The position numbers and the translations under genes are program-made. Of a stretch of 64,000 nucleotides of DNA, positions 1 through 64,000 are shown piece after piece (positions within the stretch are counted from its first letter, which is position 1; each line of letters opens with the position of its first letter). The notes beneath the pieces are model-generated. The model did not search any database, was not told where the DNA came from, and worked only from the letters and a program-made list of their open reading frames with translations. Origin of the DNA: Streptomyces sp. SAT1 (GTDB lineage: Bacteria; Actinomycetota; Actinomycetes; Streptomycetales; Streptomycetaceae); NCBI RefSeq assembly GCF_001654495.1, contig NZ_CP015849.1, forward strand, positions 2,246,501-2,310,500, read 5' to 3'.

Positions 1-90
1 GAGGTGGCCCAGTTCGAGGGACAGGTGGGACAGCGGCACCGCCTGGGTGCGCGGCTCGGCCGCGGTCTCGCGGAACACGGCCTCCGTCAC
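1..90 (-). CDS. SCO2522-family protein, N-terminal 30 residues only
   Basis: Only the start of this gene lies in the window. It begins with GTG at 90-88 and reads MTEAVFRETAAEPRTQAVPL then SHLSLELGHL before the window edge. The GTG overlaps the TGA of the upstream ATPase gene by four bases (GTGA), so the two are translationally coupled. The position directly after the variant P-loop gene and the VPLSHLSLELGHL-type N-terminus match what I remember of the SCO2522 family of Streptomyces. The function is unknown. The identification is by synteny and memory of the family, not by a known domain. Confidence 0.7.
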   Translation of the reverse strand, partial: MTEAVFRETAAEPRTQAVPLSHLSLELGHL

Positions 91-1004
91 AGCTGCCCCC
101 AGTACGTATCGTCCGTCAGCCGCCGGGCCAGTTCCTCCAGCGCCTCCAGGGTCTCCTTGTTGGCGATCTGGGTGGAGAGCACGTCCTCCTCGGTGATGAG
201 CTGTTCGCGCCACTGGAGGATCGGTTCCAGCGGGACGATGCCGACGACGACGCTGTCCCCGATGCGGTGCTCGGCGGCGAGCCTGCGCAGTGTCTCGTCG
301 CATGCCTGCATCCAGGCGGCCTGGGCGGACGAGCCGTGCGACCACAGCGGCGACTCCGGATCCGGTACGGCGGCCCGTACGAAGCGGATCGCGGCCCGCA
401 GCGCCTGCTCGTCGTGGCCGCGGGCCACGCCGCCCTTGATGATGCCGTTCTCCTTGTGGACCAGCCCGGAGGCGGCGATCACGTGCTGCCGGGTCCAGCG
501 GTGGAAGACCAGCCAGCGGAAGGGGACGTTGCGCATCCTGGGGTGGGCGGTGGCAGCGAGGGCCATGTCGACGGCGTAGCTGCGGCCCGCGCTGAGGTCG
601 ACGACGATCACGTCGAACTCGGTGTTCAGCCGCAGCAGCAGGTCCACGCACCGCTCCAGGGCCTCCTCGCCGGTGGCGAACTCGCCGCCGCCCGCGTCGC
701 CGGGCAGCAGGACCAGCCGGCCGGACTGGTTGGGGCGGGCCCGCAGCAGCGGGTGCTCGGTCTGCCGCCAGACGTCGATCCTGGCGGGCTCGGCGGCCTC
801 GCCCTCCAGGTAGGAGTGCAGGCCGCGCTCCGTGATGCCACGCATGGCGCCCGGCACGTCGAAGACGGCGGCGGCGGTCGGCGAGCCGAAGTCGAAGTCC
901 ACGTAGGCCACGTGGTCGCCGCTGAGGGCGCGCTGGTAGGCCAGGTTGGCGCTGGTCACCGAGCGGCCCGTGCCTCCTTTGTCGGAGGCGGCGAAGACGA
1001 GCAC
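87..1004 (-). CDS. SCO2523-family variant P-loop (ParA/MinD-like) protein
   Basis: The 305-residue product opens with a ParA/MinD-type nucleotide-binding loop, KGGTGRS at residues 9-15. The loop lysine of the classical motif (GKS/T) is replaced by arginine, although the first 'signature' lysine is kept. A DFDFGSP strand near residues 36-42 replaces the usual switch region. SIMIBI ATPases of this kind normally dimerise on membranes or cargo, and the altered loop suggests binding without normal hydrolysis, which is inference. The GTG start at 1004 is preceded by AGGAGG inside the end of the SCO2524-type gene, three bases away. The gene sits in a tight minus-strand operon with SCO2524- and SCO2522-type genes. 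Its cellular role is unknown. Confidence 0.85.
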   Translation of the reverse strand: MLVFAASDKGGTGRSVTSANLAYQRALSGDHVAYVDFDFGSPTAAAVFDVPGAMRGITERGLHSYLEGEAAEPARIDVWRQTEHPLLRARPNQSGRLVLLPGDAGGGEFATGEEALERCVDLLLRLNTEFDVIVVDLSAGRSYAVDMALAATAHPRMRNVPFRWLVFHRWTRQHVIAASGLVHKENGIIKGGVARGHDEQALRAAIRFVRAAVPDPESPLWSHGSSAQAAWMQACDETLRRLAAEHRIGDSVVVGIVPLEPILQWREQLITEEDVLSTQIANKETLEALEELARRLTDDTYWGQL

Positions 1005-1007
1005 GGC

Positions 1008-2852
1008 TCACACCTCCTGCGTGGCGGCGCCCCTGGCCTGGGCCAGGGTGTCGAGTTCCTGGAGGACGGGCAGGGCGAGCGCGAAGGCGGTGGCGGGCCG
1101 GTCGTCGAGCAGGCTGCGGGCGTGTTCGAGGCGGCTCTCGATGCTCCGCATGGTCCGGCCCCGGCCGCTGTCGGTGCCGGTGGCCGCCTCCAGCTGCTCC
1201 TGGCCGAACAGGTGGGTGGCCTCGCTGAGCAGTTCCCGGGCGAGCTGGGCGAGTTCGGGGCTGCGGATGGGCTGCTGCTCGTACAGGTTGCGGGCGGCCA
1301 CCAGACACTCGACGATGCGCTCGGTGATGCTCCAGGACATGCGCGGGGGCGTCCCGCGCGCGTCCGGGTAGACGGTCCGCACGTCGTCCCAGAGGTCGAT
1401 GCCCGCGCCGTCCTGGATCCGCCGGTTCCACAGGTGCTCGAAGGTCTGCTCGGCCAGCCGCAGCAGGCGGTCCTGCGCGTCGATGTTCCGGGACAGCTCG
1501 GCGAGCTGCACGATCCGTTTGAGGAGCTGGGCGGAGAAGTCGGTCATCCGCCACAGGAGCAGGCCGCCGGAGCGGTCGGAACCGGCGAGCGGCATGGTGA
1601 CGCCGGGGTGGTGCAGGCCGATGGCGGGGTCGTTGCGGGTCATCCGGCTGGTGACCCGGCCGCGGTCGGCCAGGCGTTCCATGATGGCGACCGTGCGGGT
1701 CAGGTCGTCGTCGGTGGCCTTCCGGCGGACCAGGTCGTGGACGAGGATGGCGGCGACGGTCAGGGAGAAGTACTCGGACTCCAGCCGCAGGCCGGTGGTC
1801 TGCCAGGGCAGGTCCTCCAGGGGCCAGCGCTCGCTGCCGAAGCGGGCGACGGCGGACCAGTACTGCTGGCTCAGCTCCCAGCGCAGGCGCAGCGCCTCGG
1901 AGAGCTTCTGCTGGTCGGCGTCGAGCAGTCCGAGGGTGAGGGTGCGCTCGGAGAACAGGTCCTGGATGCCGTCGAGCGCGACCACGGTGAAGTACACGTA
2001 CGGCAGCCGGTCGGCGATGCCGTCGGGCTGGCCGGGGACCTGGACGTCCAGGTCGGTGACGCGCGGCGCGTCCCGCACCACGCCCCAGGCCCAGCCGCAC
2101 TCGAAGAGCTGGCTCTCGTCGCGGATGCTCTCGTCGACCTGGATGCCGCGGGTGAGGCTCTCGATGATGGTGGCGCGCAGCGGCCGGAAGCGGCGGGCGA
2201 ACTGCTGGAGGACGGCCCGGTCGGACTGGCGGTTCTGCCCGATGACCCGGATCAGCCGCTTGCCCTGCTCGGACTCGGCGTCGAAGACGTTGACCGTGAA
2301 GGAGCGCAGCAGGCTGATCATCGCGGAGGTCAGCCGGGCGTTGGTGGCCTCGCGCAGTTCCCCGACGGCCCGGCGGACCTCGGGGCGGGTCGTGGTGGTC
2401 TCGTAGACCTTGAGGAAGCCGAGGGTGGCCAGGCAGAGCGTGACGGACATGGAGTAGGAGTCCACCACCCCCAGCTGCGCCTGGTCGTGGGTGAGTTCGC
2501 CGCCCGCCTCGGCCGGTTTGAAGTAGTGCCCGCCGGCGAAGGTGGGGCTGTCGTCGGCTCCGGTGTGGGTGCGCATGAACTGGGTCAGCGCGGTGATCAG
2601 GTTGAGCGGGATCTCCAGGCGGCTGCCGACCCGCTCCACGGCGCGCAGGACGTCCCGCTCGGTGGTGTCGGGCTGGTCGACGCGGAACGCGGGGACCTCG
2701 GTGGCGGGATACAGCAGGCACAGCAGGCGCTCGGCGTCCGCGACGCTGCTCATCCCGTCGGTGTCGCCCGTGAGGAGCTTGCCGTCCTCGAACGAGTGCC
2801 GGGCCGTGGCCCGCCAGATGTCCAGCAGATGCTGCCGTGGCTTGATCTGCAT
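1008..2852 (-). CDS. SCO2524-family protein
   Basis: The 614-residue protein starts at an ATG (2852) preceded by GAGGGG. It is rich in charged and leucine residues with long predicted helices and has no obvious membrane segment or signal peptide. I see no catalytic motif. It lies between the methyltransferase gene (82 bp upstream) and the variant P-loop ATPase gene (3 bp downstream), which is the conserved order of the SCO2522-2525 cassette. It could be the large structural or partner subunit of the ATPase, but that is inference from position alone. No function has been assigned as far as I know. Confidence 0.8.
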   Translation of the reverse strand: MQIKPRQHLLDIWRATARHSFEDGKLLTGDTDGMSSVADAERLLCLLYPATEVPAFRVDQPDTTERDVLRAVERVGSRLEIPLNLITALTQFMRTHTGADDSPTFAGGHYFKPAEAGGELTHDQAQLGVVDSYSMSVTLCLATLGFLKVYETTTTRPEVRRAVGELREATNARLTSAMISLLRSFTVNVFDAESEQGKRLIRVIGQNRQSDRAVLQQFARRFRPLRATIIESLTRGIQVDESIRDESQLFECGWAWGVVRDAPRVTDLDVQVPGQPDGIADRLPYVYFTVVALDGIQDLFSERTLTLGLLDADQQKLSEALRLRWELSQQYWSAVARFGSERWPLEDLPWQTTGLRLESEYFSLTVAAILVHDLVRRKATDDDLTRTVAIMERLADRGRVTSRMTRNDPAIGLHHPGVTMPLAGSDRSGGLLLWRMTDFSAQLLKRIVQLAELSRNIDAQDRLLRLAEQTFEHLWNRRIQDGAGIDLWDDVRTVYPDARGTPPRMSWSITERIVECLVAARNLYEQQPIRSPELAQLARELLSEATHLFGQEQLEAATGTDSGRGRTMRSIESRLEHARSLLDDRPATAFALALPVLQELDTLAQARGAATQEV

Positions 2853-2934
2853 CCCCGTACCCCTCGTACAGATCCCGTTGTCCTGTGCCGTCGCCCGTGC
2901 CGGCGCCCCTCACGCCCAGACATGGTCCCCGTTC

Positions 2935-3684
2935 CTACGGAGCGGCAATCTCCTCTTTGCGCCGTCCCAGGGCGAGGATCATGCCCTCGTGTCCGGGCCG
3001 TACCACGTGGTGCAGATCGTGCAGCTCCAGCTCGGCGGTGAACGGCTCCAGGGCCCGCCTGGCCCGCTCCTCGTTGACCCGGTAGGCCGGGTAGCGGTGC
3101 TCGCCCACGCGGTAGCCGACCGACTCCTTCATGAACGCCACGGCGAACGGCGCCCCGCCCGCGAGCGCCTCCATGAAGCAGCGCACGCCCCGCTGGAACT
3201 CCTCGGGGCACTCGGACATCGAGTCGGCGACGAAGAACATCGTCCCGATGTCCCAGCGGCGCCGTCCGTCGAGGTCGAACAGGTTGGCCCGTTCCACCCG
3301 GACGATCTCGCCGACCCGGCTGTGCGGGTCGACGCCGCGGTAGGCGGGGGCCTCGGTGAGCACGTCCCAGAAGGCGTCCCACTCCGTGCCCAGGCCCCCG
3401 GGCGCGGTCTGCCGCTTCAGGTACTCGATGTTCGGCGGCGCGTACTCCAGCAGGAGGACCTTCTCGCACCACGGCAGCATGGACAGCGCGGGATACAGGT
3501 TGGCGCCCGCGCCGACGTCGACGCCCCGCGCGAGGGCGGGGCCGGAGCCGGCGAAGCAGCGGCTGAAGTAGTCGCGCAGCAGGCGCACGATGTGGAGGTC
3601 GGCCTCCAGCGGCGTGCGGTAGTTGTTGTCGACGTACACCTCAGGATCGAACTTCGACCACGGGGCATCAGCGTTGCGATCCAT
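2935..3684 (-). CDS. SCO2525-family SAM-dependent methyltransferase
   Basis: The 249-residue protein carries a class I methyltransferase core. The SAM-binding stretch DVGAGANLYPALSM is followed by LLLEYAPPNIEYL, the usual acidic end of beta-2. The fold resembles the NNMT/PNMT/TEMTA small-molecule methyltransferases, but the substrate cannot be read from sequence. I chose the ATG at 3684 because AGGGTG lies five bases upstream. An in-frame ATG at 3705 has a badly spaced ribosome site. It is the first gene of the minus-strand cassette and is divergent from the acetyltransferase gene. Methylation of a partner of the SCO2523-type ATPase is a guess, not shown. Confidence 0.8.
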   Translation of the reverse strand: MDRNADAPWSKFDPEVYVDNNYRTPLEADLHIVRLLRDYFSRCFAGSGPALARGVDVGAGANLYPALSMLPWCEKVLLLEYAPPNIEYLKRQTAPGGLGTEWDAFWDVLTEAPAYRGVDPHSRVGEIVRVERANLFDLDGRRRWDIGTMFFVADSMSECPEEFQRGVRCFMEALAGGAPFAVAFMKESVGYRVGEHRYPAYRVNEERARRALEPFTAELELHDLHHVVRPGHEGMILALGRRKEEIAAP

Positions 3685-4009
3685 AGTCACCCTGCCGCGT
3701 TCCATTTCCTTGCGAGCCGGTCCGTGTGCGCGGGCCCCTGGACGCCGGCAGCCCCGACTGGCGGACCTCGTCCCCCGCACCGTAGACCCGCCGCAAACAC
3801 GCCGGTCCCTCACCGCGGGACGCGTCCGGTGCACCCCGGCGCACGTCAGCACATCCGGGCGCACACCCCAACTGGCCCTTGCAGTACGGAACTTGGAGGC
3901 TCCACTGTGGCAGAACGAGCAGCCGGCCGCCACATCCGGGCCTCAGTCCTTCGGGTGAGCGCGCCGGCTTCCGCCGGATTGACGTCCGCATGTCCTGACT
4001 GGGGGTGGC
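3685..4009. promoter_or_regulatory. Divergent intergenic region with a short inverted repeat
   Basis: This 325-bp gap must hold the promoters of both the SCO2525-type cassette (minus) and the acetyltransferase gene (plus). A perfect 5-bp inverted repeat TGGAG-G-CTCCA lies at 3894-3904, close to a TTGCAG hexamer at 3879-3884. I could not assign a convincing -35/-10 pair for either direction. An open frame running through the region to 3958 has no ribosome site and is not called as a gene. Confidence 0.35.
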
Positions 4010-4552
4010 ATGACCGCCGAACCGCTGGAGCATTTCCTCGACCGCCACGAGCAGCTCACCGCACCGTTCCCGGCCTCGCTGCCGCTCGTCCTGCGCCGGG
4101 TGCACGAGTCCGACCTGCCCGAACTGCAACGGCTGGACGCGGAGGTCTTCCAAGAGGTCGCGTACCCCGGTTTTCTGCTGCGCCAGCTCTACGACATGTA
4201 CGCGGAGCACTTCCTCGTCCTGGACGACGGGACGGGCCGGCTGCGCGGCTATGTGCTGGCGGGGACGACGGCGCTCGGCCGCGACAGCTGGATCCTCGGC
4301 CTGGGCGTGACCCACGACCGGCGCCGCAACGGGCTGGGCCGGGAGCTGATGACGGCGGTCCTGGACCGGCTGCGCCGCGCCGGGATCGAGCAGGTCCGGC
4401 TCACCGTCGAGCCCACCAACCGGGCCGCGATACTCCTCTACCGCTCCCTGGGCTTCGGTCCCGAGGAACCCGACGGGGGCCTGCGCCCGGACTACTTCGG
4501 CCCCGGGATGCACCGGCGGATACTGCGCCTCGACCTCACCCGGGGCCGCTGA
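4010..4552 (+). CDS. GNAT-family N-acetyltransferase
   Basis: The 180-residue protein has the acetyl-CoA binding motif A of GNAT enzymes: LGLGVTHDRRRNGLGRELM, with the Q/RxxGxG core at residues 105-110, followed by the motif B region ending in LYRSLGF. It resembles RimI-type transferases, so a protein N-terminus or small amine are both possible acceptors. The ATG at 4010 follows GGGGGTGGC. The gene's 3' end overlaps the convergent phosphatase gene by 17 bp, and its stop codon is the loop of a GC-rich hairpin. Confidence 0.85.
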   Translation: MTAEPLEHFLDRHEQLTAPFPASLPLVLRRVHESDLPELQRLDAEVFQEVAYPGFLLRQLYDMYAEHFLVLDDGTGRLRGYVLAGTTALGRDSWILGLGVTHDRRRNGLGRELMTAVLDRLRRAGIEQVRLTVEPTNRAAILLYRSLGFGPEEPDGGLRPDYFGPGMHRRILRLDLTRGR

Positions 4553-5036
4553 GCGGCCCGGCCGGGCGCGGCGGCGCGAAGTCCCGCACGTACCGCTTCT
4601 GCCAGGGCGTCTCCACAGCACGCCGGTCGTAGTGCGCGCGCACATGGGCGACCGCGTCCCCGGGAGGTACGCCGTCCAGCACGGACAGGCAGGCCAGGGC
4701 GGTGCCGGTGCGGCCCAGACCGCCGGCGCAGGCGAACTCGACACGCTCGGTGGCCGTGCGCCGCCAGGCACGGGCGAACAGGTCGCGGGCCGCCTCCCGG
4801 TCGGCGGGCAGCCGGAAGTCGGGCCGGCGCAGCCAGTGGGACTCCCAGGAAAAGCCGGGCGGCGGTCTGCCGAGCAGAAAGACGCCGCAGGTGGGGGCGG
4901 GGGCGGCCGGGTCGAGGGGGCGGCTGAGGCCCCGGCCGCGCACCAGGCGGCCGGACGGGAGGCGCAGGACACCGGGGGCGTCCTCGTCCCAGGGGGGCGC
5001 GGAGTGCCCGCCAGGGGGCGCGGACTGCTCGTTCAC
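4536..5036 (-). CDS. Protein tyrosine phosphatase-like protein
   Basis: The 166-residue protein contains the CX5R phosphatase signature CAGGLGRTG (Cys103, Arg109), as in dual-specificity and tyrosine phosphatases. A WxxxxW/LPAD region upstream may supply the general acid. GTG at 5036 is preferred because GAGGGGAG precedes it and because a longer frame would run into the divergent DapA-like gene. It is probably cytosolic, since no signal peptide is seen. The gene faces the acetyltransferase gene tail to tail. The substrate is unknown. Confidence 0.75.
   Translation of the reverse strand: MNEQSAPPGGHSAPPWDEDAPGVLRLPSGRLVRGRGLSRPLDPAAPAPTCGVFLLGRPPPGFSWESHWLRRPDFRLPADREAARDLFARAWRRTATERVEFACAGGLGRTGTALACLSVLDGVPPGDAVAHVRAHYDRRAVETPWQKRYVRDFAPPRPAGPLSGPG
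4543..4559. terminator. Hairpin with a stop codon in its loop
   Basis: GGGCCGC (4543-4549) pairs with GCGGCCC (4553-4559). The loop TGA is the stop codon of the acetyltransferase gene. The hairpin lies in the 17-bp overlap between two convergent genes and could end transcription from either side. There is no T tract. Confidence 0.5.
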
Positions 5037-5122
5037 GGGCGCGGCGCTCCCCTCGGACGTGTGGTGGCGCGGCGACGATACAAGGCAGTTGTCGTCGACC
5101 GCCACCGCTCCCGGGAGCCCGT

Positions 5123-6043
5123 ATGACCTTCCCCGCGCCGCTGACCGGTGTCGTCCCGCCCGTGTGCACACCGCTGACGCCGGAGGGCGAGGTGGACGTG
5201 GGCTCGCTGCTGCGGCTGGTCGACCATCTGGTGGCGGGCGGGGTGCACGGACTGTTCGTGCTCGGGACGACGTCGGAGGCGGCGTTCCTGACGGACCGGC
5301 AGCGCGCACAGGTGGTGGAGGCGGTCGCCGGGCACGTGGGGGCGGGGCTGCCGGTGCTGGCGGGCGCGGTCGACATGACGACGGCGCGGGTGCTCGACCA
5401 GGTGGCCGCGGTCGCGGCGGCGGGCGCGCGGGCCGTGGTGGTGACCGCGCCCTTCTACGCGGCCGCCCGCCCGGCGGAGACCGCCCGCCACTACCGCCGC
5501 GTCGCCGCCGCGAGCCCGGTCCCGGTGCTCGCCTACGACATCCCCGCCGCGGTGCACACCAAGCTGCCCGCCGCTCTCGTGCTGGAGCTGGCCGGGGAGG
5601 GCGTCCTGGCCGGACTGAAGGACTCCAGCGGCGAGCTGGACGGCTTCCGGGAGGTCGCCGCCGGGGTGCGCGCGGACTCGCGTACGGCCGGGTTCAGCGT
5701 GCTGACCGGCTCCGAGCGGCTGGTCGACGTGGCGCTGGCGCTGGGCGCCGACGGCGCGGTGCCGGGGCTCGCCAATGTCGACCCGCACGGCTTCGTACGC
5801 CTCTACCGCCTCGCGCGCGCCGGTGACGCGCAGGGGGCGCGGGCCGAGCAGGAGCGGCTGTGCGCGCTGTTCGCACTCACCCGGACCGGCGGCCCGGGAC
5901 CCGCGGCGCCCGGCCCGTTGAAGGCGGCCCTTCATCTGCGCGGAATCATCGACTGCCCGGCCACCGCCGGACCGCAGCTCCCGCTGACGGAACAGGAGGT
6001 GGCACACGTACGCGACCACCTCGCGACGGCGGGGCTGCTGTAG
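5123..6043 (+). CDS. Dihydrodipicolinate synthase/N-acetylneuraminate lyase family protein
   Basis: The 306-residue TIM-barrel protein has the class I aldolase signature of the DapA superfamily: GTTSEA (48-53), catalytic Tyr138 in YDIPA and the Schiff-base lysine Lys166 in GLKDSSG. All three match the pyruvate-dependent lyase mechanism. The usual DapA GTTGE is changed to GTTSE. The gene is not next to other lysine or diaminopimelate genes, so it is more likely a catabolic 2-keto-3-deoxy sugar-acid or 4-hydroxy-2-oxo acid aldolase than the biosynthetic dapA. ATG at 5123 follows the divergent phosphatase promoter region. Confidence 0.85.
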   Translation: MTFPAPLTGVVPPVCTPLTPEGEVDVGSLLRLVDHLVAGGVHGLFVLGTTSEAAFLTDRQRAQVVEAVAGHVGAGLPVLAGAVDMTTARVLDQVAAVAAAGARAVVVTAPFYAAARPAETARHYRRVAAASPVPVLAYDIPAAVHTKLPAALVLELAGEGVLAGLKDSSGELDGFREVAAGVRADSRTAGFSVLTGSERLVDVALALGADGAVPGLANVDPHGFVRLYRLARAGDAQGARAEQERLCALFALTRTGGPGPAAPGPLKAALHLRGIIDCPATAGPQLPLTEQEVAHVRDHLATAGLL

Positions 6044-6245
6044 GGCCCGGGTCGGCGGGGCCGGGCGGGCGGTGGCGGGGGCTGGTGGGGGCTGGTGGCT
6101 GGGGCTGCGTCCGGATGCTGCCGGGGGCTGGTGGCCGGTGGGCGGGACGGCGTCCGGATCCTGCCGGGAGCCGGTGGCCGGGCGGTGTCCGGGGCGTGCC
6201 GGGAGCCGGTCGGGGTGGCATTCGGACGCCGCCGGGGGCCGGTGG
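6044..6245. repeat. G-rich imperfect tandem repeats
   Basis: The gap between the convergent DapA-like and TerB-like genes is made of imperfect copies of a 33-45 bp unit, roughly GCGTCCGGAT then CTGCCGGGGGCTGGTGGCC. Copies start near 6108, 6150, 6185 and 6216, and a GGGGGCTGGT tract at 6075-6105 precedes them. No gene or clear terminator is seen. Confidence 0.55.
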
Positions 6246-6947
6246 TCAGGACGGGGTGCGGGCCGCCGCTGCCAGCAGGCGGTCGATGTCGTCCGCGCAG
6301 ATGGTGAGGGCCGCGCCGACCGTGGCGAGGACGTCGCGCTCGGCGGGGGTGTAGGGGCCGTCGGCCAGGGCGATGCGGGCGGCCTGGAGCAGGACCGCCT
6401 CGCGGCCCGCCGGGGCGAGGTGGGGGGCCAGCGGGTCCAGGGCCTCGTGCAGCTCTATGGTCAGCCCGGGGGCGCACGGCTGGTCCTCGTAGACCCGCCC
6501 GGTGTCCGCGGCCAGCGCGTCGACCAGGGCGGCGAGCTGCTCCTCGGTGCACTCGGCGAAACCGGCGGCGCGCACGGCGGCGGCGGCCGTCTCCAGGACC
6601 GTGCGCGAGGAGGTGCCGCCCGCGGAGAGCACCGCGAGGGCGACGGTGTGCACGGCGTCGCGCAGCATCGCCGAGAAGCGGATGGTGGTCGGGTGGTCCA
6701 GGGCGTCGGTGCCGAAGCGGCCGGTGCAGGCGGCGCACTCCACGACCGGACCCGCCGCGCCGCGCGGCAGCAGCGGCACCCCGAGGACGGTGAACCGGCG
6801 CCGGCCGGTGAGCCGCTGGTAGTTGCGGTCACCGCCGCAGCCGGGGCAGAAGAACTCGCCGTCGCCCACGGGTGTCCAGGCGGTACGGGTGCCCAGTATG
6901 CGGGCAAGCCTGACGGCACGGCCGTTTCGTCCCCGTACTGGCAGCAC
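6246..6947 (-). CDS. TerB-family (tellurite resistance-like) protein with N-terminal zinc ribbon
   Basis: The 233-residue protein has an N-terminal zinc ribbon (CPGCGGDRNY ... CAACTGRF) and a C-terminal helical TerB-like domain with the typical ALADGPYTPAERDVL segment. TerB domains occur in stress and phage-defence membrane complexes, but no other ter gene is nearby, so a tellurite role is not supported. GTG at 6947 is preceded by GGAGGTG at good spacing. It lies downstream of leuA on the same strand, separated by the leuA terminator. Confidence 0.8.
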   Translation of the reverse strand: MLPVRGRNGRAVRLARILGTRTAWTPVGDGEFFCPGCGGDRNYQRLTGRRRFTVLGVPLLPRGAAGPVVECAACTGRFGTDALDHPTTIRFSAMLRDAVHTVALAVLSAGGTSSRTVLETAAAAVRAAGFAECTEEQLAALVDALAADTGRVYEDQPCAPGLTIELHEALDPLAPHLAPAGREAVLLQAARIALADGPYTPAERDVLATVGAALTICADDIDRLLAAAARTPS

Positions 6948-7065
6948 GTCGCACCTCCGTAACCACGCGGCAACATCGCCACGTGGGCGTGATGTTAGCC
7001 ACATCGGTGAGGCTGAGTCAGTACCCGGGACGAGACCTTTCCGTGACCTGGCCGGTAAACGACGG

Positions 7066-7111
7066 CAAAAATCCCGGCCCCGGCTGCCTCGATGGGCGGC
7101 CGGGACCGGGA
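7066..7111 (-). terminator. Rho-independent terminator of leuA
   Basis: On the minus strand a long GC hairpin (arms 7094-7111 and 7072-7088, loop 7089-7093) is followed directly by TTTTT (complement of 7067-7071). It starts 19 bp after the leuA stop codon. Confidence 0.85.
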
Positions 7112-7129
7112 AAACGCCGGTCAGGGTGG

Positions 7130-8959
<1,830 letters not shown>

Positions 8960-9007
8960 CTACAGGCCCTCGCCGCGGCAGCTAAGGAGAAGCAGCCCGA
9001 AACGCAT
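8960..9007 (-). CDS. leuA leader peptide
   Basis: This 15-codon ORF encodes MRFGLLLLSCRGEGL and ends in TAG, 99 bp before leuA. Four consecutive leucine codons (CTG CTT CTC CTT) include two CTT codons, which are rare in this GC-rich genome. That is the expected design for sensing charged tRNA-Leu by ribosome stalling. Leucine leader peptides upstream of leuA are known in Streptomyces. The promoter should lie just upstream; an AGTATG-type hexamer (CATACT on the minus strand, 9055-9060) would put the mRNA start about 40 nt before the ATG. Confidence 0.85.
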   Translation of the reverse strand: MRFGLLLLSCRGEGL

Positions 9008-9227
9008 GGTGCTGTGCAGCCTAGCCGAGCCGCGTCGGACGCGTGGACCCGTCCAGTATGCGAAACGAGACCCGCGAAAGGGAGCAAAAGGTACAAAGAG
9101 TGCGCGTCGTCACACCGCGCAGCCACCCCTACCCTTCGCGACCGCCGAAGGAACGCCTTGCCCCGATTTTTCACCAATCAAGGTTGCAGGTAGTGACTTT
9201 GACATCACGCAGTGCGATGGTCGACGT

Positions 9228-10298
9228 ATGACCAGCCACGGGGGCCAAGAGCCCGTCTTCTGCACCATCGTCCCGCCCCACGTCCTCGACCGGCTCGCCC
9301 GGAACGAGGACCCCGCGCTGTCCGGCCCGGCCCGCCGCAGCCTCCAGCGCGACGCCATGGAACGCACCCGCAGGCGCCTGACCACCGTCGTCGGCGCCAC
9401 CGCCGTCGCCCCGCCCGCCGGCAAGCAGGCCGAGCAGCCGCACCGCACGATCTACGACGCCCACCACCGCACCGACCTGCCCGGCACCAAGGTCCGCAGC
9501 GAGGGCCAGCAGCCCGGCAAGGACGCCACCGTCAACCGCGCCTACTCCGGCCTCGGCGCCACCTTCGAGCTGTATCTGAAGGCGTACGGCCGCGACTCCA
9601 TCGACGGCAGCGGCCTGCCGCTGGACGCGACCGTGCACTACGACGAGAAGTACAACAACGCCTTCTGGAACGGCGAGCAGATGGTCTTCGGCGACGGCGA
9701 CGGCGAGGTCTTCCTCGACTTCACCATCCCGGTCGACGTCATCGGCCACGAGCTGACCCACGGCGTCACCCAGCACACCGCCAACCTGGCCTACTTCGGC
9801 CAGTCCGGCGCGCTCAACGAGTCGGTCTCCGACGTCTTCGGCTCGCTGATCAAGCAGTACACGCTCGGGCAGAGCGCGAGCGAGGCCGACTGGCTGATCG
9901 GCGCCGGGCTGCTCGCCCCGCGCGTCACCGGCACCGCGCTGCGCTCCATGAAGGCGCCCGGCACCGCCTACGACGACGACGTGCTCGGCAAGGACCCGCA
10001 GCCCGCCACCATGGACGACTACGTCCACACCGGCAGCGACAACGGCGGCGTGCACATCAACTCCGGCATCCCCAACCACGCCTTCTACCTGGTCGCCACC
10101 GCGCTCGGCGGGCACGCCTGGGAGAAGGCCGGACAGGTCTGGTACGACGCGCTGACCGGCGGCAAGCTCAAGGAGGACGCGGACTTCGCGGCCTTCGCCA
10201 CCCTCACCGTGCAGGCCGCCCGCGAGCGGTACGGCGCGGGGGACGTGCTCCAGGCCGTGCAGAAGGGCTGGGAGCAGGTGGGGGTGCGGACGCTCTGA
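9228..10298 (+). CDS. Protealysin-like M4 family metallopeptidase
   Basis: The 356-residue protein is a thermolysin-family protease with HELTH at 174-178 and the third zinc ligand Glu198 in GALNESVSD. Instead of a signal peptide and a long FTP propeptide it has a short N-terminal prosegment with the PPHVLDRL motif (16-23), the hallmark of protealysin-like proteases. These are usually intracellular or exported without a classical signal. ATG at 9228 starts directly at this prosegment. The next gene, 21 bp downstream, encodes an emfourin-type inhibitor, which fits the known protealysin-emfourin pairing. Confidence 0.9.
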   Translation: MTSHGGQEPVFCTIVPPHVLDRLARNEDPALSGPARRSLQRDAMERTRRRLTTVVGATAVAPPAGKQAEQPHRTIYDAHHRTDLPGTKVRSEGQQPGKDATVNRAYSGLGATFELYLKAYGRDSIDGSGLPLDATVHYDEKYNNAFWNGEQMVFGDGDGEVFLDFTIPVDVIGHELTHGVTQHTANLAYFGQSGALNESVSDVFGSLIKQYTLGQSASEADWLIGAGLLAPRVTGTALRSMKAPGTAYDDDVLGKDPQPATMDDYVHTGSDNGGVHINSGIPNHAFYLVATALGGHAWEKAGQVWYDALTGGKLKEDADFAAFATLTVQAARERYGAGDVLQAVQKGWEQVGVRTL

Positions 10299-10319
10299 AT
10301 CCGTACTAGACACTGACCC

Positions 10320-10586
10320 ATGCGTATTCAGGTACGGCGCACGGGCGGCTTCGCGGGCATCGAGCGGCACGCCGAGGTGGACACCTCGCAGCGGCCCGAT
10401 GCCCCCGAGTGGCGGTCCCTGGCCGAGAAGGCCCTCGCCGCGGGCCAGGGTACCCCGCCCGCCGGGGTCCCGGACGGCTTCCACTACGAGATCACGGTCG
10501 ACGGACACACGGTCCACGCCGCCGACCCCCGGCTCACCGACGACCAGCGCGAGCTGATCACCAGAGTGCTGAAGGAAGGCGCGTAG
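10320..10586 (+). CDS. Emfourin-type protealysin inhibitor
   Basis: The 88-residue protein begins MRIQVRRTGGFAGIERH and ends with an acidic/helical DQRELITRVL segment. It matches the small beta-rich proteins that inhibit protealysin-like M4 proteases (emfourin family). The gene lies 21 bp after the protease stop codon and is surely co-transcribed. The likely role is to hold the cytosolic protease inactive or control it after activation. The assignment rests on family resemblance plus context; inhibition by this protein is inferred. Confidence 0.85.
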   Translation: MRIQVRRTGGFAGIERHAEVDTSQRPDAPEWRSLAEKALAAGQGTPPAGVPDGFHYEITVDGHTVHAADPRLTDDQRELITRVLKEGA

Positions 10587-10620
10587 CCAGGGGCCCGCAA
10601 GCCCTTTCCGTGCACGGGCG

Positions 10621-10649
10621 TTGACTTCCGTTACCGCCGGTACGGATGA
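10621..10649 (+). promoter_or_regulatory. Promoter of the GH1 gene, leaderless start
   Basis: A -35 TTGACT (10621-10626) and a -10 GATGAT (10644-10649) are spaced by 17 bp. The ATG at 10657 is seven bases after the -10, so transcription should begin at or next to the A of the start codon. Confidence 0.65.
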
Positions 10650-10656
10650 TCCGCGC

Positions 10657-11988
10657 ATGGCGACTGACGCAGGCACCTCAGGCACCTCGGCCGAACCGCT
10701 CCCCCGGTTCCCGGACGGTTTCCTGTGGGGGGTGTCCACCTCGGCGCACCAGATCGAGGGAGCGGCGGACACCCGGGAGCCGTCCGTGTGGGACGCGTTC
10801 TCCGCCGAGGCGGGCCGGATCAAGGACGGCTCCACGGCGGCGGTGGCCTGCGACCACTACCACCGGCACGCCGAGGACGTCGCCCTGCTGGCCGGGCTCG
10901 GCGTCGGCGCCTACCGCTTCTCCGTGTCCTGGCCCCGGGTGAACTCCCCCGGCGGCCTCGACTTCTACGACCGGCTCGTCGACGAGCTGTGCGCGGCCGG
11001 GGTGCGCCCCGTCCCGACGCTCTTCCACTGGGACCTGCCGGCCGGTCTCGACTGGCTGGAGCGCGACACGGCGGAGCGCTTCGCGGAGTACGCGTCGGTG
11101 GTCGCCGGGCGCCTCGGCGACCGCGTCGGCAAGTGGATCACCCTCAACGAACCCGCCGAACACACCCTCCTCGGCCACGCGCTGGGCGTCCACGCGCCGG
11201 GCAGGCGCCTGCTGTTCGACGCGCTGCCCGCCGCCCACCACCAGCTCCTCGCCCACGGCCTGGCCGTACGGGCGCTGCGCGCGGCCGGGGCCTCGGACAT
11301 CGGCATCGCCAACTCGCACGCCCCGACCTGGCCCGCCTCGCGCGAGGCCGCGGACGTGGAGGCGGCGGACTTCTACGACATGCTGCTCAACCGCCTGTTC
11401 GCCGAGCCGCTGCTGCTGGGCCGCTACCCGGAGGGCGTCGGCGAGCTGATGCCCGGCGACGTCGAGGCCGACCTCAAGGTGATCGCGGAGCCGCTGGACT
11501 GGTACGGCGTCAACTACTACGCCCCGGCCCGGGTGGGCGCCCCGCAGGGCACCGACGCGGAGGTCGGCGGGATCAGGCTGCCCGCCGGACTGCCGTTCAC
11601 CGTCCGACAGATCGAGGACCGCCCGGTCACCGACTTCGGCTGGCCGGTGGTCCCCGAGGGCCTGACCGAGCTGCTGACCGGCTTCCGCGAGCGCTACCGC
11701 GACCGCCTCCCGCCGCTCGTCATCACCGAGAACGGCTGCTCCTACGAGGGCCTGGACGACCAGGACCGCATCGCCTACCTCGACGCCCATCTGCGGGCGC
11801 TGCACCGGGCGATGGCGGCGGGCGTGGACGTACGCGGCTACTTCGTGTGGTCCCTGCTGGACAACTGGGAGTGGGCGGAGGGCTACGCCCGGCGCTTCGG
11901 CCTCGTGCACGTCGACTACGCGACCCTGGAACGCACCCCGAAGTCCTCCTACCACTGGTACCGCAGCCAGCTCCGCGCCCAGAGATGA
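10657..11988 (+). CDS. GH1 family beta-glucosidase
   Basis: The 443-residue TIM-barrel glycosidase has the acid/base NEP (TLNEP, Glu165) and the nucleophile ENG (ITENG, Glu358) of family GH1. Other GH1 marks are GFLWGVSTSAHQIEG near the N-terminus and WSLLDNWEWAEGY near the C-terminus. No signal peptide is seen, so it acts inside the cell on imported beta-glycosides. The start at 10657 is set by the promoter, which leaves no room for a Shine-Dalgarno. Its stop overlaps the next gene's start (ATGA), coupling it to an MFS carrier that probably imports its substrate. Confidence 0.92.
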   Translation: MATDAGTSGTSAEPLPRFPDGFLWGVSTSAHQIEGAADTREPSVWDAFSAEAGRIKDGSTAAVACDHYHRHAEDVALLAGLGVGAYRFSVSWPRVNSPGGLDFYDRLVDELCAAGVRPVPTLFHWDLPAGLDWLERDTAERFAEYASVVAGRLGDRVGKWITLNEPAEHTLLGHALGVHAPGRRLLFDALPAAHHQLLAHGLAVRALRAAGASDIGIANSHAPTWPASREAADVEAADFYDMLLNRLFAEPLLLGRYPEGVGELMPGDVEADLKVIAEPLDWYGVNYYAPARVGAPQGTDAEVGGIRLPAGLPFTVRQIEDRPVTDFGWPVVPEGLTELLTGFRERYRDRLPPLVITENGCSYEGLDDQDRIAYLDAHLRALHRAMAAGVDVRGYFVWSLLDNWEWAEGYARRFGLVHVDYATLERTPKSSYHWYRSQLRAQR

Positions 11989-13295
11989 CCCGCCCCCGCC
12001 GGCCGCCGCGCCCGCCGGGTCCGGCCTCGTCCCCGGGCAAAGCCCCCGCGCGCACCGGGCCCGACCCGCTCGCCGAACCCGTCCGGCCGGTCGGGCGGGG
12101 CTGGACGGCCGCGCTCTCGCTGGCCAACGGCGCGATCTGGGTGGGCTGGTACGGACCGCTGCAGATCCTGCTCGCCGCCCAGGCGCGGGACTTCGCGCCC
12201 GGCACCGGCCTGTCCAAGGAAGCGCTGCTGGCCTGGGTGACGGGCGCCGGGGCGGTGGTGTCACTGGTGGCCAACCCGCTGTTCGGGGCGCTGTCGGACC
12301 GGACGACGGCCCGCTGGGGCCGCCGCTCGCCGTGGATCGCGGCCGGGGCGGCGGGCGGCGCGCTGTCGCTGCTGCTCCTGGCGGGCGCGCACGGCGTGGC
12401 CGCGATGGCGGCCGGCTGGTGCCTGGTCCAGCTCACCCTGAACGCGGCCTTCGCCGCGGTGACGGCGGCCGTGCCGGACCGGGTGCCGCGCGCGCAGCGC
12501 GGATCGGTGGGCGGCCGGCTGGGGGCGGCACAGATCCTCGGGGTGGTCGGCGGGACGGGACTCGCGACGCTGGCCGGCGGCACGGGGGCCGGGTACGCGG
12601 CCTGCGCGGTGTTCACGGCGGCGGGCGTGCTGCCGTACCTCCTCGGCTTCCGGGACCTGCGGCTCCCGGCGGCGCGCCGCCCGCCCTGGTCCTGGCGGGG
12701 CTTCTGGGGCGGCTTCCTGCTCAGCCCGCGCCGCCACCCGGACCTCGGCTGGGCCTGGCTGACCCGCTTCCTGATCAACCTCAGCAACTCCCTGGTGCTG
12801 CTCTACCTCCTCTACTACCTGCGCGACCGCGTCGGGTACCCGGACCCCGAGCGGGGCGTCCTGGTCCTCACCGCGGTGAACGGGGCCACCCTGCTGGCCA
12901 CGGTGGTGGCGGGCGGGGTGTGGTCGGACCGGGCCGGCCGCCGCAAGCCGTTCGTGGTCTGGTCGGGCGTGCTCATGGCGGTGGCCACGGCCGCGCTGGC
13001 GGCGTGGCAGACCTGGCCGGGCGCGCTCGTGGCGGCGGCCGTCCTCGGCGTCGGCTTCGGCGTCTTCACCTCGGTCGACTTCGCCCTGATGACCGACGTA
13101 CTGCCCACCGCCCTGGACCGCGGCAAGGACCTCGGCGTCATCAATGTCGCCAACGCCCTCCCCCAGGTGGCGGCCCCGGCACTGGCCGCGCCGATCGTGA
13201 CGTACCTCGGCGGCTACCGCGTGCTCTACCTGATCGCGGCCGCGATCGGACTGGCCGGTGCGGTGCTGGTGGGGCGGATCCGGGGCGTGGAGTGA
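11985..13295 (+). CDS. MFS transporter, probable sugar importer
   Basis: The 436-residue membrane protein has about 12 hydrophobic helices and MFS loop motifs (GALSDRTTARWGRRSP between helices 2 and 3; WSDRAGRRKPFV in the second half). It resembles the glycoside/pentoside/hexuronide-like and SLC45-like sugar carriers. The ATG overlaps the TGA of the GH1 gene, so both are made together. Import of a beta-glucoside for the GH1 enzyme is the natural inference. The first 40 residues are Pro/Arg-rich and cytosolic. Confidence 0.85.
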   Translation: MTRPRRPPRPPGPASSPGKAPARTGPDPLAEPVRPVGRGWTAALSLANGAIWVGWYGPLQILLAAQARDFAPGTGLSKEALLAWVTGAGAVVSLVANPLFGALSDRTTARWGRRSPWIAAGAAGGALSLLLLAGAHGVAAMAAGWCLVQLTLNAAFAAVTAAVPDRVPRAQRGSVGGRLGAAQILGVVGGTGLATLAGGTGAGYAACAVFTAAGVLPYLLGFRDLRLPAARRPPWSWRGFWGGFLLSPRRHPDLGWAWLTRFLINLSNSLVLLYLLYYLRDRVGYPDPERGVLVLTAVNGATLLATVVAGGVWSDRAGRRKPFVVWSGVLMAVATAALAAWQTWPGALVAAAVLGVGFGVFTSVDFALMTDVLPTALDRGKDLGVINVANALPQVAAPALAAPIVTYLGGYRVLYLIAAAIGLAGAVLVGRIRGVE

Positions 13296-13378
13296 GGCGC
13301 GGGGGGTGGGCCGCCGCGGGAGACCGCAGGAGACCGCAGGAGAAGGGGCCGGGGTTCCGGGCGGTGCGGATGCCGGGA

Positions 13379-13393
13379 AAAGCCCTACGGGCT
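13379..13393 (+). terminator. Small hairpin between the MFS gene and phoH
   Basis: AAGCCC-TAC-GGGCTT forms a 6-bp stem about 85 bp after the MFS stop. It is preceded by three tandem AGACCGCAGG-like 10-mers (13320-13342). It is weak as a terminator because no T run follows. Confidence 0.3.
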
Positions 13394-13485
13394 TGCCGCT
13401 CCCGCGTCGTACCCTGGGAAGCGCGAGGCCGCCGTCAGCTGTGCGGCCGTGACGAGGAGGAAAAGCAGGCGTCGAGCGCCGGCCC

Positions 13486-14577
13486 ATGACTCAGACACCC
13501 GCAGCCAAGACCCCCGCGCAGGGGCAGGCGAGAGCACAGTTCACCGTCCCCGCCCAGCACCCCATGGTGACCGTGCTGGGTTCCGGCGACTCCCTCCTGC
13601 GCGTGATCGAGAAGGCCTTCCCGGGGGCCGACATCCACGTCCGGGGCAATGAGATCAGCGCGGTGGGCGACACGGCGGACGTGGCCCTGATACAGCGCGT
13701 GTTCGACGAGATGATGCTCGTGCTCCGCACCGGGCAGCCGATGACGGAGGACGCAGTGGAACGCTCGATCGCCATGCTCAAGGCGAGCGGGAACGGCGAG
13801 GGGGACGGCCAGGAGACCCCGGCCGAGGTGCTGACGCAGAACATCCTGTCCTCGCGCGGGCGCACCATCCGCCCCAAGACGCTCAACCAGAAGCGCTACG
13901 TCGACGCCATCGACAAGCACACCATCGTCTTCGGCATCGGCCCCGCCGGTACCGGCAAGACCTATCTGGCGATGGCCAAGGCGGTGCAGGCCCTGCAGTC
14001 CAAGCAGGTCAACCGCATCATCCTGACCCGCCCCGCGGTCGAGGCCGGCGAGCGCCTCGGCTTCCTGCCGGGCACGCTCTACGAGAAGATCGACCCCTAT
14101 CTGCGCCCGCTCTACGACGCGCTGCACGACATGATCGACCCGGACTCGATCCCCCGCCTGATGGCCGCGGGCACGATCGAGGTGGCCCCGCTGGCGTACA
14201 TGCGCGGCAGGACCCTGAACGACGCCTTCATCATCCTGGACGAGGCGCAGAACACCAGCCCCGAGCAGATGAAGATGTTCCTCACCCGGCTCGGCTTCGA
14301 CTCGAAGATCGTGATCACGGGTGACGTCACCCAGGTGGACCTGCCGAGCGGGACCAAGTCGGGTCTGCGGCAGGTGCAGGACATCCTGGAGGGCGTCGAG
14401 GACGTCCACTTCTCCCGGCTGTCGTCGCAGGACGTCGTACGGCACAAGCTGGTGGGCCGTATCGTCGACGCGTACGAGAAGTACGACAGCACGCACGGCA
14501 CCGAGAACGGGGGCGTGTCCAAGGGCGGCCGTTCCCGGTCCGCCGCCGGGCACGGCCACGGGCACAAGGGGAAGTAG
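13486..14577 (+). CDS. PhoH family ATPase
   Basis: The 363-residue protein has Walker A GPAGTGKT (152-159) and Walker [11 protein letters not shown], the PhoH/YbeZ ATPase core related to superfamily 1 helicases. An N-terminal KH-like nucleic-acid binding region precedes the ATPase. PhoH proteins partner with YbeY in rRNA processing, and ybeY follows 12 bp downstream. ATG at 13486 is the conserved start; GAGGAGG lies rather far upstream (about 25 nt), so the exact start is not fully certain. It is the first gene of the phoH-ybeY-corC-mmcQ plus-strand operon. Confidence 0.93.
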
Positions 14578-14589
14578 ACCAGCACGACC

Positions 14590-15087
14590 ATGTCGATCGA
14601 CGTCAACAACGAGTCCGGAACCGAGGTCGACGAGCAGGCGATCCTCGACATCGCCCGCTACGCGCTCGCACGGATGCGCATCCACCCGCTCTCCGAACTG
14701 TCGGTGATCGTCGTGGACGCCGACGCCATGGAGCAGCTGCACATCCAGTGGATGGACCTGCCGGGGCCGACGGATGTCATGTCCTTCCCGATGGACGAGC
14801 TGCGTCCGCCGGGCAAGGACGACGAGGAGCCCCCGCAGGGCCTCCTCGGTGACATCGTGCTGTGCCCCGAGGTCGCCGCCCGGCAGGGCGCCGAGGCGGA
14901 GACGAAGCACTCCATGGACGAGGAGCTGCAGCTGCTCACCGTCCACGGGGTGCTGCACCTGCTGGGCTACGACCACGAGGAGCCGGACGAGAAGGCCGAG
15001 ATGTTCGGCCTCCAGGCGGCGATCGTGGACGGCTGGCGTGCCGAGCGGGGCCTGGAGGGTCCCTCTCCGGCGCCGACCGTCTCGTAA
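14590..15087 (+). CDS. ybeY: rRNA maturation RNase YbeY
   Basis: The 165-residue protein carries the zinc site [11 protein letters not shown] (His119, His123, His129) of YbeY endoribonucleases. YbeY acts in 16S rRNA 3' maturation and 70S quality control. It follows phoH closely and is followed 6 bp later by the corC-like gene, the usual bacterial order leading to era. Confidence 0.95.
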
Positions 15088-15093
15088 CCGCCG

Positions 15094-16392
15094 ATGAGTC
15101 CGCAGATCGTCCTCGGCGCCGTCGCCCTGGTCGTCGTCGCCTGGCTCGCCGCCTGCGCGGAGGCGGGCCTCGCGCGCGTCTCCAGCTTCCGCGCCGACGA
15201 GGCCGTGAAGTCGGGCCGCCGGGGCGGCGCCAAGCTCGCCCAGGTCGCCGCCGACCCGACCCGCTATCTGAACGTGGCCCTGCTGGTCCGCGTCGCCTGC
15301 GAGATGGCGGCGGCGGCCCTGGTCACCTATGTCTGCCTGGACGCGTTCTCCGGGACCGGCGAGGCGCTGGTGGTCGCGATCGCCGTCATGGTCCTGGTGT
15401 CCTACGTCGCCGTCGGGGTCTCCCCGCGCACCATCGGCCGGCAGCATCCGCTGAACACGGCCACCGTGGCGGCGTACGTCCTGGTCCCGCTCGCCCGGAT
15501 CATGGGCCCGATCCCCTCGCTGCTGATCCTCATCGGCAACGCGCTCACGCCGGGCAAGGGCTTCAGGCGCGGCCCGTTCGCCTCGGAGGCGGAGCTGCGG
15601 GCGCTGGTCGACCTGGCCGAGCAGGAGTCCCTGATCGAGGACGACGAGCGCCGCATGGTGCACTCCGTCTTCGAGCTCGGGGACACGCTGGTGCGGGAGG
15701 TGATGGTGCCGCGCACCGACCTCGTCGTCATCGAGCGGTACAAGACCATCCGCCAGGCCCTCACGCTGGCGCTGCGCTCCGGTTTCTCGCGCATCCCGGT
15801 CACCGGGGAGAGCGAGGACGACGTCGTCGGCATCGTCTATCTGAAGGACCTGGTCCGCCGCACCCACATCACCCGGGAGGCGGAGAACGAGCTGGTGTCC
15901 ACGGCGATGCGCCCGGCGGTGTTCGTACCGGACACCAAGAACGCCGGTGATCTGCTGCGCGAGATGCAGAAGGAACGCAACCACGTCGCGGTCGTCATCG
16001 ACGAGTACGGCGGCACGGCCGGGATCGTCACCATCGAGGACATCCTGGAGGAGATCGTCGGCGAGATCACCGACGAGTACGACCGGGAGCTGCCTCCGGT
16101 GGAGGACCTCGGCGAGGGCCGCCACCGGGTCACCGCCCGCCTCGACATCACCGATCTGGGCGAGCTGTACGGCCTGGAGGAGTACGACGACGAGGACGTG
16201 GAGACGGTCGGCGGGCTGCTCGCCAAGGCGCTGGGCCGGGTTCCCATCGCGGGCGCCTCGGCGCCGGTCGAGCTGCCCGACGGGCGGACGCTGCGGCTGA
16301 CCGCGGAGTCCGCGGCGGGCCGCCGGAACAAGATCGTGACGGTGCTGGTGGAGCCGGTGGGCGGGCCCGGGGACGGAGCGGAGAGCGGATGA
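15094..16392 (+). CDS. Hemolysin/CorC family CNNM-like transporter
   Basis: The 432-residue protein has an N-terminal DUF21/CNNM membrane domain (roughly residues 1-150), a CBS pair (about 200-330, with REVMVPRTDLVVI and AVVIDEYGGTAGIVTIED) and a C-terminal CorC_HlyC domain. Members export or sense Mg2+/Co2+. The gene is in the ybeY operon and overlaps the next gene by 4 bp (ATGA). Confidence 0.9.
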   Translation: MSPQIVLGAVALVVVAWLAACAEAGLARVSSFRADEAVKSGRRGGAKLAQVAADPTRYLNVALLVRVACEMAAAALVTYVCLDAFSGTGEALVVAIAVMVLVSYVAVGVSPRTIGRQHPLNTATVAAYVLVPLARIMGPIPSLLILIGNALTPGKGFRRGPFASEAELRALVDLAEQESLIEDDERRMVHSVFELGDTLVREVMVPRTDLVVIERYKTIRQALTLALRSGFSRIPVTGESEDDVVGIVYLKDLVRRTHITREAENELVSTAMRPAVFVPDTKNAGDLLREMQKERNHVAVVIDEYGGTAGIVTIEDILEEIVGEITDEYDRELPPVEDLGEGRHRVTARLDITDLGELYGLEEYDDEDVETVGGLLAKALGRVPIAGASAPVELPDGRTLRLTAESAAGRRNKIVTVLVEPVGGPGDGAESG

Positions 16393-16748
16393 CGCCCCAG
16401 GAGCTGCGCGCCCTGTGCCTGTCCTTCAACGCCACCGTGGAGGACTTCCCCTTCAACCCGGAGACCTCGGTCTTCAAGGTGCGGGGCAAGCTCTTCGCGC
16501 TGACGGCGCTGGACGCGCGGCCCCTGACCGTCAACCTCAAGTGCGACCCCGAGGACGCGGTGCGGCTGCGCGGCGAGCATCCGGGGCTGGTCGTCCCGGG
16601 CTGGCACATGAACAAGCGGCACTGGAACACGGTCACGGCCGACGGCCGGCTCCCGGACCGGCTGGTCCGGGAGCTGGTCGAGGACTCCTACGACCTGGTG
16701 GTGGCCGGTCTGCCGCGTGCCGAGCGGCTCCGTCTCGACCGGCCCTGA
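16389..16748 (+). CDS. MmcQ/YjbR family DNA-binding protein
   Basis: The 119-residue protein matches the MmcQ/YjbR (CyaY-like fold) family: start TPQELRALCLSF, central KVRGKLFALTAL and C-terminal WHMNKRHWNTV. The biochemical role of the family is poorly known. It overlaps the corC-like gene by ATGA. Its stop codon lies inside an 18-bp hairpin shared with the convergent MFS gene. Confidence 0.88.
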   Translation: MTPQELRALCLSFNATVEDFPFNPETSVFKVRGKLFALTALDARPLTVNLKCDPEDAVRLRGEHPGLVVPGWHMNKRHWNTVTADGRLPDRLVRELVEDSYDLVVAGLPRAERLRLDRP

Positions 16749-16760
16749 GGCCCCTCAGGG
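16743..16760. terminator. Bidirectional hairpin embedding both convergent stop codons
   Basis: CCCTGAG (16743-16749) pairs with CTCAGGG (16754-16760) around GCCC. The TGA in the left arm stops the mmcQ-like gene. The TCA in the right arm is the stop codon of the MFS gene on the other strand. Only six bases separate the two stops. Confidence 0.6.
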
Positions 16761-18257
16761 GCGGGCTCCCCGGCCGGTACGCAGGCCGAGTCCCACCAGC
16801 AGCGCCGCCGCCAGCACGATCAGCGCGTCCAGGGCGAGCACGGTGTGCACCCCGGCCAGCAGGTCGTCGGAGGTGGTGGCGAGCACGCCCAGCAGCGGGA
16901 TGCCGACGGTGATGCCCACCTGCTGGGTGGAGGTGACCAGCCCGGTGGCCAGGCCCTGCTCCTCGTCGGGCACGCCCGAGGTGACGGTCAGCCCGTAGGA
17001 GACGATCGCGCCCAGGTGGAACATGCTGGCCAGGGCGACGGCGGCGGTGGCCAGCCACACCGACCAGGAGCCGGTGCCCAGCCCGAGCAGCGCGGCGATC
17101 AGCGCGCCCTGCCCGGCCAGCGAGCCGGCCAGCGTACGGCGGGCGCCGAAGCGGCCGATGACCTTCGCCGCGTACGAGCCGGCGACGACCGACAGCACGC
17201 CCTGCACCCCGAAGACGAGGCCGGTCTCGAAGGCGGACAGGCGCAGGGTCTCCTGGAGGTAGAGGGTCAGGACGAAGACGACCGTCGACATCATCGAGAA
17301 GGTGACCAGACCGCCCAGGTTGCCGAAGGCCACCGTGCGGCGGCGCAGCATGGGCAGCGAGACCAGCGGGGCGGCGGAGCGGGACTCCACGACCGCGAAC
17401 GCGGCCAGCAGGGCGAGTCCGGCGAGCAGCGCGGCGATCACGTCGGCGCGGCCGAAGCCGTGGTCGGCGGCGGTGGACAGGGCGTAGATCAGCGAGAGCA
17501 GACCGGTGGTGACGGTGACCGCGCCGGGCACGTCGAGGCGGGGGCGGTGGGGGGTGCGGGACTCGGGGAGCAGGCCGGGGGCCAGGGGCAGCACGATCAG
17601 CGCGAAGACGGTGAGCAGCGCCATCGTGGAGCGCCAGCCGAGGGCGTCGGTGAGGACGCCGCCGGCGACCATGCCGACGGTGAAGCCCAGCGAGAGCAGG
17701 GTGCCGGAGATGCCGAGGGCGCGGTCGCGGGCCGGGCCCTCCGGGAAGGTGGTGGTCAGCAGGGACATGCCGGTGGGCACGATGGCCGCGGCGCCCAGGC
17801 CCTGGAGCACCCGTCCGGCCAGGAAGGACGCCGGGTCCCAGGCGAGGGTGGCCAGCAGGGAGGCCGCGCCGAACAGGGCGAGCCCGGCGAGGAACAGCCT
17901 GCGGCGGCCGAACAGGTCGCCGACCCGGCCGAACAGCAGCAGGAAGCCGCCGGAGGGCAGGGCGAACGCGGTGACGGCCCACTGGAGCGCGGAGCGGCTC
18001 ATGCCGAGGTCGGTGCCGAGTTCCGGCAGGGCCACGTTCAGGACGGAGAAGTCCAGGGCGACCATGAACTGGGCCGCGCACAGGACGAACAGGACGAGCT
18101 TGTCGCGCGTCGACAGCCGGGAGGCCGCCGATGCCGAGGAGGTGGGCTGGGGGTCGGGGACGGTTGTCGGGGTGGCCGGGGTGGCCGTCGCGGTGGCCGG
18201 GGTGGCCGGGGTGGCCGGGGTGGCCGGGGTGGCCGTCGGGGTGGTGTCGATCGCCAT
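16755..18257 (-). CDS. MFS transporter, DHA2 (EmrB/QacA) type drug exporter
   Basis: The 500-residue protein has about 14 hydrophobic helices and DHA2 marks: LDFSVLNVALPEL in helix 1, FGRVGDLFGRRRLF after helix 2 and GLGAAAIVPTGMSLL in helix 4 or 5. The N-terminus is an odd 40-residue Ala-Thr-Pro tail coded by 9-bp GGCCGGGGT-like repeats (18172-18240). The gene is divergent from an XRE regulator with a perfect palindrome between them, a common exporter/repressor pair. Its 3' end is convergent with mmcQ. Confidence 0.88.
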   Translation of the reverse strand: MAIDTTPTATPATPATPATPATATATPATPTTVPDPQPTSSASAASRLSTRDKLVLFVLCAAQFMVALDFSVLNVALPELGTDLGMSRSALQWAVTAFALPSGGFLLLFGRVGDLFGRRRLFLAGLALFGAASLLATLAWDPASFLAGRVLQGLGAAAIVPTGMSLLTTTFPEGPARDRALGISGTLLSLGFTVGMVAGGVLTDALGWRSTMALLTVFALIVLPLAPGLLPESRTPHRPRLDVPGAVTVTTGLLSLIYALSTAADHGFGRADVIAALLAGLALLAAFAVVESRSAAPLVSLPMLRRRTVAFGNLGGLVTFSMMSTVVFVLTLYLQETLRLSAFETGLVFGVQGVLSVVAGSYAAKVIGRFGARRTLAGSLAGQGALIAALLGLGTGSWSVWLATAAVALASMFHLGAIVSYGLTVTSGVPDEEQGLATGLVTSTQQVGITVGIPLLGVLATTSDDLLAGVHTVLALDALIVLAAALLVGLGLRTGRGARP

Positions 18258-18308
18258 GGCACAGAGCTTCTTGCGGCCGGAACAGATGTGGGGAGTCGGA
18301 ACTTATGG

Positions 18309-18325
18309 TGGTGGTGGCACCACCA
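18309..18325. promoter_or_regulatory. Palindromic operator between exporter and regulator genes
   Basis: TGGTGGTG-G-CACCACCA is a perfect 8-bp inverted repeat with one central base. It lies 52 bp before the MFS start and 24 bp before the XRE start, a good site for autoregulation and control of the exporter. Confidence 0.55.
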
Positions 18326-18348
18326 GACAGCGCGAGGGGGATCCGTAC

Positions 18349-19227
18349 GTGCCGGAGACGGACGTGTCGAAGAGTCAGCGGCGGCATGAGCTGCGCGAGT
18401 TCCTGATGAGCAGGCGGGCCCGGGTGTCCCCGGCCGAGGCGGGGCTGCCGGACGGCGGGGCGCGCCGGCGTACGCCCGGACTGCGGCGGGAGGAGGTCGC
18501 CGTGCTCGCCGGGGTGGGCGCCTCCTGGTACCAGTGGCTGGAACAGGGCCGGGACATCTCCGTCTCCGCGCAGGTCCTGGACGCGGTGGCGCGGGTGCTG
18601 CGGCTCGGCGGCACCGAGCGGCGCCATCTGTACGTGCTCGCCGGGCTGAACCCGCCCGCGCCCGAGGTGGCGCCGGACAAGCGGGACATGTGCGAGGGGC
18701 TGCGGCGGCTGATCGACACCTGGATGCCGTATCCGGCGCACATCATGGACCTCTACTACAACTGCGTGATGTACAACGACGCCGCCGCGGTGGTGCTGGG
18801 CATGCGCCCGGACATCACGCAGAACTGCCTCGTCGACTTCTTCACCGACCCGCTGTACCGCGCCCGCTCGCACAGCTGGGAGCGCAACGCCCGTACCGTC
18901 GTCGCGCAGTTCCGGGCCGCGTGCGCCGCCCGGCCCGGCGACGAGGGGTACCAGGCGGTGCTGGAGCGGGTCTCGCGGGCCAGCGCGGAGTTCACGGCGC
19001 TGTGGGAGGAGTGGGACGTCGAGGAGCCGGGGCAGGTGCGCAAGGAGTTGGAACATCCGCTGGTGGGGCTGCTGTGCGTGGAGTCCACGGCGATGAAGGT
19101 GCCGGCCCGGCCGGATCTCACGGTGGTCCTGCACACGCCGCTGGACGAGGCGAACACCGCGGCGAAGCTGGAGTGGCTGGCCTCGCCGGAGGGGCGGCGC
19201 GGGGCGATGTATCCGGTGGCGGGGTGA
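18349..19227 (+). CDS. XRE-family regulator with MmyB-like ligand-binding domain
   Basis: The 292-residue protein has an N-terminal helix-turn-helix (RREEVAVLAGVGASWYQWLEQG, about residues 45-66) and a C-terminal MmyB-like ligand-binding domain (LYYNCVMYNDAAAVVLGM ... FFTDPLYRARSHSWERNAR). Proteins of this type often control a divergent oxidoreductase or exporter gene. GTG at 18349 follows GAGGGGG at 8 nt spacing. It probably represses or activates the divergent DHA2 exporter through the palindrome between the genes. Confidence 0.85.
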   Translation: MPETDVSKSQRRHELREFLMSRRARVSPAEAGLPDGGARRRTPGLRREEVAVLAGVGASWYQWLEQGRDISVSAQVLDAVARVLRLGGTERRHLYVLAGLNPPAPEVAPDKRDMCEGLRRLIDTWMPYPAHIMDLYYNCVMYNDAAAVVLGMRPDITQNCLVDFFTDPLYRARSHSWERNARTVVAQFRAACAARPGDEGYQAVLERVSRASAEFTALWEEWDVEEPGQVRKELEHPLVGLLCVESTAMKVPARPDLTVVLHTPLDEANTAAKLEWLASPEGRRGAMYPVAG

Positions 19228-19316
19228 GGTTCCGCCGCGGAGCGGGGGCCGGGTGTGGGGCGGCGGGGGCCGGGGGGCGCGGGAGGGCCGTCGGGAGGGC
19301 TGTCGGTGGGGCTCCG

Positions 19317-19322
19317 TATGCT
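19317..19322 (+). promoter_or_regulatory. -10 element of a leaderless gene (cytidine deaminase-like)
   Basis: TATGCT lies exactly 7 nt before the ATG at 19330. No good -35 is seen in the very G-rich DNA upstream. Confidence 0.45.
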
Positions 19323-19329
19323 CGGGGCC

Positions 19330-19710
19330 ATGACCGAGAGCACCGACAGCAGCGCGCTGGACGCCGAGGACCGCAAGATCGTCACCCTGGCCCGTTCGGT
19401 ACGGGCCCGCAACGGCGTGCCGGAGGGCGCGGCGGTACGGGACGAGACGGGCCGCACCTACGCCGCCGGGTCGGTGCGGCTGGCCTCGCTGGAGCTGAGC
19501 GCGCTGCGCACCGCGGTGGCGATGGCGGTGGCGTCCGGGGCGACCTCGCTGGAGGCGGCGGCCGTGGTCAGCGCGGCTCAGGGGCTGCCGCCGGAGGACC
19601 TGGCGGCGGTGGCCGACCTGGGCGGGGCGGGTACGCCGGTGCTGCTGGCAGGGCCGGACGGCGCCGTGCGGGTGACGCTGACGGCGGACGCGGCGGAGAC
19701 GGCGGAGTAG
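19330..19710 (+). CDS. Degenerate cytidine deaminase-like protein
   Basis: The 126-residue protein sits directly before era, where cytidine deaminase genes are common, and is usually annotated as a cytidine deaminase. The fold outline is recognisable (SVRARNGVPEGAAVRDETG ... SLELSALRTAVAMAVASG). However, the catalytic signature is missing: there is no HAE/CAE and no PCxxC, and in fact no cysteine or histidine at all. Zinc binding is therefore not possible by the known mechanism. It may be a pseudoenzyme or an RNA-binding relative. The start follows a leaderless-type -10. Confidence 0.75.
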   Translation: MTESTDSSALDAEDRKIVTLARSVRARNGVPEGAAVRDETGRTYAAGSVRLASLELSALRTAVAMAVASGATSLEAAAVVSAAQGLPPEDLAAVADLGGAGTPVLLAGPDGAVRVTLTADAAETAE

Positions 19711-19818
19711 CGGCGCGGGCGGCTGGGCGGCTGGGCGCGTCCGGGGTGGTGGGGCGTCTCCCGGGGGCGGTGGGGCGCCGGTCGCGGTGCCCTGTTCGGC
19801 GGGGGGTCGTGGATCAGG

Positions 19819-19824
19819 GACAAT
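19819..19824 (+). promoter_or_regulatory. -10 element of leaderless era
   Basis: GACAAT lies exactly 7 nt before the ATG at 19832 and supports that start over the in-frame ATG at 19823. Confidence 0.45.
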
Positions 19825-19831
19825 GGGCGCC

Positions 19832-20785
19832 ATGAGCGTTCGTACCCAGTCATCCGAGCAGTCCGCCGAGGCTGCCCACCGGGCCGGCTTCGCCTGTTTC
19901 GTGGGCCGCCCCAACGCGGGCAAGTCCACCCTCACGAACGCTCTGGTCGGGCAGAAGGTGGCGATCACCTCCAACCGGCCGCAGACCACCCGGCACACCG
20001 TGCGCGGCATCGTCCACCGGCCGGACGCGCAGCTGATCCTCGTGGACACGCCGGGGCTGCACAAGCCGCGGACGCTGCTGGGCGAGCGGCTGAACGACGT
20101 GGTGCGGACCACGTGGGCCGAGGTGGACGTGATCGGCTTCTGCCTGCCCGCCGACCAGAAGATCGGGCCCGGTGACCGGTTCATCGCCAAGGAGCTGGCG
20201 GGGATCAGGAAGACGCCGAAGGTCGCGATCGTCACGAAGACCGACCTCGTGGACGGCAAGGCGCTCGCCGAGCAGCTCATCGCGATCGACCAGCTGGGCA
20301 AGGAGCTGGGGATCGAGTGGGCGGAGATCGTGCCGGTGTCGGCGACGGCCGGCCGGCAGGTGGATCTGCTCGCCGATCTGCTGATCCCGCTGCTGCCGGA
20401 GGGGCCCGCGCTGTATCCCGAGGGGGATCTGACCGACGAGCCCGAGCAGGTGATGGTGGCCGAGCTGATCCGGGAGGCGGCGCTGGAGGGGGTGCGGGAC
20501 GAGTTGCCGCACTCCATCGCCGTGGTCGTCGAGGAGATGCTGCCGCGGGAGGACCGGCCGGAGGACAAGCCGCTGCTCGACATCCACGCGAACGTCTTCA
20601 TCGAGCGGCCCAGCCAGAAGGGGATCATCATCGGGCCGAAGGGGAAGCGGTTGAAGGAGGTCGGGATCAAGTCGCGCAAGCAGATCGAGGCGTTGCTCGG
20701 TACGCCGGTGTTCCTCGACCTTCATGTGAAGGTCGCGAAAGACTGGCAGCGGGATCCCAAGCAGTTGCGTCGGCTCGGTTTCTGA
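19832..20785 (+). CDS. era: GTPase Era
   Basis: The 317-residue GTPase binds 16S rRNA and helps 30S maturation. G1 GRPNAGKS (25-32), G3 DTPGLH and G4 TKTD are present, with a C-terminal KH domain (IIIGPKGKRLKEVG). It is placed after phoH, ybeY and corC as in many bacteria, but here has its own apparent leaderless promoter. An alternative ATG nine bases upstream is possible. It is followed by a repeat array rather than by recO. Confidence 0.95.
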   Translation: MSVRTQSSEQSAEAAHRAGFACFVGRPNAGKSTLTNALVGQKVAITSNRPQTTRHTVRGIVHRPDAQLILVDTPGLHKPRTLLGERLNDVVRTTWAEVDVIGFCLPADQKIGPGDRFIAKELAGIRKTPKVAIVTKTDLVDGKALAEQLIAIDQLGKELGIEWAEIVPVSATAGRQVDLLADLLIPLLPEGPALYPEGDLTDEPEQVMVAELIREAALEGVRDELPHSIAVVVEEMLPREDRPEDKPLLDIHANVFIERPSQKGIIIGPKGKRLKEVGIKSRKQIEALLGTPVFLDLHVKVAKDWQRDPKQLRRLGF

Positions 20786-20796
20786 GGGTTCCTCGG

Positions 20797-21300
20797 CCCA
20801 CCCGCCCACCCGACTCGGTGGGTGAAAAGGTCCCGCCACGGGGCCCCGCCCCGAACCCCGGCGGGGGCTCCGCCCCCAGCGCCCCCGAACTCGCCCCCCC
20901 ACCCGCCCGACTCGGTGGGTGGAAAGGCCGCGCCACGGGGCCCCGCCACGGCCCCCGCGGGACTCCGCCCCCCTGCGCCCCCGAACTCGCCCACCCGGCG
21001 CCCGACTCGGTAGGTAGGACGGTCCCGTCACGGGGCTCCGCCCCTGGCCCCCGCGGGGGCCTCCGCCCCCGCGCCCCCCGAGCCCACCTGACGCGGTGGG
21101 CGAGAAGGCTCCGCCACGGGGCTGCGCCCCGGACCCCGGCGGGGGCTCCGCCCCCTGCACCCCTGAACTCGCCCACCCGACCGCCCGACCCGATGGGCCG
21201 GGAAGTCTCCCACGGGGCTCCGGCTTCCTCCACCCCCGGCGCTCGATCGTCCTCGGTCGGCCGGGAGGTCGCGTCGCGCGGCTCGCCCCCGGCCCTCGCC
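20797..21300. repeat. 97-bp tandem repeat array A
   Basis: About five copies of a 97-bp GC-rich unit fill the gap between era and the convergent GH31 gene. The conserved CTCGGTGGGT box recurs with GGTGGG-type anchors at 20817, 20914, 21009, 21095 and 21192 (spacings 97, 95, 86, 97). Each unit contains two hairpins of the type CACGGGGCNNNGCCCC and GGGGGCTCCGCCCCC. The last copy is decayed. The same unit, inverted, forms array B at 26.7-27.3 kb. Confidence 0.85.
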
Positions 21301-21424
21301 CCCGGCCCTCGCCCCTGACGCTCTCCCAGGGTCCCGGCCCGGCCGCGTCTTCCCACGGACCCCGGTTTCCCTCACGACCGACGGGCCGAGCGCCGTGCGC
21401 TCGGCCCGTCGGTCGGGGTGGGGG

Positions 21425-23524
21425 TCAGCGCAGGGCGCGCAGGGCCTGCTGGGCTCCCTTCGCGTGGAGGTTGACGAAGACGGGGGCCGTGCCCAGGGGG
21501 GTGCTGTAGGAGGTGAGGGTGCGGTTGCCGGGGATCGTCCTGTGGTGGGCGACGTCGTACCAGGTGCCCGGGGGGAGGTGGACGGAGCGGGTGGGGGCGT
21601 CGGTGAGCTGGGGGGCGGCGAGGACGGCCGGGCCCAGCATCCACTCGTCGGTGACCGTGTAGGCGGCCCGGTCCTTCGGGAAGTCGAAGAAGAGGGGGCG
21701 CATGATCGGGTCGCCGGTGCGCAGCGTGGCCTGGACCTGGTCCCAGATGTAGGGGGCCAGGCGGGCGTGGCGGGCGAGGGCGGCGCGGTAGAGGTCGATG
21801 GTCTCCTGGTCGTAGACGACCTTCTGGCCGGTGGTGGGGTCGTTCGTCTCGACGGGGGACGTGGAGGCGTACATCAGGGGCATCAGGGACGCCGACTGGG
21901 CCCAGCGGACCAGGACCTGCTTGGTGGGGGCCGACTGGCCCAGCGAGCCGCCGATCATGTCGGTGGTGACGAAGGGGTAGCCGATGGTGGAGATGGCGAG
22001 GTTCTGGGAGACGGAGGCCCGCAGGGAGTTCCAGCCGGTGCCCTTGTCCTCCTGGCGGGTGACGAATCCGGCCCGGTGGGCGGTGGTGTCCCAGTGGACG
22101 CGGATGCCTACGCCCTGGAGATCGTACTCGTCGGCGAGCTGTGCGCCGAGGCGCTGGTAGTCGGTGGGCTTGTAGCCCTCGTGCGGGGCGCACTTCTCGT
22201 CGATGAAGCGGGTGTCGAACTTCAGGCCGTCGACGCCGTAGGCGCTCATGAGGGACTTCAGGCGGCCCTCGTACCAGGCCTTGGCGTCCGGGTTGGCGAG
22301 GTCGACGATGCCGGCCGTGCCGTTCCACCAGGTGACCGTGCAGGGCTTGGTGGTGTCGGTGGCCGACTTCAGCAGGTAGCCGTGGTCGGCGGCATAGCCG
22401 TACTGGTCGGAGTCGAGGTTGATCCAGAGGGTGACCCAGAGGCCGAAGTCGAAGCCGAGGTCGTGGATCTTCTTCGACATGGCGGCGGGGTCCGGGTACG
22501 CCTTCGGGTCGAAGGTCATGTTCCCGTAGTCGGACTCCCACTTGTCATCGAGCTGGAGGGTGTGGCCGCCGATGCCGTTGTCGTGCAGTTCCTGGGCGTA
22601 GTCGAGCAGTTTGGCCTGGTCGACGTCGGTGTAGAACTGCGCCCAGGAGTTCCAGACGGGCTCGGCGTACTGCCGGTAGGTGGCATCGCTCTTGGCGGGC
22701 TTGCCGACGATGCCGATGTAGTCGCGGTAGACGTCAAGGGGCGTCGACTCGACGAAGACGGTCGCCCTGTACGGTTCGGCGGACTCGATGTCGAAGCGGC
22801 CGAGGCCGTCCCCGCCCTGGTTGAGGGCGACGTCCATGACGTGCCCGGTGTCCACGCGCAGCCCGGTGGAGCGCGAGGTGTACCAGAACGGGTCGACCAT
22901 GTAGTACGAGGCCGGGCCGAAGTTGGTGTGTGCGACCTGTCCGGTGTCCAGCGGCCAGGGCTGGTCGGTGCCGGGACCGCCGGAGGGGGTCTGGGCCTCG
23001 CCGTGGCCGTACCAGTGGCCGGCGGAGGAGAGGGCGTAGGCGAGGCCGAGGCGGTCGGGGACGGTCTGCCCGGTGACCTGCCAGTCGAGCTGGTAGCGGT
23101 CGGCGGCGGGCGTGATGCGGGCCTGGACGCTGGTGCCGGGCGCGGTGGTGGCCGCGGTGAGCGTGAGGGTGCCGTGGCGCCAGGTCCAGTCGGTGACGCG
23201 GGTGGCGTGCTGCCAGGTTCCGTCGGCGCGGAAGCGCAGGGCGCCCGTGCCGGCCGGGGCGGTGGCCAGGACGGTGGCGCCGGACCGGCTGGTGGTGAGG
23301 GCGAGTTGGGCGGTCGTCACCGTCAGGCGGTAGCCGGGCGCGGTGCGGCCGCGCGGGACGGTGAGGGTCAGCTCGGCCGGGGACGAGGTGAGGCGGGGAG
23401 CGGGGGCGGCGGGGGTCGCCTGGGCGGCCTGGGCCTGGTCCTGCGCGGTGAGCCCCACGGGGAGGGCGAGGGCCAGGGCGAGGGCGGCGAGGAGCACTCG
23501 GGGGCTGCGTGATGGTCTGCGCAC
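21425..23524 (-). CDS. Secreted GH31 family glycoside hydrolase
   Basis: The 699-residue protein starts with a signal peptide (basic start, then LLAALALALALPVGLTAQ, cleaved near AQA at about 30-35). It has a GH31 TIM barrel with the nucleophile segment GLKFDTRFID and acid/base region TTDMIGG, then a beta-rich C-terminal domain. Alpha-glycoside or alpha-galactoside substrates are typical of the family. GTG at 23524 is preceded by GAAGGA. It is the last gene of a minus-strand catabolic block and has its own strong promoter with tandem operator repeats. Confidence 0.88.
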   Translation of the reverse strand: MRRPSRSPRVLLAALALALALPVGLTAQDQAQAAQATPAAPAPRLTSSPAELTLTVPRGRTAPGYRLTVTTAQLALTTSRSGATVLATAPAGTGALRFRADGTWQHATRVTDWTWRHGTLTLTAATTAPGTSVQARITPAADRYQLDWQVTGQTVPDRLGLAYALSSAGHWYGHGEAQTPSGGPGTDQPWPLDTGQVAHTNFGPASYYMVDPFWYTSRSTGLRVDTGHVMDVALNQGGDGLGRFDIESAEPYRATVFVESTPLDVYRDYIGIVGKPAKSDATYRQYAEPVWNSWAQFYTDVDQAKLLDYAQELHDNGIGGHTLQLDDKWESDYGNMTFDPKAYPDPAAMSKKIHDLGFDFGLWVTLWINLDSDQYGYAADHGYLLKSATDTTKPCTVTWWNGTAGIVDLANPDAKAWYEGRLKSLMSAYGVDGLKFDTRFIDEKCAPHEGYKPTDYQRLGAQLADEYDLQGVGIRVHWDTTAHRAGFVTRQEDKGTGWNSLRASVSQNLAISTIGYPFVTTDMIGGSLGQSAPTKQVLVRWAQSASLMPLMYASTSPVETNDPTTGQKVVYDQETIDLYRAALARHARLAPYIWDQVQATLRTGDPIMRPLFFDFPKDRAAYTVTDEWMLGPAVLAAPQLTDAPTRSVHLPPGTWYDVAHHRTIPGNRTLTSYSTPLGTAPVFVNLHAKGAQQALRALR

Positions 23525-23583
23525 GACGCATGTCCTTCGACGGAGCGGTCAGGAGGGAGCCATGGGTCTGGAAGTGCGGGCCC

Positions 23584-23615
23584 GTGCAAAACCGTGCTGC
23601 GTGCAAAATCGTGCT
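23584..23615 (-). promoter_or_regulatory. Tandem operator upstream of GH31
   Basis: Two near-identical 15-mers, GTGCAAAACCGTGCT (23584-23598) and GTGCAAAATCGTGCT (23601-23615), lie in direct repeat with a 17-bp period. They are just downstream of the GH31 -10 box, which suits a repressor roadblock of the DeoR or LacI type. The regulator gene is not in the window. Confidence 0.65.
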
Positions 23616-23626
23616 TGATCCCGCCG

Positions 23627-23655
23627 ATAATTGAGCAGCAAACGTCATCTGTCAA
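23627..23655 (-). promoter_or_regulatory. Promoter of the GH31 gene
   Basis: On the minus strand a perfect -35 TTGACA (23655-23650) is followed after 17 bp by AATTAT (23632-23627). Transcription would start near 23620, at the edge of the tandem operator. Confidence 0.75.
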
Positions 23656-23701
23656 TGGCGTACCCGGGCCCGGGAGTTGCGGCGCACGCGGGCGCGGCGG
23701 G

Positions 23702-25012
23702 TCACGCGGAGCGGCCGAAACCGATGGTGGGCACCGCCCGGCGGCGGGGCCAGGGCTCCGCGCACGCCTCGGGCAGCAGCCGGTCCAGGAAGGCGTACCG
23801 GCGCAGGGCGGCCGGGTCCTGGCCCGGCACCGACTGGACCCGGCGCCACCAGGCCGCGATCTCGGACCAGCCCGGCGCCGACAGCGAACCGCCGAACTCC
23901 TGTACCGACAGCGCGGCGGTGAGCCCGGCGAAGGCGAGCCGGTCGGCCAGCGGCCAGCCGGCCAGACTGCCGGTGACGAATCCGGCCACGAAGACATCGC
24001 CCGCGCCGGTCGGGTCGAGCGCCTCGACCGCGATGGCGGGCACCTCGGCGCTCTCCCCCGTGCGCCGGTCCACGGCGTAGGCGCCCTCCGCGCCGAGGGT
24101 GACCACCGCGACCGGCACGAACGCGGTGAGCGCGTGCGCCGCGGCGCGCGGGCAGTCGGTGCGGGTGTAGCGCATCGCCTCCTCGGCGTTGGGCAGGAAC
24201 GCCTCGCAGTGCTCCAGGTCGGCGAGGCCGGCCAGGTCCCAGGCGCCGGTGTCGTCCCAGCCGACGTCCCCGAAGACCCGGGTCCCCTGCCGGGCGGCCT
24301 CGGCGATCCACGGCTCGCGCCTGCCGGGCGTCAGGGAGGCGACGGCGGCACGCGCGGACGGCAGGCACAGGGGTGTGCCGTCCTGGAGGTCCGGGAGGAG
24401 GACCTCCTCCGGGGGCGGCTCGTGGCCGTGGGAGACCATGGTGCGCTCGCCCTCGTACGCCATGGAGACGGTGACCGGCGAGTGCCAGCCGGGGGCGGTG
24501 CGCGAGGGGGTGAGGTCGATGCCCTCGCCCTGTTCCAGCGCGTCCCAGCAGTACTCCCCGTAGTGGTCGTCGCCGAAGGCCGCCGCGAGCGAGGTGCGCA
24601 GGCCGAGGCGGGCCAGGGCGGTCGCCATGTTGGCCACGCCGCCGGGGCTCGAACCCATGCCGCGCGCCCAGGACTCGGTGCCGCGCACCGGGGCGGAGTC
24701 GAGGCCGGTGAAGATGATGTCGAGGAAGACGGTCCCGGTGAGGTAGACGTCGCAGGGCGGGTCGTCCGTGGTGCGCAGCCCGGCCAGCGGGTCGAGCTGC
24801 GGGGCGCCGGGGGCGTGCGGCGCCCCGACGACGTACTCCCGGTCCTGCGGATACTCGCGGGACTCGGGCGTCTCGCGGCGCGGCGGGACCCGCCGGGCGT
24901 CCGGGTGCTCCCGGCCGGCCGGCCGCTCGTCCCGGTACGCGTGCGCTCCCGGGTGTTCCGGGTGTTCCGGCTGCTCCGGTCCTTCTCCGGCGGGCGTGTT
25001 GGACGCGGTCAC
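23702..25012 (-). CDS. PfkB/ribokinase family carbohydrate kinase
   Basis: The 436-residue protein has the PfkB core: GGVANMATALARLG near the substrate site and the C-terminal ATP/anion-hole signature DPTGAGDVFVAGF with the catalytic Asp. The first 95 residues are an unusual Pro/Glu/His/Arg-rich extension with EHPEHPGAH-like repeats and are probably disordered. GTG at 25012 is chosen because GGGGAG precedes it by 6 nt; a longer frame has no ribosome site. Context with a glucarate dehydratase-like enzyme and GH31 suggests phosphorylation of a keto-deoxy sugar acid or free sugar. Confidence 0.82.
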   Translation of the reverse strand: MTASNTPAGEGPEQPEHPEHPGAHAYRDERPAGREHPDARRVPPRRETPESREYPQDREYVVGAPHAPGAPQLDPLAGLRTTDDPPCDVYLTGTVFLDIIFTGLDSAPVRGTESWARGMGSSPGGVANMATALARLGLRTSLAAAFGDDHYGEYCWDALEQGEGIDLTPSRTAPGWHSPVTVSMAYEGERTMVSHGHEPPPEEVLLPDLQDGTPLCLPSARAAVASLTPGRREPWIAEAARQGTRVFGDVGWDDTGAWDLAGLADLEHCEAFLPNAEEAMRYTRTDCPRAAAHALTAFVPVAVVTLGAEGAYAVDRRTGESAEVPAIAVEALDPTGAGDVFVAGFVTGSLAGWPLADRLAFAGLTAALSVQEFGGSLSAPGWSEIAAWWRRVQSVPGQDPAALRRYAFLDRLLPEACAEPWPRRRAVPTIGFGRSA

Positions 25013-25216
25013 GGTGCGCTCCCCTGGCATGGTGCGGATCCAGCCAGTGTGCACCACCGCGCGCACCCGGCGGGGGTGTCACGCCGGGTGGGGCGATACC
25101 TCGGTAAGTACGGGGGTGTGCTCGTCGGGGACGGGGACGCGGTGGCCGCCGGCGCACCGGGCGCGCGGGTGCGGCGGGTCCGTCGCCGTCGCGGTACGGG
25201 CGGGCCCGCGGGCCTG
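25013..25216. other. Gap between enolase and kinase genes
   Basis: This 204-bp gap holds no gene. I see no convincing terminator or -35/-10 pair, so the kinase may be read through from the promoter at 26.6 kb. Confidence 0.4.
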
Positions 25217-26521
25217 TCACCAGCGCGGTACGGGCGGGGCGGTCCACCGGGGGTCGGCGGCGCGCAGGGCCGCCGTGTCGTCGCGGTCGCGCAGTGCACC
25301 GTCGTCGTCGAGCCAGCGCCGGTGCAGGAACGCCAGCCGGTCGCGGTCGAGTTCGACGCCGAGGCCGGGACCGTCCGGCACGGTGACGCAGCCGTCGGTG
25401 AAGGCGAGCCGTTCGGTGAGGACGTCCTCGGACTGCCAGGGGTAGTGGGAGTCGCAGGCGTGGTGGAGGCCGGGGAGGGTCGCGGCGACGTGGGTCATGG
25501 CGGCGAGGCTGATGCCGAGGTGGGTGTTGGAGTGCATGGACACGCCGACGCCGAAGGTGCGGCAGAGCGCGGCGAGTTGGCGGGTGTTGCGCAGTCCGCC
25601 CCAGTAGTGGTGGTCGCACAGGACGACCTGCACGGCGCCACGGGTGAACGCCTCGGGTATCTCCGCGAACGTGGTCACGCACATGTTGGTGGCCAGCGGC
25701 ACCCCGGTGCGGGCGGCGACCTCGGCCATGGCGGGGGTGCCGAGCGCGGGGTCCTCCAGGTACTCCAGGACACCGGCGAGCTGACCGGCCACCTCCAGCG
25801 AGGTGGCGACGGACCAGGCGCCGTTGGGGTCGAGGCGCAGCGGGTGCCCGGGGAACGCCTCGGCCAGGGCCCGTATCGCGGCGACCTCCTCCTCGGGCGG
25901 GAACACTCCGCCCTTGAGCTTGAAGGAGGTGAAGCCGTACCGCTCCTTGAACCGCCGGGCCTGCGCGACGACTCCGGCCGGGTCGAGGGCGGCGCCCCAG
26001 GCGTCGGGTTCGGCGGGGACGCCCGCCGGGTGCCGGGCCCATTTGTAGAAGAGGTAGGCGCTGTACTCGACGCGGTCGCGCAGCTTGCCGCCGAGCAGTT
26101 CGTGCACCGGCAGGCCGAGGGTCCTGCCGAGCGCGTCCAGGCAGGCGACCTCGAAGGCGGAGACGACGGACAGGCGCAGCTTGTCGGCGGTCTGGGTGCC
26201 GCGCAGCCCGCCGACGTCCACGGCGTCCTCCACCCGGGAGGCGTCCACGGCGACCTCGTCCGCGAGCGCGAACAGCGCGTTCAGATCACTGACCCGACGC
26301 CCTTCGAGCCGCGCGGCGAACGGCGCGGCCAGCTCCAGGTACTTGGTGTCGCCGTAGGTCTCCCCGACCCCCGTGACGCCCCCTGCCGTCTCCACCTCGA
26401 CGATCAGCCGGGGCGTGTACGGCTGGTGCACACCCTGCGTGTTCAGCAGCGGCGGATCGGCGACCAGGATCGGCGTCAGCCGCACCCCGGCGATCGTGAG
26501 CCCGGCCCCGAGATCGGACAC
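25217..26521 (-). CDS. Glucarate dehydratase-like enolase superfamily protein
   Basis: The 434-residue protein has the enolase-superfamily layout. The FKLKGG KxK base comes first, then metal ligands in RLDPNGAW and LEYLEDP, an NMCVT segment and a catalytic histidine in SMHSNTHLGISLAAM. This His/Asn pattern is that of glucarate dehydratases, which convert D-glucarate or idarate to 5-keto-4-deoxyglucarate. GTG at 26521 gives the normal family length; in-frame starts further upstream lack good ribosome sites. It leads the minus-strand catabolic block and has a clear promoter/operator. Confidence 0.85.
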   Translation of the reverse strand: MSDLGAGLTIAGVRLTPILVADPPLLNTQGVHQPYTPRLIVEVETAGGVTGVGETYGDTKYLELAAPFAARLEGRRVSDLNALFALADEVAVDASRVEDAVDVGGLRGTQTADKLRLSVVSAFEVACLDALGRTLGLPVHELLGGKLRDRVEYSAYLFYKWARHPAGVPAEPDAWGAALDPAGVVAQARRFKERYGFTSFKLKGGVFPPEEEVAAIRALAEAFPGHPLRLDPNGAWSVATSLEVAGQLAGVLEYLEDPALGTPAMAEVAARTGVPLATNMCVTTFAEIPEAFTRGAVQVVLCDHHYWGGLRNTRQLAALCRTFGVGVSMHSNTHLGISLAAMTHVAATLPGLHHACDSHYPWQSEDVLTERLAFTDGCVTVPDGPGLGVELDRDRLAFLHRRWLDDDGALRDRDDTAALRAADPRWTAPPVPRW

Positions 26522-26581
26522 CTTGTTCCCCACCTTGCCTCCCACCCGCCCGCCCGGCCGGCCGGCCGCCCGCCTCAACGC

Positions 26582-26603
26582 TGTCCATGTATGAGAATGG
26601 AGA
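26582..26603 (-). promoter_or_regulatory. Inverted-repeat operator of the enolase gene
   Basis: TGTCCAT (26582-26588) and ATGGAGA (26597-26603) form a 7-bp inverted repeat with one mismatch and an 8-bp centre. It overlaps the -10 box and predicted start site, so a bound IclR- or GntR-type repressor would block transcription. The regulator itself is not in the window. Confidence 0.55.
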
Positions 26604-26629
26604 CTAGGTAGGCGAACAGGTCCCGTCAA
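26601..26629 (-). promoter_or_regulatory. Promoter of the enolase gene
   Basis: On the minus strand TTGACG (26629-26624) and TAGTCT (26606-26601) are spaced 17 bp apart, a good housekeeping-type promoter. Confidence 0.7.
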
Positions 26630-26639
26630 TGGATCCACA

Positions 26640-27315
26640 CCGGGGCCCGCTCCCGGGGGGTAAGGGGCGGGGCCGGCGGGGCCCCTGCACGGTGACCGGG
26701 AGGGGGACGAAGCCCTGGTGGCGGGACCTCCCGGCCCACCGCGTCGGGCGGGCCCCAGGGGGCGGAGGGGGCAAAGCCCCCGCCGGGGTCCGGGGCAGGG
26801 CCCCGTGATGGGCCCCTCTCACCCACCGAGCCGGGCGGCCGGGTGGGCAAGCCCGGGGCGCAGGGGGCGGAGCCCCCGCCGGGGACCGGGGCGGAGCCCC
26901 GTGGCAGGGCCTCACGACCCACCGCGTCGGGCGGGCAGGTGGGCAAGCCCTGGGGCGCAGGGGGCAAAGCCCCCGCCAGGGACCGGGGCGGAGCCCCGTG
27001 ACGGAACCCCACGACCCACCGCGTCGGGCGAGCAGGTGGGCAAGCCCCAGGGCGCAGGGGGCAAAGCCCCCGCCAGGGACCGGGGCGGAGCCCCGTGACG
27101 GAACCCCACGACCCACCGCATCGGGCGAGCAGGTGGGCAAGCCCCAGGGCGCAGGGGGCGGAGCCCCCGCCGGGGGCCGGGGCGGAGCCCCGTGGCGGGG
27201 CCTCACGACCCACCGAGTCGGGCGGGTGGGTGGGCCGAGGGGTCGGGGGCCGGGGCGGAGCCCCGTGGCGGGACCCCGCGACCCATCGAGTCGGGCGGGC
27301 GGGTGGGCGAGAAGG
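26640..27315. repeat. 97-bp tandem repeat array B (inverted relative to array A)
   Basis: About seven copies of the 97-bp unit lie between the enolase and purine deaminase genes. The CCCACCG box starts at 26735, 26822, 26918, 27015, 27112, 27209 and 27282 (spacings 87, 96, 97, 97, 97, 73). Two neighbouring units near 27015 and 27112 are almost identical, so the array has expanded recently. Each unit carries hairpins GGGGGC(G/A)(G/A)AGCCCCC and GGGGCGGAGCCCC. No gene is supported here. Confidence 0.88.
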
Positions 27316-27327
27316 CAGGGGGACGTG

Positions 27328-28329
27328 TCAGGCGTCCCCGGAAAACTCGTACGCCTCCACCTCCGCCAGATACCGCCGCCTGCGCTCCTCGTCGTCCTCC
27401 AGGAAGGAGGCGAGGAAGGAGTTGCGGGCCAGCTCGCGCAGCCGTTCCTCGGACAGGCCGAGGACGCGGTGGACGGCGTCGAAGGTGTCGCCCGCGTAGC
27501 CGCCGAAGTAGGCCGGGTCGTCGGAGTTGACCGTGCACAGCAGCCCCGCCTCCAGCATGGCGGGCAGCGGATGGTCGGCGAGGGTGTCGACGGCGCGCAG
27601 CCGGACGTTGGACAGCGGGCACAGGGTCAGCGGTATCCGCTCGCGGACCAGCCGGCCGACCAGCGCGGGGTCCTCCACGCAGCGCAGCCCGTGGTCGACG
27701 CGCTCGACGCCGAGCACGTCCAGCGCCTCGGTGATGTACTGCGGCGGCCCCTCCTCCCCCGCGTGCGCCACCCGCCGCAGACCGAGCGCGGCGGCCCGCT
27801 CGAACACCTCGCGGAACTTCGCCGGCGGGTGCCCGACCTCGGCCGAGTCGAGCCCGATGCCGGTGATCCGGTCCAGGTACGGCCGGGCGGCCTCCAGGGT
27901 CTCCAGCGCGGACGCGGCGGACTCGTCGCGCAGGAAGCACAGGATCAGCCGGGTCGAGACGCCGTGCCGCTCCTCGCTGCGGCCCAGCGCCCGCCACAGC
28001 CCCTCGACGACCGTGCCCATGCCGATGCCGCGCGCCGCGTGCGCCTGCGGGTCGAAGAAGATCTCCGCGTGCCGTACGCCCTGCGCGGCGGCCCGCGCGA
28101 GATAGGCGTCGGCGAGGTCGGCGAAGTCCTGCTCGGTGCGCAGGACGGCCATCAGCTCGTAGTACAGGTTCAGGAAGGTCTGGAGGTCCTGGAAGCGGTA
28201 CGCCTCGCGCAGGGCCTCGGTGTCCGCGTAGGGCAGCGTCACACCGTTGCGCGCGGCCAGCTCGAAGGCCAGCTCAGGCTCCAGGGTGCCTTCGATATGG
28301 AGGTGCAGTTCAGCTTTGGGCAGGGGCAT
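27328..28329 (-). CDS. Adenosine/adenine deaminase family protein
   Basis: The 333-residue amidohydrolase has HLHIEGT (metal His-x-His) at the N-terminus, HAGEE (His/Glu) and SDDP (Asp pair) near the C-terminus, all as in adenosine deaminase. The HIEGTLEPE wording is that of the adenine deaminase (ADE) subgroup, so adenine could be the real substrate. ATG at 28329 is supported by a TACGAT -10 box six bases upstream, giving a leaderless mRNA. A GTG at 28353 overlapping the rnz stop (GTGA) is the alternative. Confidence 0.85.
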   Translation of the reverse strand: MPLPKAELHLHIEGTLEPELAFELAARNGVTLPYADTEALREAYRFQDLQTFLNLYYELMAVLRTEQDFADLADAYLARAAAQGVRHAEIFFDPQAHAARGIGMGTVVEGLWRALGRSEERHGVSTRLILCFLRDESAASALETLEAARPYLDRITGIGLDSAEVGHPPAKFREVFERAAALGLRRVAHAGEEGPPQYITEALDVLGVERVDHGLRCVEDPALVGRLVRERIPLTLCPLSNVRLRAVDTLADHPLPAMLEAGLLCTVNSDDPAYFGGYAGDTFDAVHRVLGLSEERLRELARNSFLASFLEDDEERRRRYLAEVEAYEFSGDA

Positions 28330-28335
28330 CAAAGA

Positions 28336-28341
28336 ATCGTA
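28336..28341 (-). promoter_or_regulatory. -10 element of leaderless purine deaminase gene
   Basis: TACGAT on the minus strand ends 6 nt before the ATG at 28329, just upstream of the rnz stop region. Confidence 0.5.
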
Positions 28342-28349
28342 CGGCGCCT

Positions 28350-29255
28350 TCACCGACGTTTCGGAACCGGCACCCGTTGCAGATCATGGGCCACGGTCAG
28401 CTCGCCCTCGAACCCGGCGGCCCGCGCCTGCCGTTCGAACTCGGCGGGCTCGGAGTAGCGCTGGCTGAAGTGGGTGAGGACCAGGTGCCGTACGCCCGCG
28501 TCCCGGGCCAGGCGGGCGGCCTGCCCGGCGGTGAGGTGGCCGTGCTCGGTGGCGAGCGTCTCGTCCTCGTCGAGGAAGGTCGACTCGATGACCAGCAGGT
28601 CGCAGTCCTCGGCCAGCTCCCGCGCCCCCTCGCACAGCCGGGTGTCCATGACGAACGCGAACCGCTGCCCGCGCCGCACCTCGCTCACCGCCTCCAGCGG
28701 CACCCCGCGAAGGGAGCCCTCGTGCTGGATCCGGCCCACGTCCGGGCCGGTGATGCCGTGCGCGGCGAGCCGGTCGGGCAGCATACGGCGCCCGTCGGGT
28801 TCGACGAGCCGGTAGCCGTAGGACTCCACCGGGTGGGAGAGGCGGCGGGCTTCGAGGGCGTACGCCGGTGTCGTGGCGAGGACGCCGTCGGCGTCCACCG
28901 GGGCCTCGGTGAGGGCGACCGTCTCGCGGTAGGCGGTGGCGTGCCGGAGCCGGTCGAAGAAGCGCTTGCCGGAGCGCGGGTAGTGCGCGGTGATCTCGTG
29001 CGGGACCCGGTCGAGGTTGATGCGCTGGATCACCCCGGCCAGACCCAGGCTGTGGTCGCCGTGGAAGTGGGTGACGCAGATCCGGTTCAGGTCGTGGGCG
29101 GCGGCCCCGGCGCGCAGCATCTGCCGCTGGGTGCCCTCCCCCGGGTCGAACAGGATGCCCTCGCCGTCCCAGCGCAGCAGATAGCCGTTGTGGTTGCGGT
29201 GCCGGGTCGGGACCTGGCTGGCGGTGCCGAGGACGACGAGTTCACGTACGGACAC
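28350..29255 (-). CDS. rnz: Ribonuclease Z
   Basis: The 301-residue beta-lactamase-fold nuclease trims tRNA 3' ends. It has the zinc motif [11 protein letters not shown] and later ligands in FVMDTR and LTHFSQRY. Length fits the short RNase Z form. GTG at 29255 lies 10 bp after the HIT gene, so they form one unit. Confidence 0.92.
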
Positions 29256-29265
29256 GACCGGTCGC

Positions 29266-29619
29266 CTAGCCGGGCGGCCACTGGAGGCCGCGGCCGCCGA
29301 GGACGTGCGCGTGGGCGTGCCAGACGGTCTGTCCGGCGCCCGCGCCGGTGTTGAAGACGGTGCGGTAGCTCTCCAGCTTCTCCTCGTCGGCGACGGCCCG
29401 CGTCTCGCGCAGCACGTCGGCGGCGAGTTCCGGGGCGCCGGCGGCGAGCGCGGCGGCGTCCTTGTAGTGCGCCTTGGGGATCACCAGGACGTGGGTGGGC
29501 GCCTGGGGGTTGATGTCGCGGAAGGCGACGGTCGTGTCCGTCTCGCGGACGACGGTCGCGGGGACCTGACCCGCGACGATCTTGCAGAACAGGCAGTCGT
29601 CCTGCGCTTCCCCTGCCAT
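29266..29619 (-). CDS. HIT-family (HINT-like) protein
   Basis: The 117-residue protein has the histidine triad HAHAHVLGG near its C-terminus and [14 protein letters not shown] at the N-terminus, typical of HINT purine phosphoramidases. ATG at 29619 follows GAAGGAG. It is followed by rnz. Confidence 0.93.
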
Positions 29620-29767
29620 ACGCGTGCGCTCCTTCGGACCGGTGAGCTGGTACGGGGCATCGTAGTCGGTCGGCCGTGGGGAGCGCGGGCCGGTGCACGG
29701 GCCGGTGCGCGGCCCGCCCGCGCTCCCCACGGTGCGGATCAGTCCCCCGCGCTCCCCACGGTGCGGG

Positions 29768-32700
29768 TCAATCCCCCGCGCCCCCCTCGGTGCGGGGTCG
29801 GTCCCCCTGTCCGGGCAGCGCAGGCGGGGTCTTGGCCGGGGTCGCCTCCAGCGCTTCGAGGGCCAGCCTGATCGCCTCGTCGAGCTGGGGGTCGCGGCCC
29901 GCCGCGTGGTCCTGCGGGCGCTGGAGGACCTCCACGTCCGGGTCCACTCCGTGGTTCTCCACGCCCCAGCCGTAACCCTCCAGCCAGAACGCGTACTTGG
30001 GCTGGGTGATCAGGGTGCCGTCGACCAGCCGGTAGCGGCTGTCGATGCCGATCACGCCGCCCCAGGTGCGGGTGCCGACGACCGGGCCGATGCCCAGCGC
30101 CTTGACGGCCGCGTTGACGATGTCGCCGTCCGAACCGGAGAACTCGTTGGCGACGGCGACGACCGGGCCGCGCGGGGCGTCGCGCGGATAGCTCTCCGCA
30201 CGCATTCCGCGCGGCAGGTCCCAGCCGACGATCCGCCGGGCCAGCTTCTCCACCACCAGCTGGGAGGTGTGCCCGCCGCGGTTCTCGCGCACGTCCACCA
30301 CCAGGCCCTCGCGGGCCACCTCGACGCGCAGGTCGCGGTGGATCTGCGCCCAGCCGGGCGCCTGCATGTCGGGGACGTGCAGATAGCCGAGCCGCCCGCC
30401 GGACCGCTCGTGGACGTAGGCCCGGCGGTCGGTCACCCAGGCGTGGTAGCGCAGCGGTTCCTCGTCGGCGAGGGGCACCACGACCGCGTGCCGTACGTCC
30501 CCGCCGCCGGCCGGTGAGATCGTCAGCTCGACGGGCTTCCCGGCGGTGCCCACCAGCAGCGGTCCGGGTCCGGCCACCGGGTCCACCGGGCGGCCTGCGA
30601 CCGCGACGACGGCGTCCCCGGCGCGCACCGCGGCGCCGGGCGCGGCGAGCGGGCTGCGGGCGTGCGGATCGGAGGTCTCCGAGGGCAGGATCCGGTCGAC
30701 CCGCCAACTCCCGTCCTCGTGCCGGGAGATGTCCGCGCCGAGCAGCCCCTGCCGGGCGCCGTCGCCGAAGGCGCCGTAGGGGGTGACGTAGGCGTGCGAG
30801 GTGCCGAGTTCGCCGTGCACCTCCCACAGCAGGTCCACCAGGTCGTCGTGGGTGGCGACGCGGTCCAGGACGGGCCGGTAGCGGTCCAGGACGCCGTCCC
30901 AGTCGACGCCGCTCATGTCGGCGCGCCAGAAGTGGTCCCGCATGATGCGGCCGGTCTCCTCGTACATCTGCCGCCACTCGGCGGCCGGGTCGACGTACTG
31001 CCGCACCCGGCCGAGGTCGACAGTGATGTTGGAGTCGCTGTCCTCGTCGCCGGAGGCGCGCCGGTCGCTGGGCACGACCCGGAGCTTGCCGTCGGACCAC
31101 AGCAGGACGCGCTTGCCGTCGCCGCTGACCTCGAAGTGGTCGGCGTCGGCGGCCAGATGCTCCAGGCGCTGCTGGGCGAGGTCGTAGCGTTCCAGCTCGG
31201 TCTTGGGGTCGGGGTCGTCCGGGGTGGCGCGGGCGGCGCCGAGCACTCCGGTCACCGGGTGGCGCAGCCAGAGCACGCCGTCGCGGGCGGCGCGCAGGTT
31301 GGAGTAGCGGGCGGCCTCGACCGGGAAGGGCACGATCCGGTCGGCGAGCCCTTCGAGGTCGATCCGGGTGGCCGGGGCGCCCTCGCTGTCCGGGGTCTCG
31401 TCCTTGTCGGCGGTCTCGAAGGGGCGGCCGTGGCGCTGCGGCCCGAACGGCGACGGGGTGGTCGCGGCCAGCGTGATCAGATGCGGGCGGGAACTCTCCA
31501 CGAACGCCAGGTCGAAGACGTGTTCGTCGTAGACGGGGTCGAAGGAGCGGTGCGAGAGGAAGGCGAGGTGCTTGCCGTCCAGGGTGAACGCGGGCGCGTA
31601 GTCGTGGAAGCGCAGCGGGGTGGCCTCGGTGACCGACAGGTCGGTGGTGTTGGCCAGGCGGAGCTGGCTGAGCGGGCTCGGGCCGGGGTGCGACCAGGCG
31701 AGCCAGGCGGAGTCGGGCGAGAAGGCGAGGCCGGTGACGTCGCCGTTGTCGCTGCGGTCGACCTCGCGGACCTCGCCGCTCTCGCGTTCGACGAGCAGCA
31801 GCCGGCCGTCGTGGGCGGCGACGGCGGCCCGGCTGCCGTCGGGGGCCATGGTCAGTTCCAGGACCCGGCCGAGCTGTCCGGCGGCCAGCCGGCGCGCGGT
31901 GGCGCCGGGCGCGAGGCCGGTGGCGGGCGCGAACTCCAGGGCGTCCTCGCCCTCGGCGTCGGTGACCCACACCGCCCACTCCTCGCCGTCGGCGCGGAAG
32001 GTGCGCGGCAGCCGGTTGCGCACGCCGGGCTCGGCGGCCAGCGCGCGGGCCGGGCCGGAGCGGTGGGTGACCCAGTGGACGGCGCCGCGCACCGAGACGG
32101 CGCTGCCGCGCGCGGTGTGGTCGGGGGCGGCGGACCCGAACCAGCGGGCGGCGTTGACCGGGTAGGGCTGGAGGTCGGTGCGCGGGCCGCCGAGCCGGAT
32201 GTCCAGGCGGCGCGGCTCGGCGTCCTCCAGGTCGTCCAGGAGCCACAGTTCACCGGCGCTCGCGTAGACGACGCGGGTGCCGTCGGTGGCGGCGTGCCGG
32301 GCGTAGAAGCCTTCGGCGGGGGTGTGGCGGCGCAGGTCGGAGCCGTCGGCGAGGGAGGAGTACAGCGCGCCGGTGCCCTCGTGGTCGGAGAGGAACGCGA
32401 TCCTGTCGCCCACCCACAGCGGGTACTCGATGTTGCCGTCCAGGTCCGCGTGCAGCCGGACGAACTCGCCGGTGTCCTCCGGGTCGATCCACAGCTTTCC
32501 GGCGCCGCCGCCCCGGTACCGCTTCCACCAGGCCGCCTCGCGGCCCATGGGCGCGGACAGCAGCACGGTGTGCGGCCCGTACGCGACGTCGCCGACCGGG
32601 CCGTAGGGCAGGACGGCGGCCTCGGAGCCGTCCAGCGGGACGGCGCGGGCCCAGCTGCGGCGCAGGCTGGCCTGGCCCTGGGTGCTGATCGCGAGGACCT

Positions 32701-33025
32701 CGCCGCCGGGGGTCCAGCCGCGCACCTGGGTGCGCCAACTGCCCCAGTGGGTCAGGCGGGTGGCGGGGCCGCCGGCGACGGGCGCGGCATGCACCTCGGG
32801 GGCGCCGTCGCGGGTGGAGGTCCAGGCGACGGTAGTGCCGTCGGGCGAGATGCGCGGGTGGTTCACCGGCACGTTGTCGGCGCTGACCCGCCAGGCCCGC
32901 CCGCCGTCCAGCGGCGCGAGCCACACGTCGTCCTCGGCGGTGAAGGCGACCAACTCCCCGTGCAGGTGCGGAAAGCGGAGATACGCGGACGGTACGGTCG
33001 ATGCAGACGATGCTGACTGAGTCAC
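29768..33025 (-). CDS. Tricorn protease homologue
   Basis: The 1085-residue protein has N-terminal beta-propeller repeats (residues about 20-650), a central region and PDZ domain, and a C-terminal S41-type core with NEFSGSDGD. The catalytic Ser965 and following Asp966 fall at the same numbers as in the archaeal Tricorn; a catalytic histidine is expected in LGTSHAYVTPYG. Tricorn degrades peptides released by the proteasome, which Streptomyces also has. GTG at 33025 is six bases after TAGGGT, suggesting a leaderless mRNA. No signal peptide is present. Confidence 0.93.
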   Translation of the reverse strand: MTQSASSASTVPSAYLRFPHLHGELVAFTAEDDVWLAPLDGGRAWRVSADNVPVNHPRISPDGTTVAWTSTRDGAPEVHAAPVAGGPATRLTHWGSWRTQVRGWTPGGEVLAISTQGQASLRRSWARAVPLDGSEAAVLPYGPVGDVAYGPHTVLLSAPMGREAAWWKRYRGGGAGKLWIDPEDTGEFVRLHADLDGNIEYPLWVGDRIAFLSDHEGTGALYSSLADGSDLRRHTPAEGFYARHAATDGTRVVYASAGELWLLDDLEDAEPRRLDIRLGGPRTDLQPYPVNAARWFGSAAPDHTARGSAVSVRGAVHWVTHRSGPARALAAEPGVRNRLPRTFRADGEEWAVWVTDAEGEDALEFAPATGLAPGATARRLAAGQLGRVLELTMAPDGSRAAVAAHDGRLLLVERESGEVREVDRSDNGDVTGLAFSPDSAWLAWSHPGPSPLSQLRLANTTDLSVTEATPLRFHDYAPAFTLDGKHLAFLSHRSFDPVYDEHVFDLAFVESSRPHLITLAATTPSPFGPQRHGRPFETADKDETPDSEGAPATRIDLEGLADRIVPFPVEAARYSNLRAARDGVLWLRHPVTGVLGAARATPDDPDPKTELERYDLAQQRLEHLAADADHFEVSGDGKRVLLWSDGKLRVVPSDRRASGDEDSDSNITVDLGRVRQYVDPAAEWRQMYEETGRIMRDHFWRADMSGVDWDGVLDRYRPVLDRVATHDDLVDLLWEVHGELGTSHAYVTPYGAFGDGARQGLLGADISRHEDGSWRVDRILPSETSDPHARSPLAAPGAAVRAGDAVVAVAGRPVDPVAGPGPLLVGTAGKPVELTISPAGGGDVRHAVVVPLADEEPLRYHAWVTDRRAYVHERSGGRLGYLHVPDMQAPGWAQIHRDLRVEVAREGLVVDVRENRGGHTSQLVVEKLARRIVGWDLPRGMRAESYPRDAPRGPVVAVANEFSGSDGDIVNAAVKALGIGPVVGTRTWGGVIGIDSRYRLVDGTLITQPKYAFWLEGYGWGVENHGVDPDVEVLQRPQDHAAGRDPQLDEAIRLALEALEATPAKTPPALPGQGDRPRTEGGAGD

Positions 33026-33031
33026 CCGGTC

Positions 33032-33037
33032 ACCCTA
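33032..33037 (-). promoter_or_regulatory. -10 element of leaderless Tricorn gene
   Basis: TAGGGT ends 6 nt before the GTG. A weak TGTCCG is 17 bp further upstream (33055-33060). Confidence 0.5.
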
Positions 33038-33129
33038 CGCAGCGCCCGCGGTCCCGGACAGAGGGACGGATCACTTCGCCGATCACTTCCCGGGGTCCGC
33101 GCGTCGCGGCAAGGCGGCCCGGGGCGCCG

Positions 33130-33747
33130 CTACTTGCCCCGGGCGGGCGGGCATCCGGGATCGGTGCCGCACCACACGGTGCGGGTGACGGTGACGGTGA
33201 CCGTCGGCCCCGGCTGCCGGGGCGCGGGCGGGCGGTAGGTGGTCGGCAGTCGGGTGGGCGGCCGGTAGGTGGGCGGCCGGTACGTGGGGACGGTGGTCGC
33301 GCGGCAGTCGCCGAGGCCGTCGGCGTGGAAGAGCACCTTGCCGCCCACCTTCGCGGTCAGGTCCCCGCGCACGCAGGCGCCGTCGACGGTCCCGTCGACC
33401 TGCCCGGTGACGGTGATCTTCCGGTTGTCCTTCGTACGGCCCTGGCAGTCCACGGAGGCGAGCACGGACCGGGACGCGGCGGGCGAGGGGCCGCTCTGCC
33501 GGTCCGGCGCGGACGCCTTGCCGCCGTCCCGGGAGCGGGCGGTGCAGCTGAACCAGCTCACGGAGACATGCCGCCGGTTCAGCTCGGCGGTGGCCGTGCG
33601 GTCGGTCGTGTACGACACCGTCGTGGTGCTCAGGCCGCCGCCGGGGTCGCAGGCGGCCAGGCCGCCCACCGCGGCGGCCGCGAGCGCCGCCGCGGCCATC
33701 GTCCGCCGTCCGCGCGGCAGGTGCCGGATCCGCCTCGATACCCGCAT
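33130..33747 (-). CDS. Putative lipoprotein with Tyr-Arg-Pro-rich tail
   Basis: The 205-residue protein has a twin-arginine-like basic start (RGRRTM), an Ala-rich membrane segment and a lipobox LAAC (Cys33). It should be lipidated and exported. A beta-rich central part contains paired cysteines, and the C-terminal region repeats TYRPPTYRPP. I do not recognise the family. ATG at 33747 has little ribosome site and is 7 nt after CATTCT, so it may be leaderless. It precedes the Tricorn gene by 104 bp. Confidence 0.7.
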   Translation of the reverse strand: MRVSRRIRHLPRGRRTMAAAALAAAAVGGLAACDPGGGLSTTTVSYTTDRTATAELNRRHVSVSWFSCTARSRDGGKASAPDRQSGPSPAASRSVLASVDCQGRTKDNRKITVTGQVDGTVDGACVRGDLTAKVGGKVLFHADGLGDCRATTVPTYRPPTYRPPTRLPTTYRPPAPRQPGPTVTVTVTRTVWCGTDPGCPPARGK

Positions 33748-33877
33748 ACCCGGCAGAATGCCACCGGCCCGCCCCCGGCGGTAGAGCGCATACGGCCACG
33801 CGCGCGCCGTGCGCGCCCGCGCACGACGCCCAGCGCAGGGCACGGCGTGCAGCGCAGGCATGGCGCACGGCGCATGC

Positions 33878-34276
33878 TCAGGAGCGCAGCAGCAGCCACT
33901 CCTGCAGCTCCACGAGGTTGCCCTCCGGGTCCTTGAGGTGGGCGACGCGCATCCGGTCGGTCATCGGCGCCGGGCCGTGCGCCAGTCGGGCGCCGCGCGC
34001 GGTGAGCTGCGCGCAGTAGGCGTCCAGGTCGTCCACGCGCAGCACCACCAGCGAGCGGTGCCCGGTCGCGGTCTCCCCCAGCTCCCCCAGCACCTCGGCC
34101 ATCATCGCCCGGTCCTGGAGGGCGATGCCCGCCGAGCCGGTGGCCGGACTGAACTTCTCGTACGGGCCCTGCTCGGCGCCCGACTGCGGCTTGAGGCCGA
34201 GCACGTCGGCGTAGAAGCGGTAGCAGGCGGCGAAGTCGGTGACGAGCAGCCGGACCTGGGCGAGTTCCACGGTCAT
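33878..34276 (-). CDS. VOC (glyoxalase/bleomycin resistance) family protein
   Basis: The 132-residue protein has the paired beta-alpha-beta-beta-beta units of VOC proteins (VRLLVTDFAACYRFYADVLGL ... HLKDPEGNLVELQEW). Metal ligands are plausible at the usual His/Glu sites (the last Glu lies in VELQEW). ATG at 34276 follows AGGGGGA. It lies after rsmE and its substrate is unknown. Confidence 0.88.
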   Translation of the reverse strand: MTVELAQVRLLVTDFAACYRFYADVLGLKPQSGAEQGPYEKFSPATGSAGIALQDRAMMAEVLGELGETATGHRSLVVLRVDDLDAYCAQLTARGARLAHGPAPMTDRMRVAHLKDPEGNLVELQEWLLLRS

Positions 34277-34305
34277 GTCCCCCTGTGAGGTCGGTGACCG
34301 CGGGC

Positions 34306-35055
34306 TCAGGACCAGCGGCCCGTACGCCCCATCAGCAGGGCCGCCGCCGCGGTCCCCGCGGTCGATGTACGCAGCACCGTACGCCCGAGGACGCAGATCC
34401 GCGCGCCCGCCTCCGCGAAGAGCGCCAGCTCCTCGGGGGACACGCCGCCCTCGGGGCCCACGATCAGCACGATCTCGCCGTGGGCGGGCAGGTCGGCGGT
34501 GGCCAGCGGGTCGTGGCCGCTCTCGTGCAGGACGGCGGCGAAGTCGGCCCCGGCGACGAGCGCGGCGACCTGCTTGGCGGTGGCGGCGTCCGCGACCTCG
34601 GGGAAGCGGGCCCGGCGGGACTGCTTGCCGGCCTCGCGGGCGGTCGCCCGCCACTTGCCGAGCGCCTTCAGACCCCGCTCGCCCCGCCACTGGGTGATGC
34701 AGCGCGAGGCGGCCCAGGGCACGATCGCGTCGACGCCGACCTCCGTCATGGTCTCCACGGCGAGTTCGCCGCGGTCGCCCTTGGGCAGGGCCTGGACGAC
34801 GGTGATCCGGGGCGAGGGCGCGGGTTCCTCGGTCACCGCGTCCAGCCGTACGACGAGCCGGTCCTTGCCCTCGGCCGCGGTGACCTCGCCCTCGGCCCGG
34901 CGGCCGGCGCCGTCGGTGAGCACCACCCGCTCGCCGGGCTGGAGCCGCTTCACCGAGACGGCGTGCCGCCCCTCGGGGCCGTCCAGCACGAACTCCCCGC
35001 GGGCGTCGGCCGGTTCGTCGGCCAATCCCTCGGCGACGAACACCGGTGCGGTCAT
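34306..35055 (-). CDS. rsmE: 16S rRNA (uracil-1498-N3)-methyltransferase
   Basis: The 249-residue SPOUT methyltransferase has an N-terminal PUA-like domain and the trefoil-knot SAM site LIVGPEGGVSPEEL and LGRTVLRTSTAGTAA near the C-terminus. It methylates U1498 in the 30S decoding site. Its ATG overlaps the stop of the nitronate monooxygenase gene (ATGA). It often follows dnaJ, as it nearly does here. Confidence 0.93.
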   Translation of the reverse strand: MTAPVFVAEGLADEPADARGEFVLDGPEGRHAVSVKRLQPGERVVLTDGAGRRAEGEVTAAEGKDRLVVRLDAVTEEPAPSPRITVVQALPKGDRGELAVETMTEVGVDAIVPWAASRCITQWRGERGLKALGKWRATAREAGKQSRRARFPEVADAATAKQVAALVAGADFAAVLHESGHDPLATADLPAHGEIVLIVGPEGGVSPEELALFAEAGARICVLGRTVLRTSTAGTAAAALLMGRTGRWS

Positions 35056-36149
35056 CGGGGGTCGCCTCCGGTCCGCGGCCGGGCGGACAACGCGCCGCGG
35101 GCGGCGTCCAGTTCGGCCGCCAGGACCTGGACCAGTTCCCCGGCGGGCAGGGCGCGGGCCTGGCGGTGGCCCTGTCCGGCCCACAGCGCCATGCCCTGCG
35201 GGTCACCGGCCTGCGCCGCCGCCTTGCGCAGCGGGGAGGCGAGGTGGTGGACCTGCGGGTAGGCGGCCGGGGCGTAGGGGCCGTGTTCGCGCATGAAGCG
35301 GTTGACCAGGCCGCGGGCGGGCCGTCCGGAGAAGGCGCGGGTCAGTTCCGTGTGCGGGAACAGCGGGTCGGTCAGGGCCTGCTTGTGCAGGGCGTGCGCC
35401 CCGGACTCGGGGGTGGCGAGGAAGGCCGTGCCGAGCTGGGCGGCGCTCGCGCCGGCGGCGAGGACGGCGGCGATCTGGCTGCCGCGCATGATGCCGCCCG
35501 CGGCGATGACCGGCAGCTCCACCGCCTCGCTGACCTGCGCGACCAGGGAGAGCACGCCGATGCCCGCGCCGTCGTTCTCCCGCTGGTCGCGGTGGGTGCC
35601 CTGGTGGCCGCCCGCCTCCACGCCCTGGGCGATCACCGCGTCCGCGCCGGACCGGCCCACGGCCAGCGCCTCGTCGACGGTGGTCGCGGTGACCAGGACG
35701 TAGGTGCCGACGCGGTGCAGGGAGTCGACGACCTCACGGGTGGGGGCGCCGAAGTGGAAGGAGACCACGGGGACCGGGTCGTCCAGCAGGACGGCGAGTT
35801 TCACGTCGTAGCCGTCGTCGTGCCCGCACTCGGGGTCGCCCAGCTCCGTCTCGTACCAGGTGGCCTCGCCCGCCAGTTGCTGGGCGTAGAGGTCGACGGC
35901 GCCGGACTCCGCGAGGTCGGGCTGGGGCATGAAGACGTTGACGCCGAAGGGGCGGCCGGTCAGCCCGCGCACCTGTTTGATCTCCTGGTACATGCCGTCC
36001 GCCGTCTTGTAGCCGGCGGCGAGGAAGCCCAGTCCGCCGGCCTCGGAGACCGCGGCGGCCAGCTGCGGCCCGGAGGGGCCGCCCGCCATCGGGGCCTGCA
36101 CGATCGGCCGAGGGAAGAGATCGGTCAGCGCGGACAATGCGGAGGACAT
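35052..36149 (-). CDS. Nitronate monooxygenase (2-nitropropane dioxygenase family)
   Basis: The 365-residue FMN-dependent TIM barrel begins PRPIVQAPMAGGPSGPQLAAAVS and has the phosphate-binding AAGGIMRG and the EAGGH segment typical of class I nitronate monooxygenases. It protects against propionate-3-nitronate-type toxins. It sits between dnaJ and rsmE and is coupled to rsmE by a 4-base overlap. Confidence 0.9.
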   Translation of the reverse strand: MSSALSALTDLFPRPIVQAPMAGGPSGPQLAAAVSEAGGLGFLAAGYKTADGMYQEIKQVRGLTGRPFGVNVFMPQPDLAESGAVDLYAQQLAGEATWYETELGDPECGHDDGYDVKLAVLLDDPVPVVSFHFGAPTREVVDSLHRVGTYVLVTATTVDEALAVGRSGADAVIAQGVEAGGHQGTHRDQRENDGAGIGVLSLVAQVSEAVELPVIAAGGIMRGSQIAAVLAAGASAAQLGTAFLATPESGAHALHKQALTDPLFPHTELTRAFSGRPARGLVNRFMREHGPYAPAAYPQVHHLASPLRKAAAQAGDPQGMALWAGQGHRQARALPAGELVQVLAAELDAARGALSARPRTGGDPR

Positions 36150-36198
36150 GACCGCATGGTGTCACGTCCGCGGCACGCCGCCGCATCCGGGCGTCCTC

Positions 36199-36210
36199 TG
36201 GCATATGCCA
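36199..36210. promoter_or_regulatory. Palindrome upstream of nitronate monooxygenase
   Basis: TGGCATATGCCA is a perfect 12-bp palindrome 50 bp before the gene's ATG. It may be an operator. No clear -35/-10 is assigned. Confidence 0.4.
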
Positions 36211-36212
36211 AA

Positions 36213-36238
36213 GGCAGCCACCGATACCGATGGCTGCC
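36213..36238 (-). terminator. Hairpin downstream of dnaJ
   Basis: GGCAGCCA (36213-36220) pairs with TGGCTGCC (36231-36238) around a 10-nt loop, 44 bp after the dnaJ stop. It has no T run. Confidence 0.5.
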
Positions 36239-36281
36239 CTTGGGAGCGCTTCCCCGCCCGGACGCGGCCGGGCGGACCCGC

Positions 36282-37418
36282 TCAGCGTCCGTTGAACGCG
36301 TCCTTCAGCCGCGAGAACAGGCCCTGCTGGCCGGGCTGGAACTGCCCCTGGGGCCGCTCCTCGCCGCGCAGCTCGGCCAGCTCCCGCAGCAGGCGCTCCT
36401 GCTCGGGGTCGAGCTTGGTCGGCGTCTGCACCTCGACGTGCACGATGAGGTCGCCCCGGCCGCCGCCGCGCAGATGCGTGACGCCCCGGTCGTGCAGCGG
36501 GATCGACTGCCCGGACTGGGTGCCCGGCCGGATGTCGACCTCCTCCAGGCCGTCCAGCGTCTCCAGCGGCACCTTGGTGCCCAGGGCCGCCGCCGTCATC
36601 GGCAGGGTGACCGTGCAGTGCAGGTCGTCGCCGCGCCGCTGGAAGGAGGAGTGCGGCAGCTCGTGGATCTCGACGTAGAGGTCGCCGGCGGGGCCGCCGC
36701 CGGGGCCGACCTCGCCCTCGCCCGCGAGCTGGATGCGGGTGCCGTTGTCCACGCCCGCCGGGATCTTCACCGTCAGGGTGCGGCGGGCGCGGATGCGGCC
36801 GTCGCCCGCGCACTCCGGGCACGGGGTGGGCACCACGGTGCCGAAACCCTGGCACTGCGGGCAGGGCCGCGAGGTCATGACCTGGCCCAGGAAGGACCGG
36901 GTGACCTGCGAGACCTCACCGCGGCCGCGGCACATGTCGCAGGTCTGGGCGGTGGTGCCCGGGGCCGCGCCCTCGCCGCTGCACGTGGTGCAGACGACGG
37001 CCGTGTCGACCTGGATGTCCTTCGTGGTGCCGAAGGCCGCCTCGTCGAGCTCGACCTCCAGCCGGATCATGGCGTCCTGGCCGCGGCGCGTGCGCGAGCG
37101 CGGTCCGCGCTGCGAGGCCGTGCCGAAGAACGCGTCCATGATGTCGGAGAAGTTGCCGAAGGAACCGGCGCCGAAGCCGCCCGCGCCGGCCCCGCCGGAC
37201 TGCGAGAGGGGGTCCCCGCCGAGGTCGTAGACCTGCTTCTTCTGCGGGTCCGACAGCACCTCGTAGGCGGCGTTGATCTCCTTGAACCGCTCCTGGGTCT
37301 TCGGATCGGGGTTGACGTCCGGGTGCAGCTCGCGCGCGAGCCGCCGGAACGCCTTCTTGATCTCATCCTGCGACGCGTCGCGGCGCACGCCGAGAACGGC
37401 GTAGTAGTCCGTGGCCAC
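36282..37418 (-). CDS. dnaJ: Chaperone protein DnaJ (DnaJ2)
   Basis: The 378-residue protein has a J domain with HPD (LHPDVNPDP), a Gly/Phe region, four CxxCxGxG zinc repeats (CTTCSGEG, CDMCRGRG, CPQCQGFG, CPECAGDG) and a C-terminal substrate domain. It stimulates DnaK ATPase. GTG at 37418 touches the hrcA stop codon, so hrcA and dnaJ are one CIRCE-controlled operon. Confidence 0.95.
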   Translation of the reverse strand: MATDYYAVLGVRRDASQDEIKKAFRRLARELHPDVNPDPKTQERFKEINAAYEVLSDPQKKQVYDLGGDPLSQSGGAGAGGFGAGSFGNFSDIMDAFFGTASQRGPRSRTRRGQDAMIRLEVELDEAAFGTTKDIQVDTAVVCTTCSGEGAAPGTTAQTCDMCRGRGEVSQVTRSFLGQVMTSRPCPQCQGFGTVVPTPCPECAGDGRIRARRTLTVKIPAGVDNGTRIQLAGEGEVGPGGGPAGDLYVEIHELPHSSFQRRGDDLHCTVTLPMTAAALGTKVPLETLDGLEEVDIRPGTQSGQSIPLHDRGVTHLRGGGRGDLIVHVEVQTPTKLDPEQERLLRELAELRGEERPQGQFQPGQQGLFSRLKDAFNGR

Positions 37419-38435
37419 TTACGACTCCGCCAGGATCTGTCCGACGTACCGTGCCACTGCGCGTACCGCTCCCATCGTTCCCGGGTAGTCCATGCGGGTC
37501 GGTCCGACCACGCCGAGCTTGGCCACTGCCTCGCCGCCCGAACCGTAGCCGACCGACACGATGGACGTGGAGTTGAGTCCTTCGTGGGCGTTCTCGTGAC
37601 CGATGCGCACGGTCATGCCCTGGTCCTGTGTCTCACCGAGCAGCTTCAGCAGGACGACCTGCTCCTCCAGCGCCTCCAGCACAGGCCGGATGGTGAGGGG
37701 GAAGTCGTGTCCGAAGCGGGTGAGGTTGGCGGTGCCGCCGATCATCAGCCGCTCCTCGTTCTCCTCGACGAGGGTCTCCAGGAGGGTGGACAGCACGGTG
37801 GCGACCGTGCCCCGGTCCTCCAGGTCGAACCCGTCGGGGAGGTCCTCGACCAGCTGCGGCACGTCCGCGAAGCGGCGGCCCGCGACCCGGCTGTTCAGCC
37901 GCGCCCGCAGGTCCGCGAGGGACGTCTCGCCGAAGGGCGCCGGGCAGTCGATCATCCGCTGCTCGACCCGGCCGGTGTCCGTGATCAGCACGAGCATCAC
38001 GCGCGCGGGTGCGAGCGCGAGCAGTTCCACGTGCCGCACGGTCGAACGGGTCAGCGACGGGTACTGCACCACGGCGACCTGCCGGGTCAGCTGCGCCAGC
38101 AGCCGCACCGTGCGGGCCACCACGTCGTCGAGGTCGACGGCGCCGTCGAGGAAGTTCTGGATGGCGCGCCGCTCGGGCGCGGTCATCGGCTTGACCCCGG
38201 CCAGCTTGTCGACGAAGAGGCGGTACCCCTTGTCGGTGGGGATCCGGCCCGCGCTGGTGTGCGGCTGGGCGATGAAGCCCTCGTCCTCCAGGGCCGCCAT
38301 GTCGTTGCGGACCGTGGCCGGTGAGACGCCGAGGTTGTGCCGCTCGGTGAGGGCCTTGGAGCCCACCGGCTCCTCGGTGCCGACGTAGTCCTGGACGATG
38401 GCGCGCAGCACCTGAAGCCGTCGCTCGCTGAGCAT
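37419..38435 (-). CDS. hrcA: Heat-inducible transcription repressor HrcA
   Basis: The 338-residue repressor has an N-terminal winged helix ([18 protein letters not shown] ... [14 protein letters not shown]) and the conserved C-terminal segment [24 protein letters not shown]. It binds CIRCE and needs GroEL for folding. ATG at 38435 follows GGAGGTG. A CIRCE element is just upstream, so the hrcA-dnaJ operon is autoregulated. Confidence 0.96.
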
Positions 38436-38470
38436 CGCGCACACCTCCAGAGTCGTCCCTCGGCTTCCGC

Positions 38471-38497
38471 CTGGCACTCGGCGCATTCGAGTGCCAG
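38471..38497 (-). promoter_or_regulatory. CIRCE operator of hrcA-dnaJ
   Basis: CTGGCACTC, nine bases, then GAGTGCCAG: a perfect 9-bp inverted repeat with the CIRCE 9-bp spacer and core GCACTC/GAGTGC. It is 36 bp before the hrcA ATG. A TACACT -10 box (38516-38511) lies just upstream. Confidence 0.93.
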
Positions 38498-38572
38498 CAT
38501 TCCCCGGCCCAGTGTACGGCCGTGGGGTACGCCGGGGGCAAGACTGGTCCAGGTGACCGGTCCGGGGAAGGC

Positions 38573-38578
38573 TAGCGT
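38573..38578 (+). promoter_or_regulatory. -10 element of leaderless MBL-fold gene
   Basis: TAGCGT ends 6 nt before the ATG at 38585. A GGAAGG is present, but about 14 nt away and too far for a ribosome site. Confidence 0.45.
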
Positions 38579-38584
38579 TCCGGT

Positions 38585-39322
38585 ATGACCGTGACTTGGG
38601 AAGAGCTCGGGTGGGAGCGGCTGGCGGACGGCGTGGGGCGGGTGCGGCTCCCGGGGTGGGACTGCACGGTCGGGCTGGTCGCCGGAGCCGGGGCGGCGCT
38701 AATGGTGGACGCGGGCTCCTCCCTCGCCGAGGGCGCGCGGCTGCGTGCGCGGGCGCGCGAGCTGACCGGCGGCGATGTGACACATCTCGCGCTGACGCAC
38801 CCCCACTTCGACCATGTGCTCGGGGCGGCGGCGTTCGACGGCGCCGAGATCCTCGCCGCCGAGGGGGCGCGCACGGTGCTCGGCGACGCGCGCGGGCGCG
38901 CGGAGCTGCGCGAGGACGCGGTGCGCCAGGGGCTCGACGCGGCGGCGGCCGAGGAGGCCGTTTCGGCCCTCCCGGCCCCCGGCCGCGAGGTCCGCGGGCG
39001 GCTGGCCCTGCCGCTGGGCGGCGGCCGGGAGGCGGTACTGGCAGAGCTGGGCGCCGCGCACAGCACGCACGACCTGGCGGTGCTGGTGCCGGTGCCGGGC
39101 GGACGGCCGGTGGTCTTCTGCGGCGACCTGGTCGAGGAGTCCGGCGAGCCGCAGGCGGGCCCGGACGCGGCGCCGTCCCGGTGGCCCGCCGCGCTGGACC
39201 GGCTCCTCGCGCTGGGCGGCGAGGACGCGCGCTACGTCCCCGGGCACGGCGCGGTGGTCGACGCCGCCTTCGTCCGGGCGCAGCGGGACGCGCTGGCCGC
39301 CCGCTTCGGCGTGTCGCGCTGA
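38585..39322 (+). CDS. MBL-fold metallo-hydrolase
   Basis: The 245-residue protein has [10 protein letters not shown] (HxHxDH zinc site), AHSTHD, FCGDL and PGHG, the full set of metallo-beta-lactamase fold ligands. No substrate is implied by context. The next gene, DUF3097, follows 32 bp later with its own promoter. Confidence 0.88.
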
Positions 39323-39347
39323 CCGCGGCCCCGGATCTCCCTATCGT
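39319..39347 (+). promoter_or_regulatory. Promoter of the DUF3097 gene, leaderless
   Basis: CTGACC (39319-39324) and TATCGT (39342-39347) are 17 bp apart. The ATG follows 7 nt after the -10, inside the 32-bp gap to the MBL gene. Confidence 0.6.
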
Positions 39348-39354
39348 CACTCGA

Positions 39355-40158
39355 ATGCGCCAGTACTCCGCCGACCTCACCCCGCCCTGGAAGAAGCCGC
39401 GGGCCGTGCCCGAGGTGGCGGCCGAGCCGGGGCTCGTGGTGGAGGAGCCGGCGACCGGATTCTGCGGGGCGGTGATCCGCTGCGAGGCGGGCACGGTGAC
39501 CCTGGAGGACCGCTTCGGCAAGCACCGCGTCTTCCCGCTCCAGCGCCGGGGCTTCCTGCTGGAGGGCCGCCCGGTGACGCTGGTGCGGCCCGCCTCTGGT
39601 CCGGTACGTCCCACCCGTACCGCCTCCGGTTCGGTCGCCGTCCCCGGCGCACGCGCGCGCGTGGCCCGCGCCGGGCGCATCTACGTGGAGGGGCGGCACG
39701 ACGCCGAGCTGGTCGAGAAGGTGTGGGGCGACGACCTGCGCATCGAGGGCGTCGTCGTGGAGTACCTGGAGGGCGTGGACGACCTGCCCGCCATCGTCGA
39801 GGAGTTCGCGCCCGGCCCGGACGCCCGCCTCGGCGTCCTCGTCGACCATCTCGTCCCGGGCAGCAAGGAGTGGCGGATCGCCGAGGCGGTCACCAGTGAG
39901 CACGCGCTCGTCGTCGGGCATCCGTACATCGACGTCTGGGAGGCCGTGAAGCCGTCCTCGCTGGGCATCGAGGCGTGGCCCCGGATCCCGCGCGGCCAGG
40001 ACTGGAAGACCGGGGTCTGCCGCGCCCTGGGCTGGCCGGACCACACGGGCGCGGCCTGGCAGCGGATCCTCGGGAGGGTGCGGTCGTACAGGGATCTGGA
40101 GCCGGAGCTGCTGGGGCGGGTCGAGCAACTGATCGATTTCGTGACGGAGCCGGCGTAG
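39355..40158 (+). CDS. DUF3097 family protein
   Basis: The 267-residue protein begins [16 protein letters not shown] and contains [21 protein letters not shown] and [18 protein letters not shown], typical of the actinobacterial DUF3097 family. The [14 protein letters not shown] segment looks like a TOPRIM-type acidic motif (E, then D), which is my reading only. The function is unknown. It is convergent with hemW, 24 bp away. Confidence 0.85.
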
Positions 40159-40182
40159 AGCCGCCTGGCCGGCCCGGGTCGC

Positions 40183-41415
40183 TCAGTCGACCAGGTCCCG
40201 CACCACCGCGTCCGCCAGCAGCCGGCCGCGCAGGGTGAGCGCCGCGTGCCCGGCGTCGTACGGCTCCCGCTGGAGCAGGCCGTCCGACAGCGCCCGGCGG
40301 GAGGCCGCGAGGCCCGCCTCGCGCAGCAGGTCCAGCGGTACGCCCTCGCGCAGCCGCAGCTCCAGCAGGATCCGCTCCACCCGGCGGTCCTCCTCGGTGA
40401 GAAGTTCGCGCCCGGCGCCCGGGGAGCGCCCCTGGGCGAGGGCCGCCGCGTACGCGCCGGGGTGCTTGACGTTCCACCAGCGCACGCCGCCCACATGGCT
40501 GTGCGCGCCGGGGCCCGCGCCCCACCAGTCCGCGCCGCGCCAGTACAGCTCGTTGTGCAGGCAGCGGGCGGCCCGCGAGGTCGCCCAGTTGGACACCTCG
40601 TACCACTCGAAGCCCGCGGCGGACAGCGTCTCCTCGGCGATCAGATAACGGTCGGCGTGCACGTCGTCGTCGGTCATGGGGACCTCGCCGCGCCGGATCC
40701 GGCGGGCCAGCCGGGTGCCCTCCTCGACGATGAGCGCGTAGGCGGAGACATGGTCGGGGCCCGCGCCGAGGGCCGCGTCCAGGGAGGCGCGCCAGTCGTC
40801 GTCGGACTCGCCGGGCGTGCCGTAGATCAGGTCGAGGTTGACATGCTCGAAACCGGCGGCGCGGGCCTCGGCGACACACGCCTCGGGGCGGCCGGGGGTG
40901 TGGGTGCGGTCGAGGATCTTCAGCACATGCTGCCGGGCGCTCTGCATGCCGAAGGAGATCCGGTTGAAGCCGCCCTCCCGCAGGGCCGCCAGATACGCCG
41001 GGTCGACCGACTCGGGGTTGGCCTCCGTGGTGATCTCCGCGTCGGGCGCGAGACCGAACTCGTCCCGGATCGCGGCCAGCATCCGGACCAGGTCACCGGC
41101 GGCGAGCAGGGTGGGCGTACCGCCGCCGACGAAGACCGTGCGGACCGGGCGCGGGTCGTCGCCGAGGACCTTGCGGGCGAGCCGGACCTCGTCGACGAGG
41201 GTCTCGGCGTAGTTGTCACGGGAGGCGAGGACACCGCCGGTGCCGCGCAGCTCGGTGGCGGTGTAGGTGTTGAAGTCGCAGTAGCCGCAGCGGGTGGCGC
41301 AGTACGGGACGTGCAGATAGAACCCGAGCGGCCGGCCTGCGGCGCCGGTGAGCGCGGAGACGGGCAGCGCGCCGTCGGCGGGGACGGGCTCGCCGTCGGG
41401 GAGTGCGGAAGGCAT
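40183..41415 (-). CDS. hemW: Radical SAM heme chaperone HemW (HemN-like)
   Basis: The 410-residue radical SAM protein has the cluster motif CATRCGYC (Cys39, Cys43, Cys46), VFVGGGTPT and the heme-binding HNELYW motif that separates HemW from the oxidase HemN. It probably inserts heme into target proteins. ATG at 41415 lies 7 nt after GACAAT; a start nine bases upstream is possible. It is near dnaJ/hrcA, a frequent bacterial linkage. Confidence 0.92.
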   Translation of the reverse strand: MPSALPDGEPVPADGALPVSALTGAAGRPLGFYLHVPYCATRCGYCDFNTYTATELRGTGGVLASRDNYAETLVDEVRLARKVLGDDPRPVRTVFVGGGTPTLLAAGDLVRMLAAIRDEFGLAPDAEITTEANPESVDPAYLAALREGGFNRISFGMQSARQHVLKILDRTHTPGRPEACVAEARAAGFEHVNLDLIYGTPGESDDDWRASLDAALGAGPDHVSAYALIVEEGTRLARRIRRGEVPMTDDDVHADRYLIAEETLSAAGFEWYEVSNWATSRAARCLHNELYWRGADWWGAGPGAHSHVGGVRWWNVKHPGAYAAALAQGRSPGAGRELLTEEDRRVERILLELRLREGVPLDLLREAGLAASRRALSDGLLQREPYDAGHAALTLRGRLLADAVVRDLVD

Positions 41416-41422
41416 GCCTTCC

Positions 41423-41428
41423 ATTGTC
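41423..41428 (-). promoter_or_regulatory. -10 element of leaderless hemW
   Basis: GACAAT on the minus strand ends 7 nt before the ATG, the same layout as era and the 81-residue gene at 51.3 kb. Confidence 0.4.
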
Positions 41429-41459
41429 CGGCATCGGACCGGTGGACCGGACGCGACGG

Positions 41460-42300
41460 GAGTCGGCCGGGAGGCCTGGAGCGGCGGTCGGCCGGGAGGC
41501 CGGGAAGCCGGGAGCGGCGGTCGGCCGGGGAACGGCGGTCGGCCGGGGAGCCTGGGCAGGAACGGGGTTCCGTCGGCCGCCCGCGAGCGTGAGCGGCGGT
41601 CGGCCGGTGGGCCGGGCAGGAACGGCGACGCGTCGGAGGCCGGGGGTGTGTCCGGCTCGCGACCGGCGGGCCGGGGCATCGCTGGTGACGGCCTGCCGCC
41701 CGGAGCATGAGCGGTGTCCGCCTGCCGCCCGGAGCGTGATCGATGTCCCGCCTGCCGCCGGGGGCACGACCGGCGTCGGCTCGGGGTGGCGGGCCGATGC
41801 CGGCCATGCTCCGGGCGGTGGGCGGGCGCGGGCGAGGGGGCCCGGTCCACTGGTCGAACGCCGGCCGTGCTCCGGTCGGCAGGCCGGACGCCGGGTGCTT
41901 CCGGACGGAAGGCTCTGCGCTCGTCACGCTCCTGTCGTCGGGCGGGGCACCGGCCGCGCCCCGGGCGGCGACCGTACGCCGGTCACGGGCACGGCCCGGC
42001 CGTGCGTGGGCCGTCCGCTCTCCGGGCAGCGGGGCACGCACGGCGCTCACACGGCCGGACCGACACCGACAACCGGTGTCCCGTCCTGCCATCTGCCTCC
42101 CACCGCCCGGAGTACGCCCGGCAGCATCGTCGGCCGCCCGCCCCGAGCACGCACGGCGCTCGCACGGCCGGACCGAGGCACCACCGGCACCCGGCGTCCC
42201 GCTCGCCGCCCGCGGCGCCGTCGGAGTCCTGCCCGCCCACCTGAGCACGGTCGGCGCCGGGCCGACAGGCGCGGGGTGTGACCGGTGTTCCTCCGACCGC
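41460..42300. repeat. Repeat-rich non-coding stretch between hemW and the phosphatase gene
   Basis: This 840-bp stretch has long open frames in several phases but none with family-like sequence or a ribosome site. It holds four copies of GAGCGGCGGTCGGCCGG-like DNA (41478-41620). Scattered inverted copies of a CTCCGGGCGGCAGG box recur too, for example near 41696, 41728, 41808 and 42100. It looks like decayed or expanding repeat DNA rather than a gene. Confidence 0.55.
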
Positions 42301-42311
42301 CTCGGACCCCG

Positions 42312-44204
42312 TCACTGGGCCTGGAGCACCAGCAGGGCCAGGTCGTCCTCGGGAGGGGACTCGCCGAAGCCGTGCACGAGGTCTCGGATGCGGTCGGCGA
42401 TCAGGTCGGCGTCCAGGCCCGCGCAGTCGGCGAGGGCGGCGGCGAGGCCGTCGCCGTCGTCGAGCTGGCGGGAGCCGGAGCGGCGCTCGGTCACCCCGTC
42501 GGTGACGCAGAGGAGGGAGTCGCCCGGGGCCAGCTCGAAGCTGTCGCACAGGTACGTCTCGTCCTCGATGACGCCGAGCAGGGTCTGCGGGTGCGCGACC
42601 GTGCGGACGTCGCCGCCCCGGGTGAGCAGCAGCGGCAGCGGGTGCCCGGCGCAGGCGAGGGTGCAGCGGACACCGCCCTCGAAGGGGGCCAGCTCGCCGT
42701 AGAGGAGGGACAGGAAGCGGGTCTGCGGCGCGTCGCCGGGGGCGACGGGGCCGGCCAGGGCGCGGGCGGCGGCGTCGGCGGCCTCGGTGGCGTCGTCCAG
42801 GAGGAGCTGGTTGAGACGGTCCAGGACGTCGGGGACGCCGTAGCCCTCGCGGGCCAGCAGCCGCAGCCAGGGCCGGGCGAGCCCGATGACCACGGCGGCC
42901 TCCGGGCCCTTGCCCTGGACGTCGCCGACGGCGAAGCACCAGCGGCCGTCGCCCGCCGGGAAGAGGTCGTAGAAGTCGCCGCTCGGGCCGCCCTGGTCGC
43001 ACGGCTCGTAGACGAGGGCACTGCGCAGCCCGGGGATCTCGGCGACCGCGCCGGGCAGCAGTCCGCGCTGGAGGACGGCGCTGATGGTGGCCTGCCGGGC
43101 GTACTGGCGGGCCGCGCCGATGCCGAGCGCGACCCGGCGGCTGAGGTCCTCCACCAGGCCGGTGATCTCGTCGGGGAAGCGGGGCAGTCCGGCCCGGCCG
43201 ATGACGAGGGTGCCCAGCGGGCGGCCCCCGGCGACCAGCCGGTAGGCGAGCGCGGCGCCGTCCGCCTCGCGCGGGCCCAGGGCCGCCCCGGGCCACGGGT
43301 AGGGCGCGGGACCGGAGCCCGGCGCGTCGTCCGCGGGCCGGGGCGGGTCCTTCTCCAGGGCCAGGCGCAGTTGCTCCAGGTGGTTCTCGCTGCCGTGCCA
43401 GACGCGGGCGAGGCGTCCGGCGGGCGCGCCGGTGCCGTCGCCCCACAGACCGCCGCGCGCCGTGGACTCGTCCTCCAGCCACACCGCGCACCAGTCGGCC
43501 AGGCGCGGCACGACGAGCTGGCCGGTGAGCGAGGCGACGAGGTCCTCGTCGAGCTGCCCGGCGAGCAGGTCGGACGCCTCGGCGAGGAAGGACAGGGCGC
43601 CGCGGCCCAGCCACTCGCGGTCGCGTTCGGCGCGCTGCGGTTCGGGCGCGAGGATCTCGGCGACGCCGAGGCAGGGTTCGGTGCCCGGCCCGGCGGCGGC
43701 GCCCTCCTCGTCCGGCTGCCGCTCGTCGGCGGAGAGCCGCGCCCACACCGTCTTGGCGCCGGTCCGGTAGGTGATGCCCCACTCCTGCGCGAGCGCGGCG
43801 ACCAGCCGCAGGCCGCGACCGTACTCCGGGGGCTCGTACGCCGTCTCCTGGCCGTGGCCGCGGGGGGCGCGCGAGGGGTGCCGGTCGGTGACCTCCACCA
43901 CGCACGCGCCGGTGTCGGGCTCCCGGCGGCAGCTCAGCTCGGCCTGGGTGCCCGCGTGCACGACGGCGTTGGTGACCAGTTCGCTGACGACGACCAGGAT
44001 CTCGTCGGCCAGCCGCTCCGGGACGGCGAGGCCGAGATCGCGCCATTTCGTGAACGCGGTGCGCACCAGCGCGCGGGCGGAGCCGGGTGCCACCGGGCTG
44101 CCGGGCAGGGTCGCGCACACCTCCCCGGCTGCCTCCGCGCACCGGCGTGCGCCCGGCTCACCGGCGCGGAACCCCGTCTCCCGCTGCGTCGGAATGGCCC
44201 CCAT
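42312..44204 (-). CDS. SpoIIE/PP2C serine phosphatase with RsbW-like ATPase and GAF domains
   Basis: The 630-residue protein has an N-terminal HATPase domain like anti-sigma kinases (ELVTNAVVHA N-box near residue 75, YGRGLRLVAAL), a GAF domain (about 200-370) and a C-terminal SpoIIE/PP2C domain (GGPSGDFYDLF, FAVGDVQGKGPEAA, VTDGVTERR). Such proteins control anti-anti-sigma factors in partner-switching, and Streptomyces carries dozens. ATG at 44204 follows GGGGAGC. No sigma factor gene is adjacent. Confidence 0.92.
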   Translation of the reverse strand: MGAIPTQRETGFRAGEPGARRCAEAAGEVCATLPGSPVAPGSARALVRTAFTKWRDLGLAVPERLADEILVVVSELVTNAVVHAGTQAELSCRREPDTGACVVEVTDRHPSRAPRGHGQETAYEPPEYGRGLRLVAALAQEWGITYRTGAKTVWARLSADERQPDEEGAAAGPGTEPCLGVAEILAPEPQRAERDREWLGRGALSFLAEASDLLAGQLDEDLVASLTGQLVVPRLADWCAVWLEDESTARGGLWGDGTGAPAGRLARVWHGSENHLEQLRLALEKDPPRPADDAPGSGPAPYPWPGAALGPREADGAALAYRLVAGGRPLGTLVIGRAGLPRFPDEITGLVEDLSRRVALGIGAARQYARQATISAVLQRGLLPGAVAEIPGLRSALVYEPCDQGGPSGDFYDLFPAGDGRWCFAVGDVQGKGPEAAVVIGLARPWLRLLAREGYGVPDVLDRLNQLLLDDATEAADAAARALAGPVAPGDAPQTRFLSLLYGELAPFEGGVRCTLACAGHPLPLLLTRGGDVRTVAHPQTLLGVIEDETYLCDSFELAPGDSLLCVTDGVTERRSGSRQLDDGDGLAAALADCAGLDADLIADRIRDLVHGFGESPPEDDLALLVLQAQ

Positions 44205-44465
44205 CTACAGCTCCCCGAGCAATCGGACGAAAGGTCGGTCATCGCCGCCAGGGTGACAGACCGACCACGCTCCGAAGCACCGGGTTACCGAACTGGACCG
44301 CCCCACGCGAGAACTCCGCCGGGGAGCGCACGGACCCGAACGTTTCCGGCCACTTCGGGACCGTTCCGAGGGGGCGTAGGCGATCCGGGGCGTTCGGCTG
44401 CGACCTGGGGCGGCCGACTGCGACCGGGCGTCCGGCGGAGCCGCGCGGGTGGGGCGGCGGGGCGG

Positions 44466-46340
44466 TCAGGCCTCCCGGGTCCCCGCGTACATGTCGTCGA
44501 TCAGATGCTTGTACGCCCGCTCCACCACCGGCCGCTTGAGCTTGAGGGACGGGGTGATCTCGCCGTGCTCGACGTCGAGGTCGCGCGGGAGGAGGCGGAA
44601 CTTCTTGATGGTCTGCCAGCGCTGGAGACCTTCGTTGAGCTGGCGGACGTAGCCGTCGATCAGCTCCACGGTCTGCGGGGCGGCGACGACCTCGGCGTAG
44701 GAGCGGCCGCGCAGGCCGTTCTCCGCGGCCCATTCGAGGATGGCGGGCTCGTCCAGCGAGATGAGGGCGGTGCAGAAGTTCCGGTCGGCGCCGTGGACGA
44801 GGATGTTCGAGACGTACGGGCAGACCGCCTTGAACTGGCCCTCGACCTCGGCGGGCGCGATGTACTTGCCGCCGGAGGTCTTGATGAGGTCCTTCTTGCG
44901 GTCGGTGATGCGCAGATAGCCGTCCGGGGACAGCTCGCCGATGTCTCCGGTGTGGAACCAGCCGTCGGACTCCAGCACCTCTTCGGTCTTCTCGGGCAGC
45001 TTGTGGTAGCCCTGCATGATGCCGGGGCCGCGCAGCAGGATCTCGCCGTCCCCGGCGATCCGTACCTCCGTGCCGGGCAGCGGCTTGCCGACGGTGCCGG
45101 TGCGGTAGGCCTCGCCCGGGTTGACGAAGGAGGCGGCGGAGGACTCGGTGAGGCCGTAGCCCTCCAGGATGTGGATGCCCGCGCCGGAGAAGAAGTAGCC
45201 GATCTCCGGGGCGAGGGCGGCGCTGCCGGAGATGCAGGCGCGCAGCCGCCCGCCGAACGCGTCGCGGATCTTGGCGTAGACGAGCGCGTCGGCGACCTTG
45301 TGCCGGGCGGCCAGCGCGAACGGCGCCGTGTGCACACCGGTGCGCCTGAAGTTGTCCTGGGTGACCTTGCCGTACTCGCGCGCGACCTCGGCGGCCCACT
45401 GGAAGATCTTGTACTTGGCGTTGCCGCCGGCGCGTGCCTTGGCGGCGACGCCGTTGTAGACCTTCTCGAAGATGCGCGGCACGGCGGCCATGTAGGTCGG
45501 CCGGACCACCGGGAGGTTCTCGATGATCTTGTCGACACGGCCGTCGACGGCGGTGACGTGCCCCAGCTCGATCTGTCCGGAGGTGAGGACCTTGCCGAAG
45601 ACATGGGCGAGCGGCAGCCACAGGTACTGCACGTCGTCGGGGCCGAGCAGACCGGTCGAGGCGATGGCCTTGGCCATGTACGACCAGTTGTCGTGCGGCA
45701 GGCGGACGCCCTTGGGGCGGCCGGTGGTGCCGGAGGTGTAGATGAGGGTGGCGAGCTGGTCCTTGGTGATCGCGCCGACCCGCTCCTTGATCAGCTCCGG
45801 GTGCTTCTCCAGGTAGGCGGCGCCGCGCTCCTCCAGCTCGGCGAGGGTCAGCACCCACTCGCCGCTCTCCACGCCCGCCGGGTCGATCACGACGACGTGG
45901 TGCAGGTCGGGCAGCTCGGCGCGCCGGTCCGCCGCCTTGGCCAGCTGCTCGGCGTTCTCCGCGATCAGCACCCGGCTCTCGGAGTCGGCGAGGATGAAGG
46001 CGGACTCGTCGGCGTTGGTCTGCGGGTAGACCGTGGTGGTGGCCGCGCCCGCGCACATGATGCCGAGGTCGGCGAGCAGCCACTCCACGCGCGTGGACGA
46101 GGCGAGCGCGACGCGCTCCTCGGGCCGTACGCCCAGTTCGATGAGGCCGGCGGCGATGGCGTGCACCCGCTCGGCGGCCTGCGCCCAGCTCAGCGAGCGC
46201 CATTCGTCGGGGCCCTCGCCCGAGGAGGGCGGCACGGGGTAGCGGTAGGCCTCGGCGTCCGGTGTGGCCGCCACGCGCTCCAGGAAGAGGGCCGCCACGG
46301 ACGGCGGACGGTTCTCGATCAGGGTCTGTGCGTCGCTCAC
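44466..46340 (-). CDS. Long-chain fatty acid-CoA ligase (AMP-binding)
   Basis: The 624-residue adenylate-forming enzyme has the AMP-binding loop YTSGTTGRPKGV, the GYGLTESSA motif and the C-terminal hinge DRKKDLIKTSGGKYIAP. It is of the FadD15-like type that activates fatty acids for beta-oxidation or lipid synthesis. GTG at 46340 follows GGAGGA. An ACTC-AC-GAGT inverted repeat upstream may bind a TetR-type lipid regulator. Confidence 0.93.
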   Translation of the reverse strand: MSDAQTLIENRPPSVAALFLERVAATPDAEAYRYPVPPSSGEGPDEWRSLSWAQAAERVHAIAAGLIELGVRPEERVALASSTRVEWLLADLGIMCAGAATTTVYPQTNADESAFILADSESRVLIAENAEQLAKAADRRAELPDLHHVVVIDPAGVESGEWVLTLAELEERGAAYLEKHPELIKERVGAITKDQLATLIYTSGTTGRPKGVRLPHDNWSYMAKAIASTGLLGPDDVQYLWLPLAHVFGKVLTSGQIELGHVTAVDGRVDKIIENLPVVRPTYMAAVPRIFEKVYNGVAAKARAGGNAKYKIFQWAAEVAREYGKVTQDNFRRTGVHTAPFALAARHKVADALVYAKIRDAFGGRLRACISGSAALAPEIGYFFSGAGIHILEGYGLTESSAASFVNPGEAYRTGTVGKPLPGTEVRIAGDGEILLRGPGIMQGYHKLPEKTEEVLESDGWFHTGDIGELSPDGYLRITDRKKDLIKTSGGKYIAPAEVEGQFKAVCPYVSNILVHGADRNFCTALISLDEPAILEWAAENGLRGRSYAEVVAAPQTVELIDGYVRQLNEGLQRWQTIKKFRLLPRDLDVEHGEITPSLKLKRPVVERAYKHLIDDMYAGTREA

Positions 46341-46445
46341 GACATCCTCCGGGGCCCGCGGCAGTGCGGCGGCTGGCTCAGGTGCGGCTGGGTTGACTCA
46401 CGGGTGGTGGCTGGGCTGGTGGTCCGGCCGGCGGAGCCGGCTTGT

Positions 46446-46461
46446 TTAACTCACGAGTAAC
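46446..46461. promoter_or_regulatory. Candidate TetR-type operator upstream of the acyl-CoA ligase
   Basis: TTAACTCACGAGTAAC contains the perfect inverted repeat ACTC-AC-GAGT with partial flanking symmetry. A weaker half copy, TGACTCACGGGT, lies at 46394-46405. The site is about 105 bp before the GTG. Confidence 0.5.
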
Positions 46462-46553
46462 TAGCGAGCAGGCATCAGGGTAGAGGGCGACCGGCCACCG
46501 CGTAAGGGGCTGTGGCCTGAGACTTCCCACAGAGCGCTACCACGCGCATGCGC

Positions 46554-46590
46554 AGGGGCCCGCCGCACTGTCGTGCGACGGGCCCCTTTT
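46554..46590. terminator. Strong hairpin after lepA
   Basis: AGGGGCCCG pairs with CGGGCCCCT with an inner GCAC/GTGC stem. TTTT follows on the plus strand. It lies about 60 bp past the lepA stop, so it can end lepA transcripts on the minus strand and block reads from the other side. Confidence 0.7.
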
Positions 46591-46648
46591 CACCCGGTTC
46601 CGCACCCGCTCCGCCGCCGCGTCGGCCGGGCACGGCGAAGCCGCGCGG

Positions 46649-48517
46649 TCACTTCTTGCTCTTGGCCGACGCCCCGCTGTCGTCGCTGGAGAGCACCGCG
46701 ATGAACGCCTCCTGGGGAACCTCCACGGAACCCACCATCTTCATGCGCTTCTTGCCCTCCTTCTGCTTCTCCAGCAGCTTGCGCTTACGCGAGATGTCAC
46801 CGCCGTAGCACTTGGCGAGGACGTCCTTGCGGATGGCGCGGATGGTCTCGCGGGCGATCACGCGCGACCCGATGGCGGCCTGGACGGGCACCTCGAAGTT
46901 CTGCCGCGGGATCAGCTCGCGCAGCTTGGCGACGAGCCGCACGCCGTACGCGTACGCCTGGTCCTTGTGGGTGATCGCGGAGAACGCGTCCACCTTGTCG
47001 CCGTGCAGCAGGATGTCGACCTTGACCAGGGAGCTGCTCTGCTCGCCGGTGGGCTCGTAGTCCAGGGAGGCGTAGCCGCGCGTCTTGGACTTCAGCTGGT
47101 CGAAGAAGTCGAAGACGATCTCCGCGAGCGGCAGGGTGTAGCGGATCTCGACCCGGTCCTCGGAGAGGTAGTCCATGCCGAGCAGGGTGCCGCGCCGGGT
47201 CTGGCACAGCTCCATGATCGCGCCGATGAACTCGGTGGGCGCGAGGATCGTGGCGCGCACGACCGGCTCGTACACCTCCGCGATCTTCCCCTCGGGGAAC
47301 TCGCTCGGGTTGGTGACGGTGATCTCGCTGCCGTCCTCCATGATCACGCGGTAGACCACGTTGGGGGCGGTGGCGATCAGGTCGAGGCCGAACTCGCGCT
47401 CCAGGCGCTCGCGGATCACGTCCAGGTGCAGCAGGCCGAGGAAGCCGACGCGGAAGCCGAAGCCGAGCGCGGCGGAGGTCTCCGGCTCGTAGACCAGCGC
47501 GGCGTCGTTGAGCTGGAGCTTGTCCAGCGCCTCGCGCAGCTCCGGGTAGTCCGAGCCGTCCAGCGGGTACAGGCCGGAGAAGACCATCGGCTTGGGGTCC
47601 TTGTACCCGCCGAGGGCCTCGGTGGCGCCCTTGTGCTGGCTGGTGACGGTGTCACCGACCTTGGACTGGCGGACGTCCTTCACCCCGGTGATGAGATAGC
47701 CCACCTCGCCGACGCCCAGGCCGTCGGCCGGCAGCATCTCCGGGGAGTTGGTGCCGATCTCCAGCAGCTCGTGCGTGGCGCCGGTGGACATCATCCGGAT
47801 CCGCTCGCGCTTGTTGAGCTGGCCGTCGATGACTCGGACGTACGTCACCACGCCCCGGTAGGAGTCGTAGACCGAGTCGAAGATCATCGCGCGGGCCGGG
47901 GCGTCCTTGACGCCGACCGGGGCGGGGATGCGCTCGACCGCACGGTCGAGCAGCGCCTCCACGCCGAGGCCCGTCTTGGCGGAGACCTTCAGCACGTCGT
48001 CCGGGTCGCAGCCGACCAGGTTCGCCAGTTCCTCGGCGAACTTCTCCGGCTGCGCGGCCGGCAGGTCGATCTTGTTGAGGACCGGGATGATCGTGAGGTC
48101 GTTCTCCATCGCCAGATAGAGGTTGGCGAGGGTCTGCGCCTCGATGCCCTGGGCGGCGTCGACCAGGAGGATCGTCCCCTCGCAGGCGGCGAGCGAGCGG
48201 GAGACCTCGTAGGTGAAGTCGACGTGCCCCGGCGTGTCGATCATGTTGAGGATGTGCGTGTTGCCGGGGTCGTGGGTCGGCGCCCACGGCAGTCGCACCG
48301 CCTGGGACTTGATCGTGATGCCGCGCTCGCGCTCGATGTCCATGCGGTCGAGGTACTGAGCGCGCATCTGCCGCTGCTCGACCACACCGGTGAGCTGGAG
48401 CATCCGGTCGGCGAGAGTGGACTTGCCGTGGTCGATGTGCGCGATGATGCAGAAGTTGCGGATCAGCGCCGGGTCGGTACGGCTCGGCTCGGGCACATGG
48501 CTGGGGGTCGCGGGCAC
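46649..48517 (-). CDS. lepA: Elongation factor 4 (LepA)
   Basis: The 622-residue translational GTPase has G1 AHIDHGKS, G3 DTPGH and G4 NKID, EF-G-like domains III and V, and the LepA-specific C-terminal domain ending [18 protein letters not shown]. It acts on stalled or mistranslocated ribosomes. GTG at 48517 follows AGGA; a longer frame has no support. It is divergent from rpsT, a conserved actinobacterial pairing. Confidence 0.96.
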
Positions 48518-48640
48518 GCAGGGTCCTGATTCTTGAGGCGTCCGCATACGTGTGCTTGTCCGTCTGCGGTCTCGGGTCGGATCGATACGTAGTCTTTCCA
48601 TGGTCCCATGTCCGGCGGCGACCGGGGAGCGGCGACCGGT

Positions 48641-48670
48641 TTGGGCCGTGGAACGGGGCGCTGGTAACGT
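48641..48670 (+). promoter_or_regulatory. rpsT promoter
   Basis: TTGGGC (48641-48646) and TAACGT (48665-48670) are 18 bp apart, about 70 bp before the rpsT GTG. Confidence 0.5.
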
Positions 48671-48739
48671 GGGGGGCTGTGTCTCATGCCCTCTCAGCGC
48701 GAGGCACACCGGAAAATTTTCGAAAGAGAAGGCTCATTC

Positions 48740-49006
48740 GTGGCGAACATCAAGTCCCAGATCAAGCGGATCAAGACCAACGAGAAGGCTCGGCTGCGCA
48801 ACAAGGCCGTCAAGTCCTCCCTGAAGACCGCGATCCGCAAGGCCCGCGAGGCCGCTGCCGCGGGTGACGTCGAGAAGGCCACCGAGTACCAGCGCGCTGC
48901 CGCGCGTCAGCTCGACAAGGCCGTCTCGAAGGGCGTCATCCACAAGAACCAGGCCGCCAACAAGAAGTCGGCGCTGGCCACCAAGGTCGCGACCCTCAAG
49001 GGCTGA
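48740..49006 (+). CDS. rpsT: 30S ribosomal protein S20
   Basis: The 88-residue basic helical protein ([20 protein letters not shown] ...) is S20, an early 16S rRNA binder. GTG at 48740 follows AAGG. It is a single gene ended by a strong terminator. Confidence 0.97.
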
Positions 49007-49124
49007 ACTCCCTGACTTGACGCCGGACGGACCCGGGCGGGCCCTCTCTCATCCGCCCCCGGACGGCACCCAGAGCCTGTGCGCGGCCTGCGTTCGCCAC
49101 GCGGGCATGGGCTCACCAGCATGA

Positions 49125-49176
49125 CCGAAGGCCCCGGCCGCCTCCCTTCCCCAGGGAGCGCGTCCGGGGCCTTCGG
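49125..49176 (+). terminator. rpsT terminator
   Basis: A perfect 13-bp stem, CCGAAGGCCCCGG (49125-49137) with CCGGGGCCTTCGG (49164-49176), has a second CTCCCT/AGGGAG stem in its loop. It lies 119 bp after rpsT. Confidence 0.75.
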
Positions 49177-49260
49177 TGTGCCCCCGTAGGTCCGGGTGTC
49201 AACGTGCACGTGGGGCCGGCCGTGGGAGCTGAGCCGGTATCCGTCTGTCGAGTCAGCCCA

Positions 49261-49599
49261 TCACATGACCTTCTTCTCCTCGGTGACCATCACGGCCACC
49301 GATTCCATGTCGATGAAGCGTGCTTCGTCGGGGTTGACCAGCGTCCGGTAGTTCTCGGAGGCGAAGAAGGCGTCGTGATCCTCCCAGTTCTCGAACCAGA
49401 TCTCCGTCAGGCCGTCGTAGGCCCGGGGCGGGTAGTTCTCGGCGGGGACCGGGTGGGACACGGTGTACTTGCGCACGTAGCGCTCCGCCTCCGGGATGGA
49501 GGTGAACAGCGGCGCGTGCTGGTTGCGGTGGTGTTCGACGAAACGCTCGTACGGCATTCCCTCGACGCGGTTGATCATGAAGATGAGGGTGCGCCTCAT
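49261..49599 (-). CDS. EthD domain-containing protein
   Basis: The 112-residue alpha-beta barrel protein (MRRTLIFMINRVEGMPYERF ... LTEIWFENWEDHDAFFAS) is an EthD-family protein. The family is found in P450 ether-degradation and polyketide tailoring systems, and its exact chemistry is unsettled. The ATG at 49599 lies inside the remnant of a MerR gene on the other strand, so its promoter must sit in that remnant. Confidence 0.8.
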   Translation of the reverse strand: MRRTLIFMINRVEGMPYERFVEHHRNQHAPLFTSIPEAERYVRKYTVSHPVPAENYPPRAYDGLTEIWFENWEDHDAFFASENYRTLVNPDEARFIDMESVAVMVTEEKKVM

Positions 49600-49828
49600 A
49601 CAGGCGTTCCTGGCAGCAGGCGTGCCCAGCAGCACCATCGCCGAGATGGCGCCCTGCATGTCCGAGCCGACCGAGGACAGGGCGCGGCAGGCACTGAGAA
49701 TCATGGGCCGCGAGCGGGCCCGGCTGTCCGAGGCCATCGACGGCCTCGCTGCCGCCAGGACCGCGCTGGACCGCCTCATCGAGGACAACCACGCCTACCT
49801 GACCCGGTCGGCGGACGACGGTCCGTGA
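49589..49828 (+). pseudogene. Truncated MerR-family regulator (C-terminal part)
   Basis: The frame VRLIQAFLAAGVPSSTIAEM then APCM and a long coiled-coil (ALRIMGRERARLSEAIDGLA ...) matches the second half of MerR regulators. The DNA-binding N-terminal half (about 45-50 residues) is absent. Its 5' end overlaps the start of the divergent EthD gene by 11 bp. A recombination joining the EthD gene to the middle of an old divergent MerR gene would explain this. A GTG at 49589 could still start a short protein. Confidence 0.65.
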
Positions 49829-49853
49829 CGCGGGCGTGATCGGATCAGCGCGC

Positions 49854-49887
49854 GGACCGCAGGAAGACAGCGGACCACAGGAAGACA
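49854..49887. repeat. 18-bp tandem duplication
   Basis: GGACCGCAGGAAGACA (49854) recurs as GGACCACAGGAAGACA (49872), one mismatch, in the gap between the MerR remnant and holA. Confidence 0.7.
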
Positions 49888-49996
49888 CCTGCGACGTGGA
49901 GTCCGGCCAATCATGGTGAAGGGAGGCAACAGTGCCTTGTGGGCGCGGATGTACGTGCCGCACCCCGCGTCTTCGCCACGACCGGCCGGACAGGTC

Positions 49997-50986
49997 CTAG
50001 CCGCGTCCCCGGGATCGGGCCGCGCGGGCGATAATCACCACGGCCTTCTCCAGCGCGTACTCGGGGTCGTCGCCGCCGCCCTTCACCCCGGCGTCCGCCT
50101 CGGCGACGGCGCGCAGGGCCACGGCGACCCCGTCCGGGGTCCAGCCGCGCATCTGCTGGCGTACGCGGTCGATCTTCCACGGCGGCATGCCCAGCTCGCG
50201 CGCCAGATCGGCGGGGCGTCCGCCGCGCGCGGAGGACAGCTTGCCGATGGCGCGCACGCCCTGCGCCAGCGCGCTGGTGATCAGCACGGGCGCCACCCCG
50301 GTCGCCAGCGACCAGCGCAGCGCCTCCAGGGCCTCGGCCGCGCGGCCCTCCACGGCCCGGTCGGCGACGGTGAAGCTGGAGGCCTCCGCGCGGCCCGTGT
50401 AGTACCGGGCGACGACGGCCTCGTCGATCGTCCCCTCCACGTCGGCGACCAGCTGGGACACCGCCGACGCAAGCTCGCGCAGATCGCTGCCGATCGCGTC
50501 GACCAGCGCCTGGCACGCCTCGGGCGTCGCCGAGCGGCCCAGACCGCGGAACTCGCCGCGCACGAAGGCGAGGCGGTCGGCGGGCTTGGTCATCTTGGGG
50601 CAGGCCACCTCCCGCGCGCCCGCCTTGCGGGCCGCGTCCAGCAGTCCCTTGCCCTTGGCGCCGCCCGCGTGCAGCAGCACGAGCGTGATCTCCTCGGCGG
50701 GCGAGGCCAGATACGCCTTCACGTCCTTGACGGTGTCGGCCGACAGGTCCTGCGCCGCGCGTACGACCACGACCTTGCGCTCGGCGAAGAGCGAGGGACT
50801 GGTCAGCTCGGCGAGGGTGCCGGGCTGCAACTGGTCGGGGGTGAGGTCCCGTACGTCCGTGTCGGCGTCGGCGGCGCGGGCGGCGGCCACCACCTCCCGC
50901 ACGGCGCGGTCGAGCAGCAGCTCCTCCTGGCCCACGGCGAGCGTCAGCGGAGCGAGAGGGTCGTCATTCGCAGTCTTCCTGGCCAT
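49997..50986 (-). CDS. holA: DNA polymerase III subunit delta
   Basis: The 329-residue clamp-loader subunit opens the beta sliding clamp. Typical segments are LTLAVGQEELLLDRAV near the N-terminus, SPSLFAERKVVVVR and the C-terminal helical collar domain with KIDRVRQQMRGW. ATG at 50986 is seven bases after GATGCT and may be leaderless; ATG at 50998 (MLVAM) is an alternative. Confidence 0.92.
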   Translation of the reverse strand: MARKTANDDPLAPLTLAVGQEELLLDRAVREVVAAARAADADTDVRDLTPDQLQPGTLAELTSPSLFAERKVVVVRAAQDLSADTVKDVKAYLASPAEEITLVLLHAGGAKGKGLLDAARKAGAREVACPKMTKPADRLAFVRGEFRGLGRSATPEACQALVDAIGSDLRELASAVSQLVADVEGTIDEAVVARYYTGRAEASSFTVADRAVEGRAAEALEALRWSLATGVAPVLITSALAQGVRAIGKLSSARGGRPADLARELGMPPWKIDRVRQQMRGWTPDGVAVALRAVAEADAGVKGGGDDPEYALEKAVVIIARAARSRGRG

Positions 50987-51068
50987 CGCGACAAGCATCC
51001 CACGGGCCACTGACAACGCCCGCGCCGCGCACCCGCCGCGGCCGGACGCTCCGTGCGCGCTCCGGCCG

Positions 51069-51314
51069 CTACGGCTCCTCGCGCCAGCCGTCCCACTCGC
51101 CCGCGAACGCGTCCAGCTCCGCCGCGTCCAGGCGCTCCTCCTCGTCGCGCAGGACGACGAGCCACTGGGCGTCCTCGGCGTCGTCCTCACCGGCCAGCGC
51201 GTCCCGTACGAGCTGCGGGTCCTCGCTGATGCCGAACCGCTCCGCCAGTTCCTCGGCCGCCTCCTGGGCCGCATCGCGGTCGGGCAGCACCAGGACATGT
51301 CTCACGTCACTCAC
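51069..51314 (-). CDS. Small acidic hypothetical protein
   Basis: This 81-residue acidic protein (MSDVRHVLVLPDRDAAQEAA ... AGEWDGWREEP) is unrecognised. It starts at GTG 51314, seven bases after a GACAAT box; ATG at 51323 is possible. Its first half looks like a one-domain alpha/beta fold rather than disorder. It lies upstream of holA on the same strand. Confidence 0.65.
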   Translation of the reverse strand: MSDVRHVLVLPDRDAAQEAAEELAERFGISEDPQLVRDALAGEDDAEDAQWLVVLRDEEERLDAAELDAFAGEWDGWREEP

Positions 51315-51321
51315 GCACGCC

Positions 51322-51327
51322 ATTGTC
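51322..51327 (-). promoter_or_regulatory. -10 element of the leaderless 81-residue gene
   Basis: GACAAT on the minus strand ends 7 nt before the GTG. Confidence 0.4.
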
Positions 51328-51486
51328 GGACATGGAGAACGCTGCGAACGCAGCGGATGCGGCGGACGGGGCAGACGCGCTGGATGCGCTGGACGCGGTG
51401 GAGCAGCACCGCCGCCGGGCACCGGCCCCGGACCCGCCCCCGGCCGTCACCGCCGCCGCCCCCCGGCACCGGCGAGCCGACCGGTC

Positions 51487-52368
51487 TCAGCCCTTGGGCA
51501 CGATCTGTATGTCGAGTTCGACCTTGATGGTGGGGCCGACCACGGCGATGCCGCGCGCCAGCATCGTCTGCCAGCTGACGGTGAAGTCGTCGCGGTGCAG
51601 CTCGGCGGTGGCGCGGCAGGCCGCCCGGACCTCGCCCTCCATGCCGTGGCCGAGGCCCAGATAGTCCGTGTCCAGGGTGACCGTGCGGGTCACACCGTGC
51701 AGGGAGAGCGCGCCGGTGATCGCCCACCGGTTGCCGCCGCGGTGCGCGAACCGGTCGCCGTAGAACTCCAGCGTCGGGAACCGCGCCACGTCCAGGAAGT
51801 CCGGCGAACGCAGGTGGTCGTCGCGCATCCTGACGTTGGTGTCGATGGACGCCGCGTCGATCACCACGTGCATCGCCGACTGCTCGATGTCCTCGGCGAC
51901 CCGCAGCACCCCGGCGAAGGAGTTGAACCGGCCGTGGATCCGGGCCAGTCCGATGTGCCGGGCGGTGAAGCCGATCGAGGAGTGCGTGGGCTCGATGTCC
52001 CAGTCGCCCGGCGCGGGCAGCTCGGGCGGCTGCGCGACCTGCAACGTCACATCGCCGAGAGAGGTGAGCGAGCTCTCCGTGACGGTCGCGGCGGCCCGGT
52101 AGGGCGCGTACCCCTCGGCGGACACGGCGAGCCGGTACTCCCCCGCGGGCACCGCCGCCACGAACGAGCCGAACGGGTCCGTCCCACCGCCGACCACCTT
52201 GCGCCCCGCGCTGTCCATCACCGCGAACTCCGCCTGCGGCACCGGCTGGCTGACCGGATCGAGCACCCGGCAGCTGAGCACCCCGGCGTCCGGTGGGGTC
52301 CGCACCGCCGCCAGGGGACTCGTCCGTCGCACTCGCTTCGTACGGCTTCCCAGCAAGCGGCCGATCAT
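51487..52368 (-). CDS. YceI family protein with carboxypeptidase-regulatory-like domain
   Basis: The 293-residue protein has an N-terminal Ig-like carboxypeptidase regulatory domain (VLDPVSQPVPQAEFAV ... YRLAVSAEGYAPYR) and a C-terminal YceI lipocalin-like barrel (WDIEPTHSSIGFTARHIG ... GVTRTVTLDTDYLG). YceI proteins bind polyisoprenoids. No signal peptide is seen. ATG at 52368 follows GAGGGTG. Confidence 0.9.
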   Translation of the reverse strand: MIGRLLGSRTKRVRRTSPLAAVRTPPDAGVLSCRVLDPVSQPVPQAEFAVMDSAGRKVVGGGTDPFGSFVAAVPAGEYRLAVSAEGYAPYRAAATVTESSLTSLGDVTLQVAQPPELPAPGDWDIEPTHSSIGFTARHIGLARIHGRFNSFAGVLRVAEDIEQSAMHVVIDAASIDTNVRMRDDHLRSPDFLDVARFPTLEFYGDRFAHRGGNRWAITGALSLHGVTRTVTLDTDYLGLGHGMEGEVRAACRATAELHRDDFTVSWQTMLARGIAVVGPTIKVELDIQIVPKG

Positions 52369-52589
52369 CTACGACACCCTCTGCACGATGTGACAACACC
52401 TGTTTCCGAAGAATCATTCGATCACCGATGAGGCATTCGAGGCAACACGGTGACACATCATGGGAAACCAACGCATGTGACGCCTCTCGCACGAGTAGCC
52501 GGGTGTGACCTGAATTACCCGTTCAGGGAACGGTTTCGCCCCGCGCCCGGGGGCGCGTCGGCGGGTGCCGTGCGTCACCCCACGCCCCG

Positions 52590-55292
52590 TCAGTCCCGCA
52601 CCACGCGCACCCCCGCTCCCTCGCCCGTGACCGCGAGCGCGCCGTCGCGGTCGGTGCGCAGGACCGCGGCGCCCTGGGCGCGCAGGGCGGCGACCGTACG
52701 CGGGGACGGGTGGCCGTAGGTGTTGCCCGCGCCGACGGAGATGAGGGCCGCTCTCGGGGAGACGAGGCGCGTCAGCTCGGGGTCCTGGTACGCCGAGCCG
52801 TGGTGGGCGACCTTGAGGATGTCGACGCGGGCCAGCCGGGCCGCGTCGGGCGAGTGGGCCAACTGCTGCTGGGCGGGAGGCTCCAGGTCGCCGAGGAGCA
52901 GGAGGCTCAGGGAGCCGGAGCGGACGAGCAGGGTGACGCTGGCGTCGTTGGGGCCGTCCGGGGCGACGGCCGGGCGGGCGGGCGGCCACAGCACCCGCCA
53001 GGCGAGAGCGCCGGTGCGCCGCTCCTCTCCCGCGACGGCACGGGTGAGGGGGATGCCCCGCCGCGCCGCCTCCCGCCGGACGAACGCCGCCTGTTCGGGA
53101 GGCTCTTCGTAGGCCGTGGTCTCGATCTCGCCCACCCGGCGCCCCCGCAGCACACCGGGCAGACCCGTCACATGGTCGGCGTGGAAGTGGGTCAGCACGA
53201 GCAGCGGGACCCGGGTGACGCCGAGCGCGCGCAGACAGCGGTCCACCCGGCGGGAGTCGGGGCCGGCGTCCACCACCACACCGGCGCCGGGGCCCGCCGC
53301 CAGCACCGTCGCGTCGCCCTGCCCCACATCGCACATCGCGAACCGCCACCCCGGCGGCGGCCAGCCGGTGAGCACCCGGGCCAGCGGCGGCGGCTGCACC
53401 ACCGCGACCAGGAGCAGCAGCCCGCAGGCGGCGCACAGCCAGGGCCGGTGCAGCAGCCGCCGGCCCAGCAGGACGAGTACGGCCGTGACCACCGCCAGCA
53501 GCAGCGCCCCGGTCCAGTCCCCCGGCCAGTCCACTCCCCCGCCGGGCAGCGCGGCGCCGGTCCTGGCCACCCACGCGATCCAGGCGGCGGGCCAGCGCGC
53601 GCACCGGGCGAGCGCCTCGGCCACCGGCATCGCGACCGGTGCGCACGCCAGGGCCGCGAAGCCCAGCACCGTCGCGGGCGCCACCGCGATCTCCGCCAGC
53701 AGGTTGCACGGCACCGCCACCAGGCTCACCCGGGCCGACAGCACGGCGACCACCGGGGCGCAGAGCGCCTGGGCGGCGGCCGCCGCCGCCAGCGCCTCCG
53801 CCGGGCGAGCGGGCACCCCGCGCCGCCGCAGCGCCGCGCTCCACCGGGGAGCCAGGGTGAGCAGCGCTCCGGTGGCCAGCACCGACAGCAGGAAGCCGTA
53901 ACTGCGGGCCAGCCACGGGTCGTAGAGCACCAGCAGCAGGACGGCCGCCGCCAGGGCCGGGAGCAGCGACCGGCGCCGTCCCGTGGCGAGGGCGAGCAGC
54001 ACCACCGATCCGCAGGCCGCGGCGCGCAGCACACTCGGGTCGGGCCGGCACACCACGACGAACCCCAGGGTGAGCACCGAGCCCGCCAGCGCGGTGGCCC
54101 GCAGCGGCAGGCCGAGCCTCGGTGCCAGGCCCCGGCGTTCGGCGTGCGGGGCGAGGCCGGGCGGGCCGATGAGCAGGGCGAGCAGGATCGTGAGATTGCT
54201 CCCGGAGACGGCCAGCACATGGGCGAGGTCCGTGTCCTTGAACGCCTGGTCCAGCTCGGGTGCGATCCGCGAGGTGTCCCCGACGACCAGTCCCGGCAAC
54301 AGGGCGCGCGCGTCGCCCGGCAGGCCGTCGGTCGCCGCGCGCAGACCGGCCCGCAGCCGGCCCGCCAGGCGCTGCGGCGCGGAGGGGCCCGCGGTCACCT
54401 CGGGGGCCGCCCCGCCCGCCCCGGCCTCCTGGACCCGCAGCACCGCCGCGATCCGGTCGCCGCCCGTCAGCGGGGGCGCCAGCCGCCCGGTCACCCGCAG
54501 CCGGGTCGACGGCAGCAGTCCCAGCCAGGGGGATGTGTTCCGGGCCTCGGATCCGTCCGTGCGCGGTCCGGTGGTCGCCTTGTGCTCGGCGCCCGGAGCG
54601 CGGGTGCTCACGAGGATCAGCACCGGCGCGCGGGTCGTCGCCGCAGCTCCGCCCGGTCGCTGGATCCGCCGTACCTCCGCCTCGGCCAGCACGGAGACCG
54701 GTGCCATGTGGTCGCCGCTGACCCGGGGCCGGGTGAGCCGGGGATCGGAGGTCAGCTCCACCTCGGCGGTCACCGTCGCGTACTGCCGCGCCAGGCCGGG
54801 GACCGGTCCGCTCCGCACGTCCGCGCCGTGCAGTCCCGCGGAGGCGGCGGCCGCCGCGGCGGCGAGCAGCGCGAGCGCGGTGGCGGTGCGCAGCCAGGGG
54901 GTCGGGCGGCGGTCCCGGTGGGGTCGGCGCAGGAGGAGCAGGGCTCCCGCGCCGAGGCAGGCCACGACGGCTGCCGTCACCTGGCGCACGGAGGCGTCCA
55001 GGGCCAGGGCCGCGGTCGCCCAGGCGGCGAGGGCGGGAGGCACCAGCCGCAGGTCGGGCGGGCCCTCCTGCCGAGGGTGGGAGGCACCGAGCCGATGGCC
55101 GGAGGCGAGGTGCACCGGGGAGCGGGGGCGGGGGGCGGTGTCGGTGCGCGAGGTCCCCGGGGCCGCCGTCGGGCCCGGTGGCGGGCCGGGGACGCGGGTG
55201 GCGGCGGGCCGGATACCGGGGGCGCGGGTTCCGGGGGGCCGGGTTTCGGGGGGCCGGGTTTCGGGGGGCCGGGAGGTCGCGGGCGGGTTCAT
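52590..55292 (-). CDS. comEC: ComEC/Rec2 family DNA uptake channel
   Basis: The 900-residue protein has about ten hydrophobic helices, the ComEC core (HVLAVSGSNLTILLALL) and a C-terminal metallo-beta-lactamase domain with LTHFHADHVTG. It starts with an odd 100-residue Pro/Thr/Arg-rich tail containing repeated PPETR and PPGTR, coded by 15-bp tandem repeats (55218-55270). Its ATG overlaps the comEA stop (ATGA). Streptomyces is not known to be naturally transformable, so the role is unclear. Confidence 0.92.
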   Translation of the reverse strand: MNPPATSRPPETRPPETRPPGTRAPGIRPAATRVPGPPPGPTAAPGTSRTDTAPRPRSPVHLASGHRLGASHPRQEGPPDLRLVPPALAAWATAALALDASVRQVTAAVVACLGAGALLLLRRPHRDRRPTPWLRTATALALLAAAAAAASAGLHGADVRSGPVPGLARQYATVTAEVELTSDPRLTRPRVSGDHMAPVSVLAEAEVRRIQRPGGAAATTRAPVLILVSTRAPGAEHKATTGPRTDGSEARNTSPWLGLLPSTRLRVTGRLAPPLTGGDRIAAVLRVQEAGAGGAAPEVTAGPSAPQRLAGRLRAGLRAATDGLPGDARALLPGLVVGDTSRIAPELDQAFKDTDLAHVLAVSGSNLTILLALLIGPPGLAPHAERRGLAPRLGLPLRATALAGSVLTLGFVVVCRPDPSVLRAAACGSVVLLALATGRRRSLLPALAAAVLLLVLYDPWLARSYGFLLSVLATGALLTLAPRWSAALRRRGVPARPAEALAAAAAAQALCAPVVAVLSARVSLVAVPCNLLAEIAVAPATVLGFAALACAPVAMPVAEALARCARWPAAWIAWVARTGAALPGGGVDWPGDWTGALLLAVVTAVLVLLGRRLLHRPWLCAACGLLLLVAVVQPPPLARVLTGWPPPGWRFAMCDVGQGDATVLAAGPGAGVVVDAGPDSRRVDRCLRALGVTRVPLLVLTHFHADHVTGLPGVLRGRRVGEIETTAYEEPPEQAAFVRREAARRGIPLTRAVAGEERRTGALAWRVLWPPARPAVAPDGPNDASVTLLVRSGSLSLLLLGDLEPPAQQQLAHSPDAARLARVDILKVAHHGSAYQDPELTRLVSPRAALISVGAGNTYGHPSPRTVAALRAQGAAVLRTDRDGALAVTGEGAGVRVVRD

Positions 55293-56527
55293 TCCGTCAC
55301 CAGGCCGCGCAGGTCGGCGAAGCGGCGGTCACCGATGCCGGTGACCTGGCGCAGTTCCTGCACCGAGCGGAAGCCGCCGTGCCGGCTGCGGTAGTCGACG
55401 ATGTGCTGGGCCAGTACCGGGCCGACACCGGGCAGTGTCTCCAACTGGTCGGCGGTGGCGGTGTTGAGGGAGACCGGACCCGCCGGTGCCCCGGCGGCGC
55501 CCGGGGCGGTCCCCGCGCCCGCGCCCGCGGCCGTCCCCGGTCCGGTGGCCGGTGGCGGTCCGCCGACGACCAGTTGCTCGCCGTCCACGAGGAACCTCGC
55601 CTGGTTGAGTCCGTCGAGGTCGGTCCCGGGCCGTGCGCCGCCGGCCGCCCGGAGCGCGTCGGTGACCCGTGAGCCGGCCGGGAGGCGGTGGACGCCGGGG
55701 TGCCGGACCTTGCCGCTCACGTCCACCATGATCTGGCGGGCCCCGGCCGGGGCAGCGGCTTCCGGCGCCGCGGCGGCCGAGGCGTCCGACGCCACCGGGA
55801 AGTCCGGCGCGGCGCTCCGGTCGTCGTCGGCGGCGCGGCCCGGCCGGGACGCTGCCGCCCGGACCACCTCGGGTGCCGCGACGGACCGGGTGCGGCCGGT
55901 CCAGAAGTGCTGCGCGGCGAGGACAGCGGCGGCGACGAGCACCACCGTCAGCGCGATCGCATGCCTGCGCTCGACCCCGCACCGCGCCTGGAGCCACAGC
56001 GGCAGTCGCTCGCGCAGGGCGAGGGCGAGGGTTGCCGGGCTCCGCCGGGTCCGTGCCGCCTCCTCCGCGGCGCCGGTCGCGGCAGCCGTACCAGCCGTAC
56101 CAGCCGTACCGGGGGCGGTGTCCGCAGGCACCGCCGAAGACATCACGGATGCGGTCGGCTGAGCCGGGGACGCCGGGGGCGGGACCGAGGGCGCCGTGGG
56201 CGGGACCGGCCTGGCCCGTGGCGCGCCCGGCGGCACCCAGTACGTGGACCGGGAGGCGCTGTCGCGCACAGCCCCGGGATCGTCGCCGCCCGGAGGCCCG
56301 CTCCCCGATTCCTCCGCTTCCCCCGCCTGCTCCGCGTGGGCGGGGGAAGCGGCGAACAGGGCCTCGGCGCGGCGGCGCAGGTCCTCGGCCGGGGCCTGAT
56401 GGCGGCGGGGGCCGGAACGGGTGGGAACGGGGCGGTGGCGGCGGCCATGGGTGCGGCTGTCCGAGCCGGGGGCGCGACCCGGGCCGCTGGTCGCCGTCGC
56501 GGGGCGTGGATGCGGTCGAAGTGCCAT
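55289..56527 (-). CDS. comEA: ComEA family helix-hairpin-helix DNA-binding protein
   Basis: The 412-residue protein has one membrane helix (AIALTVVLVAAAVLAAQHFW, about 206-225), an SLBB domain and a C-terminal helix-hairpin-helix pair (LNTATADQLETLPGVGPVLA). It binds incoming DNA for ComEC. The N-terminal 200 residues are Pro/Ala-rich. ATG at 56527 is the best start, with no strong ribosome site. Confidence 0.9.
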   Translation of the reverse strand: MALRPHPRPATATSGPGRAPGSDSRTHGRRHRPVPTRSGPRRHQAPAEDLRRRAEALFAASPAHAEQAGEAEESGSGPPGGDDPGAVRDSASRSTYWVPPGAPRARPVPPTAPSVPPPASPAQPTASVMSSAVPADTAPGTAGTAGTAAATGAAEEAARTRRSPATLALALRERLPLWLQARCGVERRHAIALTVVLVAAAVLAAQHFWTGRTRSVAAPEVVRAAASRPGRAADDDRSAAPDFPVASDASAAAAPEAAAPAGARQIMVDVSGKVRHPGVHRLPAGSRVTDALRAAGGARPGTDLDGLNQARFLVDGEQLVVGGPPPATGPGTAAGAGAGTAPGAAGAPAGPVSLNTATADQLETLPGVGPVLAQHIVDYRSRHGGFRSVQELRQVTGIGDRRFADLRGLVTE

Positions 56528-56622
56528 GGCGTCAGCATCGGACAGCCCGTCACTTCGCGGTGATCTTGCTCGATTTCCGGGGACTACCCGCCGGTTGTGG
56601 ACAACCGCGTCCCCCACACGGG

Positions 56623-57468
56623 TCAGCGCGGGGAGACCACGACCCCCAGCAGCCCCGGCCCGGTGTGCGCGCCGATCACCGCGCCGACCTCGCTCACATG
56701 CAGGTCGGCGAGGCCCGGCACCCGGGCCCGCAGCCGGTCGGCGAGCGCCGCGGCCCGGTCGGGGGCGGCGAGATGGTGGACGGCGATGTCGATGCCCTCG
56801 CCGTTCGCGCGCTCGGCCGCGATCTCCTCCAGGCGGGCGATGGCCCGGGAGGCGGTCCGTACCTTCTCCAGCAGCTCGATCCGGCCGTCCTGGAGTTGCA
56901 GCAGGGGTTTCACGGCGAGCGCGGAGCCGAGCAGGGCCTGTGCGGTGCCGATGCGTCCGCCCCGGCGCAGATAGTCGAGCGTGTCGACGTAGAAGTGCGC
57001 GGAGGTGCCCGCGGCGCGCTTCTCGGCGGCCGCGACCGCCTCGTCCACCGTGCCGCCGGCCTCCGCGGTCTCGGCGGCGGCCACGGCGCAGAAACCGAGG
57101 GCCATCGCGACCATCCCGGTGTCCACGACGCGGACCGGTACCGGCGCCTCGCGGGCCGCGAGCACGGCGGCGTCATGGGTGCCCGACAGCTCCGCCGACA
57201 GGTGCAGGGAGACGATGCCGGTCGCGCCGGACTCGGCGAGCCGGCGGTAGGTCTCGGCGAAGCGCTCGGGGCTGGGGCGCGAGGTGGTGACGGAGCGCCG
57301 CTTCTGGAGGGCCTGGGCGAGGGAGCGGGTCGAGATCTCGGTGCCCTCCTCCAGGGCCCGGTCGCCGAGGACCACGGTCAGCGGGACCGCGGTGATGCCG
57401 TGACGCTCCATCGTCCGCTGCGGCAGGTAGGCCGTTGAATCGGTGACGATCGCGACATGGCGGGACAT
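56623..57468 (-). CDS. DegV family fatty acid-binding protein
   Basis: The 281-residue protein begins MSRHVAIVTDSTAYLP, the DegV signature, with the SLHLSAELSGTHDAA and DTLDYLRRGGRIG segments. DegV proteins bind fatty acids and, as FakB, feed them to a kinase. ATG at 57468 follows a TAACCT box by 7 nt with no ribosome site, so the mRNA is probably leaderless. Confidence 0.93.
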   Translation of the reverse strand: MSRHVAIVTDSTAYLPQRTMERHGITAVPLTVVLGDRALEEGTEISTRSLAQALQKRRSVTTSRPSPERFAETYRRLAESGATGIVSLHLSAELSGTHDAAVLAAREAPVPVRVVDTGMVAMALGFCAVAAAETAEAGGTVDEAVAAAEKRAAGTSAHFYVDTLDYLRRGGRIGTAQALLGSALAVKPLLQLQDGRIELLEKVRTASRAIARLEEIAAERANGEGIDIAVHHLAAPDRAAALADRLRARVPGLADLHVSEVGAVIGAHTGPGLLGVVVSPR

Positions 57469-57475
57469 GAGCTGG

Positions 57476-57481
57476 AGGTTA
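57476..57481 (-). promoter_or_regulatory. -10 element of leaderless degV-like gene
   Basis: TAACCT on the minus strand ends 7 nt before the ATG. Confidence 0.5.
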
Positions 57482-57587
57482 CCTGCCGTAGCGTCCGGGT
57501 GGCAGTCCAGCCCCTCTGACCGGGTGCGCGGGTGGCCGGAACAGGTGCGGCGGGCGGGGCGCAGCGGGATTCGGCGGGCTCGGCGGC

Positions 57588-58358
57588 TCAGGTGGTGCTC
57601 TCGGGGCGGGGCTTCTTCTGCCAGGAGTAGGTGGGGCGGCGCACCGGTTCCGTGAGGGCGGGACGGTCCCCTCCGCGGTCCGGGCCCCGGTCCCGCTCCC
57701 GGTCCGGGGCCGGCCGGGTGGCTTCCTCGGCGGGGGACGGCCGGAAGGCGCCCTCGTCCGGGCGTGCGGTCCCCGCACCGGCGGCGCCGACGCCGCTGCC
57801 GTGGGCGCCGCCGGTGCTGGTCCAGTGGCGCAGGGCGTCGGCCTCCACGCCGATCTGGTCGCTCAGCACGTCCAGGTCGTCGTCGGCGAAGCGGCGGGCG
57901 CGGTCGTGGGCGGCCCAGCGCAGGGCGTCGGCCGAATCCGTGACGCGCCGGGTCCGCTCGGCCAGGGACGGCAGCCGCTCGGCGAGCGTCGCCCGGTTCG
58001 GCTCGCTCTCCAGCCGCTTGAGTTCGTGGTCCAGTTCGCGCCCGTGGACGCTGAGGCGTTCGAACAGGGCGACGGACTCCTTGAGGGACTCGTCCTCGGT
58101 GGCGCCCGCGTACAGGGCGTCCTGGGTGGCGCGCATGGAGGTGCGCAGGGCGAGCCGGAGCTGGGCCAGCTCGCCGGCCGGGCCCGGCTGGGCGAAGGAC
58201 TTGGCGCGCAGGGTCTGGTCCTCCACCGCGCGGCGTGCCTGGTGGATCGTGCGGTCCACGCCGCGCTTGGCGGCGCCGACCGCCTTGACCGTGGCGTAGG
58301 CGCCCACGCCCAGGCAGAGCAGGAAGAGCACGGCGAAGACCGCGATGACTGCTTCCAC
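57588..58358 (-). CDS. Single-pass membrane protein with coiled coil
   Basis: The 256-residue protein has an N-terminal hydrophobic segment (IAVFAVLFLLCLGVGAYATV) and a long charged helical region (residues 30-180), then a disordered Arg/Asp/Pro-rich tail. GTG at 58358 follows GAGGAG. I do not recognise the family. A role at the membrane, perhaps tethering, is only a guess. Confidence 0.7.
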   Translation of the reverse strand: MEAVIAVFAVLFLLCLGVGAYATVKAVGAAKRGVDRTIHQARRAVEDQTLRAKSFAQPGPAGELAQLRLALRTSMRATQDALYAGATEDESLKESVALFERLSVHGRELDHELKRLESEPNRATLAERLPSLAERTRRVTDSADALRWAAHDRARRFADDDLDVLSDQIGVEADALRHWTSTGGAHGSGVGAAGAGTARPDEGAFRPSPAEEATRPAPDRERDRGPDRGGDRPALTEPVRRPTYSWQKKPRPESTT

Positions 58359-58416
58359 GATGCTCCTCCTCGGCTCGGCGGCACGCTGAGCGCCGCCCCT
58401 CCACGGTAAACGCAGC

Positions 58417-58455
58417 GGGCAGGTCCGGGGTTCCATGAAAACCCCGAACCTGCCC
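58417..58455 (-). terminator. leuS terminator
   Basis: GGGCAGGTCCGGGGTT (58417-58432) pairs with AACCCCGAACCTGCCC (58440-58455) with one mismatch, 31 bp after the leuS stop. Confidence 0.75.
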
Positions 58456-58486
58456 GTAGGGGACTACCCCGAGGCCGCGCCGCGGA

Positions 58487-61366
58487 TCACGCGGTCACGA
58501 TGTTCACCAGCTTCGGCGCGCGGACGATCACCTTGCGGATGCCCGCGCCGGCCAGCGCCGCCACGACCTTCTCGTCGGCGAGCGCCACCTTCTCCAGCTC
58601 CGCCTCTGAGATCGCCGGCGGCACCTCCAGGCGGGCCTTGACCTTGCCCTTGATCTGGACGACGCAGGTCACGGTCTCGTCCACGACGTAGGCCGGGTCG
58701 GCGACGGGGAAGTCGCGGTGGACGACCGAGCCGGTGTGGCCCAGCCGGTGCCACAGCTCCTCGGCGATGTGCGGGGCCAGCGGCGCCACCATCAGCACCA
58801 GCGGTTCGGCCACCGCGCGGGAGAGCGGACCGCCCGTCTTCGTCAGATGGTTGTTCAGCTCGGTGATCTTGGCGATGGCGGTGTTGAAGCGCAGGTGCTC
58901 CAGGTCCTGGCGCACACCGTCGATCGCCTTGTGCAGGGCCCGCAGCGTCTCCTCGTCGGGCTCGGCGCCGGAGACGGTGACCTCGCCGGTGGTCTCGTCG
59001 ACGATGTTGCGCCACAGCCGCTGGAGCAGCCGGAACTGGCCCACCACCGCGCGCGTGTCCCACGGCCGGGAGACGTCCAGCGGGCCCATCGCCATCTCGT
59101 ACAGGCGCAGGGTGTCGGCGCCGTACTCGGCGCAGATCTCGTCCGGGGTGACCGCGTTCTTCAGGGACTTGCCCATCTTGCCCAGCAGCCGGGAGACCTT
59201 CTCGCCCGCGTGGTAGTACGCGCCGTCGCGCTCCTCCACCTCGGCGGCCGGCACCGCGATGCCACGGCTGTCGCGGTAGACGAACGCCTGGATCATGCCC
59301 TGGTTGAACAGCTTGTGGAACGGCTCGGCGGAGGAAACGTACCCCAGGTCGAAGAGGACCTTGGACCAGAAGCGCGCGTACAGCAGGTGCAGCACGGCGT
59401 GTTCGGCACCGCCGACGTACAGGTCGACGCCGCCGTGCGGCATGCCCTCGCGCGGGCCCATCCAGTAGCGCTCGATCTCCGGGTCGACCAGCGCGCCGTC
59501 GTTGTGCGGGTCCAGGTAGCGGAACTCGTACCAGCAGGAACCGGCCCAGTTGGGCATGGTGTTGGTCTCGCGGCGGTACTTCTTCGGGCCGTCGCCCAGG
59601 TCCAGGGTGACGTTGACCCAGTCCTCGTTGCGCGACAGCGGCGTCTCGGGCTGGGTGTCGGCGTCGTCCGGGTCGAAGGTGCGCGGGCTGTAGTCCTCGA
59701 CCTCGGGCAGCTCCAGCGGCAGCATCGACTCGGGCAGCGGGTGCGCGATGCCGTCCTCGTCGTAGACGATCGGGAAGGGCTCGCCCCAGTAGCGCTGGCG
59801 GCTGAACAGCCAGTCGCGCAGGCGGAAGTTGACGGTGCCCTCGCCGGTGCCGGTGCGCTCCAGCCACTCGGTGATGCGCGCCTTGGCCTCGGCGACGCCC
59901 AGGCCGTCCAGGGAGATCTCGTCGTTGGCGGAGTTGATGACCCTCGCGTCGTGGGAGCCGAAGGCGTCCTCCCACGTGGCGGTGTCGGTGCCGCGGCCGT
60001 CGGTGGGCTCGACCACGCAGTGGATCGGCAGCTCGAAGGCGCGCGCGAACTCGAAGTCGCGCTGGTCGCCCGCCGGGACGGCCATGATCGCGCCGGTGCC
60101 GTAGCCCATCAGGACGTAGTCCGCGATGAACACCGGCACCCGCTCGCCGTTGACCGGGTTCGTGGCGTACGCGCCGATGAAGACGCCGGTCTTGTCCTTG
60201 GCCTCGGCCTGGCGCTCCACGTCGGACTTGGCGGCGGCCTGCGCGCGGTAGGCGGCGACGGCCTCGGCGGGCGTGGCGTGGCCGCCGGTCCACACCTCGT
60301 GGGTGCCCTCGGGCCAGGCGGCCGGGGTGAACTTCTCGACCAGCGGGTGCTCGGGGGCCAGCACCATGTAGGTGGCGCCGAACAGGGTGTCGGGGCGGGT
60401 GGTGAAGACGGTGATGCGCTCGCCGTCGATCGGGAAGTCGACGCGGGCGCCCTCCGAGCGGCCGATCCAGTTGCGCTGCTGGAGCTTGATGGCCTCGGGC
60501 CAGTCCAGCTCCTCCAGGTCGTCCAGCAGCCGGTCGGCGTAGGCGGTGATGCGCATGTTCCACTGGCGCAGCTTGGCCTTGAAGACGGGGAAGTTGCCGC
60601 GCTCGGAGCGGCCGTCGGCGGTGACCTCCTCGTTGGCCAGCACGGTGCCCAGGCCGGGGCACCAGTTGACGGGCGCGTCGGAGGCGTAGGCCAGGCGGAA
60701 GCCGCCCAGGACGTCGGCGCGCTCGGCGGCGGTCAGCTCGCTCCACGCGCGCGTGTGCCCGGGTACCGGGCGCTCACCGGACTCGAAGCGCGCGACCAGC
60801 TCGGCGATCGGGCGGGCCTGCCGCGCCTCGTCGTCGTACCAGGAGTTGAAGATCTGCAGGAAGATCCACTGGGTCCACTTGTAGTACTCCGGATCGATCG
60901 TCGCGAACGACCGGCGCTTGTCGTGGCCCAGGCCCAGCCGGCGCAGCTGGGCCTTCATGTTCTCCATGTTGGCCTCGGTGGACACGCGCGGGTGCGTGCC
61001 GGTCTGCACGGCGTACTGCTCGGCGGGCAGGCCGAAGGCGTCGAAGCCCAGGGTGTGCAGCACGTTGTGGCCGCTCATCCGCTGGAACCGGGCGTAGACG
61101 TCGGTGGCGATGTACCCCAGGGGGTGGCCGACGTGCAGGCCCGCACCGGAGGGGTACGGGAACATGTCCATGATGAACTTCTTGGGGCGGGCGGCCAGCT
61201 CCGGGTCCCCGGCCAGGTCGCCGGTGGGGTTCGGCGCGGCGTAGGTGCCCTCGGCGTCCCAGAAGTCCTGCCAGCGTGCCTCGATGTCGGCCGCCACGGC
61301 GGCCGTGTAGCGGTGCGGCGCAGTCTCCGCCGGGCCGGCGGTGGCTGCGGGGTTCGTCTCGCTCAT
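58487..61366 (-). CDS. leuS: Leucyl-tRNA synthetase
   Basis: The 959-residue class I synthetase charges tRNA-Leu. HIGH-type motif GLHVGHP follows MFPYPSGA; the KMSKS motif is present as KMGKS. The large CP1 editing domain is retained ([20 protein letters not shown]). ATG at 61366 follows TGAGGATC. It is preceded by a leucine-rich leader peptide and an attenuator hairpin, so charging level probably sets its own expression. Confidence 0.97.
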
Positions 61367-61419
61367 GATCCTCAAAGCTCCATCGATCGTCTCTGCCCGC
61401 GGCTGCGACTTTCCGGAAA

Positions 61420-61446
61420 TGAAAAATCCCCTCGCACAGGAGGGGA
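61420..61446 (-). terminator. leuS attenuator hairpin
   Basis: On the minus strand TCCCCTC and GAGGGGA form a 7-bp stem (arms 61440-61446 and 61427-61433, loop CTGTGC) followed at once by TTTTT. It lies between the leader peptide and leuS, 48 nt after the leader stop. Confidence 0.85.
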
Positions 61447-61459
61447 CGCCGCGCCGATG

Positions 61460-61487
61460 CCGACCCACCGATTGGCCCGGCGGTCGG
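61460..61487 (-). promoter_or_regulatory. Second stem in the leuS leader
   Basis: CCGACC and GGTCGG (61487-61482 with 61465-61460) can pair, with an internal CCG/CGG. This stem lies between the leader peptide and the terminator hairpin. It could be the pause or antiterminator partner, but I cannot fold the RNA here. Confidence 0.4.
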
Positions 61488-61493
61488 GAGTGA

Positions 61494-61532
61494 TCAGCGC
61501 GGCTCGCTAAGCAGAAGGCGTACGGCACGCAT
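61494..61532 (-). CDS. leuS leader peptide
   Basis: A 12-codon ORF encodes [12 protein letters not shown]. Three consecutive leucine codons, CTT CTG CTT, include two rare CTT codons. It has no Shine-Dalgarno; TACCCT lies 6 nt upstream of its ATG, so the transcript is likely leaderless and begins at the leader peptide. Slow decoding at the Leu codons when tRNA-Leu is uncharged would change folding of the terminator hairpin downstream. Confidence 0.8.
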
Positions 61533-61538
61533 GGCGTC

Positions 61539-61544
61539 AGGGTA
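61539..61544 (-). promoter_or_regulatory. -10 element of the leuS leader transcript
   Basis: TACCCT on the minus strand ends 6 nt before the leader ATG. No strong -35 is seen. Confidence 0.5.
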
Positions 61545-61681
61545 CCGCAGCCGTCGAGCGGCCCGCGACAGGCTTGTGGACGACCGGGCGAGGGCCGCCG
61601 GGGGGACACGGTGGCGGGGGCCGGAGCCACCCGCAGGGAGCACCAACAGGGGCGCCGGCAGGAGCACCCGCAGGGATATGC

Positions 61682-61717
61682 CGAAGGCGGACCGCCCGTC
61701 CGGACGACCCGCCTTCG
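61682..61717 (-). terminator. Terminator of the first tRNA-Ala gene
   Basis: CGAAGGCGG (61682-61690) pairs with CCGCCTTCG (61709-61717), with GTCCGGAC palindrome in the loop, 8 bp past the tRNA 3' end. Confidence 0.65.
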
Positions 61718-61724
61718 ATTCCTG

Positions 61725-61797
61725 TGGAGCTAAGGAGAATTGAACTCCTGACCTCCTGCATGCCATGCAGGCGCTCTACCAACTGAGCTATAGCCCC
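61725..61797 (-). tRNA. tRNA-Ala (anticodon GGC)
   Basis: The minus strand gives a 73-nt cloverleaf. The acceptor GGGGCTA pairs with TAGCTCC (one GU), the D arm contains AGCTCAGTTGGTAGAGC, the anticodon stem CCTGC/GCAGG encloses a loop with anticodon GGC, and the T arm contains GTTCAATTC. CCA is not encoded. It reads alanine codons GCC and GCT. An identical copy lies at 62583-62655. Confidence 0.96.
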
Positions 61798-61838
61798 TTG
61801 CCCTGCTTCCGCCCGGTTTCCCTGGCGGCGACGCCAAC

Positions 61839-61867
61839 ATTACACGGTCCAGGGGGTGCTTCACCAA
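61839..61867 (-). promoter_or_regulatory. Promoter of the first tRNA-Ala gene
   Basis: On the minus strand TTGGTG (61867-61862), 17 bp, TGTAAT (61844-61839). The start would be about 35 nt before the mature tRNA. Confidence 0.7.
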
Positions 61868-61930
61868 ATCCGTTTCCGCTTCGCCCGAGATGACCGATAG
61901 CGACCGATTTGACCAGTCGGATCGGTCGGT

Positions 61931-61948
61931 CGGTCGACCGGTCGACCG
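61931..61948. terminator. 18-bp GGTC palindrome after the zinc-ribbon gene
   Basis: CGGTCGACCGGTCGACCG is a perfect 18-bp palindrome inside a run of GGTC repeats, 10 bp after the stop of the 77-residue gene. It probably acts as its terminator. Confidence 0.45.
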
Positions 61949-61957
61949 GTCGGATCA

Positions 61958-62191
61958 TCATGCCGTGACGAACGAGTAGAACCGCTTCAGCGTGCAGTGC
62001 TCCTCCAGGAGCCGCCCGTAGATCGGTTCGCCCTCCAGCTCGCGGTACGTCTCGATCGGGTCGCCTTTTATGATCAGCGCCCGCGCGCACTCCTCGCACC
62101 AGTACTGGTAGTCGGGGTTGATCGGCTCCATGTCACGGACGATCGGCGTACCGCTGCCGCACCAGTCGCACTTACGCCTGTGGGCACCCAT
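61958..62191 (-). CDS. Small zinc-ribbon protein (77 residues)
   Basis: The protein starts MGAHRRKCDWCGSGTPIVRD and has a second pair in YWCEECARAL, so CxxC...CxxC can bind zinc. The rest is helical with several acidic residues. ATG at 62191 follows GGAGC. It lies 3 bp after the stop of the 59-residue gene, so the two are one operon sitting between two tRNA-Ala genes. Function unknown. Confidence 0.75.
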   Translation of the reverse strand: MGAHRRKCDWCGSGTPIVRDMEPINPDYQYWCEECARALIIKGDPIETYRELEGEPIYGRLLEEHCTLKRFYSFVTA

Positions 62192-62194
62192 CGA

Positions 62195-62374
62195 TCAGCT
62201 CCAGCTGTGGCCGCAGGCCGTGCACACGTACGAGACCCCGCCGTTGTCGCCGAGGACCTGGGCGACATGGAGGGAACCGCAGGAGGGGCAGACCAGGCGG
62301 GTGGCGGTGGCGGTGGCGCGTATCGACGCCGCACCGAGGAGGTGTCCGCCCTCCTCGAGGATGCTCGCAGGCAT
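62195..62374 (-). CDS. Small zinc-ribbon protein (59 residues)
   Basis: The 59-residue protein ends with CPSCGSLHVAQVLGDNGG then VSYVCTACGHSWS, a TFIIS-like zinc ribbon (two CxxC pairs). ATG at 62374 follows AGGGAG. It is the first gene of a two-gene operon of zinc-ribbon proteins. I do not know its role; nucleic-acid binding is the common use of this fold. Confidence 0.75.
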   Translation of the reverse strand: MPASILEEGGHLLGAASIRATATATRLVCPSCGSLHVAQVLGDNGGVSYVCTACGHSWS

Positions 62375-62510
62375 CGCCACTCCCTCCCAGTCGGGCCGCG
62401 CCCCCTTCCGGCCGTTTGATTCTGCCACGGCCACCGGGCCTCTTCGCAGAGGTAGCAGAGGTGTACGTCCCCGGACCCCGGCCGATCCGGGGCAGGAGGG
62501 GGCGCAAAGC

Positions 62511-62544
62511 AGAGAATCCCGCCCCTTGCGGGACGGGATTCTCT
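62511..62544 (-). terminator. Terminator of the second tRNA-Ala gene
   Basis: AGAGAATCCCG (62511-62521) and CGGGATTCTCT (62534-62544) are a perfect 11-bp stem, 39 bp after the tRNA. A short TTT follows on the minus strand. Confidence 0.8.
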
Positions 62545-62582
62545 TCACCGATCTCTGGCTCTCCTCGCGGAGGACCGATCAG

Positions 62583-62655
62583 TGGAGCTAAGGAGAATTG
62601 AACTCCTGACCTCCTGCATGCCATGCAGGCGCTCTACCAACTGAGCTATAGCCCC
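62583..62655 (-). tRNA. tRNA-Ala (anticodon GGC), second copy
   Basis: The 73-nt sequence is identical to the gene at 61725-61797 (same acceptor stem, anticodon GGC, discriminator A, no encoded CCA). The flanks differ, each copy having its own promoter and terminator. Confidence 0.96.
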
Positions 62656-62657
62656 TC

Positions 62658-62684
62658 GTTCGCTCCCCGCGCTGCGGGGCGAAC
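62658..62684 (-). other. Hairpin in the 5' leader of the second tRNA-Ala
   Basis: GTTCGC and GCGAAC with inner CCCGC/GCGGG form a stem-loop that ends 3 nt before the mature tRNA 5' end. It fills the space between the predicted start site and the tRNA, where it could affect RNase P cleavage. Confidence 0.5.
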
Positions 62685-62691
62685 AAGAAGA

Positions 62692-62721
62692 ACTTTAGCC
62701 TGCGACCTGCCGGAAAGTGAA
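62692..62721 (-). promoter_or_regulatory. Promoter of the second tRNA-Ala gene
   Basis: On the minus strand TTCACT (62721-62716), 18 bp, TAAAGT (62697-62692). Confidence 0.6.
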
Positions 62722-62744
62722 ATCCGGGTCCCCGCGGGGGACGG

Positions 62745-62758
62745 CCGCCCCGGGGCGG
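62745..62758 (-). terminator. Palindrome after the histidine phosphatase gene
   Basis: CCGCCCCGGGGCGG, a 14-bp palindrome 3 bp past the stop codon, could fold as a short terminator hairpin. Confidence 0.4.
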
Positions 62759-62760
62759 GC

Positions 62761-63432
62761 TCAGGTGTCGTCGCCGAGGACCGGTTCCGGGAGCGTGCCG
62801 GCGTTGTGCTCCAGCAGGCGCCAGCCGCGGGCGCCCTCGCCCAGCACCGACCAGCAGCAGTTGGACAGCCCGCCCAGGCTCTCCCAGTGACGGGCCTCCA
62901 GGCCGAGCAGACGCCCGATGGTCGTACGGATGGTGCCGCCGTGGCTGACCACCACCAGCGTGCCGTCCTCGGGCAGCTTGTCCGCGTGCCGCAGCACCAC
63001 GGGGGCGGCGCGGTCGGCGACCTCGCTCTCCAGTTCGCCCCCGCCCCGGCGCACCGGCTCGCCGCGCTTCCACGCGGCGTACTCCTCGCCGTACCGGGCG
63101 ATGATCTCCTCGTGCGTGAGCCCCTGCCACACGCCCGCGTAGGTCTCGCGCAGACCCTCGTCGCGGGCGACCTCAAGACCGGTGAGGGCGGCCAGCTCGT
63201 CGGCGGTGCGCGCGGCCCGCTTCAGGTCGGAGGAGACGATCGCGTCCGGGCCGAGGGAGGCCAGCAGACGGGCGGCCCGGCGGGCCTGGCCGACGCCGGC
63301 CTCGGTCAGCTCGACGTCCGTGGAGCCCTGGAAGCGGCGCTCCACGTTCCACGAGGTCTGGCCGTGCCGCCAGAGGATGACGCGGCGGCCCCGGCCGGGC
63401 GGCCGGACGGCCGCCTCAGCGGCGCCGCTCAC
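62761..63432 (-). CDS. Histidine phosphatase (phosphoglycerate mutase-like)
   Basis: The 223-residue protein has the RHG motif (ILWRHGQTSWN) with the phosphohistidine, the second catalytic histidine in VVSHGGTIR and the conserved ETYAGVWQG segment. It is more likely a small-molecule phosphatase than a glycolytic mutase. GTG at 63432 overlaps the rsfS stop (GTGA); GTG at 63438 is an in-frame alternative. Confidence 0.9.
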   Translation of the reverse strand: MSGAAEAAVRPPGRGRRVILWRHGQTSWNVERRFQGSTDVELTEAGVGQARRAARLLASLGPDAIVSSDLKRAARTADELAALTGLEVARDEGLRETYAGVWQGLTHEEIIARYGEEYAAWKRGEPVRRGGGELESEVADRAAPVVLRHADKLPEDGTLVVVSHGGTIRTTIGRLLGLEARHWESLGGLSNCCWSVLGEGARGWRLLEHNAGTLPEPVLGDDT

Positions 63433-63875
63433 CGCCACTCACCGTCCGGCTGCGCCGGCTCCTCGGCGGCCTGGAGCCTGGCGTGCTCCGCCGCCTTGCC
63501 GCGGGTCGCCTTCGCCTCCTCGGGCAGCTCCAGCTCGGGGCAGTCCTTCCACAGCCGCTCCAGGGCGTAGAAGACGCGCTCCTCGCTGTGCTGGACATGG
63601 ACGACGATGTCGACGTAGTCGAGCAGGATCCAGCGGGCCTCGCGGTCGCCCTCACGGCGGACCGGCTTGGCGCCCAGTTCCTTCTGGAGCCGCTCCTCGA
63701 TCTCGTCGACGATCGACTTGACCTGGCGGTCGTTGGGCGCGGACGCCAGCAGGAAGGCGTCGGTGATCGACAGGACGTCACTGACGTCGTAGGCGATGAT
63801 GTCGTGCGCGAGCTTGTCGGCGGCCGCCTGGGCGGCGGTGGTGATGAGCTCGATGGAACGGTCGGTCGCGGTCAC
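63429..63875 (-). CDS. rsfS: Ribosome silencing factor RsfS
   Basis: The 148-residue protein (IIAYDVSDVLSITDAFLLAS ... ARWILLDYVDIVVHV) binds L14 and blocks subunit joining in starvation. The C-terminal 40 residues are a charged tail. GTG at 63875 follows GGAAAG. It sits between an LCP gene and a phosphatase gene, the usual nadD-LCP-rsfS order. Confidence 0.95.
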   Translation of the reverse strand: MTATDRSIELITTAAQAAADKLAHDIIAYDVSDVLSITDAFLLASAPNDRQVKSIVDEIEERLQKELGAKPVRREGDREARWILLDYVDIVVHVQHSEERVFYALERLWKDCPELELPEEAKATRGKAAEHARLQAAEEPAQPDGEWR

Positions 63876-63951
63876 TACAGGGCTTTCCGTCGGCGGTCAC
63901 TTGACACCAAGGGTCTCACGGACCGCCGACAGCCCCTGCGTCATTACGGGA

Positions 63952-64000
63952 TCACCGGGCGGAGCCGGGCTTGTAGTCCTGGCCGAGGACGACCGAGACG
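63952..64000 (-). CDS. LytR-CpsA-Psr family protein, C-terminal 15 residues
   Basis: The frame ending VSVVLGQDYKPGSAR matches the end of a LytR C-terminal domain (V-L-G-x-D-Y). The position upstream of rsfS is where an LCP cell-wall ligase gene lies in Streptomyces. Only the tail is in the window. Confidence 0.7.
   Translation of the reverse strand, partial: VSVVLGQDYKPGSAR

Follow-up and report, generated by a model that had tools for sequence, protein, structure and literature searches.

The window, a stretch of 64,000 nucleotides of Streptomyces sp. SAT1 DNA, opens with SCO2525-, SCO2524- and SCO2523-type genes and the start of an SCO2522-type gene, all carried by the minus strand within positions 1-3684 (Table 1). 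The SCO2522-type gene is cut by the window edge, and reading the genome placed its remainder to the left (L005:9125-10090). An SCO2521-type gene (NF040565, 402 bits, cut-off 150) comes after it, also just left of the window; this is the missing fifth gene that an earlier note on this DNA had told its readers to look for. All five SCO2521-SCO2525 families are already catalogued in NCBIfam, and the five proteins all scored above the curated cut-offs. The same note had described the four genes of the window as tightly packed. This was the case for SCO2524 and SCO2523, which are separated by 3 bp, and for SCO2523 and SCO2522, which overlap by 4 bases, but the methyltransferase gene lies 82 bp from SCO2524 and is thus packed less tightly than the others. 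The genes at positions 1-3684 and their neighbours are best explained as part of a larger accessory, chromosomal module of seven genes found in actinobacteria.

Table 1. Module features at the left end of the window, in window coordinates.
Feature	Position	Strand	Basis
SCO2522-type gene, first 30 codons	1..90	-	NF040566, 482 bits on whole gene, cut-off 200
SCO2523-type MinD/ParA-like (SIMIBI) protein, Arg14 in P-loop	87..1004	-	NF040564, 508 bits, cut-off 200
SCO2524-type protein, predicted (alpha/alpha)6 toroid, residues 1-528	1008..2852	-	NF040567, 929 bits, cut-off 300
SCO2525-type SAM methyltransferase, NNMT/PNMT/TEMT family, accessory member	2935..3684	-	NF040568, 297 bits, cut-off 240
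Intergenic stretch separating the divergently oriented methyltransferase and acetyltransferase genes, possibly a control region for both	3685..4009	.	Candidate inverted repeat
GNAT acetyltransferase, seventh module member	4010..4552	+	TIGR01575 (RimI), 47.3 bits, below cut-off of 86.4

Profile searches of 296 genomes of the class, performed at E 1e-3 for three core families and at E 1e-20 for one, found SCO2524, SCO2523, SCO2522 and SCO2521 in an identical set of 29 genomes and in none of the other 267. The four core genes are co-present in every sampled genome that contains any of them. They are thus not independently scattered, and the proposal that the genes form one unit was borne out. Gene order and close spacing were preserved across loci. 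The cassette occupies a variable spot between leuA and recO, and comparison of the loci revealed an intact block while the flanks differ; DapA-, TerB- or S33-type neighbours remain in this interval in 9 of 19 non-carriers. Within the genus the distribution is patchy, with the cassette found in 9 of 28 sampled genomes.

The SCO2525-type protein matched Pfam family PF01234 (36 bits, cut-off 25), its profile matched NNMT structures at about 1e-8, and the SAM-motif residues Asp56, Gly58 and Gly60 were invariant in 34 sequences. The protein scored above the NF040568 cut-off in 19 of the 29 cassette genomes and was missing or under the cut-off in the remaining 10, one of which (G429) is split between contigs. 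Weaker relatives, under the cut-off, were detected in five cassette-free genomes. The methyltransferase is therefore an accessory member of the module and not the constant partner that the earlier note had made of it. A passage in PMC11472566 describes SCO2525 as 'necessary for normal growth' and mentions an operon sco2521-sco2526 in the HupS group, while a passage in PMC6344877 gives it a 'morphogenetic role'; citing papers name Gehring et al. 2004 as the source on this gene.

In 99 of 108 loci an acetyltransferase gene lay no more than 1.6 kb from the cassette; these were 97 of the 98 loci with the methyltransferase and two of the 10 without it. None of the 19 leuA-recO intervals of non-carriers contained this gene. 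The methyltransferase and the GNAT acetyltransferase are frequent extra members, and a locus tends to have either both or neither. The acetyltransferase fell below every NCBIfam cut-off listed; RimI (TIGR01575) was the nearest family, and because the score does not reach the cut-off (Table 1) we regard the protein as a GNAT acetyltransferase and not as RimI proper. A candidate imperfect inverted repeat, CCAA[C/G]T-N17-AGTT, was present in 19 of the 24 upstream sequences aligned from close relatives, and the sequence TAGAGT in 15 of the 24. A precursor peptide was also considered for the 325-bp intergenic region; inspection of the upstream alignment revealed no conserved frame.

A gene for a probable membrane protein follows SCO2521 and, among 108 loci, was adjacent to the cassette in 101. 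Of the seven exceptions, three are at contig ends. The gene was not found in L127, L130, L134 and L139, and in L129, L143 and L145 it stands between SCO2523 and SCO2522. Its C-terminal part matched DUF6879 at E <= 0.01 in 25 of 34 members (best 7e-11), the protein of this genome reaching 15.3 bits against a cut-off of 23.9, and no NCBIfam match beyond chance was obtained. The membrane assignment is supported by a hydropathy scan, and since the same scan flags 20 of 39 SCO2524 proteins we put the membrane location at no more than likely. The membrane association suggested earlier is likewise likely, by way of this sixth gene. For SCO2521, neither a Pfam match nor a PDB sequence match was found.

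The P-loop of SCO2523 reads SDKGGTGRS, with Arg14 at the position of the P-loop lysine. This replacement, pointed out in the earlier note, was confirmed: 107 of the 108 loci share this motif, L119 has SDKGGAGRT instead, and the arginine is thus kept in all of them. Its conservation is more than chance. The protein departs in this position, in 108 of 108 loci, from the KGGxGK[ST] P-loop that serves as one criterion for the MinD/ParA deviant Walker A ATPases, whereas the residues taken to be their signature lysine and Walker aspartates were found in 39 members. Residues 7-17 were invariant in 39 thinned members, and the aligned set also kept, without exception, Lys9, which we take to be the signature lysine, and Asp36, Asp38 and Asp136, presumably the Walker aspartates. 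The earlier note could name no parallel for such an ATPase combined with a SAM methyltransferase. Parallels do exist, since NCBIfam holds SCO2523 as a variant P-loop family as well as a KGGVGR-variant domain (NF047398), SCO2525 has a developmental role in the cited passages, and passages of Kaur et al. 2020 (PMC7159879) describe predicted-inactive MinD/ParA-like domains in the VMAP-ternary and peptide-processing conflict systems of actinobacteria. The term KGGVGR did not appear among the literature matches listed. On the whole, the earlier reading stood for the unit, the fifth gene and the likely membrane link, and failed for the constant methyltransferase and the lack of parallels. It overlooked both the acetyltransferase and the membrane gene, as well as the developmental role cited for SCO2525.

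The predicted model of SCO2524 (pLDDT 88.8) matched D-mannose isomerase 5x32 with a Z score of 19.4 (336 aligned, rmsd 4.0). This suggests that residues 1-528 form an (alpha/alpha)6 toroid, which is followed in the model by extra C-terminal helices (532-613). Foldseek found no match at E <= 0.001 (best E 0.006), no Pfam family was detected at E <= 0.1, and the best PDB sequence match, YacP (E 0.015), covers only residues 535-606. Thirteen invariant residues were seen at the expected active-site face (72 positions), against 9.1 expected, and 110 of 527 shifted controls reach 13. The idea that the invariant residues mark the usual toroid active site is therefore not supported, and as they are not significantly gathered at this face SCO2524 may be a scaffold.

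The model of SCO2522 matched class I synthetases, namely ArgRS 5jld (Z 12.3, 184 aligned, rmsd 3.2), CysRS (11.5) and MetRS (about 11), together with the mycothiol ligase MshC (10.2). All 50 VIA matches listed were class I synthetases or MshC, with Z scores from 9.5 to 12.3, many of the rows being T. brucei MetRS. This suggests that SCO2522 adopts a class I aaRS-like Rossmann fold. Foldseek gave no match to this model at E <= 0.001, and the rows that it ranked highest held unrelated proteins, galactosyltransferases among them, with E values of 0.16 or worse. The HIGH motif (H[ILVM]G[HN]) was found in none of 108 sequences. An E-x-G-H tetrapeptide is present in all 108, but lies inside model strand 23-31. 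KMSKS was likewise absent from all 108 (107 complete chains, L059 being cut at 67 residues), and in the model the last Rossmann strand is followed by too little chain to hold an anticodon-binding domain. Profile comparison by hhalign gave a probability of 1.2 % against 19 CysRS (E 0.045) and 0.1 % against 19 ArgRS, where five other cassette families, used as controls, gave 0.1-0.6 %. Sequence homology to CysRS or ArgRS is thus not supported. Because HIGH and KMSKS are missing, SCO2522 is presumably not a normal adenylating enzyme.

SCO2524 was found in none of 72,556 plasmid and 50,697 phage records, nor in any viral contig that passed the pattern step. A plasmid or phage origin is thus not supported. 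PADLOC, used at E <= 0.1 with the six module proteins other than the acetyltransferase, gave two weak matches, one between SCO2523 residues 7-44, which hold the P-loop, and PDC-M28B (E 6e-5), the other between SCO2524 and Cas8b (E 0.019). These matches do not support a known defence system. Nuclease, peptidase, TIR and pore-forming domains were all missing from the results of Pfam and NCBIfam scans of the module.

We tentatively favour a module that acts as a membrane-tethered, nucleotide-switched complex, building or modifying an amine-containing molecule. The core proteins would assemble into a single complex on the inner side of the membrane, held there by the membrane protein. SCO2523 would be the nucleotide-binding switch, forming the usual sandwich dimer via the retained Lys9, and the exchange of the P-loop lysine for Arg14 would make hydrolysis slow or partner-dependent. 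The substrate-binding or catalytic centre may be provided by SCO2524, with its toroid, together with the Rossmann protein SCO2522, while the methyl- and acetyltransferases may tailor the amine on the product or target. Loss of this tailoring step would then upset growth and development, in keeping with what is cited for SCO2525. A bolder version, which we consider quite unlikely, would be a new type of membrane-tethered machine for transfer reactions. Here a SIMIBI switch devoid of the lysine would gate an (alpha/alpha)6 toroid and a degenerate synthetase fold of class I that lacks HIGH and KMSKS, with methyl- and acetyl-tailoring enzymes as optional modules, and the machine would produce or modify a compound acting on both growth and development of multicellular actinomycetes.

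Alternatively, SCO2523 could position a membrane or cell-wall process in the hyphae as MinD or ParA do, the other proteins being adaptors, one of them methylated by the methyltransferase. Its relation to MinD, ParA and Mrp, the probable membrane partner and the morphogenetic role mentioned in the passage of PMC6344877 agree with such a spatial organiser. However, the patchy distribution in the genus indicates that the module is not core cell-cycle machinery, and the core holds two enzyme-like predicted folds, so that we find this account unlikely. Patchiness and the variable leuA-recO spot would also suit conflict- or defence-type signalling, in which a non-turnover MinD/ParA-like protein would be the sensor or platform and the remaining proteins the effectors, and the predicted-inactive domains described in the passages of PMC7159879 offer a precedent. 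This is nevertheless improbable in view of the weakness of the only two PADLOC matches of the six proteins, of the domains not found by Pfam and NCBIfam, of the absence of SCO2524 from the plasmid, phage and viral-contig collections, and of a SCO2523 P-loop conserved beyond expectation for a dead domain. The structural matches listed for SCO2522, all to class I synthetases (many to T. brucei MetRS) or MshC, and the proximity of the acetyltransferase to RimI would fit a tRNA- or translation-linked transferase. SCO2522 would then be a degenerate class I synthetase using aminoacyl-tRNA or an adenylate made elsewhere, and the GNAT would act on protein or peptide N-termini. The missing HIGH and KMSKS motifs, the lack of room in the model for an anticodon-binding domain and the undetected sequence relation to the CysRS and ArgRS profiles make this decidedly improbable. 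Mere co-localisation of genes that share a promoter but form no common complex could account for the occasional loss of the methyl- and acetyltransferases and for the shifting membrane gene. It is most improbable, as the four families coincide without exception across 296 genomes and the block remains intact where its flanks change.

Whatever its activity, the module gives a context to SCO2525, which the passages above link to the growth and development of S. coelicolor and which is now placed as an accessory member of a jointly inherited set of genes. This membership shows the experimenter which genes to delete jointly and which partners to seek. Both the family-wide Arg P-loop and the aaRS-like predicted fold devoid of adenylation motifs are unusual features that lend themselves to direct tests.

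The NCBIfam names of the SCO2521-SCO2525 families give function only as 'variant P-loop' and 'SAM-dependent methyltransferase'. SCO2523 shares with the MinD/ParA/Mrp SIMIBI ATPases the KGGxG signature, Lys9 and the conserved aspartates, but differs from them by the P-loop arginine and by the fact that its best stretches in common with solved proteins stop around residue 70. The name of the KGGVGR-variant domain NF047398 holds the same Arg-for-Lys change, although SCO2523 reaches only 41 bits against its 90-bit cut-off. The conflict systems described in the passages of PMC7159879 resemble the module in their MinD/ParA-like domains, there predicted to be inactive, whereas vWA, MoxR, AP-ATPase and peptidase domains were absent from the module in the Pfam and NCBIfam scans. 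The predicted fold of SCO2522 resembles that of class I aminoacyl-tRNA synthetases and MshC, from which the protein differs in lacking HIGH, KMSKS, the C-terminal domains and detectable sequence similarity. Similarly, the predicted fold of SCO2524 recalls (alpha/alpha)6 toroid enzymes (AGE epimerases, GH76, GH88 and squalene-hopene cyclases) and C3/C5 TE domains, but identity is 7-14 % among the matches listed, no Pfam family matches and the C-terminal helices are additional. Finally, SCO2525 differs from the small-molecule N-methyltransferases NNMT, PNMT and TEMT in being bacterial and operon-linked, and resembles them in its Pfam score above cut-off, its profile match and its SAM-motif residues.

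The left edge of the window (G000:C1:2246501-2310500, in a genome of 7.47 Mb) carries genes of the SCO2521-SCO2525 type. The earlier note had described there a cassette of four tightly packed genes including a Walker-A variant ATPase, and this description is accurate. The fifth gene, SCO2521, sought to the left, was located just beyond the edge, and all five proteins score above the curated NCBIfam cut-offs. Intergenic distances are 82 bp (SCO2525-SCO2524), 3 bp (SCO2524-SCO2523), a 4-base overlap (SCO2523/SCO2522), 1 bp (SCO2522-SCO2521) and 78 bp from SCO2521 to the next gene.

Cassette genes and adjacent acetyltransferase, in window coordinates.
Feature	Position	Strand	Family assignment
SCO2525-type methyltransferase	2935-3684	minus	NCBIfam
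SCO2524-type gene	1008-2852	minus	NCBIfam
SCO2523-type gene	87-1004	minus	NCBIfam
SCO2522-type gene, first 30 codons	from 90	minus	NCBIfam, whole gene
SCO2522 remainder and SCO2521	just outside window, beyond left edge		NCBIfam
GNAT acetyltransferase	4010-4552	plus	

When the upstream region (3685-4009) was aligned with those of 23 related loci, an imperfect inverted repeat, CCAA[C/G]T-N17-AGTT, was found in 19 of the 24 regions and a TAGAGT element in 15; these may be an operator and a promoter. Between the acetyltransferase and a DapA-like gene, a minus-strand open frame (about 4536-5309) contains a CAGGLGRTG stretch that suggests a putative small protein phosphatase.

The cassette genes had been proposed to work together. 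A co-occurrence search in a sample of 296 genomes of the class supported a joint unit for the core but no constant link with the methyltransferase. SCO2524, SCO2523, SCO2522 and SCO2521 were each found in 29 genomes, and these were the same 29, whereas SCO2525 passed its cut-off in 19 of them. The core is therefore strict and the methyltransferase optional. The limit was E <= 1e-3, except for SCO2523 (E <= 1e-20), since at 1e-3 this model also picks up ordinary members of the MinD/ParA group; when 149 genomes were sampled across the phylum, 32 matched at 1e-3 but four over the cut-off. In one of the ten genomes without SCO2525 over cut-off (G429) the cassette is split between contigs. Weaker SCO2525 relatives (120-141 bits, against a cut-off of 240) occur in five cassette-free genomes of the same genus (G238, G310, G328, G353 and G380). 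SCO2525 is a member of the NNMT/PNMT/TEMT family.

Gene order was compared in 108 loci: that of the window, the best 80 of 398 relatives in a contig collection, and 27 from the class genomes. Among the best 80, 79 belong to Streptomyces or Kitasatospora and one to an 'Actinobacteria bacterium', the closest SCO2524 relative (93 % identity) being that of Streptomyces sp. NRRL S-340. The order is mostly conserved, and a sixth gene past SCO2521 is present in 101 loci; it was unmatched at E 1e-6 in four (L127, L130, L134, L139), and the other three are contig ends (L055, L059, L076). In three loci (L129, L143, L145) it sits between SCO2523 and SCO2522, and this shift inside the cassette argues for a module member rather than a chance neighbour. 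A simple hydropathy scan found hydrophobic segments in 31 of 34 sixth-gene proteins, with at least two in 16; because the same scan flags 20/39 SCO2524 and 1/39 SCO2523 proteins, we consider a membrane location only probable. A DUF6879-like C-terminal part was seen in 25 of the 34.

A GNAT acetyltransferase lies within 1.6 kb of the cassette in 99 of the 108 loci, divergent in Streptomyces loci, co-directional in nine class-genome loci, and on the opposite side in L127. Of the 98 loci with the methyltransferase, 97 also have the acetyltransferase, and the one that lacks it (L081) is a contig end; two of the ten loci without methyltransferase have the acetyltransferase nearby. When the loci were reduced to 40 representatives at 85 % identity on SCO2524, 35 had both enzymes, two the acetyltransferase only and three neither (Fisher p 0.001, shared ancestry ignored). 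RimI is the closest family of the acetyltransferase, with a score under the RimI cut-off, and the protein has a complete acetyl-CoA loop, RRNGLG.

The chromosomal setting gave the strongest evidence that the unit includes the acetyltransferase and the sixth, probable membrane gene. The module is carried by 9 of 28 sampled same-genus genomes, between leuA and recO in eight and about 0.6 Mb away in the ninth (G406). Among the 19 non-carriers the length of this interval runs from less than 1 kb in G422 to about 23 kb in G362; at E 1e-5 neither the acetyltransferase nor the membrane gene nor any gene of the cassette was found in it, whereas DapA-, TerB- or S33-type neighbours persist in nine. In carriers these neighbours switch sides and the module block stays intact. 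The leuA-recO region (e.g. L215, L217, L222, L224, L226 and the left part of the window) resembles an accessory-gene hot spot.

The SCO2523 loop reads SDKGGTGRS in 107 of 108 loci and SDKGGAGRT in L119. In an alignment thinned to 39 members, where mean column identity is 68 %, residues 7-17 as well as Asp36, Asp38 and Asp136 do not vary. Drift would be the expectation for a P-loop that no longer works, and from this conservation we infer that nucleotide binding is retained. Sequence matches to the solved relatives Mrp and MinD fall within roughly the first 70 residues, beyond which no solved counterpart was found by sequence. Outside that stretch, a run at residues 163-174 (483-518, minus strand) has R163, W164, H168, R169, W170, T171, Q173 and H174 invariant (n=39).

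The SCO2524 model (39 sequences, pLDDT 88.8) resembles (alpha/alpha)6 toroids. It aligns with D-mannose isomerase at Z 19.4 and with cellobiose epimerases at up to 19.2; for complement TE domains, squalene-hopene cyclases and the GH76 and GH88 families, Z is about 16-18. As helical models without clear match typically peak at 14, this fold is likely; the best Foldseek E-value was 0.006. For SCO2522 (pLDDT 82.4), all 50 matches listed were class I synthetases (Z 9.5-12.3, MshC at 10.2, where unmatched models usually peak at 7-8). The pool compared comprised the 1000 chains ranked highest by Foldseek, T. brucei MetRS alone accounts for many of the listed matches, and the hits that Foldseek itself placed first were to unrelated proteins (E 0.16 or worse). 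HIGH was found in none of 108 chains and KMSKS in none of 107 complete ones, and profile comparison detected no relation with CysRS or ArgRS. From strand order and synthetase topology, the C-terminus presumably lies about where KMSKS would follow. Given the missing motifs, the negative profile comparison and these structural cautions, the SCO2522 model looks like a class I synthetase fold and we do not class the protein as a synthetase.

Our preferred reading is tentative, and we think it somewhat likelier to fail than to hold as a whole: a membrane-tethered enzyme complex would be switched by nucleotide-bound SCO2523, the predicted SCO2524 toroid and aaRS-like SCO2522 would form its functional centre, and an amine would optionally be tailored by transfer of methyl and acetyl groups. 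What the analysis shows is which genes belong, their joint inheritance, their conservation and the predicted folds; assembly into a complex, switching by nucleotide, placement at the membrane and the chemistry are inferred. The module might instead be a translation-linked transferase, for which the synthetase-like fold speaks and against which the absent HIGH and KMSKS motifs count, or a positioning system, SCO2523 being MinD/ParA-like over its first part. It might also be a conflict system; SCO2524 had no match in plasmid and phage collections and was not found in viral contigs by a pattern-based scan. Mere co-localisation of the genes is the least likely reading. The module itself is real and well conserved.

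The genes were named in three papers, each citing Gehring et al. 2004, and nowhere else in our search. One places an operon sco2521-sco2526 in the HupS group and describes SCO2525 as needed for normal growth (PMC11472566), another counts SCO2525 among the HrdB targets and gives it a morphogenetic role (PMC6344877), and the third mentions it beside metH regarding SAM levels (PMC3017869). By position, the acetyltransferase would correspond to SCO2526 and the membrane gene to SCO2520. The extracts of the literature searched did not describe what is new here, namely a module of seven genes, the distinction between a strict core and optional enzymes, and the two predicted folds; the five-gene cassette itself is already catalogued.
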